Assembly (NCBI GenBank): GCA_026990595.1
Contig: JALXCZ010000052.1
Location: forward strand, 30,738 to 94,737
Source of the DNA: Sulfurovum sp.
GTDB taxonomy: Bacteria > Campylobacterota > Campylobacteria > Campylobacterales > Sulfurovaceae
Direction of reading: 5' to 3'
DNA length: 64,000 bases
Made by a program: the position numbers and the translations under genes. The notes beneath the pieces were generated by a model that was not told where the DNA came from, did no database searches, and saw only the letters and a program-made list of their open reading frames with translations. This document shows, piece after piece, positions 1-64,000 of the stretch; within the stretch, counting starts at the first letter, position 1; each line of letters begins with the position of its first letter.

Positions 1-864
1 CGTTTAGAGGAGGATATAAAACAAACACGGAATGCCTCAAGTAAACGTTTTGATCCGGTCATAACCCAAAGCAGAAAAAAGATCAAAGTCTTAGCCAATG
101 TTACGGATGTCAACTCCGCTACCTTAGCAAAAGAAGAAGGTGCAGAGGGCATAGGGCTTCTACGAACAGAATTTCTTTTTAAAGAAGAAAAGCCTACCTT
201 AGAAGAACAGACAGATGCCTATGAGAAGATCTTTTCTCATTTTGATGAAATCACCGTACGTACACTCGATGTAGGAGGAGACAAAGCACTACCTTACATT
301 GACCTGCCCAAAGAGAATAATCCCTTTTTGGGTATACGCGGTATACGCCTTTTCCAAACCCATCCGCAGATCATGGAGGAACAACTCCATGCTATTTTTA
401 AAGCTTCAAACAACAGGTTCCTAAAGGTCATGTTCCCCATGGTTAGTACAGTCAAAGAATTCAATGAAGCAAAAACATTTGCCAAAAAAGTCGCACAAAA
501 ATATCAACTCAACATTGAGCATATTCAATTTGGCATTATGATAGAGGTACCCTCCGTACTCTTTTTGTTGGACGCGTTCAATGAAATAGTAGATTTTTAC
601 TCCATCGGTACAAATGATCTTGCCCAGTATCTTTTTGCCATAGAGAGAACACACCCTACACTTTATATAGAGGAAAACTCCTCTGTACTGTTTGATGCCA
701 TTGAAACCATTGTCAAAAAAGCGGATAAACCAGTCAGTATCTGCGGAGAGTTGGCAGGAAAAAGTAATGCGATCCCCCAACTTTTGGATCTTGGGATCAC
801 CACACTCAGCGTTTCACCCAAACAGATAGCCCAAACAAAAGAGGAGATACGAAATCATGTTTAA
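1..864 (+). CDS. ptsI: PTS phosphoenolpyruvate-protein phosphotransferase (enzyme I), 3' part, truncated by window start
   Basis: Frame 1 is open from base 1; contains GIGLLRTEFLF, GIRGIRLFQTHP, FGIMIEVPS, SIGTNDLAQY and SICGELAG, typical of the EI PEP-binding domain. Confidence 0.93.
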   Translation, partial: RLEEDIKQTRNASSKRFDPVITQSRKKIKVLANVTDVNSATLAKEEGAEGIGLLRTEFLFKEEKPTLEEQTDAYEKIFSHFDEITVRTLDVGGDKALPYIDLPKENNPFLGIRGIRLFQTHPQIMEEQLHAIFKASNNRFLKVMFPMVSTVKEFNEAKTFAKKVAQKYQLNIEHIQFGIMIEVPSVLFLLDAFNEIVDFYSIGTNDLAQYLFAIERTHPTLYIEENSSVLFDAIETIVKKADKPVSICGELAGKSNAIPQLLDLGITTLSVSPKQIAQTKEEIRNHV

Positions 865-2245
865 CCTGCTACAAAAGATCGGTAAAGCACTTATGACCCC
901 TATTGCTGTACTACCAGTTGCCGCACTATTGCTTCGTCTAGGATTTGGAGACATTTTTGATGGAGAGGTGGCACTCATCATGAAGAGTGCAGGGGATGCC
1001 ATATTTTCAAATCTTGACTTGCTCTTTGGTATCGGCATCGCTTACGGACTTGCCAAGAACAATGATGGAGCAGCCGCTTTAAGCGGAGCGATCGGTGTAC
1101 TCATTGCAAAAGCTGTTTACACCGGTATTGACAAAAATGTCAATATGGGTGTATTTGTGGGTATTATTATCGGGGTACTTGCAGGATTGCTTTATAATCG
1201 CTTTCATGCTATTAAACTACCTGAATTTTTAGGCTTTTTTGGAGGGAAAAGATTTGTACCTATTGTCACTGCCCTTTCTGCCATTCTTGTAGGCGTACTG
1301 GCAGGCTATTTCTGGCACTATGCACAAGGCGCCATTGATGCTTTTTCCAATATGATCATAGGACTGGGTGAAGTAGGAACATTTATCTACGGTACCCTCA
1401 ATCGTCTGCTTATTCCCCTTGGACTGCATCATATACTGAACTCAGTATTTTGGTTCCAACTGGGTGAATATACCCATATCAAAGATGGTGTGGAAGTCGT
1501 GGCGAACGGTGACCTGCACCGTTTCTTTGCCGGAGATAAAACTGCGGGAGTCTATATGTCAGGTTTCTATGTAGTCATGATGTTCGGTCTTCCTGCCATG
1601 GCATATGCCATCTACCTCAATACACCCAAAAACTATCGTAAAAAAGCCGGTGCCATTTTGCTGGGAGTAGCCTTTACTTCGTTTTTGACCGGTATCACCG
1701 AACCGTTGGAATTTCTCTTTTTATTTGTTGCACCACTGCTCTTTGCACTGCATGCTGTACTTACAGGATTAGCACTGGCAGCTGCACAAATGTTGAATAT
1801 ACATGCCGGTTTTGGATTTTCTGCAGGATTTATTGACTATATCATCAACTATAAATTAGCCACGAATCCACTACTTATTTTACCCCTTGGGGCTGTTTTT
1901 TCACTGCTCTATTTTTTCCTGAGTTACTACACCATCAAAATATTCAAACTCAAAATACTCGAAACTGAACTACAGGAAGACACAACGGCTTCTGATCCTT
2001 CAGATGAAATATTGGCTTTTATAGAAGCGCTTGGCGGTAAAAAGAATATTCTTGATACCGATGCCTGTATTACCAGACTGCGTATGCATGTGAAGCAGAA
2101 TGATCATTTGAAAGAATCCGATTTTACCAGTTTGGGAGCCAAAGGAGTGATCCGTCCGGACAAAAATACCATTCAGATCGTACTTGGTGCCAAAGCTGAA
2201 AAAATTGCAGAAGGTATCAAGGAGACTCTAAAAAATCCTCTTTAA
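857..2245 (+). CDS. nagE: PTS N-acetylglucosamine-type EIIBC permease
   Basis: 462 aa polytopic EIIC with LGLHHILNSVFWFQLGEY and GITEPLEFLFLFVAP, plus C-terminal EIIB with DACITRLRM; overlaps ptsI by 8 nt. Confidence 0.9.
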   Translation: MFNLLQKIGKALMTPIAVLPVAALLLRLGFGDIFDGEVALIMKSAGDAIFSNLDLLFGIGIAYGLAKNNDGAAALSGAIGVLIAKAVYTGIDKNVNMGVFVGIIIGVLAGLLYNRFHAIKLPEFLGFFGGKRFVPIVTALSAILVGVLAGYFWHYAQGAIDAFSNMIIGLGEVGTFIYGTLNRLLIPLGLHHILNSVFWFQLGEYTHIKDGVEVVANGDLHRFFAGDKTAGVYMSGFYVVMMFGLPAMAYAIYLNTPKNYRKKAGAILLGVAFTSFLTGITEPLEFLFLFVAPLLFALHAVLTGLALAAAQMLNIHAGFGFSAGFIDYIINYKLATNPLLILPLGAVFSLLYFFLSYYTIKIFKLKILETELQEDTTASDPSDEILAFIEALGGKKNILDTDACITRLRMHVKQNDHLKESDFTSLGAKGVIRPDKNTIQIVLGAKAEKIAEGIKETLKNPL

Positions 2246-2259
2246 GACATCTCCTGGCT

Positions 2260-2670
2260 TTATCGATGACAAGGTGAATTATCTATTGTATACTTACTTT
2301 TAGACAACCCGCCTTTATCTGTAACTGTTGTAAAGACATCATAGGTATTCCCTACCATAAGGACTGTACTTACTTTTGCCCCATCCTCATCAATAGAGTC
2401 ATGAATGAGCCGTACCTGATCTCCGTTTTTTACTTTACTCTCTTCTCTGCCCATATAGACACCGTTGAGCATATAGCCGCCCATACCTTTTAACTGTAAT
2501 CTTTCATCTTTCTTTAATCCGTGAAGCGTAACAAGATTTGATTCAACGGTCTCTTTACCCTTTACTGTATTGTCTTTAAAACAAAACTGTTCTGCTTCTA
2601 TACTTGCATATATATGTGTAGTGAATAATAGTATAAATAAGCTACCTAATATTATGTTAATGTGTTTCAT
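2260..2670 (-). CDS. hypothetical secreted protein
   Basis: 136 aa ORF with N-terminal signal peptide. Confidence 0.6.
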   Translation of the reverse strand: MKHINIILGSLFILLFTTHIYASIEAEQFCFKDNTVKGKETVESNLVTLHGLKKDERLQLKGMGGYMLNGVYMGREESKVKNGDQVRLIHDSIDEDGAKVSTVLMVGNTYDVFTTVTDKGGLSKSKYTIDNSPCHR

Positions 2671-2830
2671 TTTTATTTCTCCTATCTATTTGAAATGAAT
2701 TTGAATTATAATTTATGATCATTACCATAATGTTAACTTATGAATTATGCATTCTCTTACCTTGATATATTAATAAATAATTGCTATACTCATATACAGA
2801 TTTAACAAAACATAAAAAGGCTCATACTGT

Positions 2831-3871
2831 ATGCAAAAAATTCTGTTGCTATTATTCTTTTTTTTACTGAATGGTTGCTCTTTAAATAGTATTTTAGCCC
2901 TTAATGAAGTAGATAAGTCACAAGTTGTCAAATACTCTCCTTATGTTAAACACTATAGAGCCTACCTTACAAGAAGCAACCTAAAACCTATTAAAAATGG
3001 TAAAAAGTATCTTTATTTTTATAATAAAAAAGAGAAAGATCTTTCCATCCTTGTCCATCGCAGGAACCAATACATACTCTACAGTCTTTACCATCCTAAA
3101 AAAAGAGCTATTGTTTTCAATACAACACGAAGGACAAGATATCGTCATATTGCAAGAAAGTTAAGACACAAACATTATCTCCCAACTTCATGTACTCACA
3201 TAGCCTGTATCCCTCATGTGGCTTTACGACGATATAAAGGTATTAAAACACTCCGCATAGAAGTAAAAGATTACCGCCGGCTTCAAAATATGTATAAAAA
3301 AGCAATTCGCACCTATAATGCAAAAGAGATAAGATCTATTCGGGTAAAACTACCCAAGCCATTGATATCTGCCTATTTTAACCGTTATGAGAAACGCGCA
3401 AAAACACAAAAACAGTTAGAGCAGCTGCAGATCATAGCAACCAAGCTGCAATTGCCTTCTGCAAAAAGCATTGCAAAAAAAATAAAAAAAGATACAGCAA
3501 AAGAGAAAAAAGAAGAAACAAAGAAGGTCATCAAGAAGAAGGGTGCAGAAACTCCTCCAAAAGAGGAAATTAAAGTAGTTGAAGTAGTTATAGAAAAACC
3601 TAAGAAAATAACGAAACCCTATTATTACTACTTAGGAAATGCCTCCTATGGCGAACTGAACAGTTATCTTTCCAATGGTGAGGCGAGGAATGACCTTACC
3701 TATAATCAGTATAATGCATTACAAAAAAGACGCGACATACTCAAAGAAGAAAAACTTTTACAGGACGGTTCTCTTGAAGAGCTGATCGCTGCCTATAAAA
3801 AGAATAAAGATCCAAGATACAAAACAAGGATCATGCGACTCATGAAAGAAGTTCAGGAGAATAAAAAGTAG
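2831..3871 (+). CDS. hypothetical lipoprotein, Lys-rich central region
   Basis: 346 aa, lipobox-like LLNGCS near the N-terminus. Confidence 0.65.
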   Translation: MQKILLLLFFFLLNGCSLNSILALNEVDKSQVVKYSPYVKHYRAYLTRSNLKPIKNGKKYLYFYNKKEKDLSILVHRRNQYILYSLYHPKKRAIVFNTTRRTRYRHIARKLRHKHYLPTSCTHIACIPHVALRRYKGIKTLRIEVKDYRRLQNMYKKAIRTYNAKEIRSIRVKLPKPLISAYFNRYEKRAKTQKQLEQLQIIATKLQLPSAKSIAKKIKKDTAKEKKEETKKVIKKKGAETPPKEEIKVVEVVIEKPKKITKPYYYYLGNASYGELNSYLSNGEARNDLTYNQYNALQKRRDILKEEKLLQDGSLEELIAAYKKNKDPRYKTRIMRLMKEVQENKK

Positions 3872-4921
3872 TTATTCAATGATCTTTGTAAGATTTAATA
3901 TGATTGTTGTACCTTTGGTTTCTTTACTTTTTATTTTTAGAGGTATATGCAGTTCATCACACAGCTTTTTAACAATATGTAATCCTATTCCAATGCCTCT
4001 ATCCTGTTCTTTGTAGTATCTGTTAAATACTTTTGAAGGATTTTTGATCCCTTTTCCTGTATCTCGAATAGAAAGTTTCTCTCCTTCCATTGTAATGAAT
4101 ACATGACCGTTGGAAATATTGTATTTGCCTGCATTACTCAAGAGATTGTCCAAGATGCGCGTCAGTGCATCTTTGTTGGTTTGCAGTATTATTTTGTCTA
4201 AAGATATTTTATAGTCAACATCCGGATAGAGTATCCTAAAATAATTAACACGGTTTTCTACCAACTCTTTCAAATTAAAAGCTTCTGACTGCGTGGGAAT
4301 TCCTTTTAAAAATATCTGAAGATTGTCTTGTAATGACAATATCGTTTCAATATTGTTTTCAAGTCTTTGGATCTTTTGATTGTCACCTATTTCTCTTTTA
4401 AACAGCTTTAAATTGATACGCATAGAGCTGATAGGCGTATTGAAATCATGTAGAATATCTTTTACAAATTCTTCATTGAGACGAAGTGCCTTTCGAAGAG
4501 GCATAATGGCATACAGAGCAAACAAGAAAGAGACAAGTGCTGCAAAAAGGGAGTAGAAGAGAAACTTACTGTATATCTCCTCTTTAAGGTTTTCAACTCT
4601 TGGGAGATAACTTGTTTTAGGATACGTCACTTCCATAAGAAATTTCTTAACTGTAGGAACTTTAAAGTAACTGTAAAAGTCTTTACTGTTCTGATAAAGA
4701 ATATTCTCCTCTTTATCTTCAGCTTTTTCCACAAAGTCTGTTTTTAGTCCTTCACATTGTAAGGTATAGGCACAGAGCTTCATTTCTATTTGTATTTTCT
4801 CTTTTATTTCAGCCTTTTTTTCTTGAAATTCATGCCAAAAATTAATTGCTAGCAGTACTTCCAAAAGAATTAAGAAAATCAAAAAACTTTTAAGAAGTGA
4901 TTCTAACTCATATGTTTTCAA
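3872..4921 (-). CDS. sensor histidine kinase
   Basis: H-box DILHDFNTPISSMRINL, N-box ILDNLLSNAGKYN, G-boxes IRDTGKGI and GIGIGLHIVKKL; two TM segments. Confidence 0.9.
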   Translation of the reverse strand: MKTYELESLLKSFLIFLILLEVLLAINFWHEFQEKKAEIKEKIQIEMKLCAYTLQCEGLKTDFVEKAEDKEENILYQNSKDFYSYFKVPTVKKFLMEVTYPKTSYLPRVENLKEEIYSKFLFYSLFAALVSFLFALYAIMPLRKALRLNEEFVKDILHDFNTPISSMRINLKLFKREIGDNQKIQRLENNIETILSLQDNLQIFLKGIPTQSEAFNLKELVENRVNYFRILYPDVDYKISLDKIILQTNKDALTRILDNLLSNAGKYNISNGHVFITMEGEKLSIRDTGKGIKNPSKVFNRYYKEQDRGIGIGLHIVKKLCDELHIPLKIKSKETKGTTIILNLTKIIE

Positions 4922-5573
4922 TCATATACCCTTGCCCTCTGATATTTTTTATCTCTATACCCAATTTATTTTTCAGTTTTGCAAGATTGACCCTTAAAGC
5001 ATTTGCACTGGGCTGCTCTAGAAAGTCCATAAGTGTATAACTGTCAACAATCTTATTTTGCTGTACCATCAATGCATGAAAAATATTTTGCTGTACTTCA
5101 CCCAAACCGATAGTCTGTGACTCTTTTTGCAATACTTTTGTAATAGGATTGTAACATATATCTTTGTAGTAAAGAAGTGTATCTTCCTGTTGGTATTTAC
5201 TTTTGATGCGTATCACAAGTTCCTCCGGATCAAAAGGTTTCTTGACATAATCCTCTGCTCCTAATTCAAATCCTTTTGAAATGGAGTTTATATCTGTCAG
5301 TGCAGTAATATAGATAGCCGGCGTTTCATCCCCTGCCTCTTTGAGAGAAGAGAGTACATCAAAACCATTAATTTCCGGAACATTGACATCTAAAATATAA
5401 AGATCATAGCTTTTTTTAAATGTCAGATCAAAAACATCAGGACCCCGATGTGCTACATCTACACAATAACCCTCAAGTTCTAAAAATTCTTTAAGAGAAT
5501 CACACAGTATCTGGTCGTCTTCAAGTAATAGTATTTTCATCATATATTTAGTATACATAGGAACCATTAACAA
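4908..5573 (-). CDS. OmpR-family response regulator
   Basis: Receiver domain MKILLLEDDQ..DLYILDVNVPEINGFD..KKPFDPEEL and C-terminal winged helix; overlaps the kinase by 14 nt; start likely MKILLLEDD. Confidence 0.9.
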   Translation of the reverse strand: MLMVPMYTKYMMKILLLEDDQILCDSLKEFLELEGYCVDVAHRGPDVFDLTFKKSYDLYILDVNVPEINGFDVLSSLKEAGDETPAIYITALTDINSISKGFELGAEDYVKKPFDPEELVIRIKSKYQQEDTLLYYKDICYNPITKVLQKESQTIGLGEVQQNIFHALMVQQNKIVDSYTLMDFLEQPSANALRVNLAKLKNKLGIEIKNIRGQGYMIENI

Positions 5574-5591
5574 AGTGTTACCTATGTCTGT

Positions 5592-5690
5592 CTACTTCTT
5601 TTTTTTAGGTGCTTTTAGTACAATGAAGAATACAACTAATATGATTGCATACACGATATAATAGTATATATTGTCATTTTGTGGCATCAT
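5592..5690 (-). CDS. 32-aa single-TM miniprotein MMPQNDNIYYYIVYAIILVVFFIVLKAPKKKK
   Basis: Read directly (below ORF-track cutoff). Start overlaps the EIIA stop as ATGA; GGAGGTAAA ribosome-binding site just upstream; hydrophobic helix plus Lys-rich C-terminus. Confidence 0.72.
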   Translation of the reverse strand: MMPQNDNIYYYIVYAIILVVFFIVLKAPKKKK

Positions 5691-6154
5691 TTTACCTCCA
5701 TGATCACATCACCGCTTTTAACGATCTTGAATTTTTTTTCTATCTGCTTTACATCACTGCTGTCTGAGATGATCACCGGTGTGATCGTATCTTTTGCCTT
5801 TTTTAGAGCCTCCATATCCACTTTTATGATCGCATCACCACAGGCAACTTGTTCTCCCTCTTTCACCAGACGTTCAAACCCTGCCCCGTTCAATGCTACT
5901 GTATCCAAACCTATATGTACCATTACTTCCAGGTCTTTATCACTTTTGATACTATAGGCATGATTTGTAGAGAATATCTTACTGACTTTTCCGCTAATAG
6001 GTGCAGTAAACACATTAGATAGCGGCTTTATAGCAACACCGTCTCCTACAAGTTTTTGTGAGAAAACCTCATCATCCACACGCTCTAAAGCAATCACTTC
6101 ACCATCAACCGGCGCTTTTATCTCCCGTACTTTTCTTTTTAAAAATCCGAACAT
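5687..6154 (-). CDS. crr: PTS glucose/GlcNAc-type EIIA
   Basis: FTAPISGKV, AYSIKSDKDLEVMVHIGLDTVALNG. Confidence 0.92.
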   Translation of the reverse strand: MFGFLKRKVREIKAPVDGEVIALERVDDEVFSQKLVGDGVAIKPLSNVFTAPISGKVSKIFSTNHAYSIKSDKDLEVMVHIGLDTVALNGAGFERLVKEGEQVACGDAIIKVDMEALKKAKDTITPVIISDSSDVKQIEKKFKIVKSGDVIMEVK

Positions 6155-7272
6155 TCGTATCTCCTCTTACCTGAAACTATGGTTGATATGATACTGAAAT
6201 CTTCATCAAAGATCACTATATCAGCATCATATCCAACTTTCAGTTCACCTTTTTTGACACCTAACTTTTGTGCCGGTATTTTTGTGACACTATTCATTAC
6301 TTCAACCAATGATATAGAAGTATGTTGTAACATATTTTTTAAAGCTTCATTCATTTTAAGAACAGAACCTGCGAGCGTACCATCTTCAAGTATTGCTTTC
6401 CCCTCTGAAACCAATACTTTCTGTCCACCAAGATCATAGCTACCGCATTTCATACAACCTGCACGCATAGCATCTGTAATCAATACAAGCTTCTCTTTTT
6501 TCATACGATAAACAAGATCCAGTACACTGGCATGGGTATGTACCAGATCTGCAATAATATCACAGGTCACATCACTGTCAAATACTGCCCCAACAATACC
6601 AGGTTTCCTGTGATGATAAGGGCTCATCGCATTGAACAGATGTGTAGCATGTGATACACCCCATTCAAAACTCTTTTTTGTCTCTTTGTAACTTGCCTCT
6701 GAGTGTCCTATACTCAGTATTATATGAGGATAATTTTTTGACAACTGCTTTACAAACGCTTCATTCCCCTCTATTTCAGGAGCCAAAGTGATCATTTTAA
6801 TCTCATTTATATATTTTTCTATCAATGATATATTTGGAGGTTGAATATACTTTTTATCCTGTGCACCATGTTTGGAAGCATTGATAAAAGGTCCCTCCAA
6901 ATGAATCCCCAGAATATGTGCTCCATTGACTCTGGAAATACTGTTTTGAATATTTTGTAAAGCATTGTCAATCTTTAAAGGAGACATTGTCATAGTAGTT
7001 GCCAAAAAAGAGGTTGTTCCCGTTTGCAGGATAGTTTGTGAAATGTTTTCCAGACTTTCATACGTTGCATCCATCACATCTGATCCGCCACTTCCATGAA
7101 TATGCAGATCTATAAACCCTGCACTGACGTAACTGCCTTTGGCATCAATCACCTCAATCTTGTCATGGTCTATACTATCCGATATTTCAATGATCTGTTC
7201 ATTAAAAAGAATATCCTTCCCTTCTATGATCGTATCGTTAAGGATCAATTTGGCATTCGTGATGCATTTCAT
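6139..7272 (-). CDS. nagA: N-acetylglucosamine-6-phosphate deacetylase
   Basis: GFIDLHIHGSGG, HLEGPFIN, IGHSEASY, ATHLFNAMSPYHHRKPG, LITDAMRA. Confidence 0.93.
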   Translation of the reverse strand: MKCITNAKLILNDTIIEGKDILFNEQIIEISDSIDHDKIEVIDAKGSYVSAGFIDLHIHGSGGSDVMDATYESLENISQTILQTGTTSFLATTMTMSPLKIDNALQNIQNSISRVNGAHILGIHLEGPFINASKHGAQDKKYIQPPNISLIEKYINEIKMITLAPEIEGNEAFVKQLSKNYPHIILSIGHSEASYKETKKSFEWGVSHATHLFNAMSPYHHRKPGIVGAVFDSDVTCDIIADLVHTHASVLDLVYRMKKEKLVLITDAMRAGCMKCGSYDLGGQKVLVSEGKAILEDGTLAGSVLKMNEALKNMLQHTSISLVEVMNSVTKIPAQKLGVKKGELKVGYDADIVIFDEDFSIISTIVSGKRRYECSDF

Positions 7273-7282
7273 AGGTCACCCT

Positions 7283-8833
7283 TTAAGATGTTGCTTCACT
7301 TCTAAGTTTTTCTTTTAATACCCGTTTGAGTACTTTGCCTGTTGCATTCTTTGGAAGTTCACCAATTACGTGAATATGTTTAGGTATCTTATAATTTGCC
7401 AGATGTTCTCTCATATGTTTTTTTAACGCTGTCTCATCACAGTGATCAACATTATCTTCAAGTTCAACATAAACAATTGGTACTTCTCCACTCTTCTCAT
7501 CTGCAATACCGATGACCGCCGAAGCAGCAATACCATCAAAAGTATCGATCACTTCTTCTATCTCACGGGGATAGATATTGATCCCTTTTGAAATGATGAG
7601 ATCTTTTTTTCTATCCACAATAAAGAGAAATCCTTCATCATCCATATATCCCATATCACCGGTAAGAAGCCATTCATTGACGATCGTCTCATCTGTCGCT
7701 TCAGGACGGCCAAGGTAGCCCTGCATCACATTATCACCTTTGACAATAATATCACCTATAGCACCTCTTGGAAGCTCTTCAAGATTTTCATCCACAATCT
7801 TCATTGCATAACCATAGAGTGCCGTTCCGACAGATCCCACTTTTTGTTTTTTAAAGGTATTCATACATACTGCCGGGCTAGCTTCACTCAAACCATATCC
7901 TTCAAGCAATGTGGCTCTTTTAAACTTATTTGCCATGGCATCAAGTGTTTTAGGCTGTAACGGAGCAGCTCCTGAAATGAATGCACGAATACGGTTGAAC
8001 CACATGAAATACCACGGCAGTTTTGCTTTTGCCAGAGCATTATAAACATCCGGTATACCGAAAAAGACCGTAACCCGTTTTTTCAGTACCTGTTTGAAAA
8101 TATTTGAAAACGGTTTAAGCGATTTGATGATTACAATACTTCCACCAACATATAGTGGTAACATCACCCCTATGGAGAAGGTAAAAGAATGGAACATAGG
8201 TAAAAAGACGATGGCTCTGTCTTTTGCCTTTACATTAATGGTTCTTCGTCCAGAATCTGCATTGGAGAGGATATTCCTGTTGCTTAGCATTGCCCCTTTG
8301 GGTTTTCCTGTCGTTCCTGAGGTATATACGATCACTGCTGTATCTTCAAGTCCTCTTTTTACAGCAGGAGTACTGTTTTGTGACTGTAATGCTTTATTAA
8401 AATGTAAATGCTTCTCACCAACAGCAGCCTCTTCCCCTTCCCATAAAATAAAGTCACAAAGTTGACTTGCCCTTGAATTGTTAACTACCTTATCATGTAT
8501 TGAAGAAGCTACCAATACAGAGCTTCCACTGTCTTCAAGAATATAACTAAGCTCTTCTTCTTTTAAAAAAGTATTGACAGGTACAAGGATCGCACCCAGT
8601 TTGGACACAGCAAATATCATATAGATAAACTCTGGAGAATTGCGTAAAAAGAGTGCGACCCTGTCACCCTCCTTTACCCCTTTTTCAGTCAAAAAACCTG
8701 CTAACCTATCTACTGTTTGAAGTATCTCACGATAGGTGATCTTTTCATCATCTACAAAAAGTGCTGTTTTCTTTTTACGTTTCTTGGCATGAAAGCTTAT
8801 AAGTTCATAAAAATTATTGAATGTATACTCCAT
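7283..8833 (-). CDS. long-chain fatty acid-CoA ligase / AMP-binding enzyme
   Basis: AMP-binding P-loop VYTSGTTGKPKGAMLS; GYGLSE; LTGDMGYMDDEGFLFIVDRKKDLIISKG. Confidence 0.93.
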   Translation of the reverse strand: MEYTFNNFYELISFHAKKRKKKTALFVDDEKITYREILQTVDRLAGFLTEKGVKEGDRVALFLRNSPEFIYMIFAVSKLGAILVPVNTFLKEEELSYILEDSGSSVLVASSIHDKVVNNSRASQLCDFILWEGEEAAVGEKHLHFNKALQSQNSTPAVKRGLEDTAVIVYTSGTTGKPKGAMLSNRNILSNADSGRRTINVKAKDRAIVFLPMFHSFTFSIGVMLPLYVGGSIVIIKSLKPFSNIFKQVLKKRVTVFFGIPDVYNALAKAKLPWYFMWFNRIRAFISGAAPLQPKTLDAMANKFKRATLLEGYGLSEASPAVCMNTFKKQKVGSVGTALYGYAMKIVDENLEELPRGAIGDIIVKGDNVMQGYLGRPEATDETIVNEWLLTGDMGYMDDEGFLFIVDRKKDLIISKGINIYPREIEEVIDTFDGIAASAVIGIADEKSGEVPIVYVELEDNVDHCDETALKKHMREHLANYKIPKHIHVIGELPKNATGKVLKRVLKEKLRSEATS

Positions 8834-8834
8834 T

Positions 8835-10067
8835 TTAAAACTCGTATGATAACCCTATGGTTGTTAAGAATGCTCCACCCTCTTCAAAATTACCACCATT
8901 GGCTATAACTTGATTTTCTGCCACACCTCTTGTAATGCTGCGTGCTTCCTTGCTGTCATACAGGAATGCTGCACCCCAGGATAGATTCTCTGTCTGCTGA
9001 TAACGGAATCCCATGGAAAATATCTTTGCATCGCTGTCAGGAAGTTCAAATCCTATTGTTCTTTCCGGCACCGGTGTCTCATCAAGTGCAAATCCCATCA
9101 TCATAGTCAACTTATTATCCATTTTTATGGTTGCACCAAGTCTGAAAGTATTGGTGTCTTTCCAACTTCTATCCAACGGTGCATTAAAAGCACTATCCAA
9201 GATCGGATTCAGTATTGGACGGTCATAATTGAAATCCAACGCTTTATAGCTTGACCAGTAGGTTCTTTCATAATTGAATTCCAAAGTAAATTTATCCTGC
9301 CATGTTTTACTGATCGCAATATTGAGTGCTGCAGGGATCGGAATAGTCACATTTGCCTTATACTGTTGCCCTACTCCGCCAAAATAAAGATTTGCCTGCC
9401 CCTCTTCTTTCAGATCAACATTTGACCTGTAGGTTACGGCAACATTGATGTCGGAAGCAGGCTTATAGAGTAACGCTACATTGTATCCGAATTCAAAGGT
9501 ATCCCCTTCCATCTCTCTTTTTATCGGTGCTCCGGCATCTGCTCCATCACTGTTGACTACACCTTCACTATAGATAAAACGTAATCCTGCACCTACTGAA
9601 AACTGATCATTCACTTTATAGGAAACAACAGGATTGAGTTCAAGATTTTTTAACGTAAACTCCTCTGCAAAAAGTTTTTGAAATGCACTGTCCCATTTCT
9701 TGGTAAGTCCTGCAGGAGCAACCAAACTCATACCCCACCTGAAATCTCCTATAGGGTTTGCCACATAATGCAAATTGGGAATAGCAATATTCTCAACATT
9801 GGATGCCCCGGAGTAAGGAGTGATCAGATTATATTTATTGGAAAAAAGGTGTGCTAACGTAATCCCACCTTCAATATACTGTTTATCTTCCATAAATGCC
9901 ATGGCTGCCGGATTATAATACGCTGTATCTGCACCGGATGTATGTGCTACATAAGCAGCACCCAAAGCCATGCCATTAAGTGACTGCTCAGGGATCTTGT
10001 ATGCTCCCGCCATTAACAAACTGCTTGCGGCAACACTTAATAACGTTATATTTACTATTTTTTTCAT
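8835..10067 (-). CDS. OmpP1/FadL/TodX outer-membrane transporter
   Basis: Signal peptide; GAAYVAHTSGADTAYYNPAAMAFM; terminal YEF. Confidence 0.88.
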   Translation of the reverse strand: MKKIVNITLLSVAASSLLMAGAYKIPEQSLNGMALGAAYVAHTSGADTAYYNPAAMAFMEDKQYIEGGITLAHLFSNKYNLITPYSGASNVENIAIPNLHYVANPIGDFRWGMSLVAPAGLTKKWDSAFQKLFAEEFTLKNLELNPVVSYKVNDQFSVGAGLRFIYSEGVVNSDGADAGAPIKREMEGDTFEFGYNVALLYKPASDINVAVTYRSNVDLKEEGQANLYFGGVGQQYKANVTIPIPAALNIAISKTWQDKFTLEFNYERTYWSSYKALDFNYDRPILNPILDSAFNAPLDRSWKDTNTFRLGATIKMDNKLTMMMGFALDETPVPERTIGFELPDSDAKIFSMGFRYQQTENLSWGAAFLYDSKEARSITRGVAENQVIANGGNFEEGGAFLTTIGLSYEF

Positions 10068-10077
10068 GACCTTCCTC

Positions 10078-11355
10078 CTAATATCCGATCGTTGCTTTTC
10101 TTACATCTGAAAAGATGTGACTTGCCAAACCATATCCCAGCTGACCACAGGCAGCATGTCCTATCTGTGCCCCTGTCATACCCAAGGTATCTTCTATAGG
10201 CAACAAAGCAACATCTTTGGCGCCAAGGTGCTTCATCGTCCCTTCTGTTATTTGTGAAATACCATAAGGGATCACATCATCACTTTTACAATGTAACAAC
10301 CTTACTGTAGTTTGCGGTGCCCAGGCATGCACACTGTTCTGCACCACAGCTTCTCTGAACCAATTATGAGGATTTTGGAAAAAATCCCCTACAAATTGAG
10401 GATTGAAGAGACCATCTGCTCCTGTTGTTTTATTTGTAAGTTCCGGGTCGATCAGCGTACGATCAATGGAACCGTTAAACAGTGTCGGCAATTTGGAAGC
10501 ATAGGGTTCATTGATGATAGAAGAGAGTGCTTTATCATACGCTTTTGCATAGGCATACCCTACATCTGCCATAAATGAAGGTACACTTAATGCTGGTTGA
10601 CTCAATACGCCAAAAGCCGTGCTGTTTAAATCATACGGACCAGCCATCGGTGCAGCCATAGTCACAGGCAATTCAGCCAAAAGCCCCTCCTGCTCTATCT
10701 TTTGTAAAGTAGCCATTGCTGCATAACCACCTTCACTATATCCCGTAATAAACAGCTGCCCGTTTAAATGAATATCATTTTCCAGAGCAAAATCTTTAGC
10801 TGCTCTAATAAAATCCACTGTAGCATTTGCCAAAGATTTTTTCAACACAAAAGGATGGTAGTGTGCATTAGAATCACCGAATCCGATATAATCCGGCTGA
10901 AGTGTTACAAAACCTGCCATAGAAGTCAATATAATAGAAGCACCTGCGGGCATATTGGTCAATTGTGGTAACACTGTAGGTGCATCATTGTTTGCAAAAA
11001 TCGTTCCATGATCATCACTCACCATAGAGTAGCCTTTTGCTGCTACCAATGCTTCAGGCAACCCTTTTGGTACAACCATATAACCCGATGCCTCTACTTC
11101 ATTACCCTCTTCATCTGTTGTAGTATACGCTATCTTGTACGCTTTTTGTCCATAGATCGTTGTATTTTCATCTACTCCCGGTACTTTCGCATCCAAAAGT
11201 GATTTCTTGATACTTGCACCATCCAGATCAACAACGATCTTTCCACCAACGACGGTGTCATTGGTTGGCTGATGCAGATCTCCACATCCAATTATAAAAA
11301 ATACTGAAAGTCCTACAATACCATTTAACAATTTTCCCATACTTACTTCCTCCAT
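10078..11355 (-). CDS. secreted alpha/beta hydrolase, lipase-like lipoprotein
   Basis: GYSEGGYAAM nucleophile elbow; N-terminal signal with Cys; co-oriented with fadL. Confidence 0.8.
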   Translation of the reverse strand: MEEVSMGKLLNGIVGLSVFFIIGCGDLHQPTNDTVVGGKIVVDLDGASIKKSLLDAKVPGVDENTTIYGQKAYKIAYTTTDEEGNEVEASGYMVVPKGLPEALVAAKGYSMVSDDHGTIFANNDAPTVLPQLTNMPAGASIILTSMAGFVTLQPDYIGFGDSNAHYHPFVLKKSLANATVDFIRAAKDFALENDIHLNGQLFITGYSEGGYAAMATLQKIEQEGLLAELPVTMAAPMAGPYDLNSTAFGVLSQPALSVPSFMADVGYAYAKAYDKALSSIINEPYASKLPTLFNGSIDRTLIDPELTNKTTGADGLFNPQFVGDFFQNPHNWFREAVVQNSVHAWAPQTTVRLLHCKSDDVIPYGISQITEGTMKHLGAKDVALLPIEDTLGMTGAQIGHAACGQLGYGLASHIFSDVRKATIGY

Positions 11356-11364
11356 ATATAAGTT

Positions 11365-12255
11365 TTACACTTTAATCAATGCATACAATGCTTTGATCTC
11401 CTCTGCCCAGATCGACTCGTCAATTGTTTCCAAGACAAGGGGTATATCATCCATACGCGAGTCATTCATAATGAATCTGAAAGCATCCCAGCCTATTTCC
11501 CCCTGACCTAAAGAGGCATGCCTGTCAACCCTTGAGCCAAGTTTCGGCTTGGAATCATTAATGTGCATCCCCATAAGAAATTCTCTACCTACGATACGAT
11601 CAAAACTTTCCCACGTTTTATCATATGCTTCTTTGGTGCGTATATCATATCCGGCAGTGAACATATGACAGGTATCAATGCAGACACCTACACGACTTTT
11701 ATCTTCTATTCTATCAATAATATATGCAAGATGTTCAAACTTGTATCCCAAGTTTGAACCTTGTCCCGCTGTATTTTCAATAACCAGGTTCACATTGGAA
11801 TTTTCCGTTGATGCAATAGCAAGATTCATGGATTCTGCAATCACATCAAGACAGTGCAATTCTGCTTCCATCAGTTGATCTGCATAGTCAGGATCCTTTT
11901 TTGAGATCTTTACAAGATGAGAGCCGGGATGAAAATTGAGTTTTTCAAGCCCCAGCTGTTCGCACCGACTTAACTCATCTATAAATGCTTCTCTGGACTT
12001 TTCAAGCTTTTCTATTTCAGGATGTCCAAGATTGATGAGATATGAGTCATGAGGAAGGACGTGTTTTGGTTGAATACCGCTCTTTTCGAGGTTGGCTTTG
12101 AACGCATCAATGGTTTTTTGCTCTAAAGGTTTAGCAACCCACTGTCTTTGATTTTTAGTAAAAAAAGCAAAAGCCTTTGCTCCTATGGCCATAGCATTAA
12201 GTGGCGCATTGTCTACACCACCGCTTGCACTGACATGTGCTCCTACAAACTTCAT
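11365..12255 (-). CDS. nfo: deoxyribonuclease IV (AP endonuclease)
   Basis: [53 protein letters not shown]. Confidence 0.94.
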
Positions 12256-12262
12256 ATTTCCC

Positions 12263-12748
12263 TCATTGCTTCTTGATTTTTATAAGTATTGTATTGATTG
12301 TATCACGAAAAACAGTCTCACCCTTTAAAACAGTATAATGTATGTTATATTTGCCTGCTTTTGCAATCGTTTGTGTAAAGCCGTTACGATTTTTTTGCAA
12401 ATTTTTACTGCCAAAGAGAGGTTTCCCTCTAAAAATAGCATCCAATATCCCTGCAGGATATGCACTGCTTAATACTTTTTGGTTAAAACGTTCTTTACTC
12501 ATACATTCCAAAAGGCTCATACAGACACTGTTTTGTGAAATACTTAATGACATAACAGCTTGTCCATTTCCATAGATCTCTACTTTGACTTTATCCTGAT
12601 TCTCATACACAAATCCCATATCTGCATACCTGAATGTAGGGGTTTTAAAGACGATCAGAGCAGCATCTTGTTTAAGGTAAGGTTGGTTTGAGCATGCCTG
12701 CAAAAAGAGTAAAAAGGGGATTACTAAAATAAAAATTCTCTTATTCAC
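12263..12748 (-). CDS. hypothetical lipoprotein
   Basis: 161 aa with lipobox LLFLQACSN. Confidence 0.65.
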
Positions 12749-12839
12749 AAAAAAATCCTTGACAAAATTTTTTAATTATACCCAACTTAAGAGTTATTTA
12801 AGCACCCAATATATATAATTCCGTCCACAAGTTGTGAAT

Positions 12840-12914
12840 GGCCCCATCGTCTAACGGTTAGGATCCATGGTTTTCATCCATGTTATAGGAGTTCGAGTCT
12901 CCTTGGGGTCACCA
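12840..12914 (+). tRNA. tRNA-Glu(TTC), copy 1
   Basis: Cloverleaf by eye: acceptor GGCCCCA/TGGGGTC, anticodon arm CATGG-TTTTCAT-CCATG, encoded CCA. Confidence 0.96.
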
Positions 12915-12945
12915 TTTATATCTTGTAAACTTTTAAAATTTTGTT

Positions 12946-13020
12946 GGCCCCATCGTCTAACGGTTAGGATCCATGGTTTTCATCCATGTTATAGGAGTTC
13001 GAGTCTCCTTGGGGTCACCA
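12946..13020 (+). tRNA. tRNA-Glu(TTC), copy 2
   Basis: Identical 75-nt sequence to copy 1, 31 nt downstream. Confidence 0.96.
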
Positions 13021-13196
13021 ACTTTCAAAAAAAATCCCATTTTTACCATAAATATTTCTTTTAGCATTATAATAAAAACTAAAAATTTAATAGAGTGTGT
13101 GTTTAGCGGTATCTAGATTTTGCGTGATTTGAATGAAATGTGCATGTAGTACATTGAACGAAAACGTGTGTAAGATAGATGCAAATTCATTAAATT

Positions 13197-13272
13197 TGGT
13201 GGAGCATAACGGGATCGAACCGATGACCTCTTCGCTGCCAGCGAAGCGCTCTCCCAGCTGAGCTAATGCCCC
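13197..13272 (-). tRNA. tRNA-Ala(GGC)
   Basis: Reverse complement GGGGCATTAGCTCAGCTGGGAGAGCG..CTTCG-CTGGCAG-CGAAG..GGTTCGATCCCG..ATGCTCCACCA. Confidence 0.96.
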
Positions 13273-13324
13273 AAGTAAAGTAGAAAAAGATTCTAACATA
13301 AGGTAAGTTAAACTTACCTCATAT

Positions 13325-13603
13325 TTATGAACGTTCTGTCACCTCAAGTAAATGGTAACCAAACTGGGTTTTCACGGGACCATGAACCACACCTACCTCA
13401 TCATTAAATACCACTTTGTCAAACTCCGGTACCATTTGACCTTGTCCGAATGTACCAAGCTCTCCACCTTTTACACCGGATGGACAGGTAGAGTGATCAC
13501 GTGCTGCTTCTTCAAAAGAGACTTCTCCTGCATTGATCTTCTCTTTAAGTTCTTTACAGAACGCTTCATCACTTACTAAAATATGTCTTGCACTTGCTGT
13601 CAT
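13325..13603 (-). CDS. parvulin-type peptidyl-prolyl isomerase
   Basis: ARHILVSDE, FEEAARDHSTCPSGVKGGELGTFGQGQMVPEFDKVVF, THFGYHL-like end. Confidence 0.93.
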   Translation of the reverse strand: MTASARHILVSDEAFCKELKEKINAGEVSFEEAARDHSTCPSGVKGGELGTFGQGQMVPEFDKVVFNDEVGVVHGPVKTQFGYHLLEVTERS

Positions 13604-13661
13604 AGTTATACCTTTGTTTAAATTTTTTCTTCGACCACTTCCACATACCTCAACAATCGAA

Positions 13662-13691
13662 GCTCAGGGAACGAAATTCCGATGGCTGAGC
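13662..13691. repeat. interrupted inverted repeat GCTCAG-GGAA-cgaaa-TTCC-gatgg-CTGAGC
   Basis: Two nested complementary arms in the intergenic gap. Confidence 0.45.
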
Positions 13692-13701
13692 CTGTCAAAG
13701 C

Positions 13702-14703
13702 CTACTTTGCATTAAAAAAGTAGGCTTGTGCCTCTTTTTTCTCTTTAAATGGAGAGACCGTTACGCTCTCATCACCAACCTCAACATCATAACAATCTTG
13801 GGCTGAACTTTTCGCATAGGTGATGGCCAATTTTGCTGCAAGCTCTCTGTCTGCCAGGCTTGCATCGGCACTCAAAAGTGAAAAAGGTCCGGCTACAGGA
13901 AGTGTGATCGCTATATACTTATCACTTTCAATAGCCTGCAGACCTTCGTTGTCCTCTTTGTTGCGCCCTACTGCGAGTTTGGCTCCTTCAGGCAGTCTGA
14001 AGTGTCGACCAAACTTCAACAGTTCAATATCTTCTACTTCAAATGTATCAAAAGAGATAAACTCTTTGATACGCTCCGCGTAATGTGATTCTGTCAATAG
14101 ACAACCACCCCCCGGAGACTCATAATCTTCCCAACCGTACGCTTGAGCCAATGCCAACTGTCTTTCACGGCTTCGTCCGGAAATGTCAAGTAATTTCTCT
14201 CTGTCAACCCAGCCTTCAAGCTCCGGAGTTGTCTCTTCCATCAGTTTGGCAGACATAGGACGCAAGATAAGTTTGTCTTCTTTGTCATTGGCTAGTTTAC
14301 TCACCTGCTTCATCGCATCATGCCTTTGACTCATAGGGCGTTGCCCTATCACTTCACCTGTGACTAAAAATGAAGCACCCAGTTCATCCATCATTTTTTT
14401 TGCGATCTTGAACATATAGCCGTGACAATCAATGCAGGGATTAAAATTTTTTCCATACCCATACACAGGATCAAAGAGAATATTTTGAATATATTCATCC
14501 CGTACATCTACGATCTTAAACTCGGCACCTGCCAACTTGGCACGCTCTTGCATGATCTTGCTGACATCTTTGGTTCCGGAGAATCCTATCTTGATATGCA
14601 AAGCGATCACTTCAATCCCCTGGTCAGCCATCAGTTTGATGGCGATCATACTGTCAAGCCCTCCGCTAAAGAGTGCAATTGCACGTCTTTTATTCTGTTT
14701 CAT
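13702..14703 (-). CDS. ThiI/MnmA-like PP-loop ATPase, putative tRNA thiolation enzyme
   Basis: PP-loop ALFSGGLDSMIAIKLM; CIDCHGYMFK and GGGCLLTE Cys motifs. Confidence 0.8.
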   Translation of the reverse strand: MKQNKRRAIALFSGGLDSMIAIKLMADQGIEVIALHIKIGFSGTKDVSKIMQERAKLAGAEFKIVDVRDEYIQNILFDPVYGYGKNFNPCIDCHGYMFKIAKKMMDELGASFLVTGEVIGQRPMSQRHDAMKQVSKLANDKEDKLILRPMSAKLMEETTPELEGWVDREKLLDISGRSRERQLALAQAYGWEDYESPGGGCLLTESHYAERIKEFISFDTFEVEDIELLKFGRHFRLPEGAKLAVGRNKEDNEGLQAIESDKYIAITLPVAGPFSLLSADASLADRELAAKLAITYAKSSAQDCYDVEVGDESVTVSPFKEKKEAQAYFFNAK

Positions 14704-16369
14704 AGGTTACCAACTCTCCTCTTTCTAATCTTGGAATAATATCTGTTCTTAACTTGCGTATAAGAAACATCTTTTTGTCGGAGGACAAAGAGGTGTCTCG
14801 GGGAAGAATCTTTAATTTTTGTTTATAATGTCGAATCAATATTTTTCTTAATGCATACAGCAATTTCTCCTCGTCCAATGTATGTATCTCTTCATTGATC
14901 TGCACTCCCATAAGCAGTGGATGATCCATCTCAGCTTTCAAAAGAAGATCAAAATACTCCCTGTAGGCTCCAAAAATACCAATATCAACAGTATCCAATA
15001 CCGTATCAACAAGATTTGGACTCTCTATCAGTGTTTTAATAATACCCAACAGTTCCGTATCATCTTTTTTTTGTGAAAAATTCTCTTTTGCTCTGCTAAA
15101 ATCTGTCTGTTTCCCGAACAGTGCCGGAGCCACACCGAGCAGTGTAGCTGCCATAGGAATATAGGAGTCTTTAATAATCTGGCTTAAGCTTTCTAAAAAC
15201 TGTTTTGCTGCTCCAAATGCTGCCTCTTTTGCTCTGGGGTCATTCAGGTCATAGGCATAGATCGTTTTTTCTAATACAAATGGGATGAGCGGTTTAGCTT
15301 CACGTAGCAGTTTTGCCACTGCTTCACTCTGTCCTTTTGCTATAAGATCTGCAGGATCCTGTCCGTCAGGAAAAAGTACAACCCCTCCGTCAAAATTCGC
15401 TGTTGAGAGCATTTGTGCCGCCTTGAGTGCCGCAGCCACACCTGCCTTGTCTCCATCATACGCCAAAATGATCTTCGGATCGCCCTTTCTTAGCAATGGC
15501 AGATGCTCTGAGGTCAGTGCTGTTCCCATACTTGCCACTGCTTCGGTAAATCCTGCCTGATGGAACATGACTACGTCCAAATACCCCTCACAAACGATCA
15601 GCTTTCTATTTTTATAAATACTCTCTTTGGCAAGATCATACCCGTAAAGCAAACGGGATTTGTTAAACAGTTTAGTTTGTGGTGAGTTTATATATTTGGC
15701 AGGGTGGTTGGTGATCGTGCGCCCTCCAAACCCAACAGCTGCCCCACTGGTCGAGTAGATAGGAAAAGTGATACGCTCTACCAAACGTGCATAGTACCTG
15801 CCTCCTTCACCCTGTGCAAGCACACCTGCTTCCACTGCTTTAGGCAGAGGTAATAGTGTAGCATTCAGGAAATTCATTACTGAATTGCCATCAGGTACAT
15901 ACCCTATACCAAATCTCTGTATGGAACTCTGGGCGATGCCTCTATCCAAAAGGTACTGTTTGGCTGTAGTATTATTCTCCAGATTTTTCACATACCAGGT
16001 CTGTATGGACTCCAGTACACGTTTGGCATCAGAGTAGTCACTGCTTCCTTTGGTATAGCTCAAAGAGAAGTTGAACATACTTGCCAGTTTTTCTATGGCT
16101 TCGGGGTAGGTGAGTTTCTCCATTTCCATCACGAACTTGATGCTGTCTCCCCCGACACCACAGCCAAAACAGTGGTATATCTGTTTGGAGGGGCTGACTA
16201 CAAAACTTGGGGTTTTTTCTCCATGAAAAGGGCAGTTCGCTTTGTAATTGGCACCGGCTTTTCGAAGCTCTACAAAGTTACCTATCACATCAACAATATC
16301 AATACTGTTTTTCAAAGATTCGATGGAGGCGTTATCAATCATTCTGTGTACTTTCTCCAATGGCTCCAT
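14690..16369 (-). CDS. dnaG: DNA primase
   Basis: CPFHGEKTPSFVVSPSKQIYHCFGCGVGGD zinc-binding motif; VGFGGRTI; ILAYDGDKAG Toprim. Confidence 0.96.
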   Translation of the reverse strand: MEPLEKVHRMIDNASIESLKNSIDIVDVIGNFVELRKAGANYKANCPFHGEKTPSFVVSPSKQIYHCFGCGVGGDSIKFVMEMEKLTYPEAIEKLASMFNFSLSYTKGSSDYSDAKRVLESIQTWYVKNLENNTTAKQYLLDRGIAQSSIQRFGIGYVPDGNSVMNFLNATLLPLPKAVEAGVLAQGEGGRYYARLVERITFPIYSTSGAAVGFGGRTITNHPAKYINSPQTKLFNKSRLLYGYDLAKESIYKNRKLIVCEGYLDVVMFHQAGFTEAVASMGTALTSEHLPLLRKGDPKIILAYDGDKAGVAAALKAAQMLSTANFDGGVVLFPDGQDPADLIAKGQSEAVAKLLREAKPLIPFVLEKTIYAYDLNDPRAKEAAFGAAKQFLESLSQIIKDSYIPMAATLLGVAPALFGKQTDFSRAKENFSQKKDDTELLGIIKTLIESPNLVDTVLDTVDIGIFGAYREYFDLLLKAEMDHPLLMGVQINEEIHTLDEEKLLYALRKILIRHYKQKLKILPRDTSLSSDKKMFLIRKLRTDIIPRLERGELVTYETE

Positions 16370-16564
16370 CTCTCGTTAAAGACATAGCTTTAATGAGAGG
16401 AATTAAAGTAGAGTTTTGTTTTACTTTAAGGAGAGCAAATATATATGCGTTATCTATCATAGAAGAATTATATCTAATTTGATATAATCTAAGCATCTAT
16501 TTCTTAAGATATATTCAGGGAACAAAAAATATCGGTTGCCAAGTCTGCCGAAGCAAGGACAATT

Positions 16565-17608
16565 TTGGAAAATATTCTACCTTCCTACAGTGATCCGCTT
16601 TTCAGTATTCTGCTCATTGTTGTGATCGCACTGATCATTGCACTGGTCTCTTACGGCTGGGGTATGTATAAACAACAAAAAGAAGAGGGGAAACTTTTAA
16701 AATTTTTAGAAAAATTTGACTCTGCAGAATGTACTTTGGACACAGATGATATGCCTTATGAACCACATATGTTCAAACCGCTGACCCTGCTTGCCAAAGC
16801 ATTTGAGAATTCAGGGGAATATCATAAAGCGATCAGTATCTATCTTTATCTCATTAAACATATTGACAATGATCGAGGAGAGCTGGAACTCATGGAACGT
16901 TTGGCAAATACCTATCTGCATGCCGGTTTTCTCGAACGTTCCCGTTCTTTGTATACCGAGATCCTGCGACGTATGCCCCGCAATGCGAAAGTACTGCATG
17001 AATTAGGCATAGTCTATGAGAATATGCACCGTTTTGACAAAGCGCATGAGATCATTGAGCCGCTTCAACTCCTGGGGGAGGAGACAAATGAATTGGAAAA
17101 TTTTCTTGCATTTTCAAAACTTAAAACAGATAAATCCCTCGCTATAGAAGAAAAAATAGAACAGCTAAAAGTACTTTTAGCCAAAGAGCCGAAACTCTAT
17201 AGAGAGGGGGTATCCATGATGTTAAAACTGGATACTTCGGAAGCATGGAAACTTATAGAAACAGAGCATATCCATGAGATACTTGACATCCTCTGGTTCT
17301 TACCCAATTCACAACTCGATTTAGATATAATCGCTCATGATAAAATACTCCGTACGCTCTATTATGCGAAAGGATATTTGAACACGCCACATACACAGAG
17401 TGGTCTGTTCACACTGGATATGTTAGCTGTTGCAAGACAAAGTGGTTTTGAAGAAGGTGACCTGCACTTCTCTTTTCTTTGTACACAATGCAAGCAGAGC
17501 TTTCCCGTGAGTTTCAAACGTTGCCCGAACTGTATGGCGATATACTCTGTAAAAGTTGAGGAAGAAATTGCAAGAACAAGCCCGAAAACAGATTACTCTC
17601 TACTCTGA
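16565..17608 (+). CDS. LapB/YciM-like TPR protein with C-terminal zinc ribbon
   Basis: N-terminal TM, TPR-like repeats, C-terminal CTQC..CPNC. Confidence 0.7.
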   Translation: MENILPSYSDPLFSILLIVVIALIIALVSYGWGMYKQQKEEGKLLKFLEKFDSAECTLDTDDMPYEPHMFKPLTLLAKAFENSGEYHKAISIYLYLIKHIDNDRGELELMERLANTYLHAGFLERSRSLYTEILRRMPRNAKVLHELGIVYENMHRFDKAHEIIEPLQLLGEETNELENFLAFSKLKTDKSLAIEEKIEQLKVLLAKEPKLYREGVSMMLKLDTSEAWKLIETEHIHEILDILWFLPNSQLDLDIIAHDKILRTLYYAKGYLNTPHTQSGLFTLDMLAVARQSGFEEGDLHFSFLCTQCKQSFPVSFKRCPNCMAIYSVKVEEEIARTSPKTDYSLL

Positions 17609-18011
17609 CGGTTCCAGCCTCGGCAACCCAGGACCTGGCGGATACGGGGGGATTTTAGAGTTCAAAGGTAAACGCAAAGAGTACTTTGGCGGAGATACAC
17701 ATACCACCAACAACCGCATGGAACTACAAGGCGTTATTGAGGGGCTAAAACTACTAAAAGAACCTTGTGATGTAGAAGTCATTTCAGACAGCTCATATGT
17801 AGTAAAAGCAATCAACGAATGGTTGGAAGGTTGGATACGAAAGAACTTTGCCAAAGTAAAAAACGTTGACCTCTGGAAAGCATATCTGGAGGCTGCTGCA
17901 CCACACAATGTACATGGTACCTGGGTACGTGGGCATAACGGACATCCGGAAAATGAACGTTGTGACGAACTTGCACGTAATGAAGCAGAACGTATCAAGG
18001 CAACTCTGTAG
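17556..18011 (+). CDS. rnhA: ribonuclease HI
   Basis: LYSDGSSLGNPGPGGYGGIL, TTNNRMELQGVIEGL, VRGHNGHPENERCDELA; true start probably slightly downstream of 17556. Confidence 0.95.
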   Translation: MRKKLQEQARKQITLYSDGSSLGNPGPGGYGGILEFKGKRKEYFGGDTHTTNNRMELQGVIEGLKLLKEPCDVEVISDSSYVVKAINEWLEGWIRKNFAKVKNVDLWKAYLEAAAPHNVHGTWVRGHNGHPENERCDELARNEAERIKATL

Positions 18012-18033
18012 AGGCAGACCTGTGTGTCTGTCC
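18008..18033 (+). repeat. REP-like hairpin GTAG-AGGCAGAC-ctgtgt-GTCTGTCC
   Basis: GTAG foot + 8-nt arm + 6-nt loop + 8-nt arm; one wobble, one end mismatch; TAG is the rnhA stop. Confidence 0.72.
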
Positions 18034-18047
18034 TTCAATGAAAAAAT

Positions 18048-18073
18048 GGGTAAACACAGGGGTTTACCCCTAC
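18048..18073 (-). repeat. REP-like hairpin GGGTAAAC-acaggg-GTTTACCC-CTAC
   Basis: Perfect 8-bp arms, 6-nt loop, GTAG foot on minus strand; opposite orientation to 18008-18033. Confidence 0.75.
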
Positions 18074-18095
18074 AAACCAAATATAGGAGAACAAA

Positions 18096-18767
18096 ATGAA
18101 CGATTACAGTCAACTGGAAACTAGACTGAACTACACATTTAAAGACAAGCAATTGATTATTGAGGCTTTGACGCACAAAAGTCATAAAAAGCCTTACAAT
18201 AATGAGCGGCTTGAGTTTTTAGGAGATGCTGTACTTGACTTGATTGTCGGAGAGTATCTCTTTAAAAAATTCCCCAATTCAAATGAGGGGATACTCTCAA
18301 AAATACGTGCTTCCCTTGTCAATGAAAGCGGGTTTACACTTTTAGCACGTGCCATTCATTTGGGAGAGTATATCTATCTCTCTATGGCAGAGGAGAACAA
18401 CAACGGAAGAAACAAACCTTCTCTGCTTTCCAATGCTTTTGAAGCAGTTATCGGTGCCATCTATTTGGAAGCTGGGCTGACTACAGCAAAAGAGATCTCC
18501 ATTAAACTGCTTGAAGAGTGTCATCCCAAAATTGATCTGAAATCTCTCTCAAAAGACTACAAAACCGCACTGCAGGAGTTGACACAGGCAACACACGGTG
18601 TGACACCGCATTACGAGATGCTGGGCTCTTCGGGACCCGACCACAAAAAAGAGTTTGAGATCGCTATTATCTTAGATGACAAGACCATTGCCACGGCAAA
18701 GGGTAAAAGCAAAAAAGATGCCCAGCAAAAAGCGGCACAGATCGCATTAGAAAAATTAAAGGCTTAA
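18096..18767 (+). CDS. rnc: ribonuclease III
   Basis: [36 protein letters not shown]-terminal dsRBD. Confidence 0.96.
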
Positions 18768-18768
18768 C

Positions 18769-19845
18769 ATGAACAGCTTTGGCAAAAAACTGACACTGAC
18801 AACCTTCGGCGAATCACACGGTAAAGCTCTGGGATGCATCCTTGACGGGGTACCCGCAGGACTGAAGATAGATGAGTCATTCATCCAATCGGAACTTGAC
18901 AGACGAAAACCCGGAAAAAGCAAACTGGAGACTGGACGCAAAGAAGATGACAAAGTAGAGATACTCTCAGGCACGTTTGAAGGGATAAGCACCGGGACAC
19001 CCATAGCCATGATCATTTTCAACACAAACCAAAAGAGTAAGGATTATGACAATGTCAAAGACCTTTTCCGTCCCGGACATGCAGACTTTACCTACTTTCA
19101 TAAATATGGATTGAGAGACTACCGTGGCGGTGGACGCTCTTCAGCACGCGAGACAGCAGCAAGAGTAGCAGGCGGTGCTATAGCCAAACTCATGCTCAAA
19201 GAACTGGGTATTGAGATTCAAAGCGGGCTGTGTGAAGTTGATGGTATCAAAGGAGAAACACAGGATTTTGAGTATGCCAAAACCTCTAAACTCTATGCAC
19301 TTGACCCTCAGGTTGAAGCAGCACAGGAAGCGGCCATTCTAACAGCCAAAGAGAACCATGACTCAGTAGGCGGCGTGGTACTCACAACCGCCACAGGAGT
19401 GCCTGTAGGTCTAGGTGAACCGCTTTACTATAAACTTGATGCCATTCTGGCTGAAGCAATGATGGGTATCAATGCAGCCAAAGCCGTAGAGATCGGTGAC
19501 GGGGTAGCAAGCACGCACCTCAAAGGCAGCCAAAACAATGATGAGATCACACCAAACGGTTTTAAAAGCAACCATGCAGGAGGTATCTTAGGTGGTATCA
19601 GCAACGGTGACACGATCATTGTCAAAACCCATTTCAAACCGACACCTTCCATTTTTCAGGAGCAGGAGACTGTCACTACACACAATGAAACGGTCAAATG
19701 CAACCTTAAAGGCAGACATGACCCCTGTGTCGCTATTCGGGGATCTGTGGTCTGTGAAGCGATGATGGCACTTACTTTGGCAGACATGACCCTGTTGAAC
19801 ATGGGCAAAAAGATGGCACATCTGACCACCATCTATAAAGGATAA
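18769..19845 (+). CDS. aroC: chorismate synthase
   Basis: TTFGESHGKALGCILDGVPAG; RPGHADFTY; GGGRSSARETAARVA. Confidence 0.96.
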   Translation: MNSFGKKLTLTTFGESHGKALGCILDGVPAGLKIDESFIQSELDRRKPGKSKLETGRKEDDKVEILSGTFEGISTGTPIAMIIFNTNQKSKDYDNVKDLFRPGHADFTYFHKYGLRDYRGGGRSSARETAARVAGGAIAKLMLKELGIEIQSGLCEVDGIKGETQDFEYAKTSKLYALDPQVEAAQEAAILTAKENHDSVGGVVLTTATGVPVGLGEPLYYKLDAILAEAMMGINAAKAVEIGDGVASTHLKGSQNNDEITPNGFKSNHAGGILGGISNGDTIIVKTHFKPTPSIFQEQETVTTHNETVKCNLKGRHDPCVAIRGSVVCEAMMALTLADMTLLNMGKKMAHLTTIYKG

Positions 19846-19848
19846 CTG

Positions 19849-21174
19849 ATGCGTAAAATAGGATTCGGACTCATAGGCATTCTTGCACTTGCTGCGATCT
19901 ACTATTTCACCTCAGGCTCAACACGTGTCACAGAAGAGATGAAGAAACAAGTCAACCATGAGCTGACAACATTGCAGCAGAACGGTTTTGGCATAGAGAA
20001 CAGGGAGGTTGGGAAAACCCAAGAGCATTTCATCCTTGACTTTTCTGAGCCTGAGAAGATCATTGCCTACCTGAATCATCAAGGTGTGCAGATAAACACC
20101 AAAAACCTCTCTTCGCTTAAAGGCATGAAGTTTGCCGTAGATGCAAAATACCTGAAAGATGCCTACAGTGCACTCAGTACAGACATCTCTGTGAAAGCAC
20201 TTCCGGATGAAGTAGTGGCAGCACTGCAAAAAAAAGATCCCGGACTGCTGGCACACATCAACAAAATGATAGATAACAAAAGCCTGCTTCTGCATGTAGA
20301 TTTTAACAAACTGCTCAACGGGTTTAAGGGCTATGTCAAAGACATCAATGAGACTTTTCCCGATGATGTTTCTGTAAACCTGCTTGCGCAAGGCATGACC
20401 TTTGAAGGAAGCCTTGTCAATGAAAAGCTTAAAACACTGAAACAGCACATCGCACAACTCTCACTGCATGCGGACAAAGCTGTAGAAGTGGTGCTTAAGA
20501 ATCTTACTGCAACATACACCCTTACAGGAGCAACCAACTATGATGCACAGACGACGTACAGCGTGGAAAACCTCAAAGCGTATGCAGCAGACGATTTTCA
20601 GATGGAGGGGGTAAACATCAAAGGTACCTCAACCACAGCGCTGCACAACAAACTTTTAAAAAGCAGTGCAAGCAGTACCATTGAAAAGATCACTCTTCAA
20701 GAGAAACAAAACCGCTATGCCTTGACTGAGACTTCACTGGATGTCACACTTGACAACCTTGACATAGAAGCCTTTGAAAAGCTTCAAAAAACAGATCCTC
20801 GGGATCGTCTTGCCATTAACAAACTCTCAGAGCAGATCCTCACCCAGGGAATTGAACTCAACATCAGTAACCTCTCTTCCAAAGAGGTAAACATACAACA
20901 TCAGCCTATGGGCAGTTTTCATCTGAATGCCTACGGAAAAATAGATAGTTCTCTTGACCTGACAGCAGCACAGCAGAATCCACTGATCTTGTTACAGGCT
21001 CTCAGTGCTAAAACACATATTGAAGCCTCACCCGCACTCTTTTCACATCTCATGCAAGACCCAAGAGCCATGATGGTCATGATGCTCATTCCTCCACAAG
21101 AGAAGAATGGTCAAAAAGTGTATGATCTGAAGTACCTCAAGGGGAAACTGACTGTCAACGGGGTCTCTTTCTAA
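19849..21174 (+). CDS. hypothetical exported protein, possibly DUF945/YdgA-like
   Basis: 441 aa, N-terminal TM then long soluble region; overall resemblance only. Confidence 0.5.
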   Translation: MRKIGFGLIGILALAAIYYFTSGSTRVTEEMKKQVNHELTTLQQNGFGIENREVGKTQEHFILDFSEPEKIIAYLNHQGVQINTKNLSSLKGMKFAVDAKYLKDAYSALSTDISVKALPDEVVAALQKKDPGLLAHINKMIDNKSLLLHVDFNKLLNGFKGYVKDINETFPDDVSVNLLAQGMTFEGSLVNEKLKTLKQHIAQLSLHADKAVEVVLKNLTATYTLTGATNYDAQTTYSVENLKAYAADDFQMEGVNIKGTSTTALHNKLLKSSASSTIEKITLQEKQNRYALTETSLDVTLDNLDIEAFEKLQKTDPRDRLAINKLSEQILTQGIELNISNLSSKEVNIQHQPMGSFHLNAYGKIDSSLDLTAAQQNPLILLQALSAKTHIEASPALFSHLMQDPRAMMVMMLIPPQEKNGQKVYDLKYLKGKLTVNGVSF

Positions 21175-21737
21175 AAAAGCGTTGGTTCATCCAGACTTTT
21201 TACCCTGAATGTTTTACGGTGGATCTCACATCTGTCATATTTTGCCAGAGCCTCTATGTGGGCTTTGGTACCATACCCTTTATGTTTCTCAAACCCGTAC
21301 TCTGGGTACAACTTAGCCTGCTCTACTATCTCTCTGTCTCGTGTCACCTTAGCCAAGATACTCGCGGCACTCACCTCTTGCACTTTGTCATCTGCCTTGA
21401 TCATGGTCGTAATGTTGTCAACCCCGAAAGTACTGTTGCCGTCAAACAGGTACCGGGCATTCTGCAAGACTTTCTGTATAGTGCGTAAACCTTGCTGTAA
21501 ACATTTGGAGATACCTAATTCATCTACCTCAGCAGCAGAAAAACAGACAATATGATGATCGGAATTCTCAATGATCAAACAATACAATGCCTCCCTCTTC
21601 TTCTGGGTCAACTTCTTGGAGTCCATCAACCCGTCAATAGGATTTTTAAGGATCACCCCGGCTATCACAAGTGAACCCGCCAAAGGACCTCGTCCTGCTT
21701 CGTCTATGCCGCAGAGAGGTTTGTTCTGTTCTTTCAT
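21171..21737 (-). CDS. rnhB: ribonuclease HII
   Basis: CGIDEAGRGPLAGSLVIAGV; DSKKLTQKKRE; KADDKVQEVSAASILAKVTRD. Confidence 0.95.
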   Translation of the reverse strand: MKEQNKPLCGIDEAGRGPLAGSLVIAGVILKNPIDGLMDSKKLTQKKREALYCLIIENSDHHIVCFSAAEVDELGISKCLQQGLRTIQKVLQNARYLFDGNSTFGVDNITTMIKADDKVQEVSAASILAKVTRDREIVEQAKLYPEYGFEKHKGYGTKAHIEALAKYDRCEIHRKTFRVKSLDEPTLF

Positions 21738-21776
21738 TTTTTCTCCGAATTGTTTTTATTTTGTATACCCATCTTC

Positions 21777-21802
21777 GGTGTTGTAAGGGTACAACACCCT
21801 AC
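21777..21802 (-). repeat. REP type I
   Basis: GGTGTTGT-aagggt-ACAACACC-CTAC. Confidence 0.88.
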
Positions 21803-21840
21803 AGGATTTTCACTATATTAAATTAATTTATATTCCAACC

Positions 21841-21866
21841 GTAGGGTGTTGTCCCATGACAACACC
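21841..21866 (+). repeat. REP type I
   Basis: GTAG-GGTGTTGT-cccatg-ACAACACC. Confidence 0.88.
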
Positions 21867-21881
21867 TTCTAAATTCGCATA

Positions 21882-22790
21882 TCATACCAATCCTAACTCC
21901 TTGGCAATATCTCTTGTCAATTTGGATAATGGACGTTTGTGTAAATCATCTTCTTGACTATAGTTTGAAAACAGATATCTAAATATCTCATCTTTACTAA
22001 AACCAAATTTTGAAAGTTCTGTAATGTAGCTATCGGGATAATATGCTTTTTTAATAAGTAATTCAAGTACAACATCCTTATGTTGTTTATATAGTTCTTC
22101 CAATTTGAAAAGTTCTATATTACTCTGATTACCACTTATTCCTATTTCAAAACTATCAAAATTGTACTTTTCTTTTTCTACGGCTACAAAATCAACATTT
22201 TTAGGTTTATATGTAAATCTACAAGAGTTATCTACGACATCATATGGATTTTCCAAATCTTCCTTTTCTGTATCACTCTTTGTATGATTACATATAGAGC
22301 AAGAAGGGATAAGATTATAAAAACTCATTGCTAAAAATGGATATATTGATTTTGGATAAAAATGGTCTATTTCAGGTCGTAGTTTTCCATTATCGCTATC
22401 TATAACAAAAGTATAGTTACGGTTACAGTAAGGGCAACTGTTTAACCCTAATGCTTTCACAAAATAATATGCCCCATAAGTCGTTCTTGTACTCCAGTTT
22501 GTATATTCTCTCTCAAATATTCTCTTACGAAGTATTGTATTTAACGCACTACCATTATTTGTACTATCGGGATAATTTTCACGAAAATAGGAGATAATCG
22601 TTTTAAGTTCTCTTGTATCTGCTTTTAATATTTTTTCTATATTAGTGTCTATGAGTAAATACTCCAAACAAGATACTATATTTTCATCTAATCCCTCTCT
22701 ATCAACATTATTTACATTATTTCTAATCTTGACAGATATTTTAGATGTATGCTTGTCTAAAAGCTCTTGATTAAGTCTAATCCCAATCAT
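21882..22790 (-). CDS. HNH endonuclease, Septu PtuB-like
   Basis: CPYCNRNYTFVIDSDNGKLRPEIDHFYPKSIYPFLAMSFYNLIPSCSICNHTKSD, an HNH core with two CxxC pairs; 14-nt overlap with upstream ATPase gene. Confidence 0.82.
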   Translation of the reverse strand: MIGIRLNQELLDKHTSKISVKIRNNVNNVDREGLDENIVSCLEYLLIDTNIEKILKADTRELKTIISYFRENYPDSTNNGSALNTILRKRIFEREYTNWSTRTTYGAYYFVKALGLNSCPYCNRNYTFVIDSDNGKLRPEIDHFYPKSIYPFLAMSFYNLIPSCSICNHTKSDTEKEDLENPYDVVDNSCRFTYKPKNVDFVAVEKEKYNFDSFEIGISGNQSNIELFKLEELYKQHKDVVLELLIKKAYYPDSYITELSKFGFSKDEIFRYLFSNYSQEDDLHKRPLSKLTRDIAKELGLV

Positions 22791-24510
22791 CAGATTTAAG
22801 CCTCTCTATTTTAGCTTCATATTCTGCGATTTGTTCTTCTTTTGTTTTGGGGAACCTTTCGCTATACATAAAAAGTAATTTTTCTTTTAAAAATGGTTCA
22901 CCTATGGTATTTATTATTTGATAGAGTCTCTCTTTGTCTGCTGTATATAGTTCGTTTTTATCATCAAAAAACTCTATAATCTCATTTAGTTTCCCCTTAG
23001 CAAACTCCCCCATAAGACCATCTTCCATGAAGAAACTGTCACTTAGTAGAGTGTGGATATTTGCTCCGAAGGTTTGTTGTTTTAAACCTATATCTTTTTG
23101 ACCATCTCTCAAAAAATAGATATTTTCATTGGGTATATCAGAAAGTATAAAAGGTGAATGTGTTGCACAAATAATATTAAAAGTATAATCTTTCTTTTTC
23201 TCTAAAACCTGTATTAAAATATTTAAAAATCTTCTTTGCCATTCTGGGTGCAAACCTTGTTCTACCTCATCTAGTAAAAGATTTATATGTTTATATTCAG
23301 GATGTGACTTTAAATTTTCTAATTGATTTAATAAACTATAAATAAATTTAATTATAAATTTCTGTCCATAACTTAAAGAATAAAAAGAAACATTATTTTT
23401 ATCAAAAAAATCAATATCTACATAAGGAGGAAGATTTAATAAAAGCTCCTTATTTTCAATAATATTTTTTTTACCATGTAATAAATCCCATGTTATTGAC
23501 TCTATCTCGCAATTTTCTATATACTCTAAAAAATTAAAAGTATCTTCAATTTTTCGTATTTTATAAATATATGAATTATCATACAATGTATCAAATTTAT
23601 GCTTTTTAATATAACTTATTAGACTATCAAAATTTTCATCTAAATTATCTTTTTCTAGTAAACTTTTAAAGTGAGGGTCGTTTATAAATGTATAATTATC
23701 ATCCTTTCCTTTATCAATTGTTTTTCTTAGGATATAGTAATATGATTTCAAAGAATACTTCTTTTTATCGGAATACGATGAAGATATATCTTCAACTTTT
23801 TTAAGAATAAATGAATTGTTTTTTGAAATATTATCTGAACTATTCGAAAGTTCGCAGGATACAGGAATAAAAAAATCTTTGATAAAATCAAATTCTATAT
23901 TATTCTTAATAGTAAAGTATAAGATATCTTTTGTAGCCAAATAGTCTATGTTCGATAAGGATATTTTTCTATTTGCCTTATTGGGTTGTAATAAAATTGG
24001 TGTAGCATAATCATCATTCTTATGATAAAGTTTGTCAAAATCTAAATTGTTTTCATTGTTGTTTATCCAATCTAAACTATAGTTATAATGGAATGTAAAA
24101 AGTGAATTATCATCTTTTTCATATTTTCTAAAATTTCCTATAGTAGTTATATCTTCTTTATTAAATATATTTAAATTTACTCCACCAAGTTTACTATAAC
24201 AATATTTCTTTTTGTCATCACTATAAAATACTGCTAGTACTTGATAGGGTTCATCAATAGGAATCACATTATTATGCATCAAATTACTGAGTAATGCCTC
24301 AAATAAATTACTCTTCCCACTCCCATTCTTCCCAACAATAGCAGTCACATTAATATTGTCACCAAAAAAGTTTTCTATGTAGTCATCGTTTTCATCAATG
24401 GTCAATTCATTTTTAACATCATCATAGTTGCAAGTAAATCGAGGAGAAAAATTAAACCCCTGCTTCTGAATGTTTTTATAATCCTTCACCCATAAATAGA
24501 CCAATTCCAT
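22777..24510 (-). CDS. AAA/SMC-like ATPase, Septu PtuA-like
   Basis: Walker A VGKNGSGKSNLFEALL; signature-like YSLSYGQKFIIKF; Walker B INLLLDEVEQGLHPEWQRRFL; ICATHSPFILSD; FGANIHTLLSDSFFM. Confidence 0.85.
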   Translation of the reverse strand: MELVYLWVKDYKNIQKQGFNFSPRFTCNYDDVKNELTIDENDDYIENFFGDNINVTAIVGKNGSGKSNLFEALLSNLMHNNVIPIDEPYQVLAVFYSDDKKKYCYSKLGGVNLNIFNKEDITTIGNFRKYEKDDNSLFTFHYNYSLDWINNNENNLDFDKLYHKNDDYATPILLQPNKANRKISLSNIDYLATKDILYFTIKNNIEFDFIKDFFIPVSCELSNSSDNISKNNSFILKKVEDISSSYSDKKKYSLKSYYYILRKTIDKGKDDNYTFINDPHFKSLLEKDNLDENFDSLISYIKKHKFDTLYDNSYIYKIRKIEDTFNFLEYIENCEIESITWDLLHGKKNIIENKELLLNLPPYVDIDFFDKNNVSFYSLSYGQKFIIKFIYSLLNQLENLKSHPEYKHINLLLDEVEQGLHPEWQRRFLNILIQVLEKKKDYTFNIICATHSPFILSDIPNENIYFLRDGQKDIGLKQQTFGANIHTLLSDSFFMEDGLMGEFAKGKLNEIIEFFDDKNELYTADKERLYQIINTIGEPFLKEKLLFMYSERFPKTKEEQIAEYEAKIERLKSDDWD

Positions 24511-24536
24511 ACTTTCCCTTTGTAATCAATGCAATA

Positions 24537-24542
24537 ATTATA
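24537..24542 (-). promoter_or_regulatory. candidate -10 box for the ATPase/HNH operon
   Basis: TATAAT on minus strand about 27 nt upstream of the ATPase start. Confidence 0.45.
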
Positions 24543-24553
24543 GCCAAATTTAT

Positions 24554-24579
24554 GGTGTTGTGAGGGCACAACACCCTAC
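24554..24579 (-). repeat. REP type I
   Basis: GGTGTTGT-gagggc-ACAACACC-CTAC. Confidence 0.88.
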
Positions 24580-24609
24580 AGCCCTCATGCTATTTAAATT
24601 TTACCAACC

Positions 24610-24635
24610 GTAGGGTGTTGTACCCTTACAACACC
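24610..24635 (+). repeat. REP type I
   Basis: GTAG-GGTGTTGT-accctt-ACAACACC. Confidence 0.88.
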
Positions 24636-24755
24636 GATAATTTGAACGGCAATAAAATTATATTTGCATTACGTATTCAAATTCCAATTGAATACAAAAA
24701 TATGACAATTTGCCATATTTTTTATATCTCATATCTATCTATGCTACTATTGAAT

Positions 24756-25232
24756 ATGTCAAATTATAAACGAATATATCTTGATGGGTATAGCTACTTT
24801 ATCACCATGGTTACCCAAGGAAGAAACCCTATACTCATTGACAACATTACACTCTTACGTGACAGCTTCAAACGGAGCAAACAACGGTATGATTATCAAC
24901 TAAATGCTATTGTCATTTTACCTGACCATATACATATGATACTCACACCCAAAAACCCTGAGGAATACTCCAAAATCATCACCCACATCAAACGAAGCTT
25001 TGTTTATGGACTAGATACATCATTCAAAGAAAAAGCCAAACTACACCTAAGTACCTCTAGCTACCAACGTAAACTCTCAGGCATCTGGCAAAAAAGATTT
25101 TATGAACATACCATAAGAGATGAAAAAGACTGGCTTGAAAAGATACATTATATACAACACAATGCTGTCAAACATGCCTACGTTGACACATGGGAAGCAT
25201 GGGAATATTCATCATTCACAAAAAACCCGTAG
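24756..25232 (+). CDS. REP-associated tyrosine transposase (RAYT / TnpA_REP, HUH Y1 family)
   Basis: YFITMVTQGR, HUH motif ILPDHIHMILTP, catalytic-Tyr region HYIQHNAVKHAY; internal ATG at 24756 preferred over the ORF-track GTG that lies inside a REP. Confidence 0.9.
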   Translation: MSNYKRIYLDGYSYFITMVTQGRNPILIDNITLLRDSFKRSKQRYDYQLNAIVILPDHIHMILTPKNPEEYSKIITHIKRSFVYGLDTSFKEKAKLHLSTSSYQRKLSGIWQKRFYEHTIRDEKDWLEKIHYIQHNAVKHAYVDTWEAWEYSSFTKNP

Positions 25233-25254
25233 GGTGTTGTACCGCTACAACACC
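25229..25254 (+). repeat. REP type I
   Basis: GTAG-GGTGTTGT-accgct-ACAACACC; TAG is the RAYT stop codon. Confidence 0.88.
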
Positions 25255-25312
25255 GATAATTTAAACAACAAACATACCCGTGAATGCATAATATTATACA
25301 ATTCAAATTTGT

Positions 25313-25338
25313 GGTGTTGTGAGGGCACAACACCCTAC
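25313..25338 (-). repeat. REP type I
   Basis: GGTGTTGT-gagggc-ACAACACC-CTAC. Confidence 0.88.
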
Positions 25339-25395
25339 ATCTTTATGAAATTTAAACTTTATTTATAATTCAGCAATAAACTTATTTTCAATCTA

Positions 25396-25731
25396 CTAAG
25401 CAGCACTTATATCAATTCTATAATCCAATAACTTGGGTTCTCTCTGCAACAACTCTAAGAGTACCATTGTAGAGCCACTTGGTTGTCGGATACCTTGTTC
25501 CCACTGTCTCACAGAAGATAGGCTTACATTGAGCAATTTGGCAAATACGGACTGACTTACATTTAATGCCTTGCGTATCTTTTGTATATCTTTTGCAGAT
25601 ACAAATGCTTTTGGCACATCTATACCTAAACTATCTAACTCTTTTTTAGTAAATGATACAGGTAAATCAGCTTTTATCATGTCATTTACTGTGGATGATA
25701 TGGCATCTTTTATGCTATCTCTCATTTGCAT
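25396..25731 (-). CDS. XRE-family antitoxin
   Basis: HTH IQKIRKALNVSQSVFAKLLNVSLSSVRQWEQGIRQPSG; overlaps upstream toxin gene. Confidence 0.82.
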   Translation of the reverse strand: MQMRDSIKDAISSTVNDMIKADLPVSFTKKELDSLGIDVPKAFVSAKDIQKIRKALNVSQSVFAKLLNVSLSSVRQWEQGIRQPSGSTMVLLELLQREPKLLDYRIDISAA

Positions 25732-26107
25732 CTCCTATCTCTAAAAATACTTCATTTTTAATGGCAATTTTCATCTCTTTTTCTGTCAAGTTCAAGATAT
25801 CTTTTGACATTTTCTTAAAACTTTTTAGTTCACTTTTATCTAAGTTGTCTTTCTCTTTTTTAGTAAAGCCATACACTATGACTGCTCTATCATTTTCACG
25901 GTAAACTATAATCGTTCTGTATCCAGAACTTTTACCACCATCTAAAGAGGCAACACGTACTTTAAACAAACCGCTTCCAAGACTAACACTTGAAAGATTT
26001 TGTTTCATATCTTCGATTACATCCAAAAGATGTCCATCAGATATGTGATGTTTCTTAGCCCATTTAGAAAACCATTTCGTTTTTAAACTAACCATATTAT
26101 ATCTCAT
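25715..26107 (-). CDS. RelE/HigB-like toxin
   Basis: GLFKVRVASLDGGKSSGYRTIIVYRENDRAVIVYGFTKKEKDN pattern; toxin-first order with XRE partner. Confidence 0.8.
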   Translation of the reverse strand: MRYNMVSLKTKWFSKWAKKHHISDGHLLDVIEDMKQNLSSVSLGSGLFKVRVASLDGGKSSGYRTIIVYRENDRAVIVYGFTKKEKDNLDKSELKSFKKMSKDILNLTEKEMKIAIKNEVFLEIGDANER

Positions 26108-26125
26108 TGTAGTATAGTTGTCAAA

Positions 26126-27907
26126 TTATACATCTTGCAAGACTCCCAAAAACGCCTCCCCATACCTCTCAAACTTCACCTCTCCTATGCCATGTACTTC
26201 CAACATCTCTTCTTTGTTTTGTGGTACTTTGCTTGAGAGGTCTTTAAGTGTTTTATCTGAAAATACGATGTAAGGCGGAATGCCTTTTTCGGAGGCGATC
26301 TGTGTGCGTAATGTACGGAGTTTGTCGTACATCTCCACATCGTAGTCGTCAAAGTAAGTCACTTTCTTTTTCGCTTCTGCTTTTTGTATGGTAAGTCTCT
26401 CTTTTTTGAGGTCTATGGTGTGAGCACCTTTGATGACCTCTACCCCAAACTCTGTCAACTTGTAAACTTTAAATTCACCTATGGCAACGGCACCAAGCTC
26501 TAAAAGCTTGTCACCTATGGTAAGCCATTGACTCTTGCTGTATTCGTCTCCTATGCCATACACTGACAAGCTGTCGTGTCCATTTTGCAAGAGGCGCTGT
26601 TCTTTACTGCCTTTGAGTACATCTACGATGTAGTGAAGCCCGAAGTTCTGCTCTGTTCTAAGAATGGCAGAGAGCATCATGCGTGCAGCTGTGGTAATGT
26701 CAACTTTTTCAGACGCTGGGGCTGTACAGTTGTCACATTTGTTTCCACATGACTCTATACGGTCATCAAAGTAGGCGGCAATACTTTGGTGTCTGCAGTT
26801 TTCAGAGTTGGCAAAGCGTACCATGCTGTCAAGCTTGTTGAAGGCATGTTCTTTGTAAGGTGTCTCGGGTAAGTCTTCTATGAACATCTTTTGCTGCACG
26901 ATATCTGCTGCCGAGTAAAGCAGCAGGGTTTCAGCCTCAAGACCGTCACGTCCTGCACGTCCTATCTCCTGATAGAAGTTCTCCAGCGTCTTAGGCATGG
27001 TCATATGTACCACGAAACGAATGTTACTCTTGTCTATCCCCATACCAAAAGCAATGGTAGCTACAACTATCTGTACACGGTCAGCTACGAAGTCTGCATA
27101 GGTTCTGTTTTTCTCTTGGGTAGGCAGACCTGCATGATAGGCTTTTGCCTCTATGCCTTTGCCTTGTAAAAAAGAGGCAATGTTCTCTGTAGATTTACGT
27201 GAAAGCGTGTAGATGATACCTGACTCGTTGGGATGGAGTTTTAAAAACTCCATCAACTGTGCACGTCCGTCTTTGATGCGGTGTCTTGCATTGATGGTCA
27301 GGTTCTCCCGAAAGAGGGAACCTCGGACACGTTTTGGCTCTACCAGACCCAGGTTTGTTGCGATGTCCTGCTCTACTGCTTTGGTAGCTGTGGCAGTAAA
27401 GGCTGCTATGGGTGTGGTGGCAAACTGCTCTTTAAGCAGACTCAAGCGTCTATAGTTTTCTCTAAATTCATGCCCCCACTCTGACACGCAGTGTGCTTCG
27501 TCAATAACAAAGAAGTTTATGGGGAGTTGATGCAGAAGATTGAGAAAATAGGCATTGGTCAAACGTTCCGGTGCGACATAGAGCAGTTTTATCTCACCAC
27601 TTCTGAGCTGCTCTTCTATCTTCTGGCTCTCATCAAGGTCTTGCATGGAGCTTAGCATAGCTGCAGAGATGCCATTGGCTCTGAGTGCCACCACCTGATC
27701 ATGCATGAGTGCAAGCAGTGGAGAGACTACCACTGTGATACCCTCCATCAGCAATGTAGGCAGTTGGTAACAGAGTGACTTTCCTCCTCCTGTTGGAAGT
27801 ATCATCAGCACATCCTCTTTGTTTAAAATGGCATCCACCACCTCTTCCTGCAGAGGGCGGAAAGCATCATGTCCGAAATAGTATTTGAGAGTTTCTAATT
27901 TATTCAT
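26126..27907 (-). CDS. recQ: ATP-dependent DNA helicase RecQ
   Basis: LPTGGGKSLCYQLP, FVIDEAHCVSEWGHEFRENYRRL, AFTATAT, QEIGRAGRDGLEA, HRDC-like C-terminus. Confidence 0.95.
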   Translation of the reverse strand: MNKLETLKYYFGHDAFRPLQEEVVDAILNKEDVLMILPTGGGKSLCYQLPTLLMEGITVVVSPLLALMHDQVVALRANGISAAMLSSMQDLDESQKIEEQLRSGEIKLLYVAPERLTNAYFLNLLHQLPINFFVIDEAHCVSEWGHEFRENYRRLSLLKEQFATTPIAAFTATATKAVEQDIATNLGLVEPKRVRGSLFRENLTINARHRIKDGRAQLMEFLKLHPNESGIIYTLSRKSTENIASFLQGKGIEAKAYHAGLPTQEKNRTYADFVADRVQIVVATIAFGMGIDKSNIRFVVHMTMPKTLENFYQEIGRAGRDGLEAETLLLYSAADIVQQKMFIEDLPETPYKEHAFNKLDSMVRFANSENCRHQSIAAYFDDRIESCGNKCDNCTAPASEKVDITTAARMMLSAILRTEQNFGLHYIVDVLKGSKEQRLLQNGHDSLSVYGIGDEYSKSQWLTIGDKLLELGAVAIGEFKVYKLTEFGVEVIKGAHTIDLKKERLTIQKAEAKKKVTYFDDYDVEMYDKLRTLRTQIASEKGIPPYIVFSDKTLKDLSSKVPQNKEEMLEVHGIGEVKFERYGEAFLGVLQDV

Positions 27908-27941
27908 AGTGGAAGTGTAGCGAGAAAAGTTGTAAGAGAAG

Positions 27942-27968
27942 AAAAATATGTCATATTGACATATTTTT
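27942..27968. promoter_or_regulatory. 12-bp-arm perfect inverted repeat AAAAATATGTCA-TAT-TGACATATTTTT upstream of recQ
   Basis: Read directly; right arm repeated at 28013-28024. Confidence 0.55.
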
Positions 27969-28022
27969 TAGCGATAAGCTAAGAAATGTGGCACTATCCA
28001 CACTTGCACTATTGACATATTT

Positions 28023-28706
28023 TTAGTTAAATTTGTAGCCTACTCCCCATACAGGATGAAAATAGTTCTGTGTATTTTGGGGATCGATCTTGTTTTTAAG
28101 ACGGTTAATGGCAACGTTGACTGCATTGTCATTGACCCCATCGCCTTCACTGCCCCATACCTCATCACGCAGAAAATCCCGTGTTAACGGTTCATCCACA
28201 TGTTTCATAAACGTATGGAGGAGGTTGAATTCAAGTGGCGTGAGTGAAACAGGAGACCCCTCTACATAGAGCTCTTTTTGTATCAGATCTATAGTAAGGA
28301 GCTTATATTTCATACGTTGCTGTTTTTGCAGAGCTCCTGAGCGTTTAAGCAGTGCTTTGACTCTGAGTGTAAGCTCTTTGGGTGAGAAAGGTTTGGTCAT
28401 ATAGTCATCACCTCCCGCCTCAAACCCCTCTTCAAGTTCAGACTCTTTGGCTTTGGCAGTAAGGAAGATCACAGGAATGTCATACCCCGTCTGGCGAAGA
28501 TGGGCAATAAATTCACTCCCTTCCATACCAGGCAAATTTCTATCTACCAACATAAGAGCAGGAGTCTCTTCTTCTAAGAACTGTTCTACATTCTGGGTAG
28601 AGAGAAACCCTGTCACAGAGTAACCTTCTTTGGAAAGATGATACTCAATAAGTTCCAATATATCTTCTTCGTCCTCAATAACGACGATCTCTATCTCTTT
28701 TTGCAT
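28023..28706 (-). CDS. OmpR/PhoB-family response regulator
   Basis: VVIEDEEDILELIEYHL, MLVDRNLPGMEG, MTKPFSPKEL, winged helix. Confidence 0.9.
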   Translation of the reverse strand: MQKEIEIVVIEDEEDILELIEYHLSKEGYSVTGFLSTQNVEQFLEEETPALMLVDRNLPGMEGSEFIAHLRQTGYDIPVIFLTAKAKESELEEGFEAGGDDYMTKPFSPKELTLRVKALLKRSGALQKQQRMKYKLLTIDLIQKELYVEGSPVSLTPLEFNLLHTFMKHVDEPLTRDFLRDEVWGSEGDGVNDNAVNVAINRLKNKIDPQNTQNYFHPVWGVGYKFN

Positions 28707-28723
28707 AAAGAGATTATAGCAAA

Positions 28724-30262
28724 TTAAACCGCGAAACCTTTAATGACAAAGAAGATGATGGCAGATAACACTGCCGCAGCAGGTACTGTGATGACCCATG
28801 CCGCTATGATCTTTTTTACCATACCGCGTTTTACATAATTTTCCCTCAAAGCTTTTTTGATCTTTTTGACTACTTTCTTTTGTGCTTTCTGTGCCTCAAT
28901 AAGAGAAAGTTTCTTGGCAGGATCTTCATTTGTACAGGCAGCAAGTTGTGCTTTGATCTCGTGGAGCTTATCTACTTCAGTCTGTAATGCATGCTGCTTT
29001 TCACCCATTTCTTTGCTGTCCATCCACTCTCTAAGGAATCCTACACCAAACACTGCACCGACTGCAATATGCGTAGAGGAAACCGGTAATCCAAGCTGAG
29101 AAGCGATGATCACGGTGATAGAGGCTGCCATCATGATGGAAAATGCTCTCATCGGATCAAGCTCTGTAATCTCTGAACCTACTGTTTTGATCAATCTTGC
29201 TCCAAAGAGTGCAAGTCCTACAGAGATCCCCAGACCACCTACAGCCATCACCCAGAGAGGAATCGCCGCTTTTTTTGCTATGGCAAGGTGTGTCAATGCA
29301 TCATTGACTGCTGCAAGAGGTCCTACTGCATTGGCTACATCATTTGCACCATGTGCAAAAGAGAGAAAAATAGCAGCAAATACCAAAGGAATACCAAAGA
29401 GTACATTGATATCTGTTCTTACATTATCCATGGATGCTACTTTGGAAGCAATTCTTGGTTTTACAAGTACATAAGTAAGTACTGCTCCGATCACACCAAA
29501 GGTTAAGGCAATACCTATAGTCGGTTTTTTCGTCTGCGGTAAAAAGCTCATTACTGCTGTCAGGTCATGCCAGACATGCTTAAGCCCTTTAAGTGTAATG
29601 TATGTCAGGAATGCACCTGCCATAATGGCTACCAAAACAGGTACGATCTTCTTGGCAGCACTCAGTTTGTCTTCTTTGTAAAGGATCTGTGATTTGATAA
29701 TATAGAGGAATATCGCTGCGATCACACCACCCAATACAGGAGAGATGATCCATGAGGCAACGATCTTTCCCATCGTTCCCCATGAGATAATGGCAAAGCC
29801 ACCTGCAGCAACACCACCACCCACAACACCACCGACGATAGAATGCGTAGTAGAGACCGGTGCTTTAAGCCATGTTGCAAGGTTCAGCCAAAGTGCTGCA
29901 GCAAGCAGTGCTGCAGACATCGCATAGACAAAGAGCATCGGATCACCGCCAAATGCTGAGGGGTCAATGATACCTTTTTTAATGGTACCTACCACATCAC
30001 CACCGGCAACCAATGCACCCATCGCTTCAAAAATAGCAGCGATGATGATCACCCCAGTCATGGAGATAGCCCCGGAACCATACGCCGGACCTACATTGTT
30101 TGCTACATCATTCGCCCCGATATTCATTGCCATATAGGCACCGAACACTGCAGCCAATACTAGAAAACCACCATGAGGGGCCTGTCCCATGATACTGTTG
30201 GCATAAAATGCAACGGCTACGGCAAATGCTGCACCCAGTACTGTTTTGATCATATTATTCAT
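28724..30262 (-). CDS. PiT-family inorganic phosphate transporter
   Basis: GANDVANNVGPAYGSGAISM, SFAHGANDVANAVGPLA, PVSTTHSIVGGVVGG. Confidence 0.93.
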   Translation of the reverse strand: MNNMIKTVLGAAFAVAVAFYANSIMGQAPHGGFLVLAAVFGAYMAMNIGANDVANNVGPAYGSGAISMTGVIIIAAIFEAMGALVAGGDVVGTIKKGIIDPSAFGGDPMLFVYAMSAALLAAALWLNLATWLKAPVSTTHSIVGGVVGGGVAAGGFAIISWGTMGKIVASWIISPVLGGVIAAIFLYIIKSQILYKEDKLSAAKKIVPVLVAIMAGAFLTYITLKGLKHVWHDLTAVMSFLPQTKKPTIGIALTFGVIGAVLTYVLVKPRIASKVASMDNVRTDINVLFGIPLVFAAIFLSFAHGANDVANAVGPLAAVNDALTHLAIAKKAAIPLWVMAVGGLGISVGLALFGARLIKTVGSEITELDPMRAFSIMMAASITVIIASQLGLPVSSTHIAVGAVFGVGFLREWMDSKEMGEKQHALQTEVDKLHEIKAQLAACTNEDPAKKLSLIEAQKAQKKVVKKIKKALRENYVKRGMVKKIIAAWVITVPAAAVLSAIIFFVIKGFAV

Positions 30263-30360
30263 TGAACTTCCTTCAGTTTTGTTATGAAAGAATTATAGAA
30301 AAAAAGTATTACAATTTTGTTACTATTATCGTACTAAGTAATTTAGGGATCATAATCTAG

Positions 30361-30380
30361 GGACAGATATTAATCTGTCC
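30361..30380. repeat. hairpin GGACAGAT-atta-ATCTGTCC between porin and pit
   Basis: Perfect 8-bp arms; imperfect hairpin GGCTGATC..GATCAACC adjacent. Confidence 0.5.
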
Positions 30381-30437
30381 TTGGAGAGAAGGCTGATCAG
30401 ATCAACCTTGTTTTTATATGTTTGAAGAGAATAAATA

Positions 30438-31613
30438 TTACCAATTCACTTCTGTTGTGAACAATACTTTTTCATTTTCTGTATTACCTGCTTTTTCATC
30501 TTTTTGATAATCTACAACAAACTCAACATTTTTATTGTATTTATAGGCAATACCGGCAATGGTTGTCTTCTTCTCTACATCACTGTCAAGAGTGTAGTCA
30601 TCATATCTACCAAGAAGATTCCAGCCATTCAAGCTGTCTGCAAGTGTTTTAAGTCTAAACTCGCCATTGACTGACCAGCCATCACCTTTTCTGCTTGCAT
30701 CTGCTTTATCTGCCTTAATATACTGTGCAGCAAAGAGAAATTCAGGTTGATTATACACTGCATGTACTCCATACCATACATAATCACCATCAGCATCTCC
30801 TACTTTACTCTCATCTTGACCATATTGACCAAAGAAAGAAACGTCTGCATACGTATCATCGCTGTGCGCATGTCCTTTGCCTGTACCTAAAAGATGCCCT
30901 GTCAATCTCCATGCAGCCCTTAGCCCTTCGCCATCTTCAACACCATGGTAACCAGCTCCATTAAATACACCTAGTTCAGAAGAAAAGTAGTCTGTTTTTG
31001 TTTTGAAATTTACACCATAGTCAGAAGAAGTATGTAAATGTCCGCCATTATGTTGCTCACCAAATGTTTCACTGATAGATCTGTATTTCCATCCATGATG
31101 CTCTTCAAAGTCAAGCCATGGAGTATGTGCCAAACCAAGCTCTACACCAGTAAACGGTAAAACATTATTTAAATAAAGATAAGCATACTTCACTCTTACA
31201 TCTAAAGAGCCTTTATCAAAATTACTGTTTTGTTTAGCATCCAAAGTTACTCTCATATAACTTTTTGGATCATCAAAGAAATATCCTTTAACTTGTACAT
31301 AGTTTCTACTTAGCCCAAATTTATTGGTTCTGTGTCCAGTCACATCCTTATTGCTTAAAAAATGAATATAGTGTGTTCCTGAAAATGCCAACTTTGATGC
31401 TTTTGCTGCTACAGGTGTCCCCTGGGGAGCAATAGTTGCCACAGGAGAAACATTTTTACCGGATTTTTGTGCTTCAAGTTTCTCAATTTTCTTCATCATC
31501 TGAGCCATTTGAGCTTTAAGTGTAGCAAGTTCTGAACCTGTGCTTGCCGTTGCGGCCGTAGTCATAGTAGCGATTGTCGCTGCTGAGAGTAAGATTTTTT
31601 TAAGATTCGTCAT
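30438..31613 (-). CDS. outer-membrane porin, phosphate-selective O/P-like
   Basis: Signal peptide, coiled-coil LKAQMAQMMKKIEKLEAQ, beta-barrel pattern ending in W; next to pit. Confidence 0.75.
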   Translation of the reverse strand: MTNLKKILLSAATIATMTTAATASTGSELATLKAQMAQMMKKIEKLEAQKSGKNVSPVATIAPQGTPVAAKASKLAFSGTHYIHFLSNKDVTGHRTNKFGLSRNYVQVKGYFFDDPKSYMRVTLDAKQNSNFDKGSLDVRVKYAYLYLNNVLPFTGVELGLAHTPWLDFEEHHGWKYRSISETFGEQHNGGHLHTSSDYGVNFKTKTDYFSSELGVFNGAGYHGVEDGEGLRAAWRLTGHLLGTGKGHAHSDDTYADVSFFGQYGQDESKVGDADGDYVWYGVHAVYNQPEFLFAAQYIKADKADASRKGDGWSVNGEFRLKTLADSLNGWNLLGRYDDYTLDSDVEKKTTIAGIAYKYNKNVEFVVDYQKDEKAGNTENEKVLFTTEVNW

Positions 31614-31776
31614 TTAGTGCCTCACTGTACTGAATTTTAATTCTTGTCATTTTCTAACTTCCTTGTTTGTTTTTTGTGCAGGAAGTATAGAAAAAATTAG
31701 TTACAAAATGGTTACATGAATTACGATTTGATTATTATATTACCCCGCTAAGTAAATACCTCAGAATAACCTAGGA

Positions 31777-32307
31777 TCATTCATTTGGGTAAAGATTGTG
31801 CTTGGCACCTTTTTCATCCAAATATTCTACCATTTTTTTCTGCCCGAGTTTTTTCGCGTAATCTTTTGCACTCATCCCGGAAGCATCTGTCGCATTCAAG
31901 TCTGCGCCATGTTCAAGCAGAAGTTCTACCATTTCAGTATCATTGAAACACGAAGCCAAAAGCAGAGGAAGTATACCGCTTCTTCTTTTGGTACTGTTCA
32001 GATCCACACCTTTATCGATACAGAGCTGTACAATATCTTTTCGTTTGAATTTAATAGCGGTATCAAGTGCAGAGATCTTATCATTATCAAGTTGATAAAT
32101 ATCTACACCATACTCTAAAAGAAGTTTGATCGCTTCTAAAGAAGCTTGTGTACGTATAGCATAAAAAAGTAAGCCTATTTCATCAGGTTCATCAAGTTCA
32201 TACTCCTCCCCTATAATAATAGGCTGATCAAGATCAACCCCCTGCTCAAGCAAAGCTCTCATTTTTACAAGAGAATCATGTTCCATAGCAACTAAAAGTT
32301 CTTTCAT
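31777..32307 (-). CDS. ankyrin-repeat protein
   Basis: Ankyrin units such as GILPLLLASCFNDTEMVELLLEHGADLNATDASGMSAKDYAKKLG. Confidence 0.88.
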   Translation of the reverse strand: MKELLVAMEHDSLVKMRALLEQGVDLDQPIIIGEEYELDEPDEIGLLFYAIRTQASLEAIKLLLEYGVDIYQLDNDKISALDTAIKFKRKDIVQLCIDKGVDLNSTKRRSGILPLLLASCFNDTEMVELLLEHGADLNATDASGMSAKDYAKKLGQKKMVEYLDEKGAKHNLYPNE

Positions 32308-32390
32308 TTTCTCTCCTGTTATAGGTTTGTAATACTTTTACTTTACAATTTTCATGTTCTTAAAGAACAAAATTCAAAAAAGGAGCCGAG

Positions 32391-32519
32391 ATGAAAATAA
32401 GCACAATACTTAAAAAGATCGTCAAAAAAGACGGGAAACATTCATTGACTGCAAGAAGAGTCAACACATTGAGATCTTCCAAAGAGTTCAACTACCTTGT
32501 AGACAGCAGCAAAGCTTAA
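32391..32519 (+). CDS. 42-aa basic small protein MKISTILKKIVKKDGKHSLTARRVNTLRSSKEFNYLVDSSKA
   Basis: Read directly (below ORF-track cutoff); AGGAG 7 nt before ATG; in the gap between ankyrin and YbaB genes. Confidence 0.6.
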   Translation: MKISTILKKIVKKDGKHSLTARRVNTLRSSKEFNYLVDSSKA

Positions 32520-32535
32520 TAGATCAATACTTCAC

Positions 32536-32847
32536 TTATGAACCAAAAGGGTTCATTCCACCCATCATTCCAATAGCCTGAGATTTTTTATTGTCCTCAA
32601 CCATTTTATTGACATCATTCATTGCTGAGATCAATAATATTTGTAAAGACTCTTTGTCTTCCATCAAACTCTCATCTATATTCAGATCAATGATCTCTCC
32701 TGCACCATTAGCTTTGACTTCTATCAATCCACCGCCTGCTTTGGCTGTGAGTTCCACATTTTTAGCCTGCTCCTGGAGCTCTTTTGCTTTATCCTGCATC
32801 TGCTCCATCATTTTGCCCATATTACCCAAGTCAAGACCTTCAAACAT
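32536..32847 (-). CDS. YbaB/EbfC nucleoid-associated protein
   Basis: MFEGLDLGNMGKMMEQMQDKAKELQEQ..VKANGAGEIIDLNIDESLM. Confidence 0.92.
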   Translation of the reverse strand: MFEGLDLGNMGKMMEQMQDKAKELQEQAKNVELTAKAGGGLIEVKANGAGEIIDLNIDESLMEDKESLQILLISAMNDVNKMVEDNKKSQAIGMMGGMNPFGS

Positions 32848-32864
32848 TTAAAAACCTTTGCATA

Positions 32865-33239
32865 CTATTCTAATCCCTCAAATTCTTGGGCAATACTGTT
32901 ATCATCATCCAAAATAACGATCTTGGGCACATACTTGTCTGCCTCTTCTTCTGTCATCGTTGCATAAGCGATAATAATGATCTTATCTCCCTTATGCACT
33001 TTTCTTGCAGCTGCTCCGTTTAAACAGATATCGCCTTTGTCTCTCTCCCCGGGGATAATGTAGGTAGAAAAACGTTCACCGTTATTGACATTGACAATAT
33101 CGATTTTTTGTCCGACACGCATATTTGCAGCATCCAAAAGATTTTGATCGATGGTAATAGAACCTACATAATTCAGGTTTGCATCGGTTACAGTAGCTCT
33201 ATGTAATTTAGAATAAAGCATGGTGATGTTCATAATCAT
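32865..33239 (-). CDS. panD: aspartate 1-decarboxylase
   Basis: [45 protein letters not shown]. Confidence 0.95.
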
Positions 33240-33411
33240 ATTCCTATGTGTTAATTATCGGGATTATAGCAAAATCCCACCTATAACTATATTATACTGA
33301 AATTGTGGAAGATTTGTGCAGAACAGTAGGATGGGGTTTTACCGAAGGATATACCTTTGATCCAACCCACCAAAACAATAAAAGGTACCTATTATTAGAG
33401 GTACCCTTAAA

Positions 33412-33789
33412 CTATCTGGCCATCTCGGATGGTTGTACAGGCTCACCCCACATTTCATCAGGGATCACATATTCCTGTACTACATTGCCACCGATAATAT
33501 GCTCATCAATGATCCTGTCTATCTTCTCTTTGGTCAAGCCTACATACATCGTATGTCCTGGCTCTACAAGCATTACAGGACCTTGTTGACAACGGTTCAG
33601 ACAGCCTGTTTGGATAGGCTGTACTGTACCGATGATCCCTTTCATCATAAGAGACTGTGCCAAATGTTGGAAAAGTTGCTGAGATTCTGGGTCATTTTGA
33701 CTTACGCAGCTTGGTTTTGGCATCCCCGGAGGTGCTGACTGCTGACATTTAAATATATAGAACGCTGGTTGTGGTACACCTGGCATCAT
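33412..33789 (-). CDS. thioredoxin-like [2Fe-2S] ferredoxin
   Basis: FKCQQSAPPGMPKPSC, GCLNRCQQGPVMLVEPGHTMY. Confidence 0.85.
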   Translation of the reverse strand: MMPGVPQPAFYIFKCQQSAPPGMPKPSCVSQNDPESQQLFQHLAQSLMMKGIIGTVQPIQTGCLNRCQQGPVMLVEPGHTMYVGLTKEKIDRIIDEHIIGGNVVQEYVIPDEMWGEPVQPSEMAR

Positions 33790-33986
33790 AGTAATCCTTT
33801 GAAAATTATTCTTCTTGAACAGAAGTAAAGCTCCTATTCAATTCCTCTCACTAAATCTTCACACTTGGCTTAGAATCAGTTTAATTGAGAGTATTTTACT
33901 CCTATTTGCTTAATTCTTGATAAATATCAATCTACAATTTACTTTTTTTGACTATAATCCCCTTAATTCAATCACTAGGAAAAACT

Positions 33987-34595
33987 ATGAAATATCCTGA
34001 TTTTTTTGACAAAGTCCCCTCCATCGATCTTCAAGATCCACTCAGTGATTTTTTAGGAGCATTTGAAGAGGGGAAGCTGCAGATCAGCTATCTTGAGTGT
34101 GTCAAACTCGCAGGGCACTCCTGTCCTACAGTAGCAGGTGCATACCTTATGGCACTCCATGGTCTCAAAGCTCTCTACGGCACAGAACTGCCACAAAGAG
34201 GGAACATCCATATCTCTATGAGAGAAAGTGAAGCAGAGGGAGTTACCGGTGTGATCTGTAATGTCATCTCTTTTATTGCCGGAGCCAACGGTGCAGGTGG
34301 ATTCAAAGGACTCAATGGGAAAATGTCAAGAAACAACCTTGTCAATTACGACGTTCCCATAGATGGGGAAGTAAAACTCACACGTACAGACACGAATCAG
34401 AGTGTTACACTCAGTTATGATTCATCTATGGTACCTGGTGACCCTATGATGCAACCGCTTATGGGTAAATGCATGCAAGGGCTGGCAACACCTGAAGAGA
34501 AAAAAGAGTTTGGAAGACTCTGGCAGGCACGTGTTGAGAAAATTTTACTCTCTACTGAGCTTTGGGATACAATGATAACAATTACAAAGGGTTAA
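33987..34595 (+). CDS. FmdE-like protein
   Basis: LAGHSCPTVAGAYLMALHGLKALYG; start chosen at MKYPDFFD rather than ORF-track 33948. Confidence 0.75.
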   Translation: MKYPDFFDKVPSIDLQDPLSDFLGAFEEGKLQISYLECVKLAGHSCPTVAGAYLMALHGLKALYGTELPQRGNIHISMRESEAEGVTGVICNVISFIAGANGAGGFKGLNGKMSRNNLVNYDVPIDGEVKLTRTDTNQSVTLSYDSSMVPGDPMMQPLMGKCMQGLATPEEKKEFGRLWQARVEKILLSTELWDTMITITKG

Positions 34596-34598
34596 AAG

Positions 34599-35039
34599 AT
34601 GATTATTTCACAATTTATGACACAAGAACACAGAGACTGCGATACAGAATTTGCAGCAGCAGAACAGGCAGCGGCAAAAGGAGACTGGGCTGAAACAGAA
34701 GAGAAGTTCCTAATTTTTTCAAATGATACACTCAGACACTTTAAACGAGAAGAGGAGGAGCTTTTCCCGGCATTCGAAACACAGACCGGAAGCAGTGAGG
34801 GACCTACGCAAGTTATGCGTTATGAACATGAGCAGGTGAAAGGTCTCATAGGGAAATTGGCAGAGGCTGTGGAATCACAGGACAAAGATGCTTATCTCTC
34901 TCTTTGTGAGTCCATGATGATCCTTCTTCAGCAGCACAATATGAAAGAAGAACAGATGCTTTACTCGATGTGTGACAGAGTACTTCCTCCGGAACTTAAA
35001 ACAGATACATTAGAAAAAATGCAAAAAGTAGAGCTTTAA
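34599..35039 (+). CDS. hemerythrin-like (HHE) domain protein
   Basis: FMTQEHRDCD, HFKREEEELFP, HEQVKG, QQHNMKEEQMLY. Confidence 0.88.
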   Translation: MIISQFMTQEHRDCDTEFAAAEQAAAKGDWAETEEKFLIFSNDTLRHFKREEEELFPAFETQTGSSEGPTQVMRYEHEQVKGLIGKLAEAVESQDKDAYLSLCESMMILLQQHNMKEEQMLYSMCDRVLPPELKTDTLEKMQKVEL

Positions 35040-35044
35040 AGTAG

Positions 35045-35311
35045 ATGCAACAGTTAAAAGAAATCCTACTTGACGCAAGAGAATTGGAACATCCAAAACC
35101 TCTTGAGCATGCTATACACGCATTAAGAGAACTGAATGAAACAAACTATTTCTATATGATCCATCGTAAGAACCCTATACCGTTGCTTGATCTTGCCAGT
35201 GAACAGCATTTTCAAGCATTAAGCAAAGAAGATAACAAAGGCATTTGGCATATATTTATTTGCAAAAATCCTAATATTCGTTTAAATGAGCTGATTGAGA
35301 GTCATGTTTAG
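35045..35311 (+). CDS. DUF2249-like protein
   Basis: LLDARELEHPKPLEHAIHALREL; cluster context. Confidence 0.65.
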   Translation: MQQLKEILLDARELEHPKPLEHAIHALRELNETNYFYMIHRKNPIPLLDLASEQHFQALSKEDNKGIWHIFICKNPNIRLNELIESHV

Positions 35312-36584
35312 CCAAAACGGTCTCTCTCTCGATCAAGCGCCTCCTATTTCAGTAGTTTTTCGTTTCTTTCTTTCTGGTGCACTCTTTGGCATCCTTGCCG
35401 GCATACTCATACTCTTTTTTCAAACAGTAATCTTTGATGCACACAGTATGAAAGCGGTTATCTTGACACATACCTTGACACTGGGTGTCATGTTGTCTTT
35501 TATGTTCGCTGCACTTTTTCAAATGCTTCCGGTTATAGCAGGAGTAACGCTTACTTCCCCCATCAAGAAAGCAAATCTTGTACAATATCCTTTTGTCTTA
35601 GGTGTGACTGCTCTACTTTTAGCCTTTAACTTCTCTTCTCCGTGGCTTTTTACGGTAGCATCACTTTTACTTGGAGGAAGTATTCTTTTTATCACGATTA
35701 TTATGCTTAGTAACCTTGTAAAACTTCCTAACCAGAGCAGCTCATCCAGGGGAATGTTGACAGCCCTGGCTTCTTTGGCAATCGTCGTTCTTCTGGCACT
35801 CTATATGACAGGAACGTTAAGCGGTTTATTTGAAGGAAGTTATTATACTCAGATCAAAACAGCCCACTACTCTTTTGGACTTTTTGGCTGGATAGCACTG
35901 CTTATTATCTCTATTTCATTCCAGGTCATAGAGATGTTCTATGTCACACCGCCCTACCCAAAACTTGTCAGTAAATATCTGCCATTGACACTTTTAACGC
36001 TACTTGTCATCACAACCATCACAGGATTATTTAATCCTAATATATGGGCAGTATCAAATACACTACTTGCTTTACTCTTGATAGGCTATGCCCTCTTGAC
36101 ACTTAAAAGATTGACACAAAGAAAACGACCCTTAACCGATGCTACAGTATGGTTCTGGCGTCTGGGACTTAGCAGTTTGATTTTAAGCATGTTAACACTG
36201 GTTATGACAAACTTTACAGAGTTGTCATGGGTAAAAAGTTCTACTTACCTCTTTTTTGCATCCTTTGCCCTGAGTATTGTCTTTGCGATGTTTTACAAGA
36301 TAGTTCCATTTTTAACATGGTTTCACCTTAACAGCCAAGGCTACTTCACCGCACCCATGATGCACGAAGTCATCCACCCTAAAACAGCGATGAAACATCT
36401 TTACATTCATTTGGCAACACTTGTCACTTTTATATTGTCACTGTTTATAAATCTATTTATTTTTTTAGCAGGTGTATTAACCATACTCTCATTTGGATGG
36501 ATGGCATGGCAGATAATACATGCATGGAGACTCTATAAACATACACAAGAGACTGGGGAGAAGTTTGAGATGAATATTGCGTAG
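35304..36584 (+). CDS. multi-TM NnrS-like / heme-copper-oxidase-like membrane protein
   Basis: About 12 TM segments; conserved-looking His in LTHTLTLGVM and TAHYSFGLFGW; 8-nt overlap with upstream gene; ATG at 35304. Confidence 0.65.
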   Translation: MFSQNGLSLDQAPPISVVFRFFLSGALFGILAGILILFFQTVIFDAHSMKAVILTHTLTLGVMLSFMFAALFQMLPVIAGVTLTSPIKKANLVQYPFVLGVTALLLAFNFSSPWLFTVASLLLGGSILFITIIMLSNLVKLPNQSSSSRGMLTALASLAIVVLLALYMTGTLSGLFEGSYYTQIKTAHYSFGLFGWIALLIISISFQVIEMFYVTPPYPKLVSKYLPLTLLTLLVITTITGLFNPNIWAVSNTLLALLLIGYALLTLKRLTQRKRPLTDATVWFWRLGLSSLILSMLTLVMTNFTELSWVKSSTYLFFASFALSIVFAMFYKIVPFLTWFHLNSQGYFTAPMMHEVIHPKTAMKHLYIHLATLVTFILSLFINLFIFLAGVLTILSFGWMAWQIIHAWRLYKHTQETGEKFEMNIA

Positions 36585-36610
36585 GGTGTTGTGAGGGCAC
36601 AACACCCTAC
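36581..36610. repeat. REP type I, symmetric form with GTAG on both strands
   Basis: GTAG-GGTGTTGT-gagggc-ACAACACC-CTAC; TAG is the stop of the upstream CDS. Confidence 0.88.
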
Positions 36611-36616
36611 AAAAGC

Positions 36617-37909
36617 TTATTGAATATCCAATAACCCTCTAACAACCTCACGATCATCAAAAGGATATTTCACCCCTTTAATCTCCTGATAATCTTCATC
36701 CCCTTTACCAAGAATTAGTAAGACTTCATTCTTCTCAAGTGCATCAAGCGCCATTTTAATAGCAAGTTTTCTATCTGGACACGCAGTGACATTCTCTTTA
36801 CCCACAAGTCCTACAAGAATATCTTCAAGTATCTGTTCTGGTACTTCATCACGCGGGTTGTCTGAAGTGACATAGATCTTGTTGGCATATCTGCCTGCCG
36901 CTGCTCCCATGCGTGGACGTTTTCCCTTATCACGGTTTCCTCCAGCACCAAAAACTACAGAGATATCTCTGTCTTTCATAGATTCCAGTACAACATGTAT
37001 CCCATCATCGGTATGGGCAAAATCAACGATCACAAGCGGGTCTCGTGAGACAACTTCCATACGACCTGCCACTCCGGCAAAATTCTCTACCACGTCACAG
37101 ATCTCTTGGATGGGGCGCTTTGTTAACATCTGTACAGATCCTATGGCTGCCATAAGGTTAAAAAGATTAAAAAGCCCTACCATAGGAGAATGAAACGTCG
37201 CTTCTTCCTGCATATGTTTGATCCCTGCTGTAATCCCGTGCAATAAAGAGAATGCCTGTACTTTAAAGGTTGCAGGTTCGTCTACACCATAACTTTGTGC
37301 ATTTTTAGGATTATAGGTAATATGATTAATATCATCTTTATTCAGTATCTTGGGTGTCTCATCTGCAAAGAAGAGACTCTTTACACGCCTATACTCCTCT
37401 ACTGTACCGTGATAATCCAAATGGTCAGAAGTCACATTCGTATGTACTTTCAATGCAAACTTCAGTCCCTCTATACGCTTTTGGTCTATGGCATGTGAAC
37501 TTACTTCCATAATGAAATAATTACATCCAAGATCTGAGGTCTGTTTCATATTATGCAGTGTCTCCAAAATAGAAGGAGTAGTCATACTCTTGGCTTCTAT
37601 ACGTTTCTCCTGCGCAAATAAACCACGTGTCCCTTGTAAGGCAGGTTTCTCATCCAGGTCAAGCAAGAAAGAGTAAATAGCCGCCGTTACGGTTGTTTTA
37701 CCGTTTGTTCCGGTCACACCTACCACTTTCATTTCCTCAAGACCCCAAAGCAACATAAGCTCTGCAGGTGTTATGCATGGTGGTTTGGAATCAAGTTTCT
37801 CATAGTAATGCGTATTTTGTACCGTTTTTAAAAAAAGCGTACGGGCATCCAATACGTTGGTATCATCACTCAGAAAGGCATACCCTTTCTGATTAAAGTC
37901 GAGTTTCAC
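36617..37909 (-). CDS. murE: UDP-N-acetylmuramyl-tripeptide synthetase
   Basis: GVTGTNGKTTVTAAIYSFL, HTNVTSDHLDYHGT, FGAGGNRDKGKRP, SDNPRDE. Confidence 0.95.
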   Translation of the reverse strand: MKLDFNQKGYAFLSDDTNVLDARTLFLKTVQNTHYYEKLDSKPPCITPAELMLLWGLEEMKVVGVTGTNGKTTVTAAIYSFLLDLDEKPALQGTRGLFAQEKRIEAKSMTTPSILETLHNMKQTSDLGCNYFIMEVSSHAIDQKRIEGLKFALKVHTNVTSDHLDYHGTVEEYRRVKSLFFADETPKILNKDDINHITYNPKNAQSYGVDEPATFKVQAFSLLHGITAGIKHMQEEATFHSPMVGLFNLFNLMAAIGSVQMLTKRPIQEICDVVENFAGVAGRMEVVSRDPLVIVDFAHTDDGIHVVLESMKDRDISVVFGAGGNRDKGKRPRMGAAAGRYANKIYVTSDNPRDEVPEQILEDILVGLVGKENVTACPDRKLAIKMALDALEKNEVLLILGKGDEDYQEIKGVKYPFDDREVVRGLLDIQ

Positions 37910-38487
37910 TTCCTGACTCCTCTTACCACATTATAGAGTGCCAATACATCCTGATCATCACCAAACAGACTTGTAGTTGCATCAAGATACCCTAAAGCCA
38001 TTTCATCGAACCCTTCATTGGCTAACTGCATCACAAAATCAATAAATTCATCTTTATCTGTAATCACCACTTTTGTAGAGAACATAATATCTTCAAATGC
38101 TTTTCTAAAGCTGCCTCTACTCTCGATCAATTTCAGGAAATCACTGTAGCGTATACCATCTTCAAATTCCACCTGCTCCTGTAACGGATCAAGCAAGAGC
38201 TCCTGCAGTTTGTGTTTGGAACTGTCCAGCGAGTCTATAAGCCCGTCTATAATCTCTACAGCATTCTCTTTTTCACTTTTGATCACTTGATAATAATCAA
38301 ATAGTGCCTGTGCCTCTTCTTCGCTTTCTGTACCCAGATCACTTAAATATACACCTATTTTTGCTTCATCAAGCAAAGGATAATCTTTTAATATCAATCC
38401 ATAAGACCTTAACGCATTGCTGTAATCACCATTAAGAAATTCGCTCTCTGCTCTTTGCAATAATAAATCTTGACTAATTTTACGCAT
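37906..38487 (-). CDS. hypothetical protein, TPR-like
   Basis: 193 aa, overlaps murE by 4 nt. Confidence 0.6.
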   Translation of the reverse strand: MRKISQDLLLQRAESEFLNGDYSNALRSYGLILKDYPLLDEAKIGVYLSDLGTESEEEAQALFDYYQVIKSEKENAVEIIDGLIDSLDSSKHKLQELLLDPLQEQVEFEDGIRYSDFLKLIESRGSFRKAFEDIMFSTKVVITDKDEFIDFVMQLANEGFDEMALGYLDATTSLFGDDQDVLALYNVVRGVRK

Positions 38488-38488
38488 T

Positions 38489-38767
38489 TTAACCTAATTG
38501 ATCCAATTTATCTTCCCAACCCTGGGGTACTGACATCACTGCTATTTCCGGGTGTATCAATGTTTTAAGTTGTCTCTCTACACCAAATTTGATAGTTGTA
38601 CCTGCACTCCCACATCCAACACAGGCACCTTGCAACTGTACATAAACCACACCGTCTTTAATAGCAACCAATTCAATATCGCCACCATCCAACTTAATAG
38701 AAGGTCTGACTTTTTCTATGACATCTTTTACTGCAGGCTCTAATTCTTCATCTGTAAACGGGATCAA
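38489..38767 (-). CDS. NifU C-terminal-like Fe-S scaffold protein
   Basis: IEKVRPSIKLDGGDIELVAIKDGVVYVQLQGACVGCGSAGTTIK. Confidence 0.92.
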   Translation of the reverse strand: MIPFTDEELEPAVKDVIEKVRPSIKLDGGDIELVAIKDGVVYVQLQGACVGCGSAGTTIKFGVERQLKTLIHPEIAVMSVPQGWEDKLDQLG

Positions 38768-38929
38768 TATTTCTCCTTACTGTAGCATCAAAATATGATG
38801 CCTAATTAATAATATTATAACAAAAAGCTAGTAAAACTCTGTGGAGTACTAGACTTTATAGCTGTTTATACACTAAAAGTGTTATTTTGTCAATGTAATT
38901 TATGGGATTCTGAATTTTAATGTCGTACC

Positions 38930-38945
38930 CAAGGCAAAAGCCTTG
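38930..38945. terminator. hairpin CAAGGC-AAAA-GCCTTG downstream of rplQ
   Basis: Perfect 6-bp stem 3' of rplQ; no clear T-tract, so terminator role is uncertain. Confidence 0.4.
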
Positions 38946-38973
38946 AAATACAGGGGTTGCAGATGCAAATGAA

Positions 38974-39324
38974 TTAGATTAATTCAATAATTGCCATAGG
39001 TGCTGCATCACCTTTTCTCATACGTGTTTTAATGATACGCGTGTATCCACCGTTTCTGTCTGCATACTTTGGTGCAATTTCATTCACAATAGTATTTGTA
39101 ATCTCTTTGTGTTGTAGCATTGCAAAAATAGCTCTGTGTGCATTGAAATCACCAGTAGAAGCTTTTGTTATAAGCTTTTCATAGTAAGATCTAAGCTCTT
39201 TAGCTTTTGGTAATGTCGTCTCGATTCTACCCTCTTTTGTCAAAGCAATAGAAAGGTTTTTAAGAAGCGCTGCTCTGTGAGAAGACGTTCTGTTTAATTT
39301 ACGGTAACCATGCTTATGTCTCAT
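38974..39324 (-). CDS. rplQ: 50S ribosomal protein L17
   Basis: [24 protein letters not shown]. Confidence 0.97.
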
Positions 39325-39354
39325 GTTCGTCCTTTTACATTAAAACCTAAAGCT

Positions 39355-40356
39355 TTATGCTTTAAGTTGTTCTATTTTCTTTACAAGATTTGCTCTTGTA
39401 ACATCTGCGAGTTCAAAATCAGAACCAAATCCGTGTTCAACAAGACACTCATTAATCTCATCAAGAGATTTTTTACCAAGATTCTTGATATTTTTGATCT
39501 CATTTTCACTCATCAGCACCAATTCACCAAGGAATTTCATCCCCGCTCTGTCAAGTGAGTTGAATGATCTGGCACTAAGCCCCAAACTGTCTACAGTTTG
39601 CAAGAAAGGTTTGAGCTCGCTGTCATCACTGTTTCTTTTTACTGGTGTCGCAGAGATATCTACATCAAGTACACCGTTAAAAACAGAAAGTTGCTTATTC
39701 ATCACTTCCAATGCATTTGTAAATGCTTCAACCGGACCAATCTGAGCATCTGTTTCAATGTCAAATGTAATCTTCTCAAAGTTTGGATTGTCTTCAACAA
39801 GAACCGGTTCAATCTTATAATTCGCTTTTCGTACCGGAGTAAAGAAAGCATCTAGTGCGATTGAATCTGCTGCCACCTCATCTCTAAGATCTTCACTCGG
39901 TACATAACCGATCCCTTTTGAAATCACAACAGTAAAGTTGAGTTCTGCATCTTCATTAAGTGTTGCAAGAGGGATATCTCCGTTTACAACTTCAATCTGA
40001 TCATTATTAAGATCTTGTGCTGTTACCTCTTTATGTCCGGAGAAACTGTATTTAAGTTCTACCTTGTCACTCTCATCTTTAATCTTAAAACGAATATTCT
40101 TAAGATTGATGATAAATACAGCAACATCTTCATGCATACCTCTAACATTATCAAACTCATGTGCAGCACCTTCAATCTTTACAGAAATTGGTGCGTATCC
40201 TATAGAAGATCCTAAAATAAGTCTTCTCAGGGGATGTGCAAGCGTAACAGCATAACCGCTCTCAAAAGGATAAGCAATGATCTCAGCACGGTTTGCGCTG
40301 ATCTCGTTCACTGCTACCTCTGTCGGCATAAATGGTGCAACTTTAATTTTTCTCAT
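39355..40356 (-). CDS. rpoA: RNA polymerase alpha subunit
   Basis: GYAVTLAHPLRRLILGSSIG; C-terminal LGKKSLDEINECL. Confidence 0.97.
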   Translation of the reverse strand: MRKIKVAPFMPTEVAVNEISANRAEIIAYPFESGYAVTLAHPLRRLILGSSIGYAPISVKIEGAAHEFDNVRGMHEDVAVFIINLKNIRFKIKDESDKVELKYSFSGHKEVTAQDLNNDQIEVVNGDIPLATLNEDAELNFTVVISKGIGYVPSEDLRDEVAADSIALDAFFTPVRKANYKIEPVLVEDNPNFEKITFDIETDAQIGPVEAFTNALEVMNKQLSVFNGVLDVDISATPVKRNSDDSELKPFLQTVDSLGLSARSFNSLDRAGMKFLGELVLMSENEIKNIKNLGKKSLDEINECLVEHGFGSDFELADVTRANLVKKIEQLKA

Positions 40357-40377
40357 TAACTAGCCTTTACTTATGTA

Positions 40378-41004
40378 TTATTTAGAGTAAAGCTCGACGA
40401 TTAGACGCTCTTCAACTGGGATTGCGATTTCTTCTCTTTCTGGAATTCTAGTGAATAATCCGAAAAGTTTTTCTTTATCCATATCAACCCATTCAACCAT
40501 ACCGGTCTGGTTAGTCAATTCGATTGCTCTAAGGATCTGAGGGTTCGTTTTACTTTTTTCTCTAATCTCGATCTTTTGACCTGCTTTTACTCTGTATGAA
40601 GGAATATCTACTCTCTTTCCGTCAACAAGTACATGTCCGTGATTTACAAATTGTCTGGCAGATGCTCTAGTCGTCGCGAAACCCATTCTGTATACTACGT
40701 TGTCAAGTCTTTGCTCAAGAAGTTGAATAAGGATAGCACCGGTATTCCCCTCTTTTGAGTTTGCTTCTTTATATAGTGCTCTAAATTGTTTTTCAGAAAC
40801 ACCATACATGAACTTCGCTTTTTGCTTCTCTTGAAGTTGAAGACCGTATTCACTGATCTTTGTTCTTCTTTGTCCATGTTGTCCTGGAGCATATGGTCTT
40901 TTTTCCAATGCAGATTTACCGGCAAGTCTTCTCTCACCTTTTAATCCAAGATCAACGCCAAGTCTTCTTTCTAGTCTTTCAACTGGACCTCTATATCTTG
41001 CCAT
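40378..41004 (-). CDS. rpsD: 30S ribosomal protein S4
   Basis: [37 protein letters not shown]. Confidence 0.97.
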
Positions 41005-41006
41005 GC

Positions 41007-41381
41007 TTATACCCTTCTCTTCTTAGGTGGTCTACAACCATTATGTGGTAGTGGTGTAATATCTTTAAGGAATGATACAGTGATACCTTCTGTAGCACCG
41101 ATCGCTTTTACTGCTGTATCTCTACCGGAACCAGGGCCTTGAACTTTAATCCCTACTTCTTTAATACCATTCTCTTTTGCTTTTGTCATAGCATCTGCTA
41201 CTGCTTCAGCAGCAGCAAACGGTGTTGACTTCTTAGAACCTTTAAATCCTAGTGCTCCGGCAGAACTCCAAGAGATAACATTTCCCATCTCATCTGTTAC
41301 TGTAATGACAGTATTGTTAAATGTTGCAGCAACGTACACTACACCTTTAGCAATACTCTTTTTTACTTTTTTCTTAGCCAT
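41007..41381 (-). CDS. rpsK: 30S ribosomal protein S11
   Basis: [31 protein letters not shown]. Confidence 0.97.
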
Positions 41382-41394
41382 ATTTTGCTACTCC

Positions 41395-41757
41395 TTACGC
41401 TGCGCCGACAGTCTTACGCTTACCTTTTCTAGTACGCGCATTTGTCTTTGTTTTTTGTCCACGACAAGGTAAACCTCTTCTGTGTCTTAGACCTCTATAT
41501 GAACCAAGATCCATCAATGCTTTAATGTCAAGTGTTACTTTCTTACGAAGATCACCTTCAACCATTACATTATCTTGAATATCATTACGAATTACTGCTG
41601 CTTCTGCATCAGTTAGTTCATGAACTCTTTTATTATAGTCTATACCTGTTCTGTCAAGAATTTTTCTTGACGTTGTAAGACCTATACCATAAATGTAAGT
41701 AAGTGCATACTCCATTCTCTTTTTCTTTGGTAAATCAACACCTGCAATACGTGCCAT
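41395..41757 (-). CDS. rpsM: 30S ribosomal protein S13
   Basis: [40 protein letters not shown]. Confidence 0.97.
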
Positions 41758-41759
41758 GT

Positions 41760-41873
41760 TTATCCTTGTCTCTGTTTATGTTTTGGATTTTTACAAATCA
41801 CGCGTACGATACCCTTGCGTTTAATGATTTTACAATCATCACACATTTTCTTTACTGATGGTCTAACCTTCAT
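41760..41873 (-). CDS. rpmJ: 50S ribosomal protein L36
   Basis: Translated directly: [37 protein letters not shown]; below ORF-track cutoff. Confidence 0.96.
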
Positions 41874-41884
41874 GTGGCTGTCCT

Positions 41885-42127
41885 TTTAATATATACGCAT
41901 ATGGAGCAAAAGCCCCACACACTACGCTGACGCTATGTCACCTTCAGCAGGTGGCTCACGCGACTAGTCGCTTGAAAATTATTTTGAACTTTACATTCAT
42001 ACACCTAGGTATTTCTACCTTTATTTTGCGTGGATAGATGAAGTTTCACTATCCAACCCTTGAGTAATCGGTGCGAATTAATCAAAGATTCTTCGCGCAG
42101 TTTCCTAAAGCCTAATAGTTTTAGGGA
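41885..42127 (-). ncRNA. candidate structured 5' leader RNA of the rpmJ-rpsM-rpsK-rpsD-rpoA-rplQ operon
   Basis: TATAAT at 42133-42138 (minus), then about 250 nt with at least six local hairpins and no long ORF before rpmJ. Confidence 0.5.
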
Positions 42128-42132
42128 GGAGG

Positions 42133-42138
42133 ATTATA
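42133..42138 (-). promoter_or_regulatory. candidate -10 box for the rpmJ/alpha operon
   Basis: TATAAT in GGTATAATCC, AT-rich upstream. Confidence 0.5.
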
Positions 42139-42230
42139 CCGAAATATTTATTAATTTTTTCTTATATAAAGTTTAAGGTGAGAAAATATGGGGAATGCTG
42201 TCTCTTGACGTCCATAATTAGAATGGATTT

Positions 42231-42255
42231 GGTGCTGTGCATTACAGCACCCTAC
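42231..42255 (-). repeat. REP type I variant
   Basis: GGTGCTGT-gcatt-ACAGCACC-CTAC; compensatory T-A to C-G pair versus other copies; 2 nt after infA stop. Confidence 0.72.
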
Positions 42256-42257
42256 CC

Positions 42258-42476
42258 TTATTTGTATCTAAAAGTAATACGACCTTTATCAAGACTGTAT
42301 GGAGTAAGTTCAACTTTTACAGTATCTCCCGGAAGAATCTTAATATAGTGCATACGCATTTTACCTGCAATATGACAAAGTACAATATGCCCGTTGTCAA
42401 GTTCTACTCTAAATGTTGCATTTGGTAATGCTTCAACTACTTTACCGTCAATCTCAATTACATCATCTTTAGCCAT
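42258..42476 (-). CDS. infA: translation initiation factor IF-1
   Basis: [51 protein letters not shown]. Confidence 0.97.
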
Positions 42477-42540
42477 GTATCTGTTCCTTTATGAATTTAA
42501 TACGTATGTATATTTAACTTTTGTGTTCAAATCGTGAAGC

Positions 42541-43296
42541 CTAAGCCTCAGTCAAAATAACGGCCTTCCCGTCTACAATAGCAACTTGGTGTTCATAGTG
42601 TGCAGTTCTTAATTGATCGTCACTAATAACTGACCATTGATCCTCAAGCAGTACAGGGTGTCCACTCTTTTGACATACCATAGGCTCCAAACAAAAGACC
42701 ATACCATTTTTGATTTTAGGTCCTTGATTTGGCTTACCTTCAAGATAGTTGGGGATATTGGGTTCATCATGTGGTTTCGTTCCAATACCATGACCACAAT
42801 AATCGCGCAACGGTACAAATCCTGCTTCTGTAATATAGTCTTCAAGAATTTTAGTCAACTCTTTAAAACGCATACCGGGCTTTATCACCTCAATAGCATG
42901 GTAAAGTGCCCCTTTAGAGCAGCTTATCAATGCTTCGTCTTCAGGCGATATTTTACCTACAGCCATTGTAATTGCTGCATCCCCAAAATAACCATCTAGT
43001 TTTGTACCGATGTCCAGACCTAGAATATCACCCTCTTTTACGACAGTTTCATCTGGGACACCATGAATACAGACTTCATTAAGTGAGGTACACACTGAAC
43101 CGGTAAATCCGTAAAGTCCTTTAAATGATGGTACTGCACCGTGGTCACGGATATAGGCTTCACCTAATGCATCGATCTCAGAAAGTGTCATACCTGGTTT
43201 AACAAGATTTTGAAGATACTTGAGTGTCTTTCCAACAATCTCGCCAGCTGCTGCCAGCTTAGCGATTTCATCTGGTTTTCTAATAGCAATAGCCAT
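42541..43296 (-). CDS. map: methionine aminopeptidase
   Basis: NEVCIHGVPDETVVKEGDILGLDIGTKLDGYFGDAAIT, CGHGIGTKPHDEPNIPNY. Confidence 0.96.
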   Translation of the reverse strand: MAIAIRKPDEIAKLAAAGEIVGKTLKYLQNLVKPGMTLSEIDALGEAYIRDHGAVPSFKGLYGFTGSVCTSLNEVCIHGVPDETVVKEGDILGLDIGTKLDGYFGDAAITMAVGKISPEDEALISCSKGALYHAIEVIKPGMRFKELTKILEDYITEAGFVPLRDYCGHGIGTKPHDEPNIPNYLEGKPNQGPKIKNGMVFCLEPMVCQKSGHPVLLEDQWSVISDDQLRTAHYEHQVAIVDGKAVILTEA

Positions 43297-44558
43297 TATA
43301 GACCTACATTACCTAAAGTATCGTATTGGTTCATAGTTCTTTGTGCCTCTATTTTTCTCATCGTATCAAGCGCTACCTGCACGATGATCAGTACAGAGAC
43401 GCCTCCGAAGTAGAAACTCGCACCGATACCGGAGATCAATGCAAATGGGACAGTTGCGATAATAGCTAGATAGATTGCACCTGATCCTGTTAACCTACTG
43501 GCAACTTCATTCAAGAACTCCTTAGTATGCTCACCGGGTCTTACTCCCGGGATAAAGCCACCCTGTCTTTTAAGGTTGTCTGCAATATCCTTTGCATTAA
43601 AAGCAATAGAAGCATAAAAAAATGCAAAAAAGATAATGAGGATGAATGTAGCCAAACTAAATACCAATCCACCTGGAGACAATGTATCTGCTATTGCCAT
43701 AACCACAGGATTAGTACTTGTTTTAAGTACAGTCAGAGGGAACATTAAAACTGCCGAAGCAAAGATAGGAGGAATAACTCCTGAAAGATTCACTTTAACA
43801 GGGATATAGTTCATAACTCTCTTTGTTTGATTCTGCATGATCGTTTTTCTTGAATATGAGATAGGTACTCTTCTCTCTCCAAGTTCTACATAAATAATTG
43901 TCAGGATCGTAATAAGTATAATTGCCAAAATAGCCAAAACTACCAGGAAATTCATCTCTCCTGCATTCACTGCTCTGATCGTATTACCAATAGCAGAGGG
44001 TAATCGGGAAACAATCCCGGCAAAGATGATCAAAGAAATACCGTTACCAATACCTTTTTGTGTGATTTGTTCACCGATCCACATCAACAACATAGTTCCT
44101 GTCAACATAGAGAATGTTGCCAAAACAGTAAATGTCATAGGGTCAATCGTCACTGCACTTTCACCTGCACGTCCGGTCATACTTTGAAGTCCCATAGAGA
44201 CACCAATAGCCTGTACTACAGTAATGAAAATAGTAAAATAACGAATGATCTGCATATATTTTTGCATACCGTCACGCTCTTTTTTCATTTGTCCTAAACC
44301 GGGAAAAGTTGCTGCAAGAAGTTCCATAACGATGGAGGCAGTAATGTAAGGCATAATACCCAAGGAGATAATACTCAATCGTGAAACAGCGCCACCACTG
44401 AACATATTTAACATTCCCAAACCATTGTTTGAGTTGCTATCAAAGAACTCTTTGATAACAGCCAAATCAACACCTGGTGTAGGAACATAAGCTAAAACTC
44501 TGTACGCAAATAGAAATCCTAAAGTAATTAGGATTTTTTGAGTTAAAGCGTTACTCAT
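43296..44558 (-). CDS. secY: preprotein translocase SecY
   Basis: ISLGIMPYITASIVMELL; GIGNGISLIIFAGI; RPGEHTKEFL. Confidence 0.97.
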   Translation of the reverse strand: MSNALTQKILITLGFLFAYRVLAYVPTPGVDLAVIKEFFDSNSNNGLGMLNMFSGGAVSRLSIISLGIMPYITASIVMELLAATFPGLGQMKKERDGMQKYMQIIRYFTIFITVVQAIGVSMGLQSMTGRAGESAVTIDPMTFTVLATFSMLTGTMLLMWIGEQITQKGIGNGISLIIFAGIVSRLPSAIGNTIRAVNAGEMNFLVVLAILAIILITILTIIYVELGERRVPISYSRKTIMQNQTKRVMNYIPVKVNLSGVIPPIFASAVLMFPLTVLKTSTNPVVMAIADTLSPGGLVFSLATFILIIFFAFFYASIAFNAKDIADNLKRQGGFIPGVRPGEHTKEFLNEVASRLTGSGAIYLAIIATVPFALISGIGASFYFGGVSVLIIVQVALDTMRKIEAQRTMNQYDTLGNVGL

Positions 44559-44559
44559 C

Positions 44560-44958
44560 TTATTTTCCGCTTGTTGTTACAGCTTCATCTTTGATCTTAG
44601 ATGCAAGTGCTTTAGCTGATGCACCGATCAACTTCACTTTTTTTACTGTTTTCTGCAATTTATGAACAGATGCAATACTCTCAAGAGTAATTTCATCAAG
44701 CTCAGCGATTGCTTTGATCTTTTCTACATTGATCACATACGGTTTCTCAATTTTAGAAGTGAAACCGATCTTAGGTAATCTTCTGTAAAGTGGCATTTGT
44801 CCACCTTCGAAACCTCTTTTTCTGCTGTAACCAGATCTAGCTTTTTGACCTTTGTTACCGCGTCCAGCCGTCTTACCTGTTCCTGAACCTTGACCACGAC
44901 CAACTCTTTTTCTATTCTTCGTTGATCCTGGTGCCGGTTGTAAATTATGTAAACCCAT
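44560..44958 (-). CDS. rplO: 50S ribosomal protein L15
   Basis: [41 protein letters not shown]. Confidence 0.97.
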
Positions 44959-44968
44959 ACTTTACCCC

Positions 44969-45430
44969 TTACGCTTTGATTCTAGTAAGTGCTTGAATTG
45001 TTGCTCTTACCAGGTTATTTGGGTTGTTAGAACCGATTGATTTGCTGAGAACATCTTGGATGCCTGCAAGCTCAAGTACTGGTCTGGCAGCACCACCGGC
45101 GATAACACCTGTACCCTCAGATGCCGGTCTAAGAACAATTCTACTTGCATTGAACTTGTGTTCAATATCATGTGCAATTGTTGTTCCCTTGATATTTACT
45201 TTTACAAGGTTTTTATGCGCATCATCTACCGCTTTTTTAATCGCATCAGGCACTTCTTTGGCTTTACCAAATCCGTATCCTACAGTACCTTTTTTGTCAC
45301 CAATAACGACAAGTGCGGTAAATCTGAATCTTCTACCACCTTTTACAACTTTGGTAACACGCCCGATATTAACGATTACTTCTTCAAATTCTTTTTCAAT
45401 TTCTTCATTATGATTATTGTTTTGCATCAT
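44969..45430 (-). CDS. rpsE: 30S ribosomal protein S5
   Basis: [32 protein letters not shown]. Confidence 0.97.
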
Positions 45431-45436
45431 GCTTCC

Positions 45437-45793
45437 TTAAAACTTGATTCCGGCTTCTCTAAGTGCATCAGCAAATGACGCAACAACACCGTGGTAAAGG
45501 TAACCATTTCTGTCGAAAACAACATTCTCAATGTTTTTAGAAGCAAGATTTTTAGCCATCTCAGCAGCTACTTTTTTCACATCTTCCTGGTTAGATTTTA
45601 AACCAAGTTTTCTACCATCTACAGAAGCCAATGTAACACCGGTAGTGTCATTGATCGCTTGAGCATAGAAATATTTGTTAGACTTGTAAACAGACAATCT
45701 AGGAAGAGTATCTGTACCGAAGACCTTACCTCTCACCCTCGCTTTTCTTTGAGCGCGAAGTTTATTTTTTCTTTTTTGAATACTTTTTAACAT
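45437..45793 (-). CDS. rplR: 50S ribosomal protein L18
   Basis: RLSVYKSNKYFYAQAIND; FDRNGYLYHGVVASFADALREAG. Confidence 0.96.
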   Translation of the reverse strand: MLKSIQKRKNKLRAQRKARVRGKVFGTDTLPRLSVYKSNKYFYAQAINDTTGVTLASVDGRKLGLKSNQEDVKKVAAEMAKNLASKNIENVVFDRNGYLYHGVVASFADALREAGIKF

Positions 45794-45804
45794 ACTATCG
45801 CCCC

Positions 45805-46341
45805 TTACTTACCAGCTGCTTTACCAGCTTTTCTGATGATCACTTCATCTGTGTACTTCACACCTTTGCCTTTGTATGGCTCTGGCGGTCTGAATGCTCT
45901 GATCTCTGCTGCAGCTTGACCAACTGCCTGCTTATCGCTACCGTTGATTGTAATGACATTCTTATCAACCTTAATTTCAAGTCCCTCAGGAATATCAAAA
46001 TTGACATCATGAGAGAAACCAAGTTGAAGATTCAATACTTTACCCTGAACAGATGCTCTGTAACCTACACCGTTAATCTCTAAAGATTTCGTAAAACCTT
46101 TATCTAGACCAATGATAATATTGTTGAAAAGTGCTCTGTATGTTCCCCAGAACGCTGCGTCCTGCTTTTCATCACCTTTTCTTTCAAAAGTTACTTCTGA
46201 ACCATCAATACTGATTCCGACTCTACCATGTGTTTCAAGTCTTTTTTCAAGATTGCCTTTTTTAGCCACGAGAGTCGTACCGTCGAGTGATACATCAATA
46301 CCGCTTGCGACAGTTACTGGTCTTTTTCCTATTCTTGACAT
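45805..46341 (-). CDS. rplF: 50S ribosomal protein L6
   Basis: [24 protein letters not shown]. Confidence 0.97.
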
Positions 46342-46350
46342 CTTGTCTCC

Positions 46351-46746
46351 TTACCAAATACTACAGATTACTTCGCCACCGATTCCACGTTTAAACGCTT
46401 CGTCATTAGCAAGCACACCCTGGCTAGTTGAAACTACCAAAGTACCGTAACCATTTTTAAATGTTCTGATATCATCTTTACCTTGGTGAACACGTCTACC
46501 AGGCTTAGATATCTTTTTGATCTCATTAATCACGCTTTTTTCATTGTCGTCATATTTAAGAACCACTTTAATTGTTTTTTTATTTCCATCTTCTTTCACT
46601 TTGAAACTCTCAAGGTAACCTTTATCTACAAAAATAGATACAGTTGCTTCAATTGTTTTAGAGTGAAGAAGTGTTGTAACGTCTAGTCTTCTTTGCGCAG
46701 CATTTCTTATACGAGTAAGAGAATCTGCAATTATATCTGTCATCAT
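46351..46746 (-). CDS. rpsH: 30S ribosomal protein S8
   Basis: [30 protein letters not shown]. Confidence 0.97.
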
Positions 46747-46759
46747 CTTGTTCTTCTCC

Positions 46760-46945
46760 TTACCAGCTTGCTTTACGCATACCAGGGATCAATCCCTCGT
46801 TAGCCATTTTTCTTAAACACACACGGCAAAGACCGAAGTCTCTGTATACTGAGTGAGGTCTACCACAAATATTACATCTTGTATACGCCTGAGTTGAAAA
46901 TTTTGCTTTTCTCTTCTGCTTAGCGATCATTGATTTCTTAGCCAT
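46760..46945 (-). CDS. rpsN: 30S ribosomal protein S14 (zinc type)
   Basis: [28 protein letters not shown]. Confidence 0.96.
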
Positions 46946-47490
46946 TAGTTTCTCCCTTTAGCAAAAGGCATTCCCAGCTTCTCAAGAAGTGTAAATGCTT
47001 GTTTGTCATCTTCAGTACTTGTTACAATCGTAATGTTCATACCATGTGTTTTAATGATGTTGTCAAACTCAACTTCTGGGAACATTAGTTGCTCCTGAAG
47101 ACCGAAGTTATAGTTACCGCGTCCGTCAAAACCTTTTCTAGGGGTACCTCTAAAGTCTTTTACTCTTGGAAGTGCAATAGATACGAGTTTATCAAAGAAG
47201 TTATACATATTTGCACCTCTAAGTGTTACTCTAATCCCAGAAGGGGCACCTTCTCTTGCCTTAAATCCTGCAACAGATTTCTTAGCATTTACCACTACTG
47301 CCTTTTGACCAGCAATAAGTGAGATAGTATCTGTCATGTTTGCAATGAGCTTAGAGTCTTTCCCCTCTTCACCTGCACCCACAGAGATAACGATCTTTTC
47401 AAGCTTAGGTGTCTGCATCGGATTAGAAACTCCACACTCTTCACGTAGTGCAGGAACGATGTCATTGTACTTTTGCTTCATTCTACTCAT
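46945..47490 (-). CDS. rplE: 50S ribosomal protein L5
   Basis: [32 protein letters not shown]. Confidence 0.97.
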
Positions 47491-47494
47491 AAGA

Positions 47495-47734
47495 TTATGC
47501 CTCTACTTTTTTTACATTGGAGATATGGATAGGCATTTCAACATTTGCAAATCCACCCTCTTTGTTCTGCTCGCTTGGTTTCACAGCTTTTTTAGCCATT
47601 TTACAACCTGCAACGATCACAGCATCTTTCTTAGTAAGAACCTGAATAACTTCTCCTGTCTTACCTTTATCATCACCAGCGATAACCATTACCTGATCAC
47701 CTTTTTTGATTTTGAATGTTTTCGCCATTACCAT
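47495..47734 (-). CDS. rplX: 50S ribosomal protein L24
   Basis: [25 protein letters not shown]. Confidence 0.96.
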
Positions 47735-48096
47735 ACCTCCGGTGCAAGTGATACAATTTTCATGAATCCTGCATATCTTGTTTCACGACTTACTGGACCA
47801 AAGATGCGAGTACCTATTGGCTCTTTTTTGTCGTCAATGATCACTGCAGCATTGTCATCAAAACGAATAAGTGAACCATTTTCTCTTTGGATCTCTTTTT
47901 TAGTTCTAACAACAACCGCTTTAATAACCTTACCTTTTTTCACTTTACCAGTTGGGAGTGCCTTCTTTACAGAAGCTACGATAACGTCACCTACAGATGC
48001 ATATCTTCTCTTAGATCCACCAAGAACCTTGATACACATAATCTCTTTTGCACCAGAGTTGTCTGCTACATTTAATCTAGTAAAACCTTGGATCAT
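47728..48096 (-). CDS. rplN: 50S ribosomal protein L14
   Basis: [33 protein letters not shown]. Confidence 0.97.
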
Positions 48097-48344
48097 TACA
48101 CTTCTCCTCTCTTCACGATTTCAAGAAGTCTGAAACTTTTTGTTTTGGAAAGTGGTCTACATTCAACTGCAGTTACTGTATCTCCAACATTAATATCATT
48201 TTTCTCATCGTGAATAAGATATTTCTTAAATCTTTTTACTGTTTTGTGATATCTTGGGTGAAGTACACGTCTTTCAACCAATACAGTTGCAGTTTTGTCT
48301 CCGGCCTTTTTAATCACAGTACCTGTTATTTGTCTTTTTGGCAT
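48096..48344 (-). CDS. rpsQ: 30S ribosomal protein S17
   Basis: [31 protein letters not shown]. Confidence 0.97.
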
Positions 48345-48354
48345 AAATGACCCC

Positions 48355-48546
48355 TTACTTCGATCTAGCAGCAGTGAGTGCTGTCTGGATTCTAGCGATA
48401 TCTTTTTTCGCTACTCTTAACTCAGAAGTGTTTGTTAATTGCATTGTCTTTTGCTTTGCATTTAACGTAAACAACTCAAGTTTCTTTTCTTTAAGCATTG
48501 CCTCAAGATCAGCAACGCTTTTATCTTTCAAATCAATATAGTTCAT
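48355..48546 (-). CDS. rpmC: 50S ribosomal protein L29
   Basis: 63 aa at the conserved position between L16 and S17; [15 protein letters not shown]. Confidence 0.94.
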
Positions 48547-48958
48547 TGCTATCCTTTGTTGTAATGATTTTACACTTGAACGGCATTTTATGAATTGCTA
48601 GCGTCAAAGCTTCTCTTGCGAGATCTTCTTCAACACCTGCCATTTCAAAAATAACTCTTCCTGGCTTGATATTCATAACCCATTTATCAACAGCGCCTTT
48701 ACCTTTACCCATTCTTGTTTCAAGTGGCTTGGCAGTTAAAGGCTTATCTGGGAAAACCCTGATCCAAGTCTTACCTGTTCTGTTAATTTTTCTAGTCATA
48801 GTAATACGTGCTGCTTCGATCTGACGAGAATCAATTCTACCACCTTCAATGGCTTTGATCGCAATATCACCAAATTCGATCTTATTACCTCTGAAAGACT
48901 TACCGCGGTTACGCCCTTTTTGCTGCTTTCTCCATTTGGTTCTTTTAGGCATTAACAT
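48533..48958 (-). CDS. rplP: 50S ribosomal protein L16
   Basis: [23 protein letters not shown]. Confidence 0.97.
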
Positions 48959-48960
48959 AG

Positions 48961-49659
48961 TTATTCACCTCTCTTTCTAGATGGTCTGCGACCACCTTTT
49001 TTCTCTTCTTTTGGCTCAGCTTGAATACCTTTTGCTAGTACTTCACCTTTGAAGATCCATACTTTGATTCCGATGATCCCATATGTAGTATGTGCTTCAG
49101 CAAAACCGTAATCGATTTTAGCTCTTAGTGTATGCAAAGGAACTCTTCCCTCTAGGTACCACTCTGTTCTAGCCATTTCAGCTCCACCAAGTCTACCTGA
49201 TACTGAAACTTTGATCCCTTTTGCACCTGATTTCAATGCTCCCTGGATCACTTTTTTCATCGCACGTCTAAAGGCAGTTCTTCTTTCAAGTTGTGTTGCA
49301 ACATTTTCAGCAGCAAGTTGACCTGAAGCTTGTGGACGCTTCTCTTCTTTAATATTGATCGCTACATCTTTACCAAGCATTTTGATAAGCGTTGCTTTCA
49401 ACTTTTCAATATCTGCACCTTTTTTTCCGATAATGATACCAGGTCTAGCAGTTACAATATTGATTCTTAATTTTTTAACTGTTCTTTCAATGATGATGTT
49501 AGAAACACCTGCATAGAAAAGTTCTTTTTTAAGGTATTTTCTGATCTTGTAATCTTCAGCAATAAAATCAGCTGTTCTTCCTTTTGCCGGAAACCATCTT
49601 GATTCCCAGTTTCTGTTGATTCCAAGTCTAAGACCTATAGGATTTACTTTTTGACCCAT
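48961..49659 (-). CDS. rpsC: 30S ribosomal protein S3
   Basis: [25 protein letters not shown]-domain [15 protein letters not shown]. Confidence 0.97.
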
Positions 49660-50282
49660 TACGCGTCCTTTCCGTTTACGAAGTTTTTCGCATCTGCAAC
49701 AGACTCTTTGAAGTCACCCTTAAAGGTATACTTCTCTTCCATCATTGCAATTTGTGCTTCAGACATATTTGCTACATCTGCATAGGTGAAGATACCCTCA
49801 TCATTAAGCTTGCCAGCATACACTTTACCGATACCAACAATTTTAGTCAGATCATCACCTTTAGTCTCAGCTTTTTTATTTTCTGATTTCTTGGCTGCTT
49901 TAGGTGCTGCTTTTTTAACTGCAGGTTTCGCTGCTGCTTTTTTCACTGGAGCTTCTGGTTCAACAGATGCCACACCTACTTCTACTAAAATGTGTGCCGT
50001 TGGCTTGATAATACGTGAAGCAGTACCTCTTGCTCTTGGTCTCCATCTTTTCATGACAGCTGCTTTATCCACTCTGCAAGAAGAGATCACTACCTCTTCA
50101 GGTTCATAATCACCGTTAGCCACTGCTGAAGCGATCACTTTAGAGATGATACCTGCTGCCTTATTAGGCATAAATTCCAATGCTGCAAGTGCAAGTTCAG
50201 CATTCATGCCCTGCACTTCTCTAGCAATCAGTCTTGCTTTGGTAGGAGAAACTCTTACGAATTTTAATAATGCTCTACTCAT
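49659..50282 (-). CDS. rplV: 50S ribosomal protein L22 with about 100-aa C-terminal extension
   Basis: L22 core [32 protein letters not shown], then K/A-rich linker and [34 protein letters not shown]. Confidence 0.95.
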
Positions 50283-50283
50283 C

Positions 50284-50562
50284 TTAACCTACCTTCTTTT
50301 GCACAGAACCTTTGTGGCCCTTAAATGTTCTTGTTGGTGCAAATTCACCAAGTTTGTAACCTACATGATTTTCAGTTACAAATACTGGTACAAATTGTCT
50401 ACCATTATGTACATTGATTGTCAAACCAATGAACTCAGGGAAGATCACAGATCTTCTTGACCAAGTTTTAATTGGTTTTTTATCTCCAGCTTCTTTTGCC
50501 GCTAATACTTTTTTCATTAGGTGACCATCAATGAATGGACCTTTTTTTGTCGATCTTGCCAT
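50284..50562 (-). CDS. rpsS: 30S ribosomal protein S19
   Basis: [34 protein letters not shown]. Confidence 0.97.
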
Positions 50563-50573
50563 ATCTTAGCCCC

Positions 50574-51401
50574 TTACTTTTTTCTCTTAGAGATAATTAA
50601 CTTATCACTAGCTTGTTTCTTACGAGTCTTGAATCCTTTAGCCGGAGTACCCCATGGAGATACCGGATGACGTCCAGAGTTCGTTTTACCTTCACCACCA
50701 CCATGTGGGTGATCAATTGGGTTCATCGCAGAACCACGTGTCTGTGGTCTGATACCAAGGTGTCTGCTTCTACCGGCTTTACCAATAACAATGTTGGAAA
50801 AGTCTTCATTTCCAACAGCACCGATCGTTGCCAGACACTCACCAAGAATGTATCTCATCTCACCAGATGGAAGTCTCAGTGAAACGTACTTACCGTCTCT
50901 ACCCATGATCTGAGCGTATCCACCGGCAGATCTTGCAATCTGACCACCGTGTCCTGGGCTCATCTCAATGTTGTGTACCAATGTACCAACCGGAATAGCT
51001 TTCAATTTCATTGCATTCCCGGTCTTAATGTCAAGCCCATCTTCAGCAGACATGATCTTATCACCGACATTCAAACCTTTTGGCTGAAGTACGTATCTTT
51101 TGTCACCATCAACATATTTGATAAGACAGATTCTACAGTTTCTGTATGGATCGTACTCAACAGTAGCTACTGTTCCTTCAATGTTGAACTTATTTCTTTT
51201 AAAATCAATGATTCTGTATAGTTTTTTAGCACCTGCTTCTCTGTGACGAGAAGTGATTCTACCGTTACTGTTTCTACCTGCAGATCTCGGAAGATTCTTC
51301 AGTAGTGCTCTAACACTTGCTTTAGCAGTGATATCACCACTGTCAAGGTTAGTCATATAACGACGTGAAGGTGTGGTTGGTTTATATGTTTTAATTGCCA
51401 T
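50574..51401 (-). CDS. rplB: 50S ribosomal protein L2
   Basis: [38 protein letters not shown]. Confidence 0.97.
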
Positions 51402-51410
51402 CTTCTATCC

Positions 51411-51692
51411 TTATACCGCTAAGCTTTCGATTTTAGCATCTTCAGGAAGTTTCACATAGAACTTTTTCAAGTCTGGTCTTTTCCCTTCGATACCTTTAAA
51501 TCTTTTCACTTTACCGTTCACTCTCATTGAGTTTACTCTAAGTGGATTGATCCCGAAGAACTCTTTAAAGACTTCTTTAAGACCGTTTTTAGTCATTCTT
51601 GGAGTTGTTTGAACTACGATGACACCCTCTTCCTGAAGAGCCAAACTCTTCTCTGTATACATAATTGATTTAATATCTGTAATATCTGCCAT
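51411..51692 (-). CDS. rplW: 50S ribosomal protein L23
   Basis: [36 protein letters not shown]. Confidence 0.96.
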
Positions 51693-51693
51693 C

Positions 51694-52284
51694 TTAAGCC
51701 TCTTTAGTCAATTTATCAAATATTGCTTTTTCGATCACGATAGAGTGATATGCAGCAGCAAGATAAGCGTTAAGCTCGTTTGATTCAATAAGGTATGCGT
51801 TCTGAAGATTTCTGAATGCTAAGAAAGTCTTATCATCGATCATCTCTTTTACCACAAGTACATCTCTTTGCTCAAGACCATTTACGAACGCCAAAGCATC
51901 TTTTGTTTTACCAGACTCAATAGCAATATTGTCTACTACAAAAAGTCTCTCATTCGCAGCCATTTCTGCCAGGGCATGGTAAAGTGCAAGCTTCTTTTGC
52001 TTTTTGTTTACTTTTTGGTCATAGTTTTTATTTGTACTTGGACCAAATGCAACACCACCACCTACAAAGATAGGAGATCTCAGTGAACCTGCTCTTGCAC
52101 GTCCTCCACCTTTTTGAGCCCATGGTTTTTTACCGCCACCACTTACAGCAGATCTGTTTTTAGTCTGTGCCGTGTTTGCTCTAAGTCCCGATGCATACGC
52201 TTTACAATAAAGGTAAAGGTTATGTGGGTGAACTTCTAAAAATGCTTTTGGAAGGTCTGTTGTTTTAATTACTGTTGTTTTCAT
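51694..52284 (-). CDS. rplD: 50S ribosomal protein L4
   Basis: [34 protein letters not shown]. Confidence 0.97.
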
Positions 52285-52865
52285 TATTTAACTATCCTTA
52301 CTAATCCTCTAGCACCATTGTGTCCAGGGATCGAACCTTTTAATACTAGGATGCCGTTCTCAGCATCAAATGAGATGACATCATTTTTTACAGTTGTTTT
52401 AGTGTTACCGTATTGTCCAGGCATTTTCTTACCTTTTTGAACACGTCCAGGCCACTCAGCATTACCGATAGAACCGATACGTCTACCAAATCTATGCCCG
52501 TGTGAACCAGGTCCACCACCAAATCCGTGACGTTTCATACCACCGGAAAAACCTCTACCTTTAGTATCTAAAGATGTTTTTACAAGTGCTGCTTCTGCTA
52601 AGGCAGCAGGATTAAGATCACCCGCTTCAGTACCTTCAGCTACTTCAATTGTCATAAATTTGTTAAACTCTTTGGAAACACCAAATTTAGTCTGCTGACC
52701 TTCAATGCTTTTATTGAGTTTTTTACTTGAGTTATACGCAACAAGTGCTTTACCGTCTTCTTTCACTTCACAAACTTTCGTTTCAACGACTTTAAGAAGT
52801 GTAACTGGAACACTTGGTACATCAACAGTTCTGCTCATACCAATTTTTTCTACAATAAATTCCAT
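52284..52865 (-). CDS. rplC: 50S ribosomal protein L3
   Basis: [49 protein letters not shown]. Confidence 0.97.
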
Positions 52866-52874
52866 TTTCTACTC

Positions 52875-53186
52875 CTACTTGTCCATTGATCTGATTTCAA
52901 CTTCGATTTCAGGTGCCAGATCCAACTTCATAAGTGAATCAATAGTATCTGAAGTAGCCGAAACGATATCGATCATTCTTCCGTGAATTCTGATCTCAAA
53001 CTGCTCACGTGCATCTTTGTTTACGTGTGGTGATTTAAGAACCGTATAACGCTTCAATTTAGTTGGCATTGGAATCGGCCCTCTAATCTCTGCACCTGTA
53101 CGTTTAACTGCATCTACTATAGCAGCAACTGATCTGTCTAACACTCTGTGATCGTAAGCTTTAAGCTTTAATCTAATTTTTTCCAT
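52875..53186 (-). CDS. rpsJ: 30S ribosomal protein S10
   Basis: [40 protein letters not shown]. Confidence 0.97.
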
Positions 53187-53275
53187 ATTTACCCTTTAAA
53201 GAACTCGTTAGCAAGGCAAAGCCAAGGTGCCTAAACACAGGGGATAAACCCTCTAACATAAATTTAGGAATGCGA

Positions 53276-53304
53276 ATTATACCCAAACTTTCTCAAAGGT
53301 GCAA
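53276..53304 (-). promoter_or_regulatory. candidate promoter for the S10 cluster
   Basis: TTGCAC-17 nt-TATAAT on minus strand, about 90 nt upstream of rpsJ. Confidence 0.55.
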
Positions 53305-53376
53305 TACTTTTCAGACTAAAAACGCTACAATATTGAAATTAGTTTCCTTTTTATAAGGAAAGAAAGGCATATTTTC

Positions 53377-54450
53377 ATGGATCTTCTAGAATATTATCAT
53401 GAGAATCCCCCGGAAAATGACTATTTTGTTTTACGAAAAACAAATCTACCCTCCAGGGGAGATATCAACCTTTATGGTGCAAGGGGATCAGGGAAAACAG
53501 CTCTCATATTAGACTACCTCAGCCAGCAGGACAGGTACTCTCTCTACATAGATCTGGAAGACCCAAACCTCATTCTCAGTACGCTGGATACGCTTCCTCT
53601 TCAGGCTTATATAGAGGAGTATCATATTAATGAACTGATACTGGATCACTACGAGGAGGGAATGCTTGAATACTTTCCTACTGTCAGCCGTCTTATTGTC
53701 ATCAGTCGTTTGCCTTTGAAAGAAGAGAAGTTTACGCAGTTGCAACTTTTTCTACTGGATTATGAAGAATTTCTTGCTTTTGAGCCTGCTGCTTCGGGGA
53801 GTATTGCATTCAACCATTTTCTCAAGTCAGGCACACTGCCTGAAATGGCAAAACACATCAAGAACAATACACTTTTTATGAAACAGTTCTTCCAGCAACA
53901 GTTCAGCCCCAATGAACAATCCCTCATTCTTATTTTGGCACGCTACAATACCCAACCTCTCACCGTGCATCAGATCTATAGTTTTACCAAGGAGTATTTC
54001 AAGATCTCAAAAGATTTTGTCTACAACACAATGAAGCAGTTTCAAGAAGAGGGGCTGGTTTACTTTATTGACAATGGCATCAAACGCAGTGGTAAAAAAA
54101 TGCTTTTATATGATTTTGCTTTTGTAAAGTACCTTACCGCAGGTCAGCCTTTTGGTGCACAATTTGACAGTATGATCGCCCTGACACTTATTAAACACAA
54201 AATAGTATTTCGTACGTTAGGTCTGCATGGCTACATCACAGATAATAATGAGCTTATTATTCCCGCTGCTTTTGAGAGCGAAGAACACTTTTGGGTCAAA
54301 GCACAAAATAAATTCTCTCTTTTAAAAAAGCATGCTATTGAAAAGATCACCATTGTTACCATTGCCAATAGTTACCATTTTGACATTGAAAAATTACATT
54401 TTGAAGCACTTCCCTTCGATGAGTGGAGCATCTCTCATAATGAACAATAA
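53377..54450 (+). CDS. AAA ATPase of unknown function
   Basis: Walker A LYGARGSGKTALILDYL; DYEEFLAF; C-terminal DUF4143-like impression only. Confidence 0.7.
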   Translation: MDLLEYYHENPPENDYFVLRKTNLPSRGDINLYGARGSGKTALILDYLSQQDRYSLYIDLEDPNLILSTLDTLPLQAYIEEYHINELILDHYEEGMLEYFPTVSRLIVISRLPLKEEKFTQLQLFLLDYEEFLAFEPAASGSIAFNHFLKSGTLPEMAKHIKNNTLFMKQFFQQQFSPNEQSLILILARYNTQPLTVHQIYSFTKEYFKISKDFVYNTMKQFQEEGLVYFIDNGIKRSGKKMLLYDFAFVKYLTAGQPFGAQFDSMIALTLIKHKIVFRTLGLHGYITDNNELIIPAAFESEEHFWVKAQNKFSLLKKHAIEKITIVTIANSYHFDIEKLHFEALPFDEWSISHNEQ

Positions 54451-54502
54451 CCATAGATCATGTAAATGGGGATCATTAAGCAACGCTTTGCTATAATCCG
54501 CT

Positions 54503-54609
54503 TGCCTCTTTTCAGACCTGTGCAACGGGACTGAGGGACAACGGGTCAGGACGGGAACGTAGCAGCCCATCTCTCTTTCTCGTGTGCCGCAGCCATCTGG
54601 GGAGAGGTA
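54503..54609 (+). ncRNA. ffs: bacterial small SRP RNA (4.5S)
   Basis: Core GGGTCAGGACGGGAACGTAGCAGCCC; ends pair CCTCTTTTCAGA with TCTGGGGAGAGG (wobbles); TATAAT at 54492-54497; ends approximate. Confidence 0.9.
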
Positions 54610-54661
54610 CTTCACAACTTTAACGTAAAACATCCACTCATGTTTTCAACCTAAGTACTAT

Positions 54662-54749
54662 AGAGAGGTGGCCGAGTGGTCGAAGGCGCACGACTGGAAC
54701 TCGTGTATGGGGCAACTCATCGAGGGTTCGAATCCCTTCCTCTCTGCCA
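54662..54749 (+). tRNA. tRNA-Ser(GGA)
   Basis: Acceptor AGAGAGG/CCTCTCT, anticodon arm CACGA-CTGGAAC-TCGTG, long variable arm, encoded CCA. Confidence 0.96.
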
Positions 54750-54839
54750 GTTAAAATTCACAACAACTCTCCACTTCTATACCCACTTGAATTTAATAAC
54801 AACCATATTATAAGGAATGGGAATCCGATAGAAACCGAA

Positions 54840-56114
54840 TTATTCATTTATTATCACAACCCTGTTTCGCCCACTGTCCTTGGCTTTATACAGCGCTCTA
54901 TCAACGCGTTCAAACAGACTTTTACTTGTGTCCTCACTATGTACTTCTGTCACACCGAAACTGCACGTTAATTTTTTATCGATACCAAAATCATATTTCT
55001 CAATAATCAAACGTAAATGCTCTGCAGTAATTTTAGCATTTTCCAAAGTAGTTCCGGACAAAAGTAAAATAAACTCTTCCCCTCCCCAGCGTGACAAGGA
55101 ATCTGTAGTTCTTATATGCTTCAAAACAAGGGTAGTGAACAATTTAAGTACATTGTCTCCAACGGTATGACCATGACGGTCATTTACCTGTTTGAAATTG
55201 TCAATATCAAGAAGCATAATGCTCAAGTTACTTTGATCCTTTTTGCTTTTATCTATTGCTTTATCAAGTAAAATATTGAATTTGGTACGATTATTAATTT
55301 GTGTCAGTTCATCGGTATAGGCTTCATGTTTATATTGACGCTTTTCTTTGACTATAGATGTAACCTCCGAAAAGGTAACAATTATATTTTGACTTTCTGT
55401 TTTATCCGATAAAGAGACCAGGAAAAATTTTGATTCTGACAGTTTTGTATCCTGTATTGACACAATACGTTTATCCTCTGCTATTCCTTTTATCTCTTTG
55501 ATCCACTGTATTTCATTATTATCAGGAGAGAAACATCCCTCTTTCTTCTCAAACCTCTTACTCAAAGATTCATATCTGTTCAAGAACTCTTCAAGCGATG
55601 CATACCCTAAAAAAGTAAGCAGTTTTTTGTTATAAAAAACCGGTAACCCATTTTTATTATACACTGCAAGCATTGTATTCTGCATCTGTGCAACATCATT
55701 CAATATACTTTCATAGAGTCTTTTCTGTTTTTCAAATTCTATATTTCTATGGATGTCATGTATCTTTTTTTTCAAAAGTCCTAGGTCTACCGGTTTAAGT
55801 ATATACCCCTCGACCTGCATCTCGATCGCTTCGAGAAAATAATTGTTGTCACTATGTGCCGTTGTGAAGATAATGGTTTGTTCAGGAGAGAGTTCTTTGA
55901 TCTTTTTTGCCATGTCAATACCATTCATTTTTGGCATCTTTATATCACTGATCACAATATCCGGAGTGTGTAATTGAAAAAGAGCCAACCCTTCTTCTCC
56001 ATTACCTGCCGTCATCACATCACGGCTATAGCGTTGCAAAAACCTCTTGAGTTCAAACCGTACTTCCGGCTCATCCTCAACGAACAGTATAGTAGGGAGT
56101 TTTTGTTTCATCAT
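54840..56114 (-). CDS. response regulator with GGDEF diguanylate cyclase domain
   Basis: Receiver ILFVEDEPEVRFELKRFL; LDIDNFKQVNDRHGHTVGDNVL; RWGGEEFILLL. Confidence 0.94.
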   Translation of the reverse strand: MMKQKLPTILFVEDEPEVRFELKRFLQRYSRDVMTAGNGEEGLALFQLHTPDIVISDIKMPKMNGIDMAKKIKELSPEQTIIFTTAHSDNNYFLEAIEMQVEGYILKPVDLGLLKKKIHDIHRNIEFEKQKRLYESILNDVAQMQNTMLAVYNKNGLPVFYNKKLLTFLGYASLEEFLNRYESLSKRFEKKEGCFSPDNNEIQWIKEIKGIAEDKRIVSIQDTKLSESKFFLVSLSDKTESQNIIVTFSEVTSIVKEKRQYKHEAYTDELTQINNRTKFNILLDKAIDKSKKDQSNLSIMLLDIDNFKQVNDRHGHTVGDNVLKLFTTLVLKHIRTTDSLSRWGGEEFILLLSGTTLENAKITAEHLRLIIEKYDFGIDKKLTCSFGVTEVHSEDTSKSLFERVDRALYKAKDSGRNRVVIINE

Positions 56115-58486
56115 GGTCTTTCTCTCAGATCAATAACAAAAGAGGCTCCACTCTCTTTGAGATTTATCGCACTTAATCTGCCGCCCATATTCTCTTCAAT
56201 GATCACTTTGGACATATACAGCCCTATACCTGTGCCTTCTCCCTGCTCTTTAGTGGTAAAATACGGTTCAAATATCCTGTCAAATATCTCCTCTGGTATG
56301 CCGGAAGCATTATCACTGATCGTGACCATTTTTTCTTGCAGAACAATAATTATTTCCGGATGCTCCGTTCTACCGTCTTTTAATTCATAAGCAGCATTCG
56401 TAAGAATATTCAGAATAACCTGTTGGAATTCACTGCGAAAACCGTAAATGTTAAAATCATCACCGATGATCTTCAATGTTATATTGTGCTTTTTCAAAGA
56501 GGCTTCCTGTATGGAAACTGTCTCTTCAATGGCTTTTTTTACACCGAACGCTTCTTTTATTTTATCTACTTTAAAAAAGTTCTTAAAATCGTCTATTGTT
56601 TGACTCATGAATTCAATGGTCTCTTTGTTCTTTTTCACATAGTGTTTAATGAATGCTTCATCTACATGACCATCAATAAAATCATATTCAAGATTTTGGA
56701 TACTCAATCCCAAGGCATTCAGAGGTTGTCGCCACTGGTGGGCGATCGCACCTATCATCTCACCCATGGCTGCCAATTTTGACTGCTCCTGCAAAAGCTG
56801 CTGCTGCTTGAGGTTCTCTTCTGTTTTGATCTTCACGGCACTTGCCAGTCCTTTGTTCGCTTCTTTCAAAACATATTGACGGTAAATACCAAGCAGTACG
56901 ACTACAAGGAAGGCGGCCAAGACATACAGAAGATACCAATAATTAAAAGGTTGAAATGACTGTCTGCCGACCCATCTGTCATAGATCAGCTTATGTTGTT
57001 CCCGAGGGATCGTTGCAAGTGCCTTGTCAAGTATCGATAGAAGCAACGGATCATCATTGCGTACTGCAATGGAAAGTCGGAGTCGCATGTCCGTATAACC
57101 GGCAATACCGATAGATTTAAGATTGTATTTATTAATGTAAAACGATGCAACGGGCAAGGTGGAGATTGTTGCGTATGCTCTGCCGTCGTCTACCATTTTA
57201 AAAGATTCCAGAGCATCATCCGCCTCAACGATATTTACAGCCGGGTAGAGTTTCTGCAGCTGAGCAATAAGAGCTGATCCTTTTTTTCTTGCTATGGGTT
57301 TATCTATAATATCCATAAGACTGCTGACAAAGCCCTGATCATCCTTCGTGATGATCGCCAGTTTATAGTCCAAGTACGGATAGGTGAACCGCGCATATGC
57401 TTCACGTTTTTTTGTTTTGGCAGCAGCAGGAAGGATATCACACTTCTTCTCTTTCAGATAATGCTGGGATTCACTCCAATTACGTGTAGGCACAGCTTTG
57501 AATGTTATATTCAGATCTTTTCCTATCACGTTCATCGTATCAGTAGAGATACCTTTGGTGATAAATCCGTTTGATGTATCTGCAAACTCTATAGGCTGCC
57601 AATCAGGATCAATACACATCTTTACCACTCTCTTTTTACGAAGATATGCCAACTCTTCTTTTGTCAACGTCCCGGTAACCGGGATCTTTAACTCTTCTGT
57701 GCCTATCCATTTCTCTTTTATGGCATTCAGCTCACTATTACTCACGCTGTACATTGCTTTTTGCAGAATATCTCTTAAGGTGGCTTTATCAGGGGATGTT
57801 GCGATATTCAGATCCAGAGACAGTCGTCTGTCATTGATCAGATGCCCATAGGCAAGATAGAGTTTATTGTCCTTCATAAGATAACGCAGAATACCACTGC
57901 TTCCGACCGTTGCATCACTGCTTCCATTTTTTACCGAAACAATACAACTGCGTGCATTTTTTTCAAGTTTTAATGTGATATCAGGATGATAGGCTTCCAA
58001 AAAATGCTGCATAAAATAACCTTTTATGACTGAAACCGTCTTCCCGTCCAGATCCCGTAATGTTTTTATTTTGGCATCATTGGTAAATATGGCTTTTTTG
58101 GTTCCTGCATAAGGCTGTGTAAAATGAAGGAACTTTTCTCTTTGCGGTGTACGCATGATATTGAGCATCACATCGATCTTGTTATGACGAGCCATGTCCA
58201 TGAATTCTGCCCAGGTATGTCCGGATATATATTTCACTTTGATGCCCAGTCTTTTTGCCAGAAGATCAAGATAATCAATGGAAAAACCTTTGGGCTTTCC
58301 ATCTTCAATAAAATTATAGGGAGGATAATCTGCTTCATTGTGTGCAGTGATCACAGGATGTGATTTAAGAAAGTTTTTCTCTTCTTTTGTCAGGTGTATA
58401 CTTTTATTATGTTCCACAGGAGCTGCGTAAACAAGAACCAAACCCAAAGAGAGTAAAATAGCTATGGTTTTAAAAAGGGTTTTCAT
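56111..58486 (-). CDS. sensor histidine kinase with two periplasmic SBP_bac_3-like domains
   Basis: Two solute-binding-like modules (PPYNFIEDGKPKGFSIDYLDLLAKRLG; DPDWQPIEFADTSNGFITKGISTDTM); GAIAHQWRQPLNALGLSIQNLE; GTGIGLYMSKVII. Confidence 0.92.
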   Translation of the reverse strand: MKTLFKTIAILLSLGLVLVYAAPVEHNKSIHLTKEEKNFLKSHPVITAHNEADYPPYNFIEDGKPKGFSIDYLDLLAKRLGIKVKYISGHTWAEFMDMARHNKIDVMLNIMRTPQREKFLHFTQPYAGTKKAIFTNDAKIKTLRDLDGKTVSVIKGYFMQHFLEAYHPDITLKLEKNARSCIVSVKNGSSDATVGSSGILRYLMKDNKLYLAYGHLINDRRLSLDLNIATSPDKATLRDILQKAMYSVSNSELNAIKEKWIGTEELKIPVTGTLTKEELAYLRKKRVVKMCIDPDWQPIEFADTSNGFITKGISTDTMNVIGKDLNITFKAVPTRNWSESQHYLKEKKCDILPAAAKTKKREAYARFTYPYLDYKLAIITKDDQGFVSSLMDIIDKPIARKKGSALIAQLQKLYPAVNIVEADDALESFKMVDDGRAYATISTLPVASFYINKYNLKSIGIAGYTDMRLRLSIAVRNDDPLLLSILDKALATIPREQHKLIYDRWVGRQSFQPFNYWYLLYVLAAFLVVVLLGIYRQYVLKEANKGLASAVKIKTEENLKQQQLLQEQSKLAAMGEMIGAIAHQWRQPLNALGLSIQNLEYDFIDGHVDEAFIKHYVKKNKETIEFMSQTIDDFKNFFKVDKIKEAFGVKKAIEETVSIQEASLKKHNITLKIIGDDFNIYGFRSEFQQVILNILTNAAYELKDGRTEHPEIIIVLQEKMVTISDNASGIPEEIFDRIFEPYFTTKEQGEGTGIGLYMSKVIIEENMGGRLSAINLKESGASFVIDLRERP

Positions 58487-58540
58487 TCGTTCTTTTTCCT
58501 TAAAAAATCTAAATTCATATTGTATTCTACCCTATTTATG

Positions 58541-59623
58541 TCAAATTTCTGTCAAATACCTATCGAACATCTTCATTGCCGTGGTATACCCGTTTGCCTG
58601 CAAAGACTCAAAGTCTGCCTGTGACATTTTTTTAAGGTTGGTAGCGACTGACTTGGCGGAGTGAGCATCCTGTTCCAGGCTTGCATATTCGGTTCCTATG
58701 CGTATATGCATACAGTCTCCTTTGTTTTCATGCAGAAATTTGTGAAAGAGCCGTACTTTCAGGCTGCGTATCTGCTCGGTTGAGACATCGATGATCCTGC
58801 CTACACGGCTCCAGTAGCGTACAGACTCCGTCTCCAAAGGCTTTGAGGCATCACTGAGCATCGCAAAGTCGATCCCTTTGGCAAACTTTGTAAAATTCTT
58901 CTTGATCAGAACTTCGATCCCAAGATTGTCATAAAGCCCGCCATCATACAGCAGCAGACTTTTTTGCTCAGGCATGCTCTTCGGGAAGAAGTCATACTTC
59001 CGTGTTTTCAGCTTTAACGGTCCTATGCCTATGGGAAACCCTGCTGATGCAGCAATGGCATCTGCCAGATCCATCTCCGGGTAGGTTACATATCCCAACC
59101 CGTAACTTCCCATCTTCTGCTTTTCTATCCGCCAGGACTTTCCCGTCTCCAATACCGTGGTATTGATGCTCCATACGGGATGCTCAGCAATATCCTGCAT
59201 ATTGACATCGATCTTCCAGTTTTCTCTCAGGGTGTAGGAAAGCATAGAGTGTCGGTTGATAAAGGTAAGTTTCTTAAGCATATTCAGCAGTGCACTTCCC
59301 TGCAGGGAGTGTTCCGTAAAGTAGGGACGCACATGGGGGAGTATGTTCTCCAGATAGGTTCTACTGTCGGGGAAGTTGTAGGCATTGAGCCTGTAGATGA
59401 GCGCCATGACCACCGAACCTCCGGAAACGGTGGAGAGACGCTTCACATTCTCCAGCAGCCCGTTCTCCGCCAAATAGGAGAGTACCCCCAGATGGAACAC
59501 TGCCGCCCTGTGTCCGCCGCCAGAGAGTGCCAAGCCTATCTTCCTATCTTTAAATGTTTGGTATACGGAGTTGTTCTCACTTCTATCTACAGACATCTTT
59601 TTCCTTTTTCCTACAAATATCAT
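58541..59623 (-). CDS. patatin-like phospholipase
   Basis: GLALSGGGHRAAVFHLGVLSYL; STVSGGSVVMAL; LLYDGGLYDNLGIEVL. Confidence 0.92.
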   Translation of the reverse strand: MIFVGKRKKMSVDRSENNSVYQTFKDRKIGLALSGGGHRAAVFHLGVLSYLAENGLLENVKRLSTVSGGSVVMALIYRLNAYNFPDSRTYLENILPHVRPYFTEHSLQGSALLNMLKKLTFINRHSMLSYTLRENWKIDVNMQDIAEHPVWSINTTVLETGKSWRIEKQKMGSYGLGYVTYPEMDLADAIAASAGFPIGIGPLKLKTRKYDFFPKSMPEQKSLLLYDGGLYDNLGIEVLIKKNFTKFAKGIDFAMLSDASKPLETESVRYWSRVGRIIDVSTEQIRSLKVRLFHKFLHENKGDCMHIRIGTEYASLEQDAHSAKSVATNLKKMSQADFESLQANGYTTAMKMFDRYLTEI

Positions 59624-59673
59624 AACATATTTAGGTAATTTTTTTAATGTACAATAGTAAAAAGGAGCACTTC

Positions 59674-60372
59674 ATGCAAAAACTAACGGTCAGACAGATA
59701 CGTGTTATTTTCCAACGTAACAACCTCGACCGCTACTTCTGTCTGGAACTCATCAGGCTTTTGGAACTTTATAAAGAGATGTTCAAGATCAACACAGAAC
59801 TCAGAAGAGTCAGGTTTCTGGCACAGGCGGTACATGAAACACTCATCAACCGTCACGGAAAAGTAGTTCCCAGAGAGAACCTCAACTACACTCCTGCAGG
59901 GCTTATGCGTATCAGCAGGTTCTTCCGAACCCATGAGGCGTTGGCACGCAAATACGGGCGTACCCAAATACATAAAGCCAATATCAAAGCCATAGCCAAC
60001 CTCATGTATGCAGACAGGAACCGAAGCAAAAAATACAAACTGGGCAACATCTGGGCAGGAGACGGCTATGCTTTCAGAGGGATGTTCATGCTCCAAAGCA
60101 CAGGGCGCACAAATGTCATGAAAGATATCAATCACATCAAAAAGATGACTGGCATAAACCTGCTTGACGAAACCAGACGTCCCTACCCAAAGGCAGTCAA
60201 TTCCTATACCGTCTACATCATAGGCGGTATGGCACACTGGCACAGAACAGGCATGTACAAACTCCGCTCCACCAACGCCATCACGAACAGACTGAACAAG
60301 GGTCTTCCCAAAAGTATGAAACGCGAAAGACTGGCTACGGCTTTACGGGTCAAGAAGTATTTGATGGGGTAA
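59674..60372 (+). CDS. GH19-like (chitinase/lysozyme family) protein
   Basis: RRVRFLAQAVHETL, ENLNYTPAGLMRI, GDGYAFRGMFMLQSTGRTNV; AGGAG before ATG 59674; no obvious signal peptide. Confidence 0.72.
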   Translation: MQKLTVRQIRVIFQRNNLDRYFCLELIRLLELYKEMFKINTELRRVRFLAQAVHETLINRHGKVVPRENLNYTPAGLMRISRFFRTHEALARKYGRTQIHKANIKAIANLMYADRNRSKKYKLGNIWAGDGYAFRGMFMLQSTGRTNVMKDINHIKKMTGINLLDETRRPYPKAVNSYTVYIIGGMAHWHRTGMYKLRSTNAITNRLNKGLPKSMKRERLATALRVKKYLMG

Positions 60373-60528
60373 TATAATTTTACATTATTACTGCATCAAA
60401 CTTTCGGGGATTTGCTTGACGTGGTAATAAGTCTACAAAACCTCCAATGAAGCCTTGCACTCTTCAAACCTTCTCTTGTACCAGATCAGGTTTTTCTGAT
60501 AGCTCCTTGACCTTAGCTGTTGTCAGTA

Positions 60529-61332
60529 TCAATACCTGCCGTTGGCAAGGTCTATGAGAGAGTAACCTGCTTTCCAGTACTTACGGATGGTCTTTCTGAA
60601 ATCTTCAATATCTTCATTGTTGGCAAAGACCTCTTCTCTGGGCTTGTCAAACTTGGCAAAGAGCAGGAACCACTCAGATGCAGTGTACTCAATGTTGACA
60701 ATACGGTACCCCTCTTTCCATCGTCTCTTGATCTGCCTTGCGACATCTACCCATTCCTCTACTTTGTCGTAAGCCTGCTCTTTAAAACTGGTATTTTTGG
60801 CAAAAATACCTGTCCAGTATCCTTCTGCCTCTTCTACATCGACCAGCATGGAGCCCTCTTTCCAATGCGTGATAATGCTTTTCTCGAAAGCTTCCCAGTA
60901 ACGCGTGGAAACAAATGTCACCTCTTTGGTCTTGCCGCCTTTGGCAAATACCCCCAGCCACTCTCCGGCACCATACTCGATATTAATGAGAACAAACCCC
61001 TTTTCTTTGTAGGCATTAACTGTTTTTGCGAACTTTTTCAAGTCACGTCTGTGCATATAGGCTTGCTGTGTATAGCCTGCACCCCTGCCGTAGAGTACCA
61101 TCCAGACATCATGCCCGTAGGAGATATCGATGATGTCTGAGCCTTTCTCCCATTCTTTGTCGATAGCATTCTTAAGATGCAACAGGCTTTTACTTGTAGT
61201 ATAGGACTGTCCTGTGTAAGGCGTGTTCTTTGCAAAAACACCCACCCAGAAACTGTCTGCGCATATTATCACAGGCAGAACTGCAAATATAACGATCCAT
61301 CCTTTTCTCTTTTTCATTGGCATTCTCCTCAA
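60529..61332 (-). CDS. secreted protein with five tandem 48-aa W-x-x-x-F-A-K repeats
   Basis: Signal peptide then five aligned repeats (SFWVGVFAK, DVWMVLYGR, GEWLGVFAK, GYWTGIFAK, SEWFLLFAK). Confidence 0.8.
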   Translation of the reverse strand: MRRMPMKKRKGWIVIFAVLPVIICADSFWVGVFAKNTPYTGQSYTTSKSLLHLKNAIDKEWEKGSDIIDISYGHDVWMVLYGRGAGYTQQAYMHRRDLKKFAKTVNAYKEKGFVLINIEYGAGEWLGVFAKGGKTKEVTFVSTRYWEAFEKSIITHWKEGSMLVDVEEAEGYWTGIFAKNTSFKEQAYDKVEEWVDVARQIKRRWKEGYRIVNIEYTASEWFLLFAKFDKPREEVFANNEDIEDFRKTIRKYWKAGYSLIDLANGRY

Positions 61333-61455
61333 AAGTTTTCATAAAACAAATAGTATATTATAAGTTTTACTGAATTATATTGTACCCTGTTTTTTAATAA
61401 TTTAGAACAATGAATCCTCTGAATAATCTCGATATTCAGAGGGTTTAAACAAATG

Positions 61456-62304
61456 TCACTTTCTCGCCTCTGCAAGATCGGTAATGCGGTACCCTTTCTG
61501 CCAGTACTTGTCGATGAGCCGTCTGTATTTCCCATATTTGCCACTGAGCACATAGGTCTCCTGACGGGGCTTGTCACGTTCGCAGAAAAGAGCGAACCAG
61601 AGGTTGTTTCCGTACTCCAGACTCTGCAGACTGTACCCCTCTTTCCACTTTTTTGCAATGATCTTTTCCAAATGTTCTTTATCTTCTGCAAGAGCATAAC
61701 TCTGTGCCTTGAATGGTGCTTTCCTTGCAAAAACAGCTGTCCAGTACCCTTCTGCCGCTTCTACATCTATGAGCTTCATCCCCCTCTCTTGCTCTCTTTT
61801 TATCTCATATCTTAACGTTTTCGCATCTCGAACGACCACCAACTCCGTTCCCTCTATTTTGCCGCCTTTCTGAAAAACAGCAACCCAGGCACCGACCCCG
61901 TTCTCCACATTACTCAACGCATATCCCTTTTTTTCGTAGCGGTTGACAACATCCTGAAATTCATGCATGATCCTACGGTGTACATACATCTGTCTCTTGG
62001 CAGCTGTTCCCTTGCTCAAGACCACCGACCAGCGTCTTGGAGAATGGGAGATGTCAGTGATCGCATACCCCTCTTTCCAGGCTTTTTTCAGCGGAGTTGT
62101 CAAGTTGTCAAGTTTTGTCGTAGCAAGCAGCCTCTGCTCCTTCAGACCACTCTCTTTTGCCAATAAAGCGACCCAGAAAAAATCTGCCTCTGCAAAGGAA
62201 GGCAACAGCAGGAACATTACTGTCACATAGTATAAGGATCTCATCCTGTTTCTCCTTTTTTCTCTATGATACCATAACCCGGCATGGCTCTTTTTGAAAG
62301 CCAA
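61456..62304 (-). CDS. secreted protein with five tandem 48-aa repeats, paralogue of 60529-61332
   Basis: FFWVALLAK, RRWSVVLSK, GAWVAVFQK, GYWTAVFAR, NLWFALFCE; start probably MRSLYYVTVMFLLLPSFAEA. Confidence 0.8.
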   Translation of the reverse strand: MAFKKSHAGLWYHREKRRNRMRSLYYVTVMFLLLPSFAEADFFWVALLAKESGLKEQRLLATTKLDNLTTPLKKAWKEGYAITDISHSPRRWSVVLSKGTAAKRQMYVHRRIMHEFQDVVNRYEKKGYALSNVENGVGAWVAVFQKGGKIEGTELVVVRDAKTLRYEIKREQERGMKLIDVEAAEGYWTAVFARKAPFKAQSYALAEDKEHLEKIIAKKWKEGYSLQSLEYGNNLWFALFCERDKPRQETYVLSGKYGKYRRLIDKYWQKGYRITDLAEARK

Positions 62305-62355
62305 AGTAATTTATTGTATACTAATGGCAATAATTCAATTTTGAAGGTTCATTCT

Positions 62356-62814
62356 ATGAAAAAAACAACACTGTTCCTTTCTCTTCTGTTAGTGATATTC
62401 ATGACCGGCTGCAGTACCTCCGATATTTCTGTCCCTTTCGGTAAAAAAGTAAAAAAAGAGTACTTCACCGGAGGAAAGGTCCGTTCCGAATTCATTATGA
62501 GTGACAACACAGGAAAGAACGGTATTCTTAAAAAATATGGTTATGACGGGAAAGTCACTTCTGTCGCCCACATCAAGAATGGTGTCAATGACGGGGTAGA
62601 GACATGGTTTGACAAGCATGGTCGTGTACTGATGAAAGTCCCTTATGTCAACGGGAAAAAAGATGGCATACAGGAAGCATACTACGAGAATGGGGATGTC
62701 ATGATCTCCACTACCTATGTCAATGGTGTCAAGAATGGTAAGGCAGTTGCCTACAACAAAGATGGCAGCATCCACAGACAGGTCACTTTCAGAAACGGGA
62801 AGATCATCGATTGA
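62356..62814 (+). CDS. MORN/YwqK-repeat lipoprotein
   Basis: Lipobox FMTGCS; repeats GKVRSEFIM.., NGVNDGVETWFDKHGRV, NGKKDGIQEAYYENGDV, NGVKNGKAVAYNKDG. Confidence 0.8.
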   Translation: MKKTTLFLSLLLVIFMTGCSTSDISVPFGKKVKKEYFTGGKVRSEFIMSDNTGKNGILKKYGYDGKVTSVAHIKNGVNDGVETWFDKHGRVLMKVPYVNGKKDGIQEAYYENGDVMISTTYVNGVKNGKAVAYNKDGSIHRQVTFRNGKIID

Positions 62815-63491
62815 GTATGTCTCTTCTACCGCGATACAGACATATCATCAACCCTAAACTCAAACATACCTACCTGACATTTGATGAGGGGGGAGACCTT
62901 ATCATCAAATCTCCAAGGGTCTCACAGCACTACATAGAAAAACTCCTTATTAAAAAATCTTCCTGGATCAACCGTTCAAGAGAAAAACTTATACAGAAAA
63001 AGGATAATACTTTAGATTACTCCAGGCAGACAGAGATCTATTTCCATGGGAAAGCCTATCCTCTGATACTGAGTCAACAGGCAAAAAAGAGAACCGAACT
63101 AAGCTTTGAAAATGGCACATTCATACTCCGCTACCATCGTTATGATGAAACTCTTTTTCAAAAACATATTGACAAATTCTACAAAAAGGAAGCCTCTGCA
63201 TTCATCCCTGCACAGGTTGAGTACTGGGCATCTGAAATGAAACTGACCCCCAACAGGATCTCTTTTCGTAAAACAAAGCGTCAATGGGGAAGCTGCAACA
63301 TGAAAAATGACCTGAGTTTCAATACTATGGCAATGAAGCTTCCTTTGGATGTGATACAATACCTCATCGTACATGAGCTGGCACATATCGAGCATAAGCA
63401 CCATCAGAAAAGTTTTTGGGCACGGGTGGAGAAACATCTACCGAACTACAGGCAACTTGTGGCTGAACTAAAAACCTATAGTACCGTTTAA
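62811..63491 (+). CDS. YgjP-like (DUF45) metal-dependent hydrolase
   Basis: KRQWGSCNMKNDLSFNTMAMKLPLDVIQYLIVHELAHIEHKHHQKSFW (HExxH). Confidence 0.92.
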   Translation: MSMSLLPRYRHIINPKLKHTYLTFDEGGDLIIKSPRVSQHYIEKLLIKKSSWINRSREKLIQKKDNTLDYSRQTEIYFHGKAYPLILSQQAKKRTELSFENGTFILRYHRYDETLFQKHIDKFYKKEASAFIPAQVEYWASEMKLTPNRISFRKTKRQWGSCNMKNDLSFNTMAMKLPLDVIQYLIVHELAHIEHKHHQKSFWARVEKHLPNYRQLVAELKTYSTV

Positions 63492-63554
63492 GGAGTTCCC
63501 ATCGATTTTTATCTTTTAGCCTTTTTACTTATTGTCCTTATCGGATCGGTCAGT

Positions 63555-63758
63555 GTGTATATCTATTATCTTAAAGAGAAAAAAGAGCATCTTGACAGCA
63601 TCAAGAGAGGCTTCTGTCCAAAATGCAGACAAAAGAGCATAGAACTCACAGACCAGCGTTCCGGCGGCTGTTCCGGACCGAAGATACTCTCTTTTGAATG
63701 TACAGAGTGTGGCTATACCAACAGCTTTGCCGTAGAAGGCGGGGGAGGCTGCAGTTAA
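63555..63758 (+). CDS. small zinc-ribbon protein
   Basis: CPKCRQKS..SFECTECGYTN; N-terminal start uncertain, open frame extends upstream. Confidence 0.55.
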   Translation: MYIYYLKEKKEHLDSIKRGFCPKCRQKSIELTDQRSGGCSGPKILSFECTECGYTNSFAVEGGGGCS

Positions 63759-64000
63759 AACCTCTTCACCCGCCTATGACAGTACGGGGTTCCCCCTTTA
63801 CGCTTATAATGGTTCTGATGGTATGCTTCTGCCGTATAAAAAGGTTTTTTCTCCAAAACCTTTGTAGCGATCGTCAAGCCTTTGCTCTGCAGTATTTTGA
63901 TCAGCCTTTCTACTACTTTTCTCTCTTTTGCATTGTTGACGAATACTGCCGAGAGGTATTGACTCCCAATATCAGGTCCCTGTCCATTCTTTTGTGTAGG
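63755..64000 (-). CDS. msrA: peptide methionine sulfoxide reductase A, C-terminal part, truncated by window end
   Basis: Translated directly: PTQKNGQGPDIGSQYLSAVFVNNAKERK..KPFYTAEAYHQNHYKRKGGTPYCHRRVKRF*; not in ORF track. Confidence 0.9.
   Translation of the reverse strand, partial: PTQKNGQGPDIGSQYLSAVFVNNAKERKVVERLIKILQSKGLTIATKVLEKKPFYTAEAYHQNHYKRKGGTPYCHRRVKRF

Follow-up and report, generated by a model that had tools for sequence, protein, structure and literature searches.

The hairpin repeats and the transposase-like gene described here very probably constitute a REPtron, that is, a single RAYT together with its cognate GTAG hairpins, an already recognised class of mobile or domesticated DNA. 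They lie in a 64,000-nt stretch of a Sulfurovum sp. contig (JALXCZ010000052.1), hereafter called the window (Table 1). The evidence comprises the identity of the gene, the structure and copy number of the hairpins, the co-variation of hairpin stem and RAYT among relatives, and the presence or absence of hairpin dimers at orthologous sites. According to the mechanism we propose, the single-copy RAYT would recognise a single-stranded hairpin in which GTAG is followed by a 9-bp stem free of mismatches and a four-base loop of YCMY type, usually CCCT or CCAT, its catalytic tyrosine would nick beside GTAG, and the enzyme would thereby spread hairpin pairs of ~70–80 bp (BIME/REPIN-like) into intergenic sites. 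The activities this presupposes, namely single-strand binding, cleavage between C and T, and strand transfer, are those of characterised relatives, from which we infer them for the Sulfurovum enzyme.

Table 1. Position of the RAYT gene, REP hairpins and neighbouring genes in the window.
Feature	Position	Strand	Details
rnhB	21171–21737		flanks RAYT interval
REP	21777–21802	-	closing pair A-T; exact match
REP	21841–21866	+	closing pair C-G; beyond two defence-like genes; exact match
PDC-M62A/B candidate defence genes (PADLOC)	21882–24510	-	AAA ATPase and HNH, related to Septu PtuAB; between REPs by RAYT
REP	24554–24579	-	closing pair G-C, loop CCCT; exact match
REP	24610–24635	+	closing pair A-T, loop CCCT; exact match
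RAYT / TnpA-REP gene	24756–25232	+	158 aa; NF047646, Pfam Y1_Tnp and 4ER8 matches
REP	25229–25254	+	closing pair A-T, loop CCGC; exact match; GTAG supplies RAYT stop
REP	25313–25338	-	closing pair G-C, loop CCCT; exact match
recQ	26126–27907		flanks RAYT interval
REP, perfect palindrome with GTAG at both ends	36581–36610		exact match

The RAYT gene, its hairpins and their neighbourhood

The RAYT open reading frame, whose translation begins MSNYKRIYLDGYSYFITMV, starts with the ATG at 24756 and takes its TAG stop from within the GTAG of the REP at 25229. Its product scored 139.3 bits against NF047646, the REP-associated tyrosine transposase model of NCBIfam (cut-off 80), and matched Pfam Y1_Tnp, whereas the IS200/IS605 model NF033573 remained below its cut-off (32.2 bits versus 55). 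By sequence, E. coli TnpA-REP (4ER8) is the nearest protein of solved structure (E 7e-19), and it was also the top match in a fold comparison (E 2e-12, TM 0.76) of an AlphaFold2 model built from 22 relatives (mean pLDDT 89.5). In the alignment of 22 sequences, the HUH motif (H57-I-H59) and the catalytic Y131, with residues counted from the S encoded at 24759, are invariant and aligned with 4ER8; likewise invariant are the block WQKRFYEH and the residues W110, Q111 and R120. The latter three and Y131 correspond to W94, Q95, R104 and Y115 of E. coli TnpA-REP, where W94, Q95 and R104 contact GTAG (PMC6006769, PMC8266576). These comparisons support the assignment of the protein to the REP-associated tyrosine transposase family. 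Its named relatives stem from Sulfurovum and other Campylobacterota assemblies, and in the literature searched we found no biochemical evidence for any Campylobacterota RAYT. The gene is present as a single full copy in the genome and has not been multiplied as a unit; two other Y1 proteins of the source genome are 26–32% identical to it and lack flanking REPs.

Seven loci in the window match GTAGGGTGTTGTN6ACAACACC exactly, with a chance expectation of 0.01 at up to three mismatches, in agreement with the seven copies counted in a reading of the window made from the sequence alone (hereafter the sequence-only reading). One of them, matched on both strands (36581/36585), is a single palindrome and was counted once; its GTAG furnishes the stop codon of the open reading frame 35295–36584. 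The RAYT gene sits between a (- +) pair (24554 and 24610), with the GTAG ends inside, and a (+ -) pair (25229 and 25313), with the GTAG ends outside, so the claim that the HUH/Y1 gene is flanked by oppositely oriented REPs holds, and the span given for the arrangement, 24554–25338, runs exactly from REP to REP.

The geometry had been read as GTAG followed by an 8-6-8 hairpin. The GTAG hairpin as such stands; its dimensions have to be revised to 9-4-9, since hairpin positions 9 and 14 are almost invariably paired. This ninth pair is formed in 81 of 83 genomic copies, against 37.3 expected from base frequencies, with A-T in 32 copies, C-G in 30, G-C in 16 and G-T or T-G in three, two copies being unpaired. 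DNA folding likewise yielded GTAG, a 9-bp stem and a 4-nt loop. The window-type hairpin can be written as GTAG-GGTGTTGTA-CCCT, the loop being CCCT or CCAT in most genomic copies, and covariation and folding agree on a 9-bp perfect palindrome devoid of a bulge, the shape that characterises the hairpins of group 3 REPtrons.

The surroundings of the gene are variable. The rnhB–recQ interval (21737–26126) holds the RAYT alone in one relative (G122), RAYT plus PDC-M62 in three (G066, G086, G103), McrBC without a RAYT in another (G110, L194), and nothing in G100, G111 and G124 (L195, L198, L199). It looks like a defence hotspot, and the PDC-M62 versions found at the same place in relatives are ~35% identical, compared with >80% for recQ. 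The idea that RAYT and PDC-M62 form a functional unit was rejected, because the interval varies by itself, holding RAYT with or without PDC-M62, McrBC or nothing across relatives. Between RAYT and recQ, an HTH antitoxin and RelE-family toxin pair is located at 25396–26107 on the minus strand, which is absent there in the relatives examined. A 441-aa open reading frame next to the variable interval (19849–21174, plus strand) gave no Pfam match and is 33–43% identical in most relatives, its neighbours (chorismate synthase, rnhB) mostly being 77–93% identical; judged from these identities, it appears to be an unusually fast-changing or often replaced gene. Elsewhere in the window (12839–13020), two identical tRNA-like 76-nt repeats lie 106 bp apart.

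Stem identity and copy number across Sulfurovaceae

Of 175 Sulfurovaceae genomes, 94 proved to encode RAYT homologues, a count that includes a divergent Y1 group; the flanks of these genes were searched de novo for GTAG or GTGG hairpins without presetting the stem. Among RAYTs at least 46% identical to that of the window, 60 had repeated flanking hairpins, with GTAG as the tetranucleotide in essentially all cases, while the flanking stem differed by RAYT clade: GGTGTTGTN at ≥69% identity to the window RAYT, GTCGGR and GGTGTA beside RAYTs ~60–66% identical, GGTGCGT and GGTGTGC near 55%, and GTTTGGC, GTGTGAC, GTTCGG and GGTGGG near 50% identity. The stems of other clades include GTTTGGC, GTGTGAC and GGTGCGTT. 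It is the lower stem that differs between RAYT clades; GTAG and the pyrimidine-rich loop are kept in the clades nearest the window RAYT. Eight divergent Y1 proteins (26–31% identity), two of them encoded in the source genome, showed no flanking GTAG or GTGG hairpins.

Stem distance was correlated with distance in the RAYT tree (Mantel r 0.33, a value reached in 0 of 5000 permutations). When each of the 60 RAYTs was compared with its closest counterpart in a different genome, the first six stem bases agreed in 45, compared with 7% of all pairs. As a control for the host, stems were shuffled among the RAYTs of one genome, and none of 2000 shuffles fitted as well; genome G053 alone harbours seven RAYTs with seven different stems. 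Since GTAG is essentially constant and the stem tracks the clade of the RAYT rather than the host, these sequence data support the RAYT being cognate to the hairpins, as the sequence-only reading had proposed from the tetranucleotide; the family match, the equivalents of the GTAG-contacting residues and the tracking of stem by clade in 60 relatives all point in this direction.

Copy number tells a related though less uniform story. In the ten genomes that possess a window-clade RAYT the median is 26 REP copies, versus 0 in the other 165 (P = 2e-8 at family and 5e-5 at genus level, values that ignore relatedness), most of the relatives compared being draft assemblies. The association predicted by the sequence-only reading is therefore present in the medians, but it has exceptions: 23 of the 165 genomes without this clade hold at least 10 copies. 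Two of them, G100 (37 copies) and G111 (41 copies), are nearly complete genomes, and at their rnhB–recQ site tblastn detected neither a RAYT nor a remnant. For the GTGTGAC stem the link is less clean as well, with 2, 3, 3 and 21 copies in the genomes possessing its RAYT and at least 10 copies in nine genomes lacking it. In view of these RAYT-less carriers, REPs seem to outlast the loss of their RAYT, or some other enzyme moves them.

The second option, maintenance of the window REP type in trans by several RAYTs and not just the adjoining one, would account for its abundance in genomes where only other RAYT clades occur, such as G110 (57 copies) and G129 (55). We consider it rather improbable. 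RAYTs adjoining GGTGTTGT hairpins form one group of at least 69% identity, those outside this group having other stems or none, and the same data are explained by simple loss of the RAYT; in Pseudomonas and Stenotrophomonas, REPs have been interpreted as persisting after such loss (PMC3686654).

Dimers, unit edge and orthologous sites

The pattern of the sequence-only reading also held up beyond the window: the source genome (2.05 Mb, 52 contigs) contains ~83 REPs at up to one mismatch, after removal of one double read, while the reversed pattern gave 0 matches. About 80 of these GTAG hairpins are located away from the RAYT gene. Within 130 bp of each other, REPs form 24 pairs with GTAG outside and five with it inside, tandem pairs being absent, and the gap in the GTAG-outside pairs measures 18–58 bp. 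The two members of a GTAG-outside pair differ in the closing base pair in 23 of 24 instances, whereas shuffling gave on average eight alike (P = 0.0007), and all three combinations (A/C, C/G, A/G) occur. In other genomes, counted by eye from listings, 60 of 66 REP pairs were unlike at this position. Heterodimers are known from other GTAG families, where they may escape the removal of long palindromes (Di Nocera 2013, PMC3733652).

The unit has a sharp edge on its GTAG side. Among the 66 exact copies, 65 have a T or C at -1, directly upstream of GTAG (P = 2e-15 versus local composition); C is in excess at -2 (21/66, P = 1e-4), and conservation is otherwise lacking further upstream. In other genomes a pyrimidine occupies -1 in 57 of 65 cases, and the trend extends to most other stem types. 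Cleavage at CT is documented for the RAYTs of E. coli and S. maltophilia; in E. coli the cut falls between C and T, and the T adjoins the joined strand (PMC8266576). A cut of this type would be compatible with a REP unit whose first base is the pyrimidine preceding GTAG.

At four orthologous intergenic sites the source genome has a REP dimer of 70–82 bp where most relatives lack any GTAG hairpin, and at several of the empty sites the net insert is near 0. In some relatives these sites are occupied by dimers with a different stem type, and in six of nine scorable cases, all from these four sites, the foreign-type REPs had the stem of their own genome's RAYT. Such matches were seen at L207, L323 and L254 (G128), L232 (G073), L287 (G071) and L299 (G066). 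One might take this to mean that RAYTs convert or replace REPs at fixed sites, exchanging the type in place in addition to adding new copies, with a unit delimited one base before GTAG and dimers that almost strictly differ in their closing pair. We regard this combined proposal as unlikely; in-place switching was dropped as the main reading, four sites being too few to tell site reuse from exchange.

The placement of REPs relative to genes bears on whether they might instead be elements maintained by the host, such as transcription terminators or gyrase or IHF sites, among which the RAYT merely happens to lie. They are found mostly outside and downstream of genes (17 in convergent, 42 in same-direction and 3 in divergent contexts), which, together with their retention in the RAYT-less G100 and G111, is what a host function would lead one to expect. 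Overlap with open reading frames of at least 80 aa was seen for 14 of 66 REPs, a count that implies no intragenic share because these frames are uncurated. We nevertheless judge a host-maintained origin very improbable, as the stem follows RAYT identity even within one genome, stems vary between species while GTAG stays constant, and a consistent T-run 3' of the stem was not found, the positions there being mixed A/T. GTAG provides the TAG stop of the upstream frame in 8 of 66 exact REPs (e.g., 36581 and 25229). In relatives, 29 of 61 REP-flanked RAYTs end, as does the window RAYT, at the TAG of their cognate GTAG; overlap of REPs with RAYT genes has been noted before (PMC3733652). Interpreting the gene as a plain IS200/IS605 insertion sequence ending in these hairpins is hardly credible despite the common catalytic fold and the Y1_Tnp match, given a score far above the cut-off for the RAYT model and below that for the IS200 model, a single full gene copy facing the many gene-less hairpins, and a RAYT locus that is syntenic in several relatives.

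Relation to characterised REPtrons

Returning to a REPtron as the preferred reading, the closest likeness is with the group 3 REPtrons of Stenotrophomonas maltophilia and Marinomonas (Corneloup 2021, PMC8266576), where a single RAYT likewise lies beside inverted REPs and GTAG adjoins a short palindrome that pairs perfectly around a small loop (in S. maltophilia the stem has 8 bp and the loop 3 nt). The Sulfurovum REP deviates in its 9-bp stem, its 4-nt YCMY loop, its stem sequence and its Campylobacterota host. By their shape, the Sulfurovum hairpins fit the group 3 strategy, in which GTAG, loop and perfect stem are read (PMC8266576). With the group 2 enzyme, E. coli TnpA-REP, the Sulfurovum RAYT has in common the HUH fold, the catalytic tyrosine and the equivalents of W94, Q95 and R104, at 31% identity over the fold match; it differs by ~20 additional residues ahead of the WQ motif, and E. 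coli REPs require a stem bulge whereas the Sulfurovum stems are perfect.

Part of this picture is already known. GTAG repeats of Sulfurovum sp. NBC37-1 were listed in the survey of Di Nocera 2013 (PMC3733652), whose GTAG families likewise comprise GTAG-tagged palindromes that form HH dimers and heterodimers and can overlap RAYT genes, a likeness drawn from their description. RAYT–REP co-evolution was described in gammaproteobacteria (Nunvar 2010, PMC2817692; Nunvar 2013, PMC3686654), with the same co-variation of stem and RAYT, copy number going with the cognate RAYT, and orphan REPs; unlike those studies, ours draws on ~60 Sulfurovaceae RAYTs with a within-genome control. To this the present analysis contributes the large comparative set with that control, a sharply defined unit boundary, a bias towards heterodimers, and evidence that dimers are present in some genomes and absent from others at orthologous sites.

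How REPs spread and which part of the hairpin the RAYT reads have so far been studied in a few gammaproteobacteria. Sulfurovaceae offer a natural panel for stem specificity, with dozens of RAYT–stem pairs, seven of them in one genome, and a comparative signal that is clean, and the Y-GTAG edge and the heterodimer bias lead to concrete predictions on the position of the cut and on the dimers that survive.
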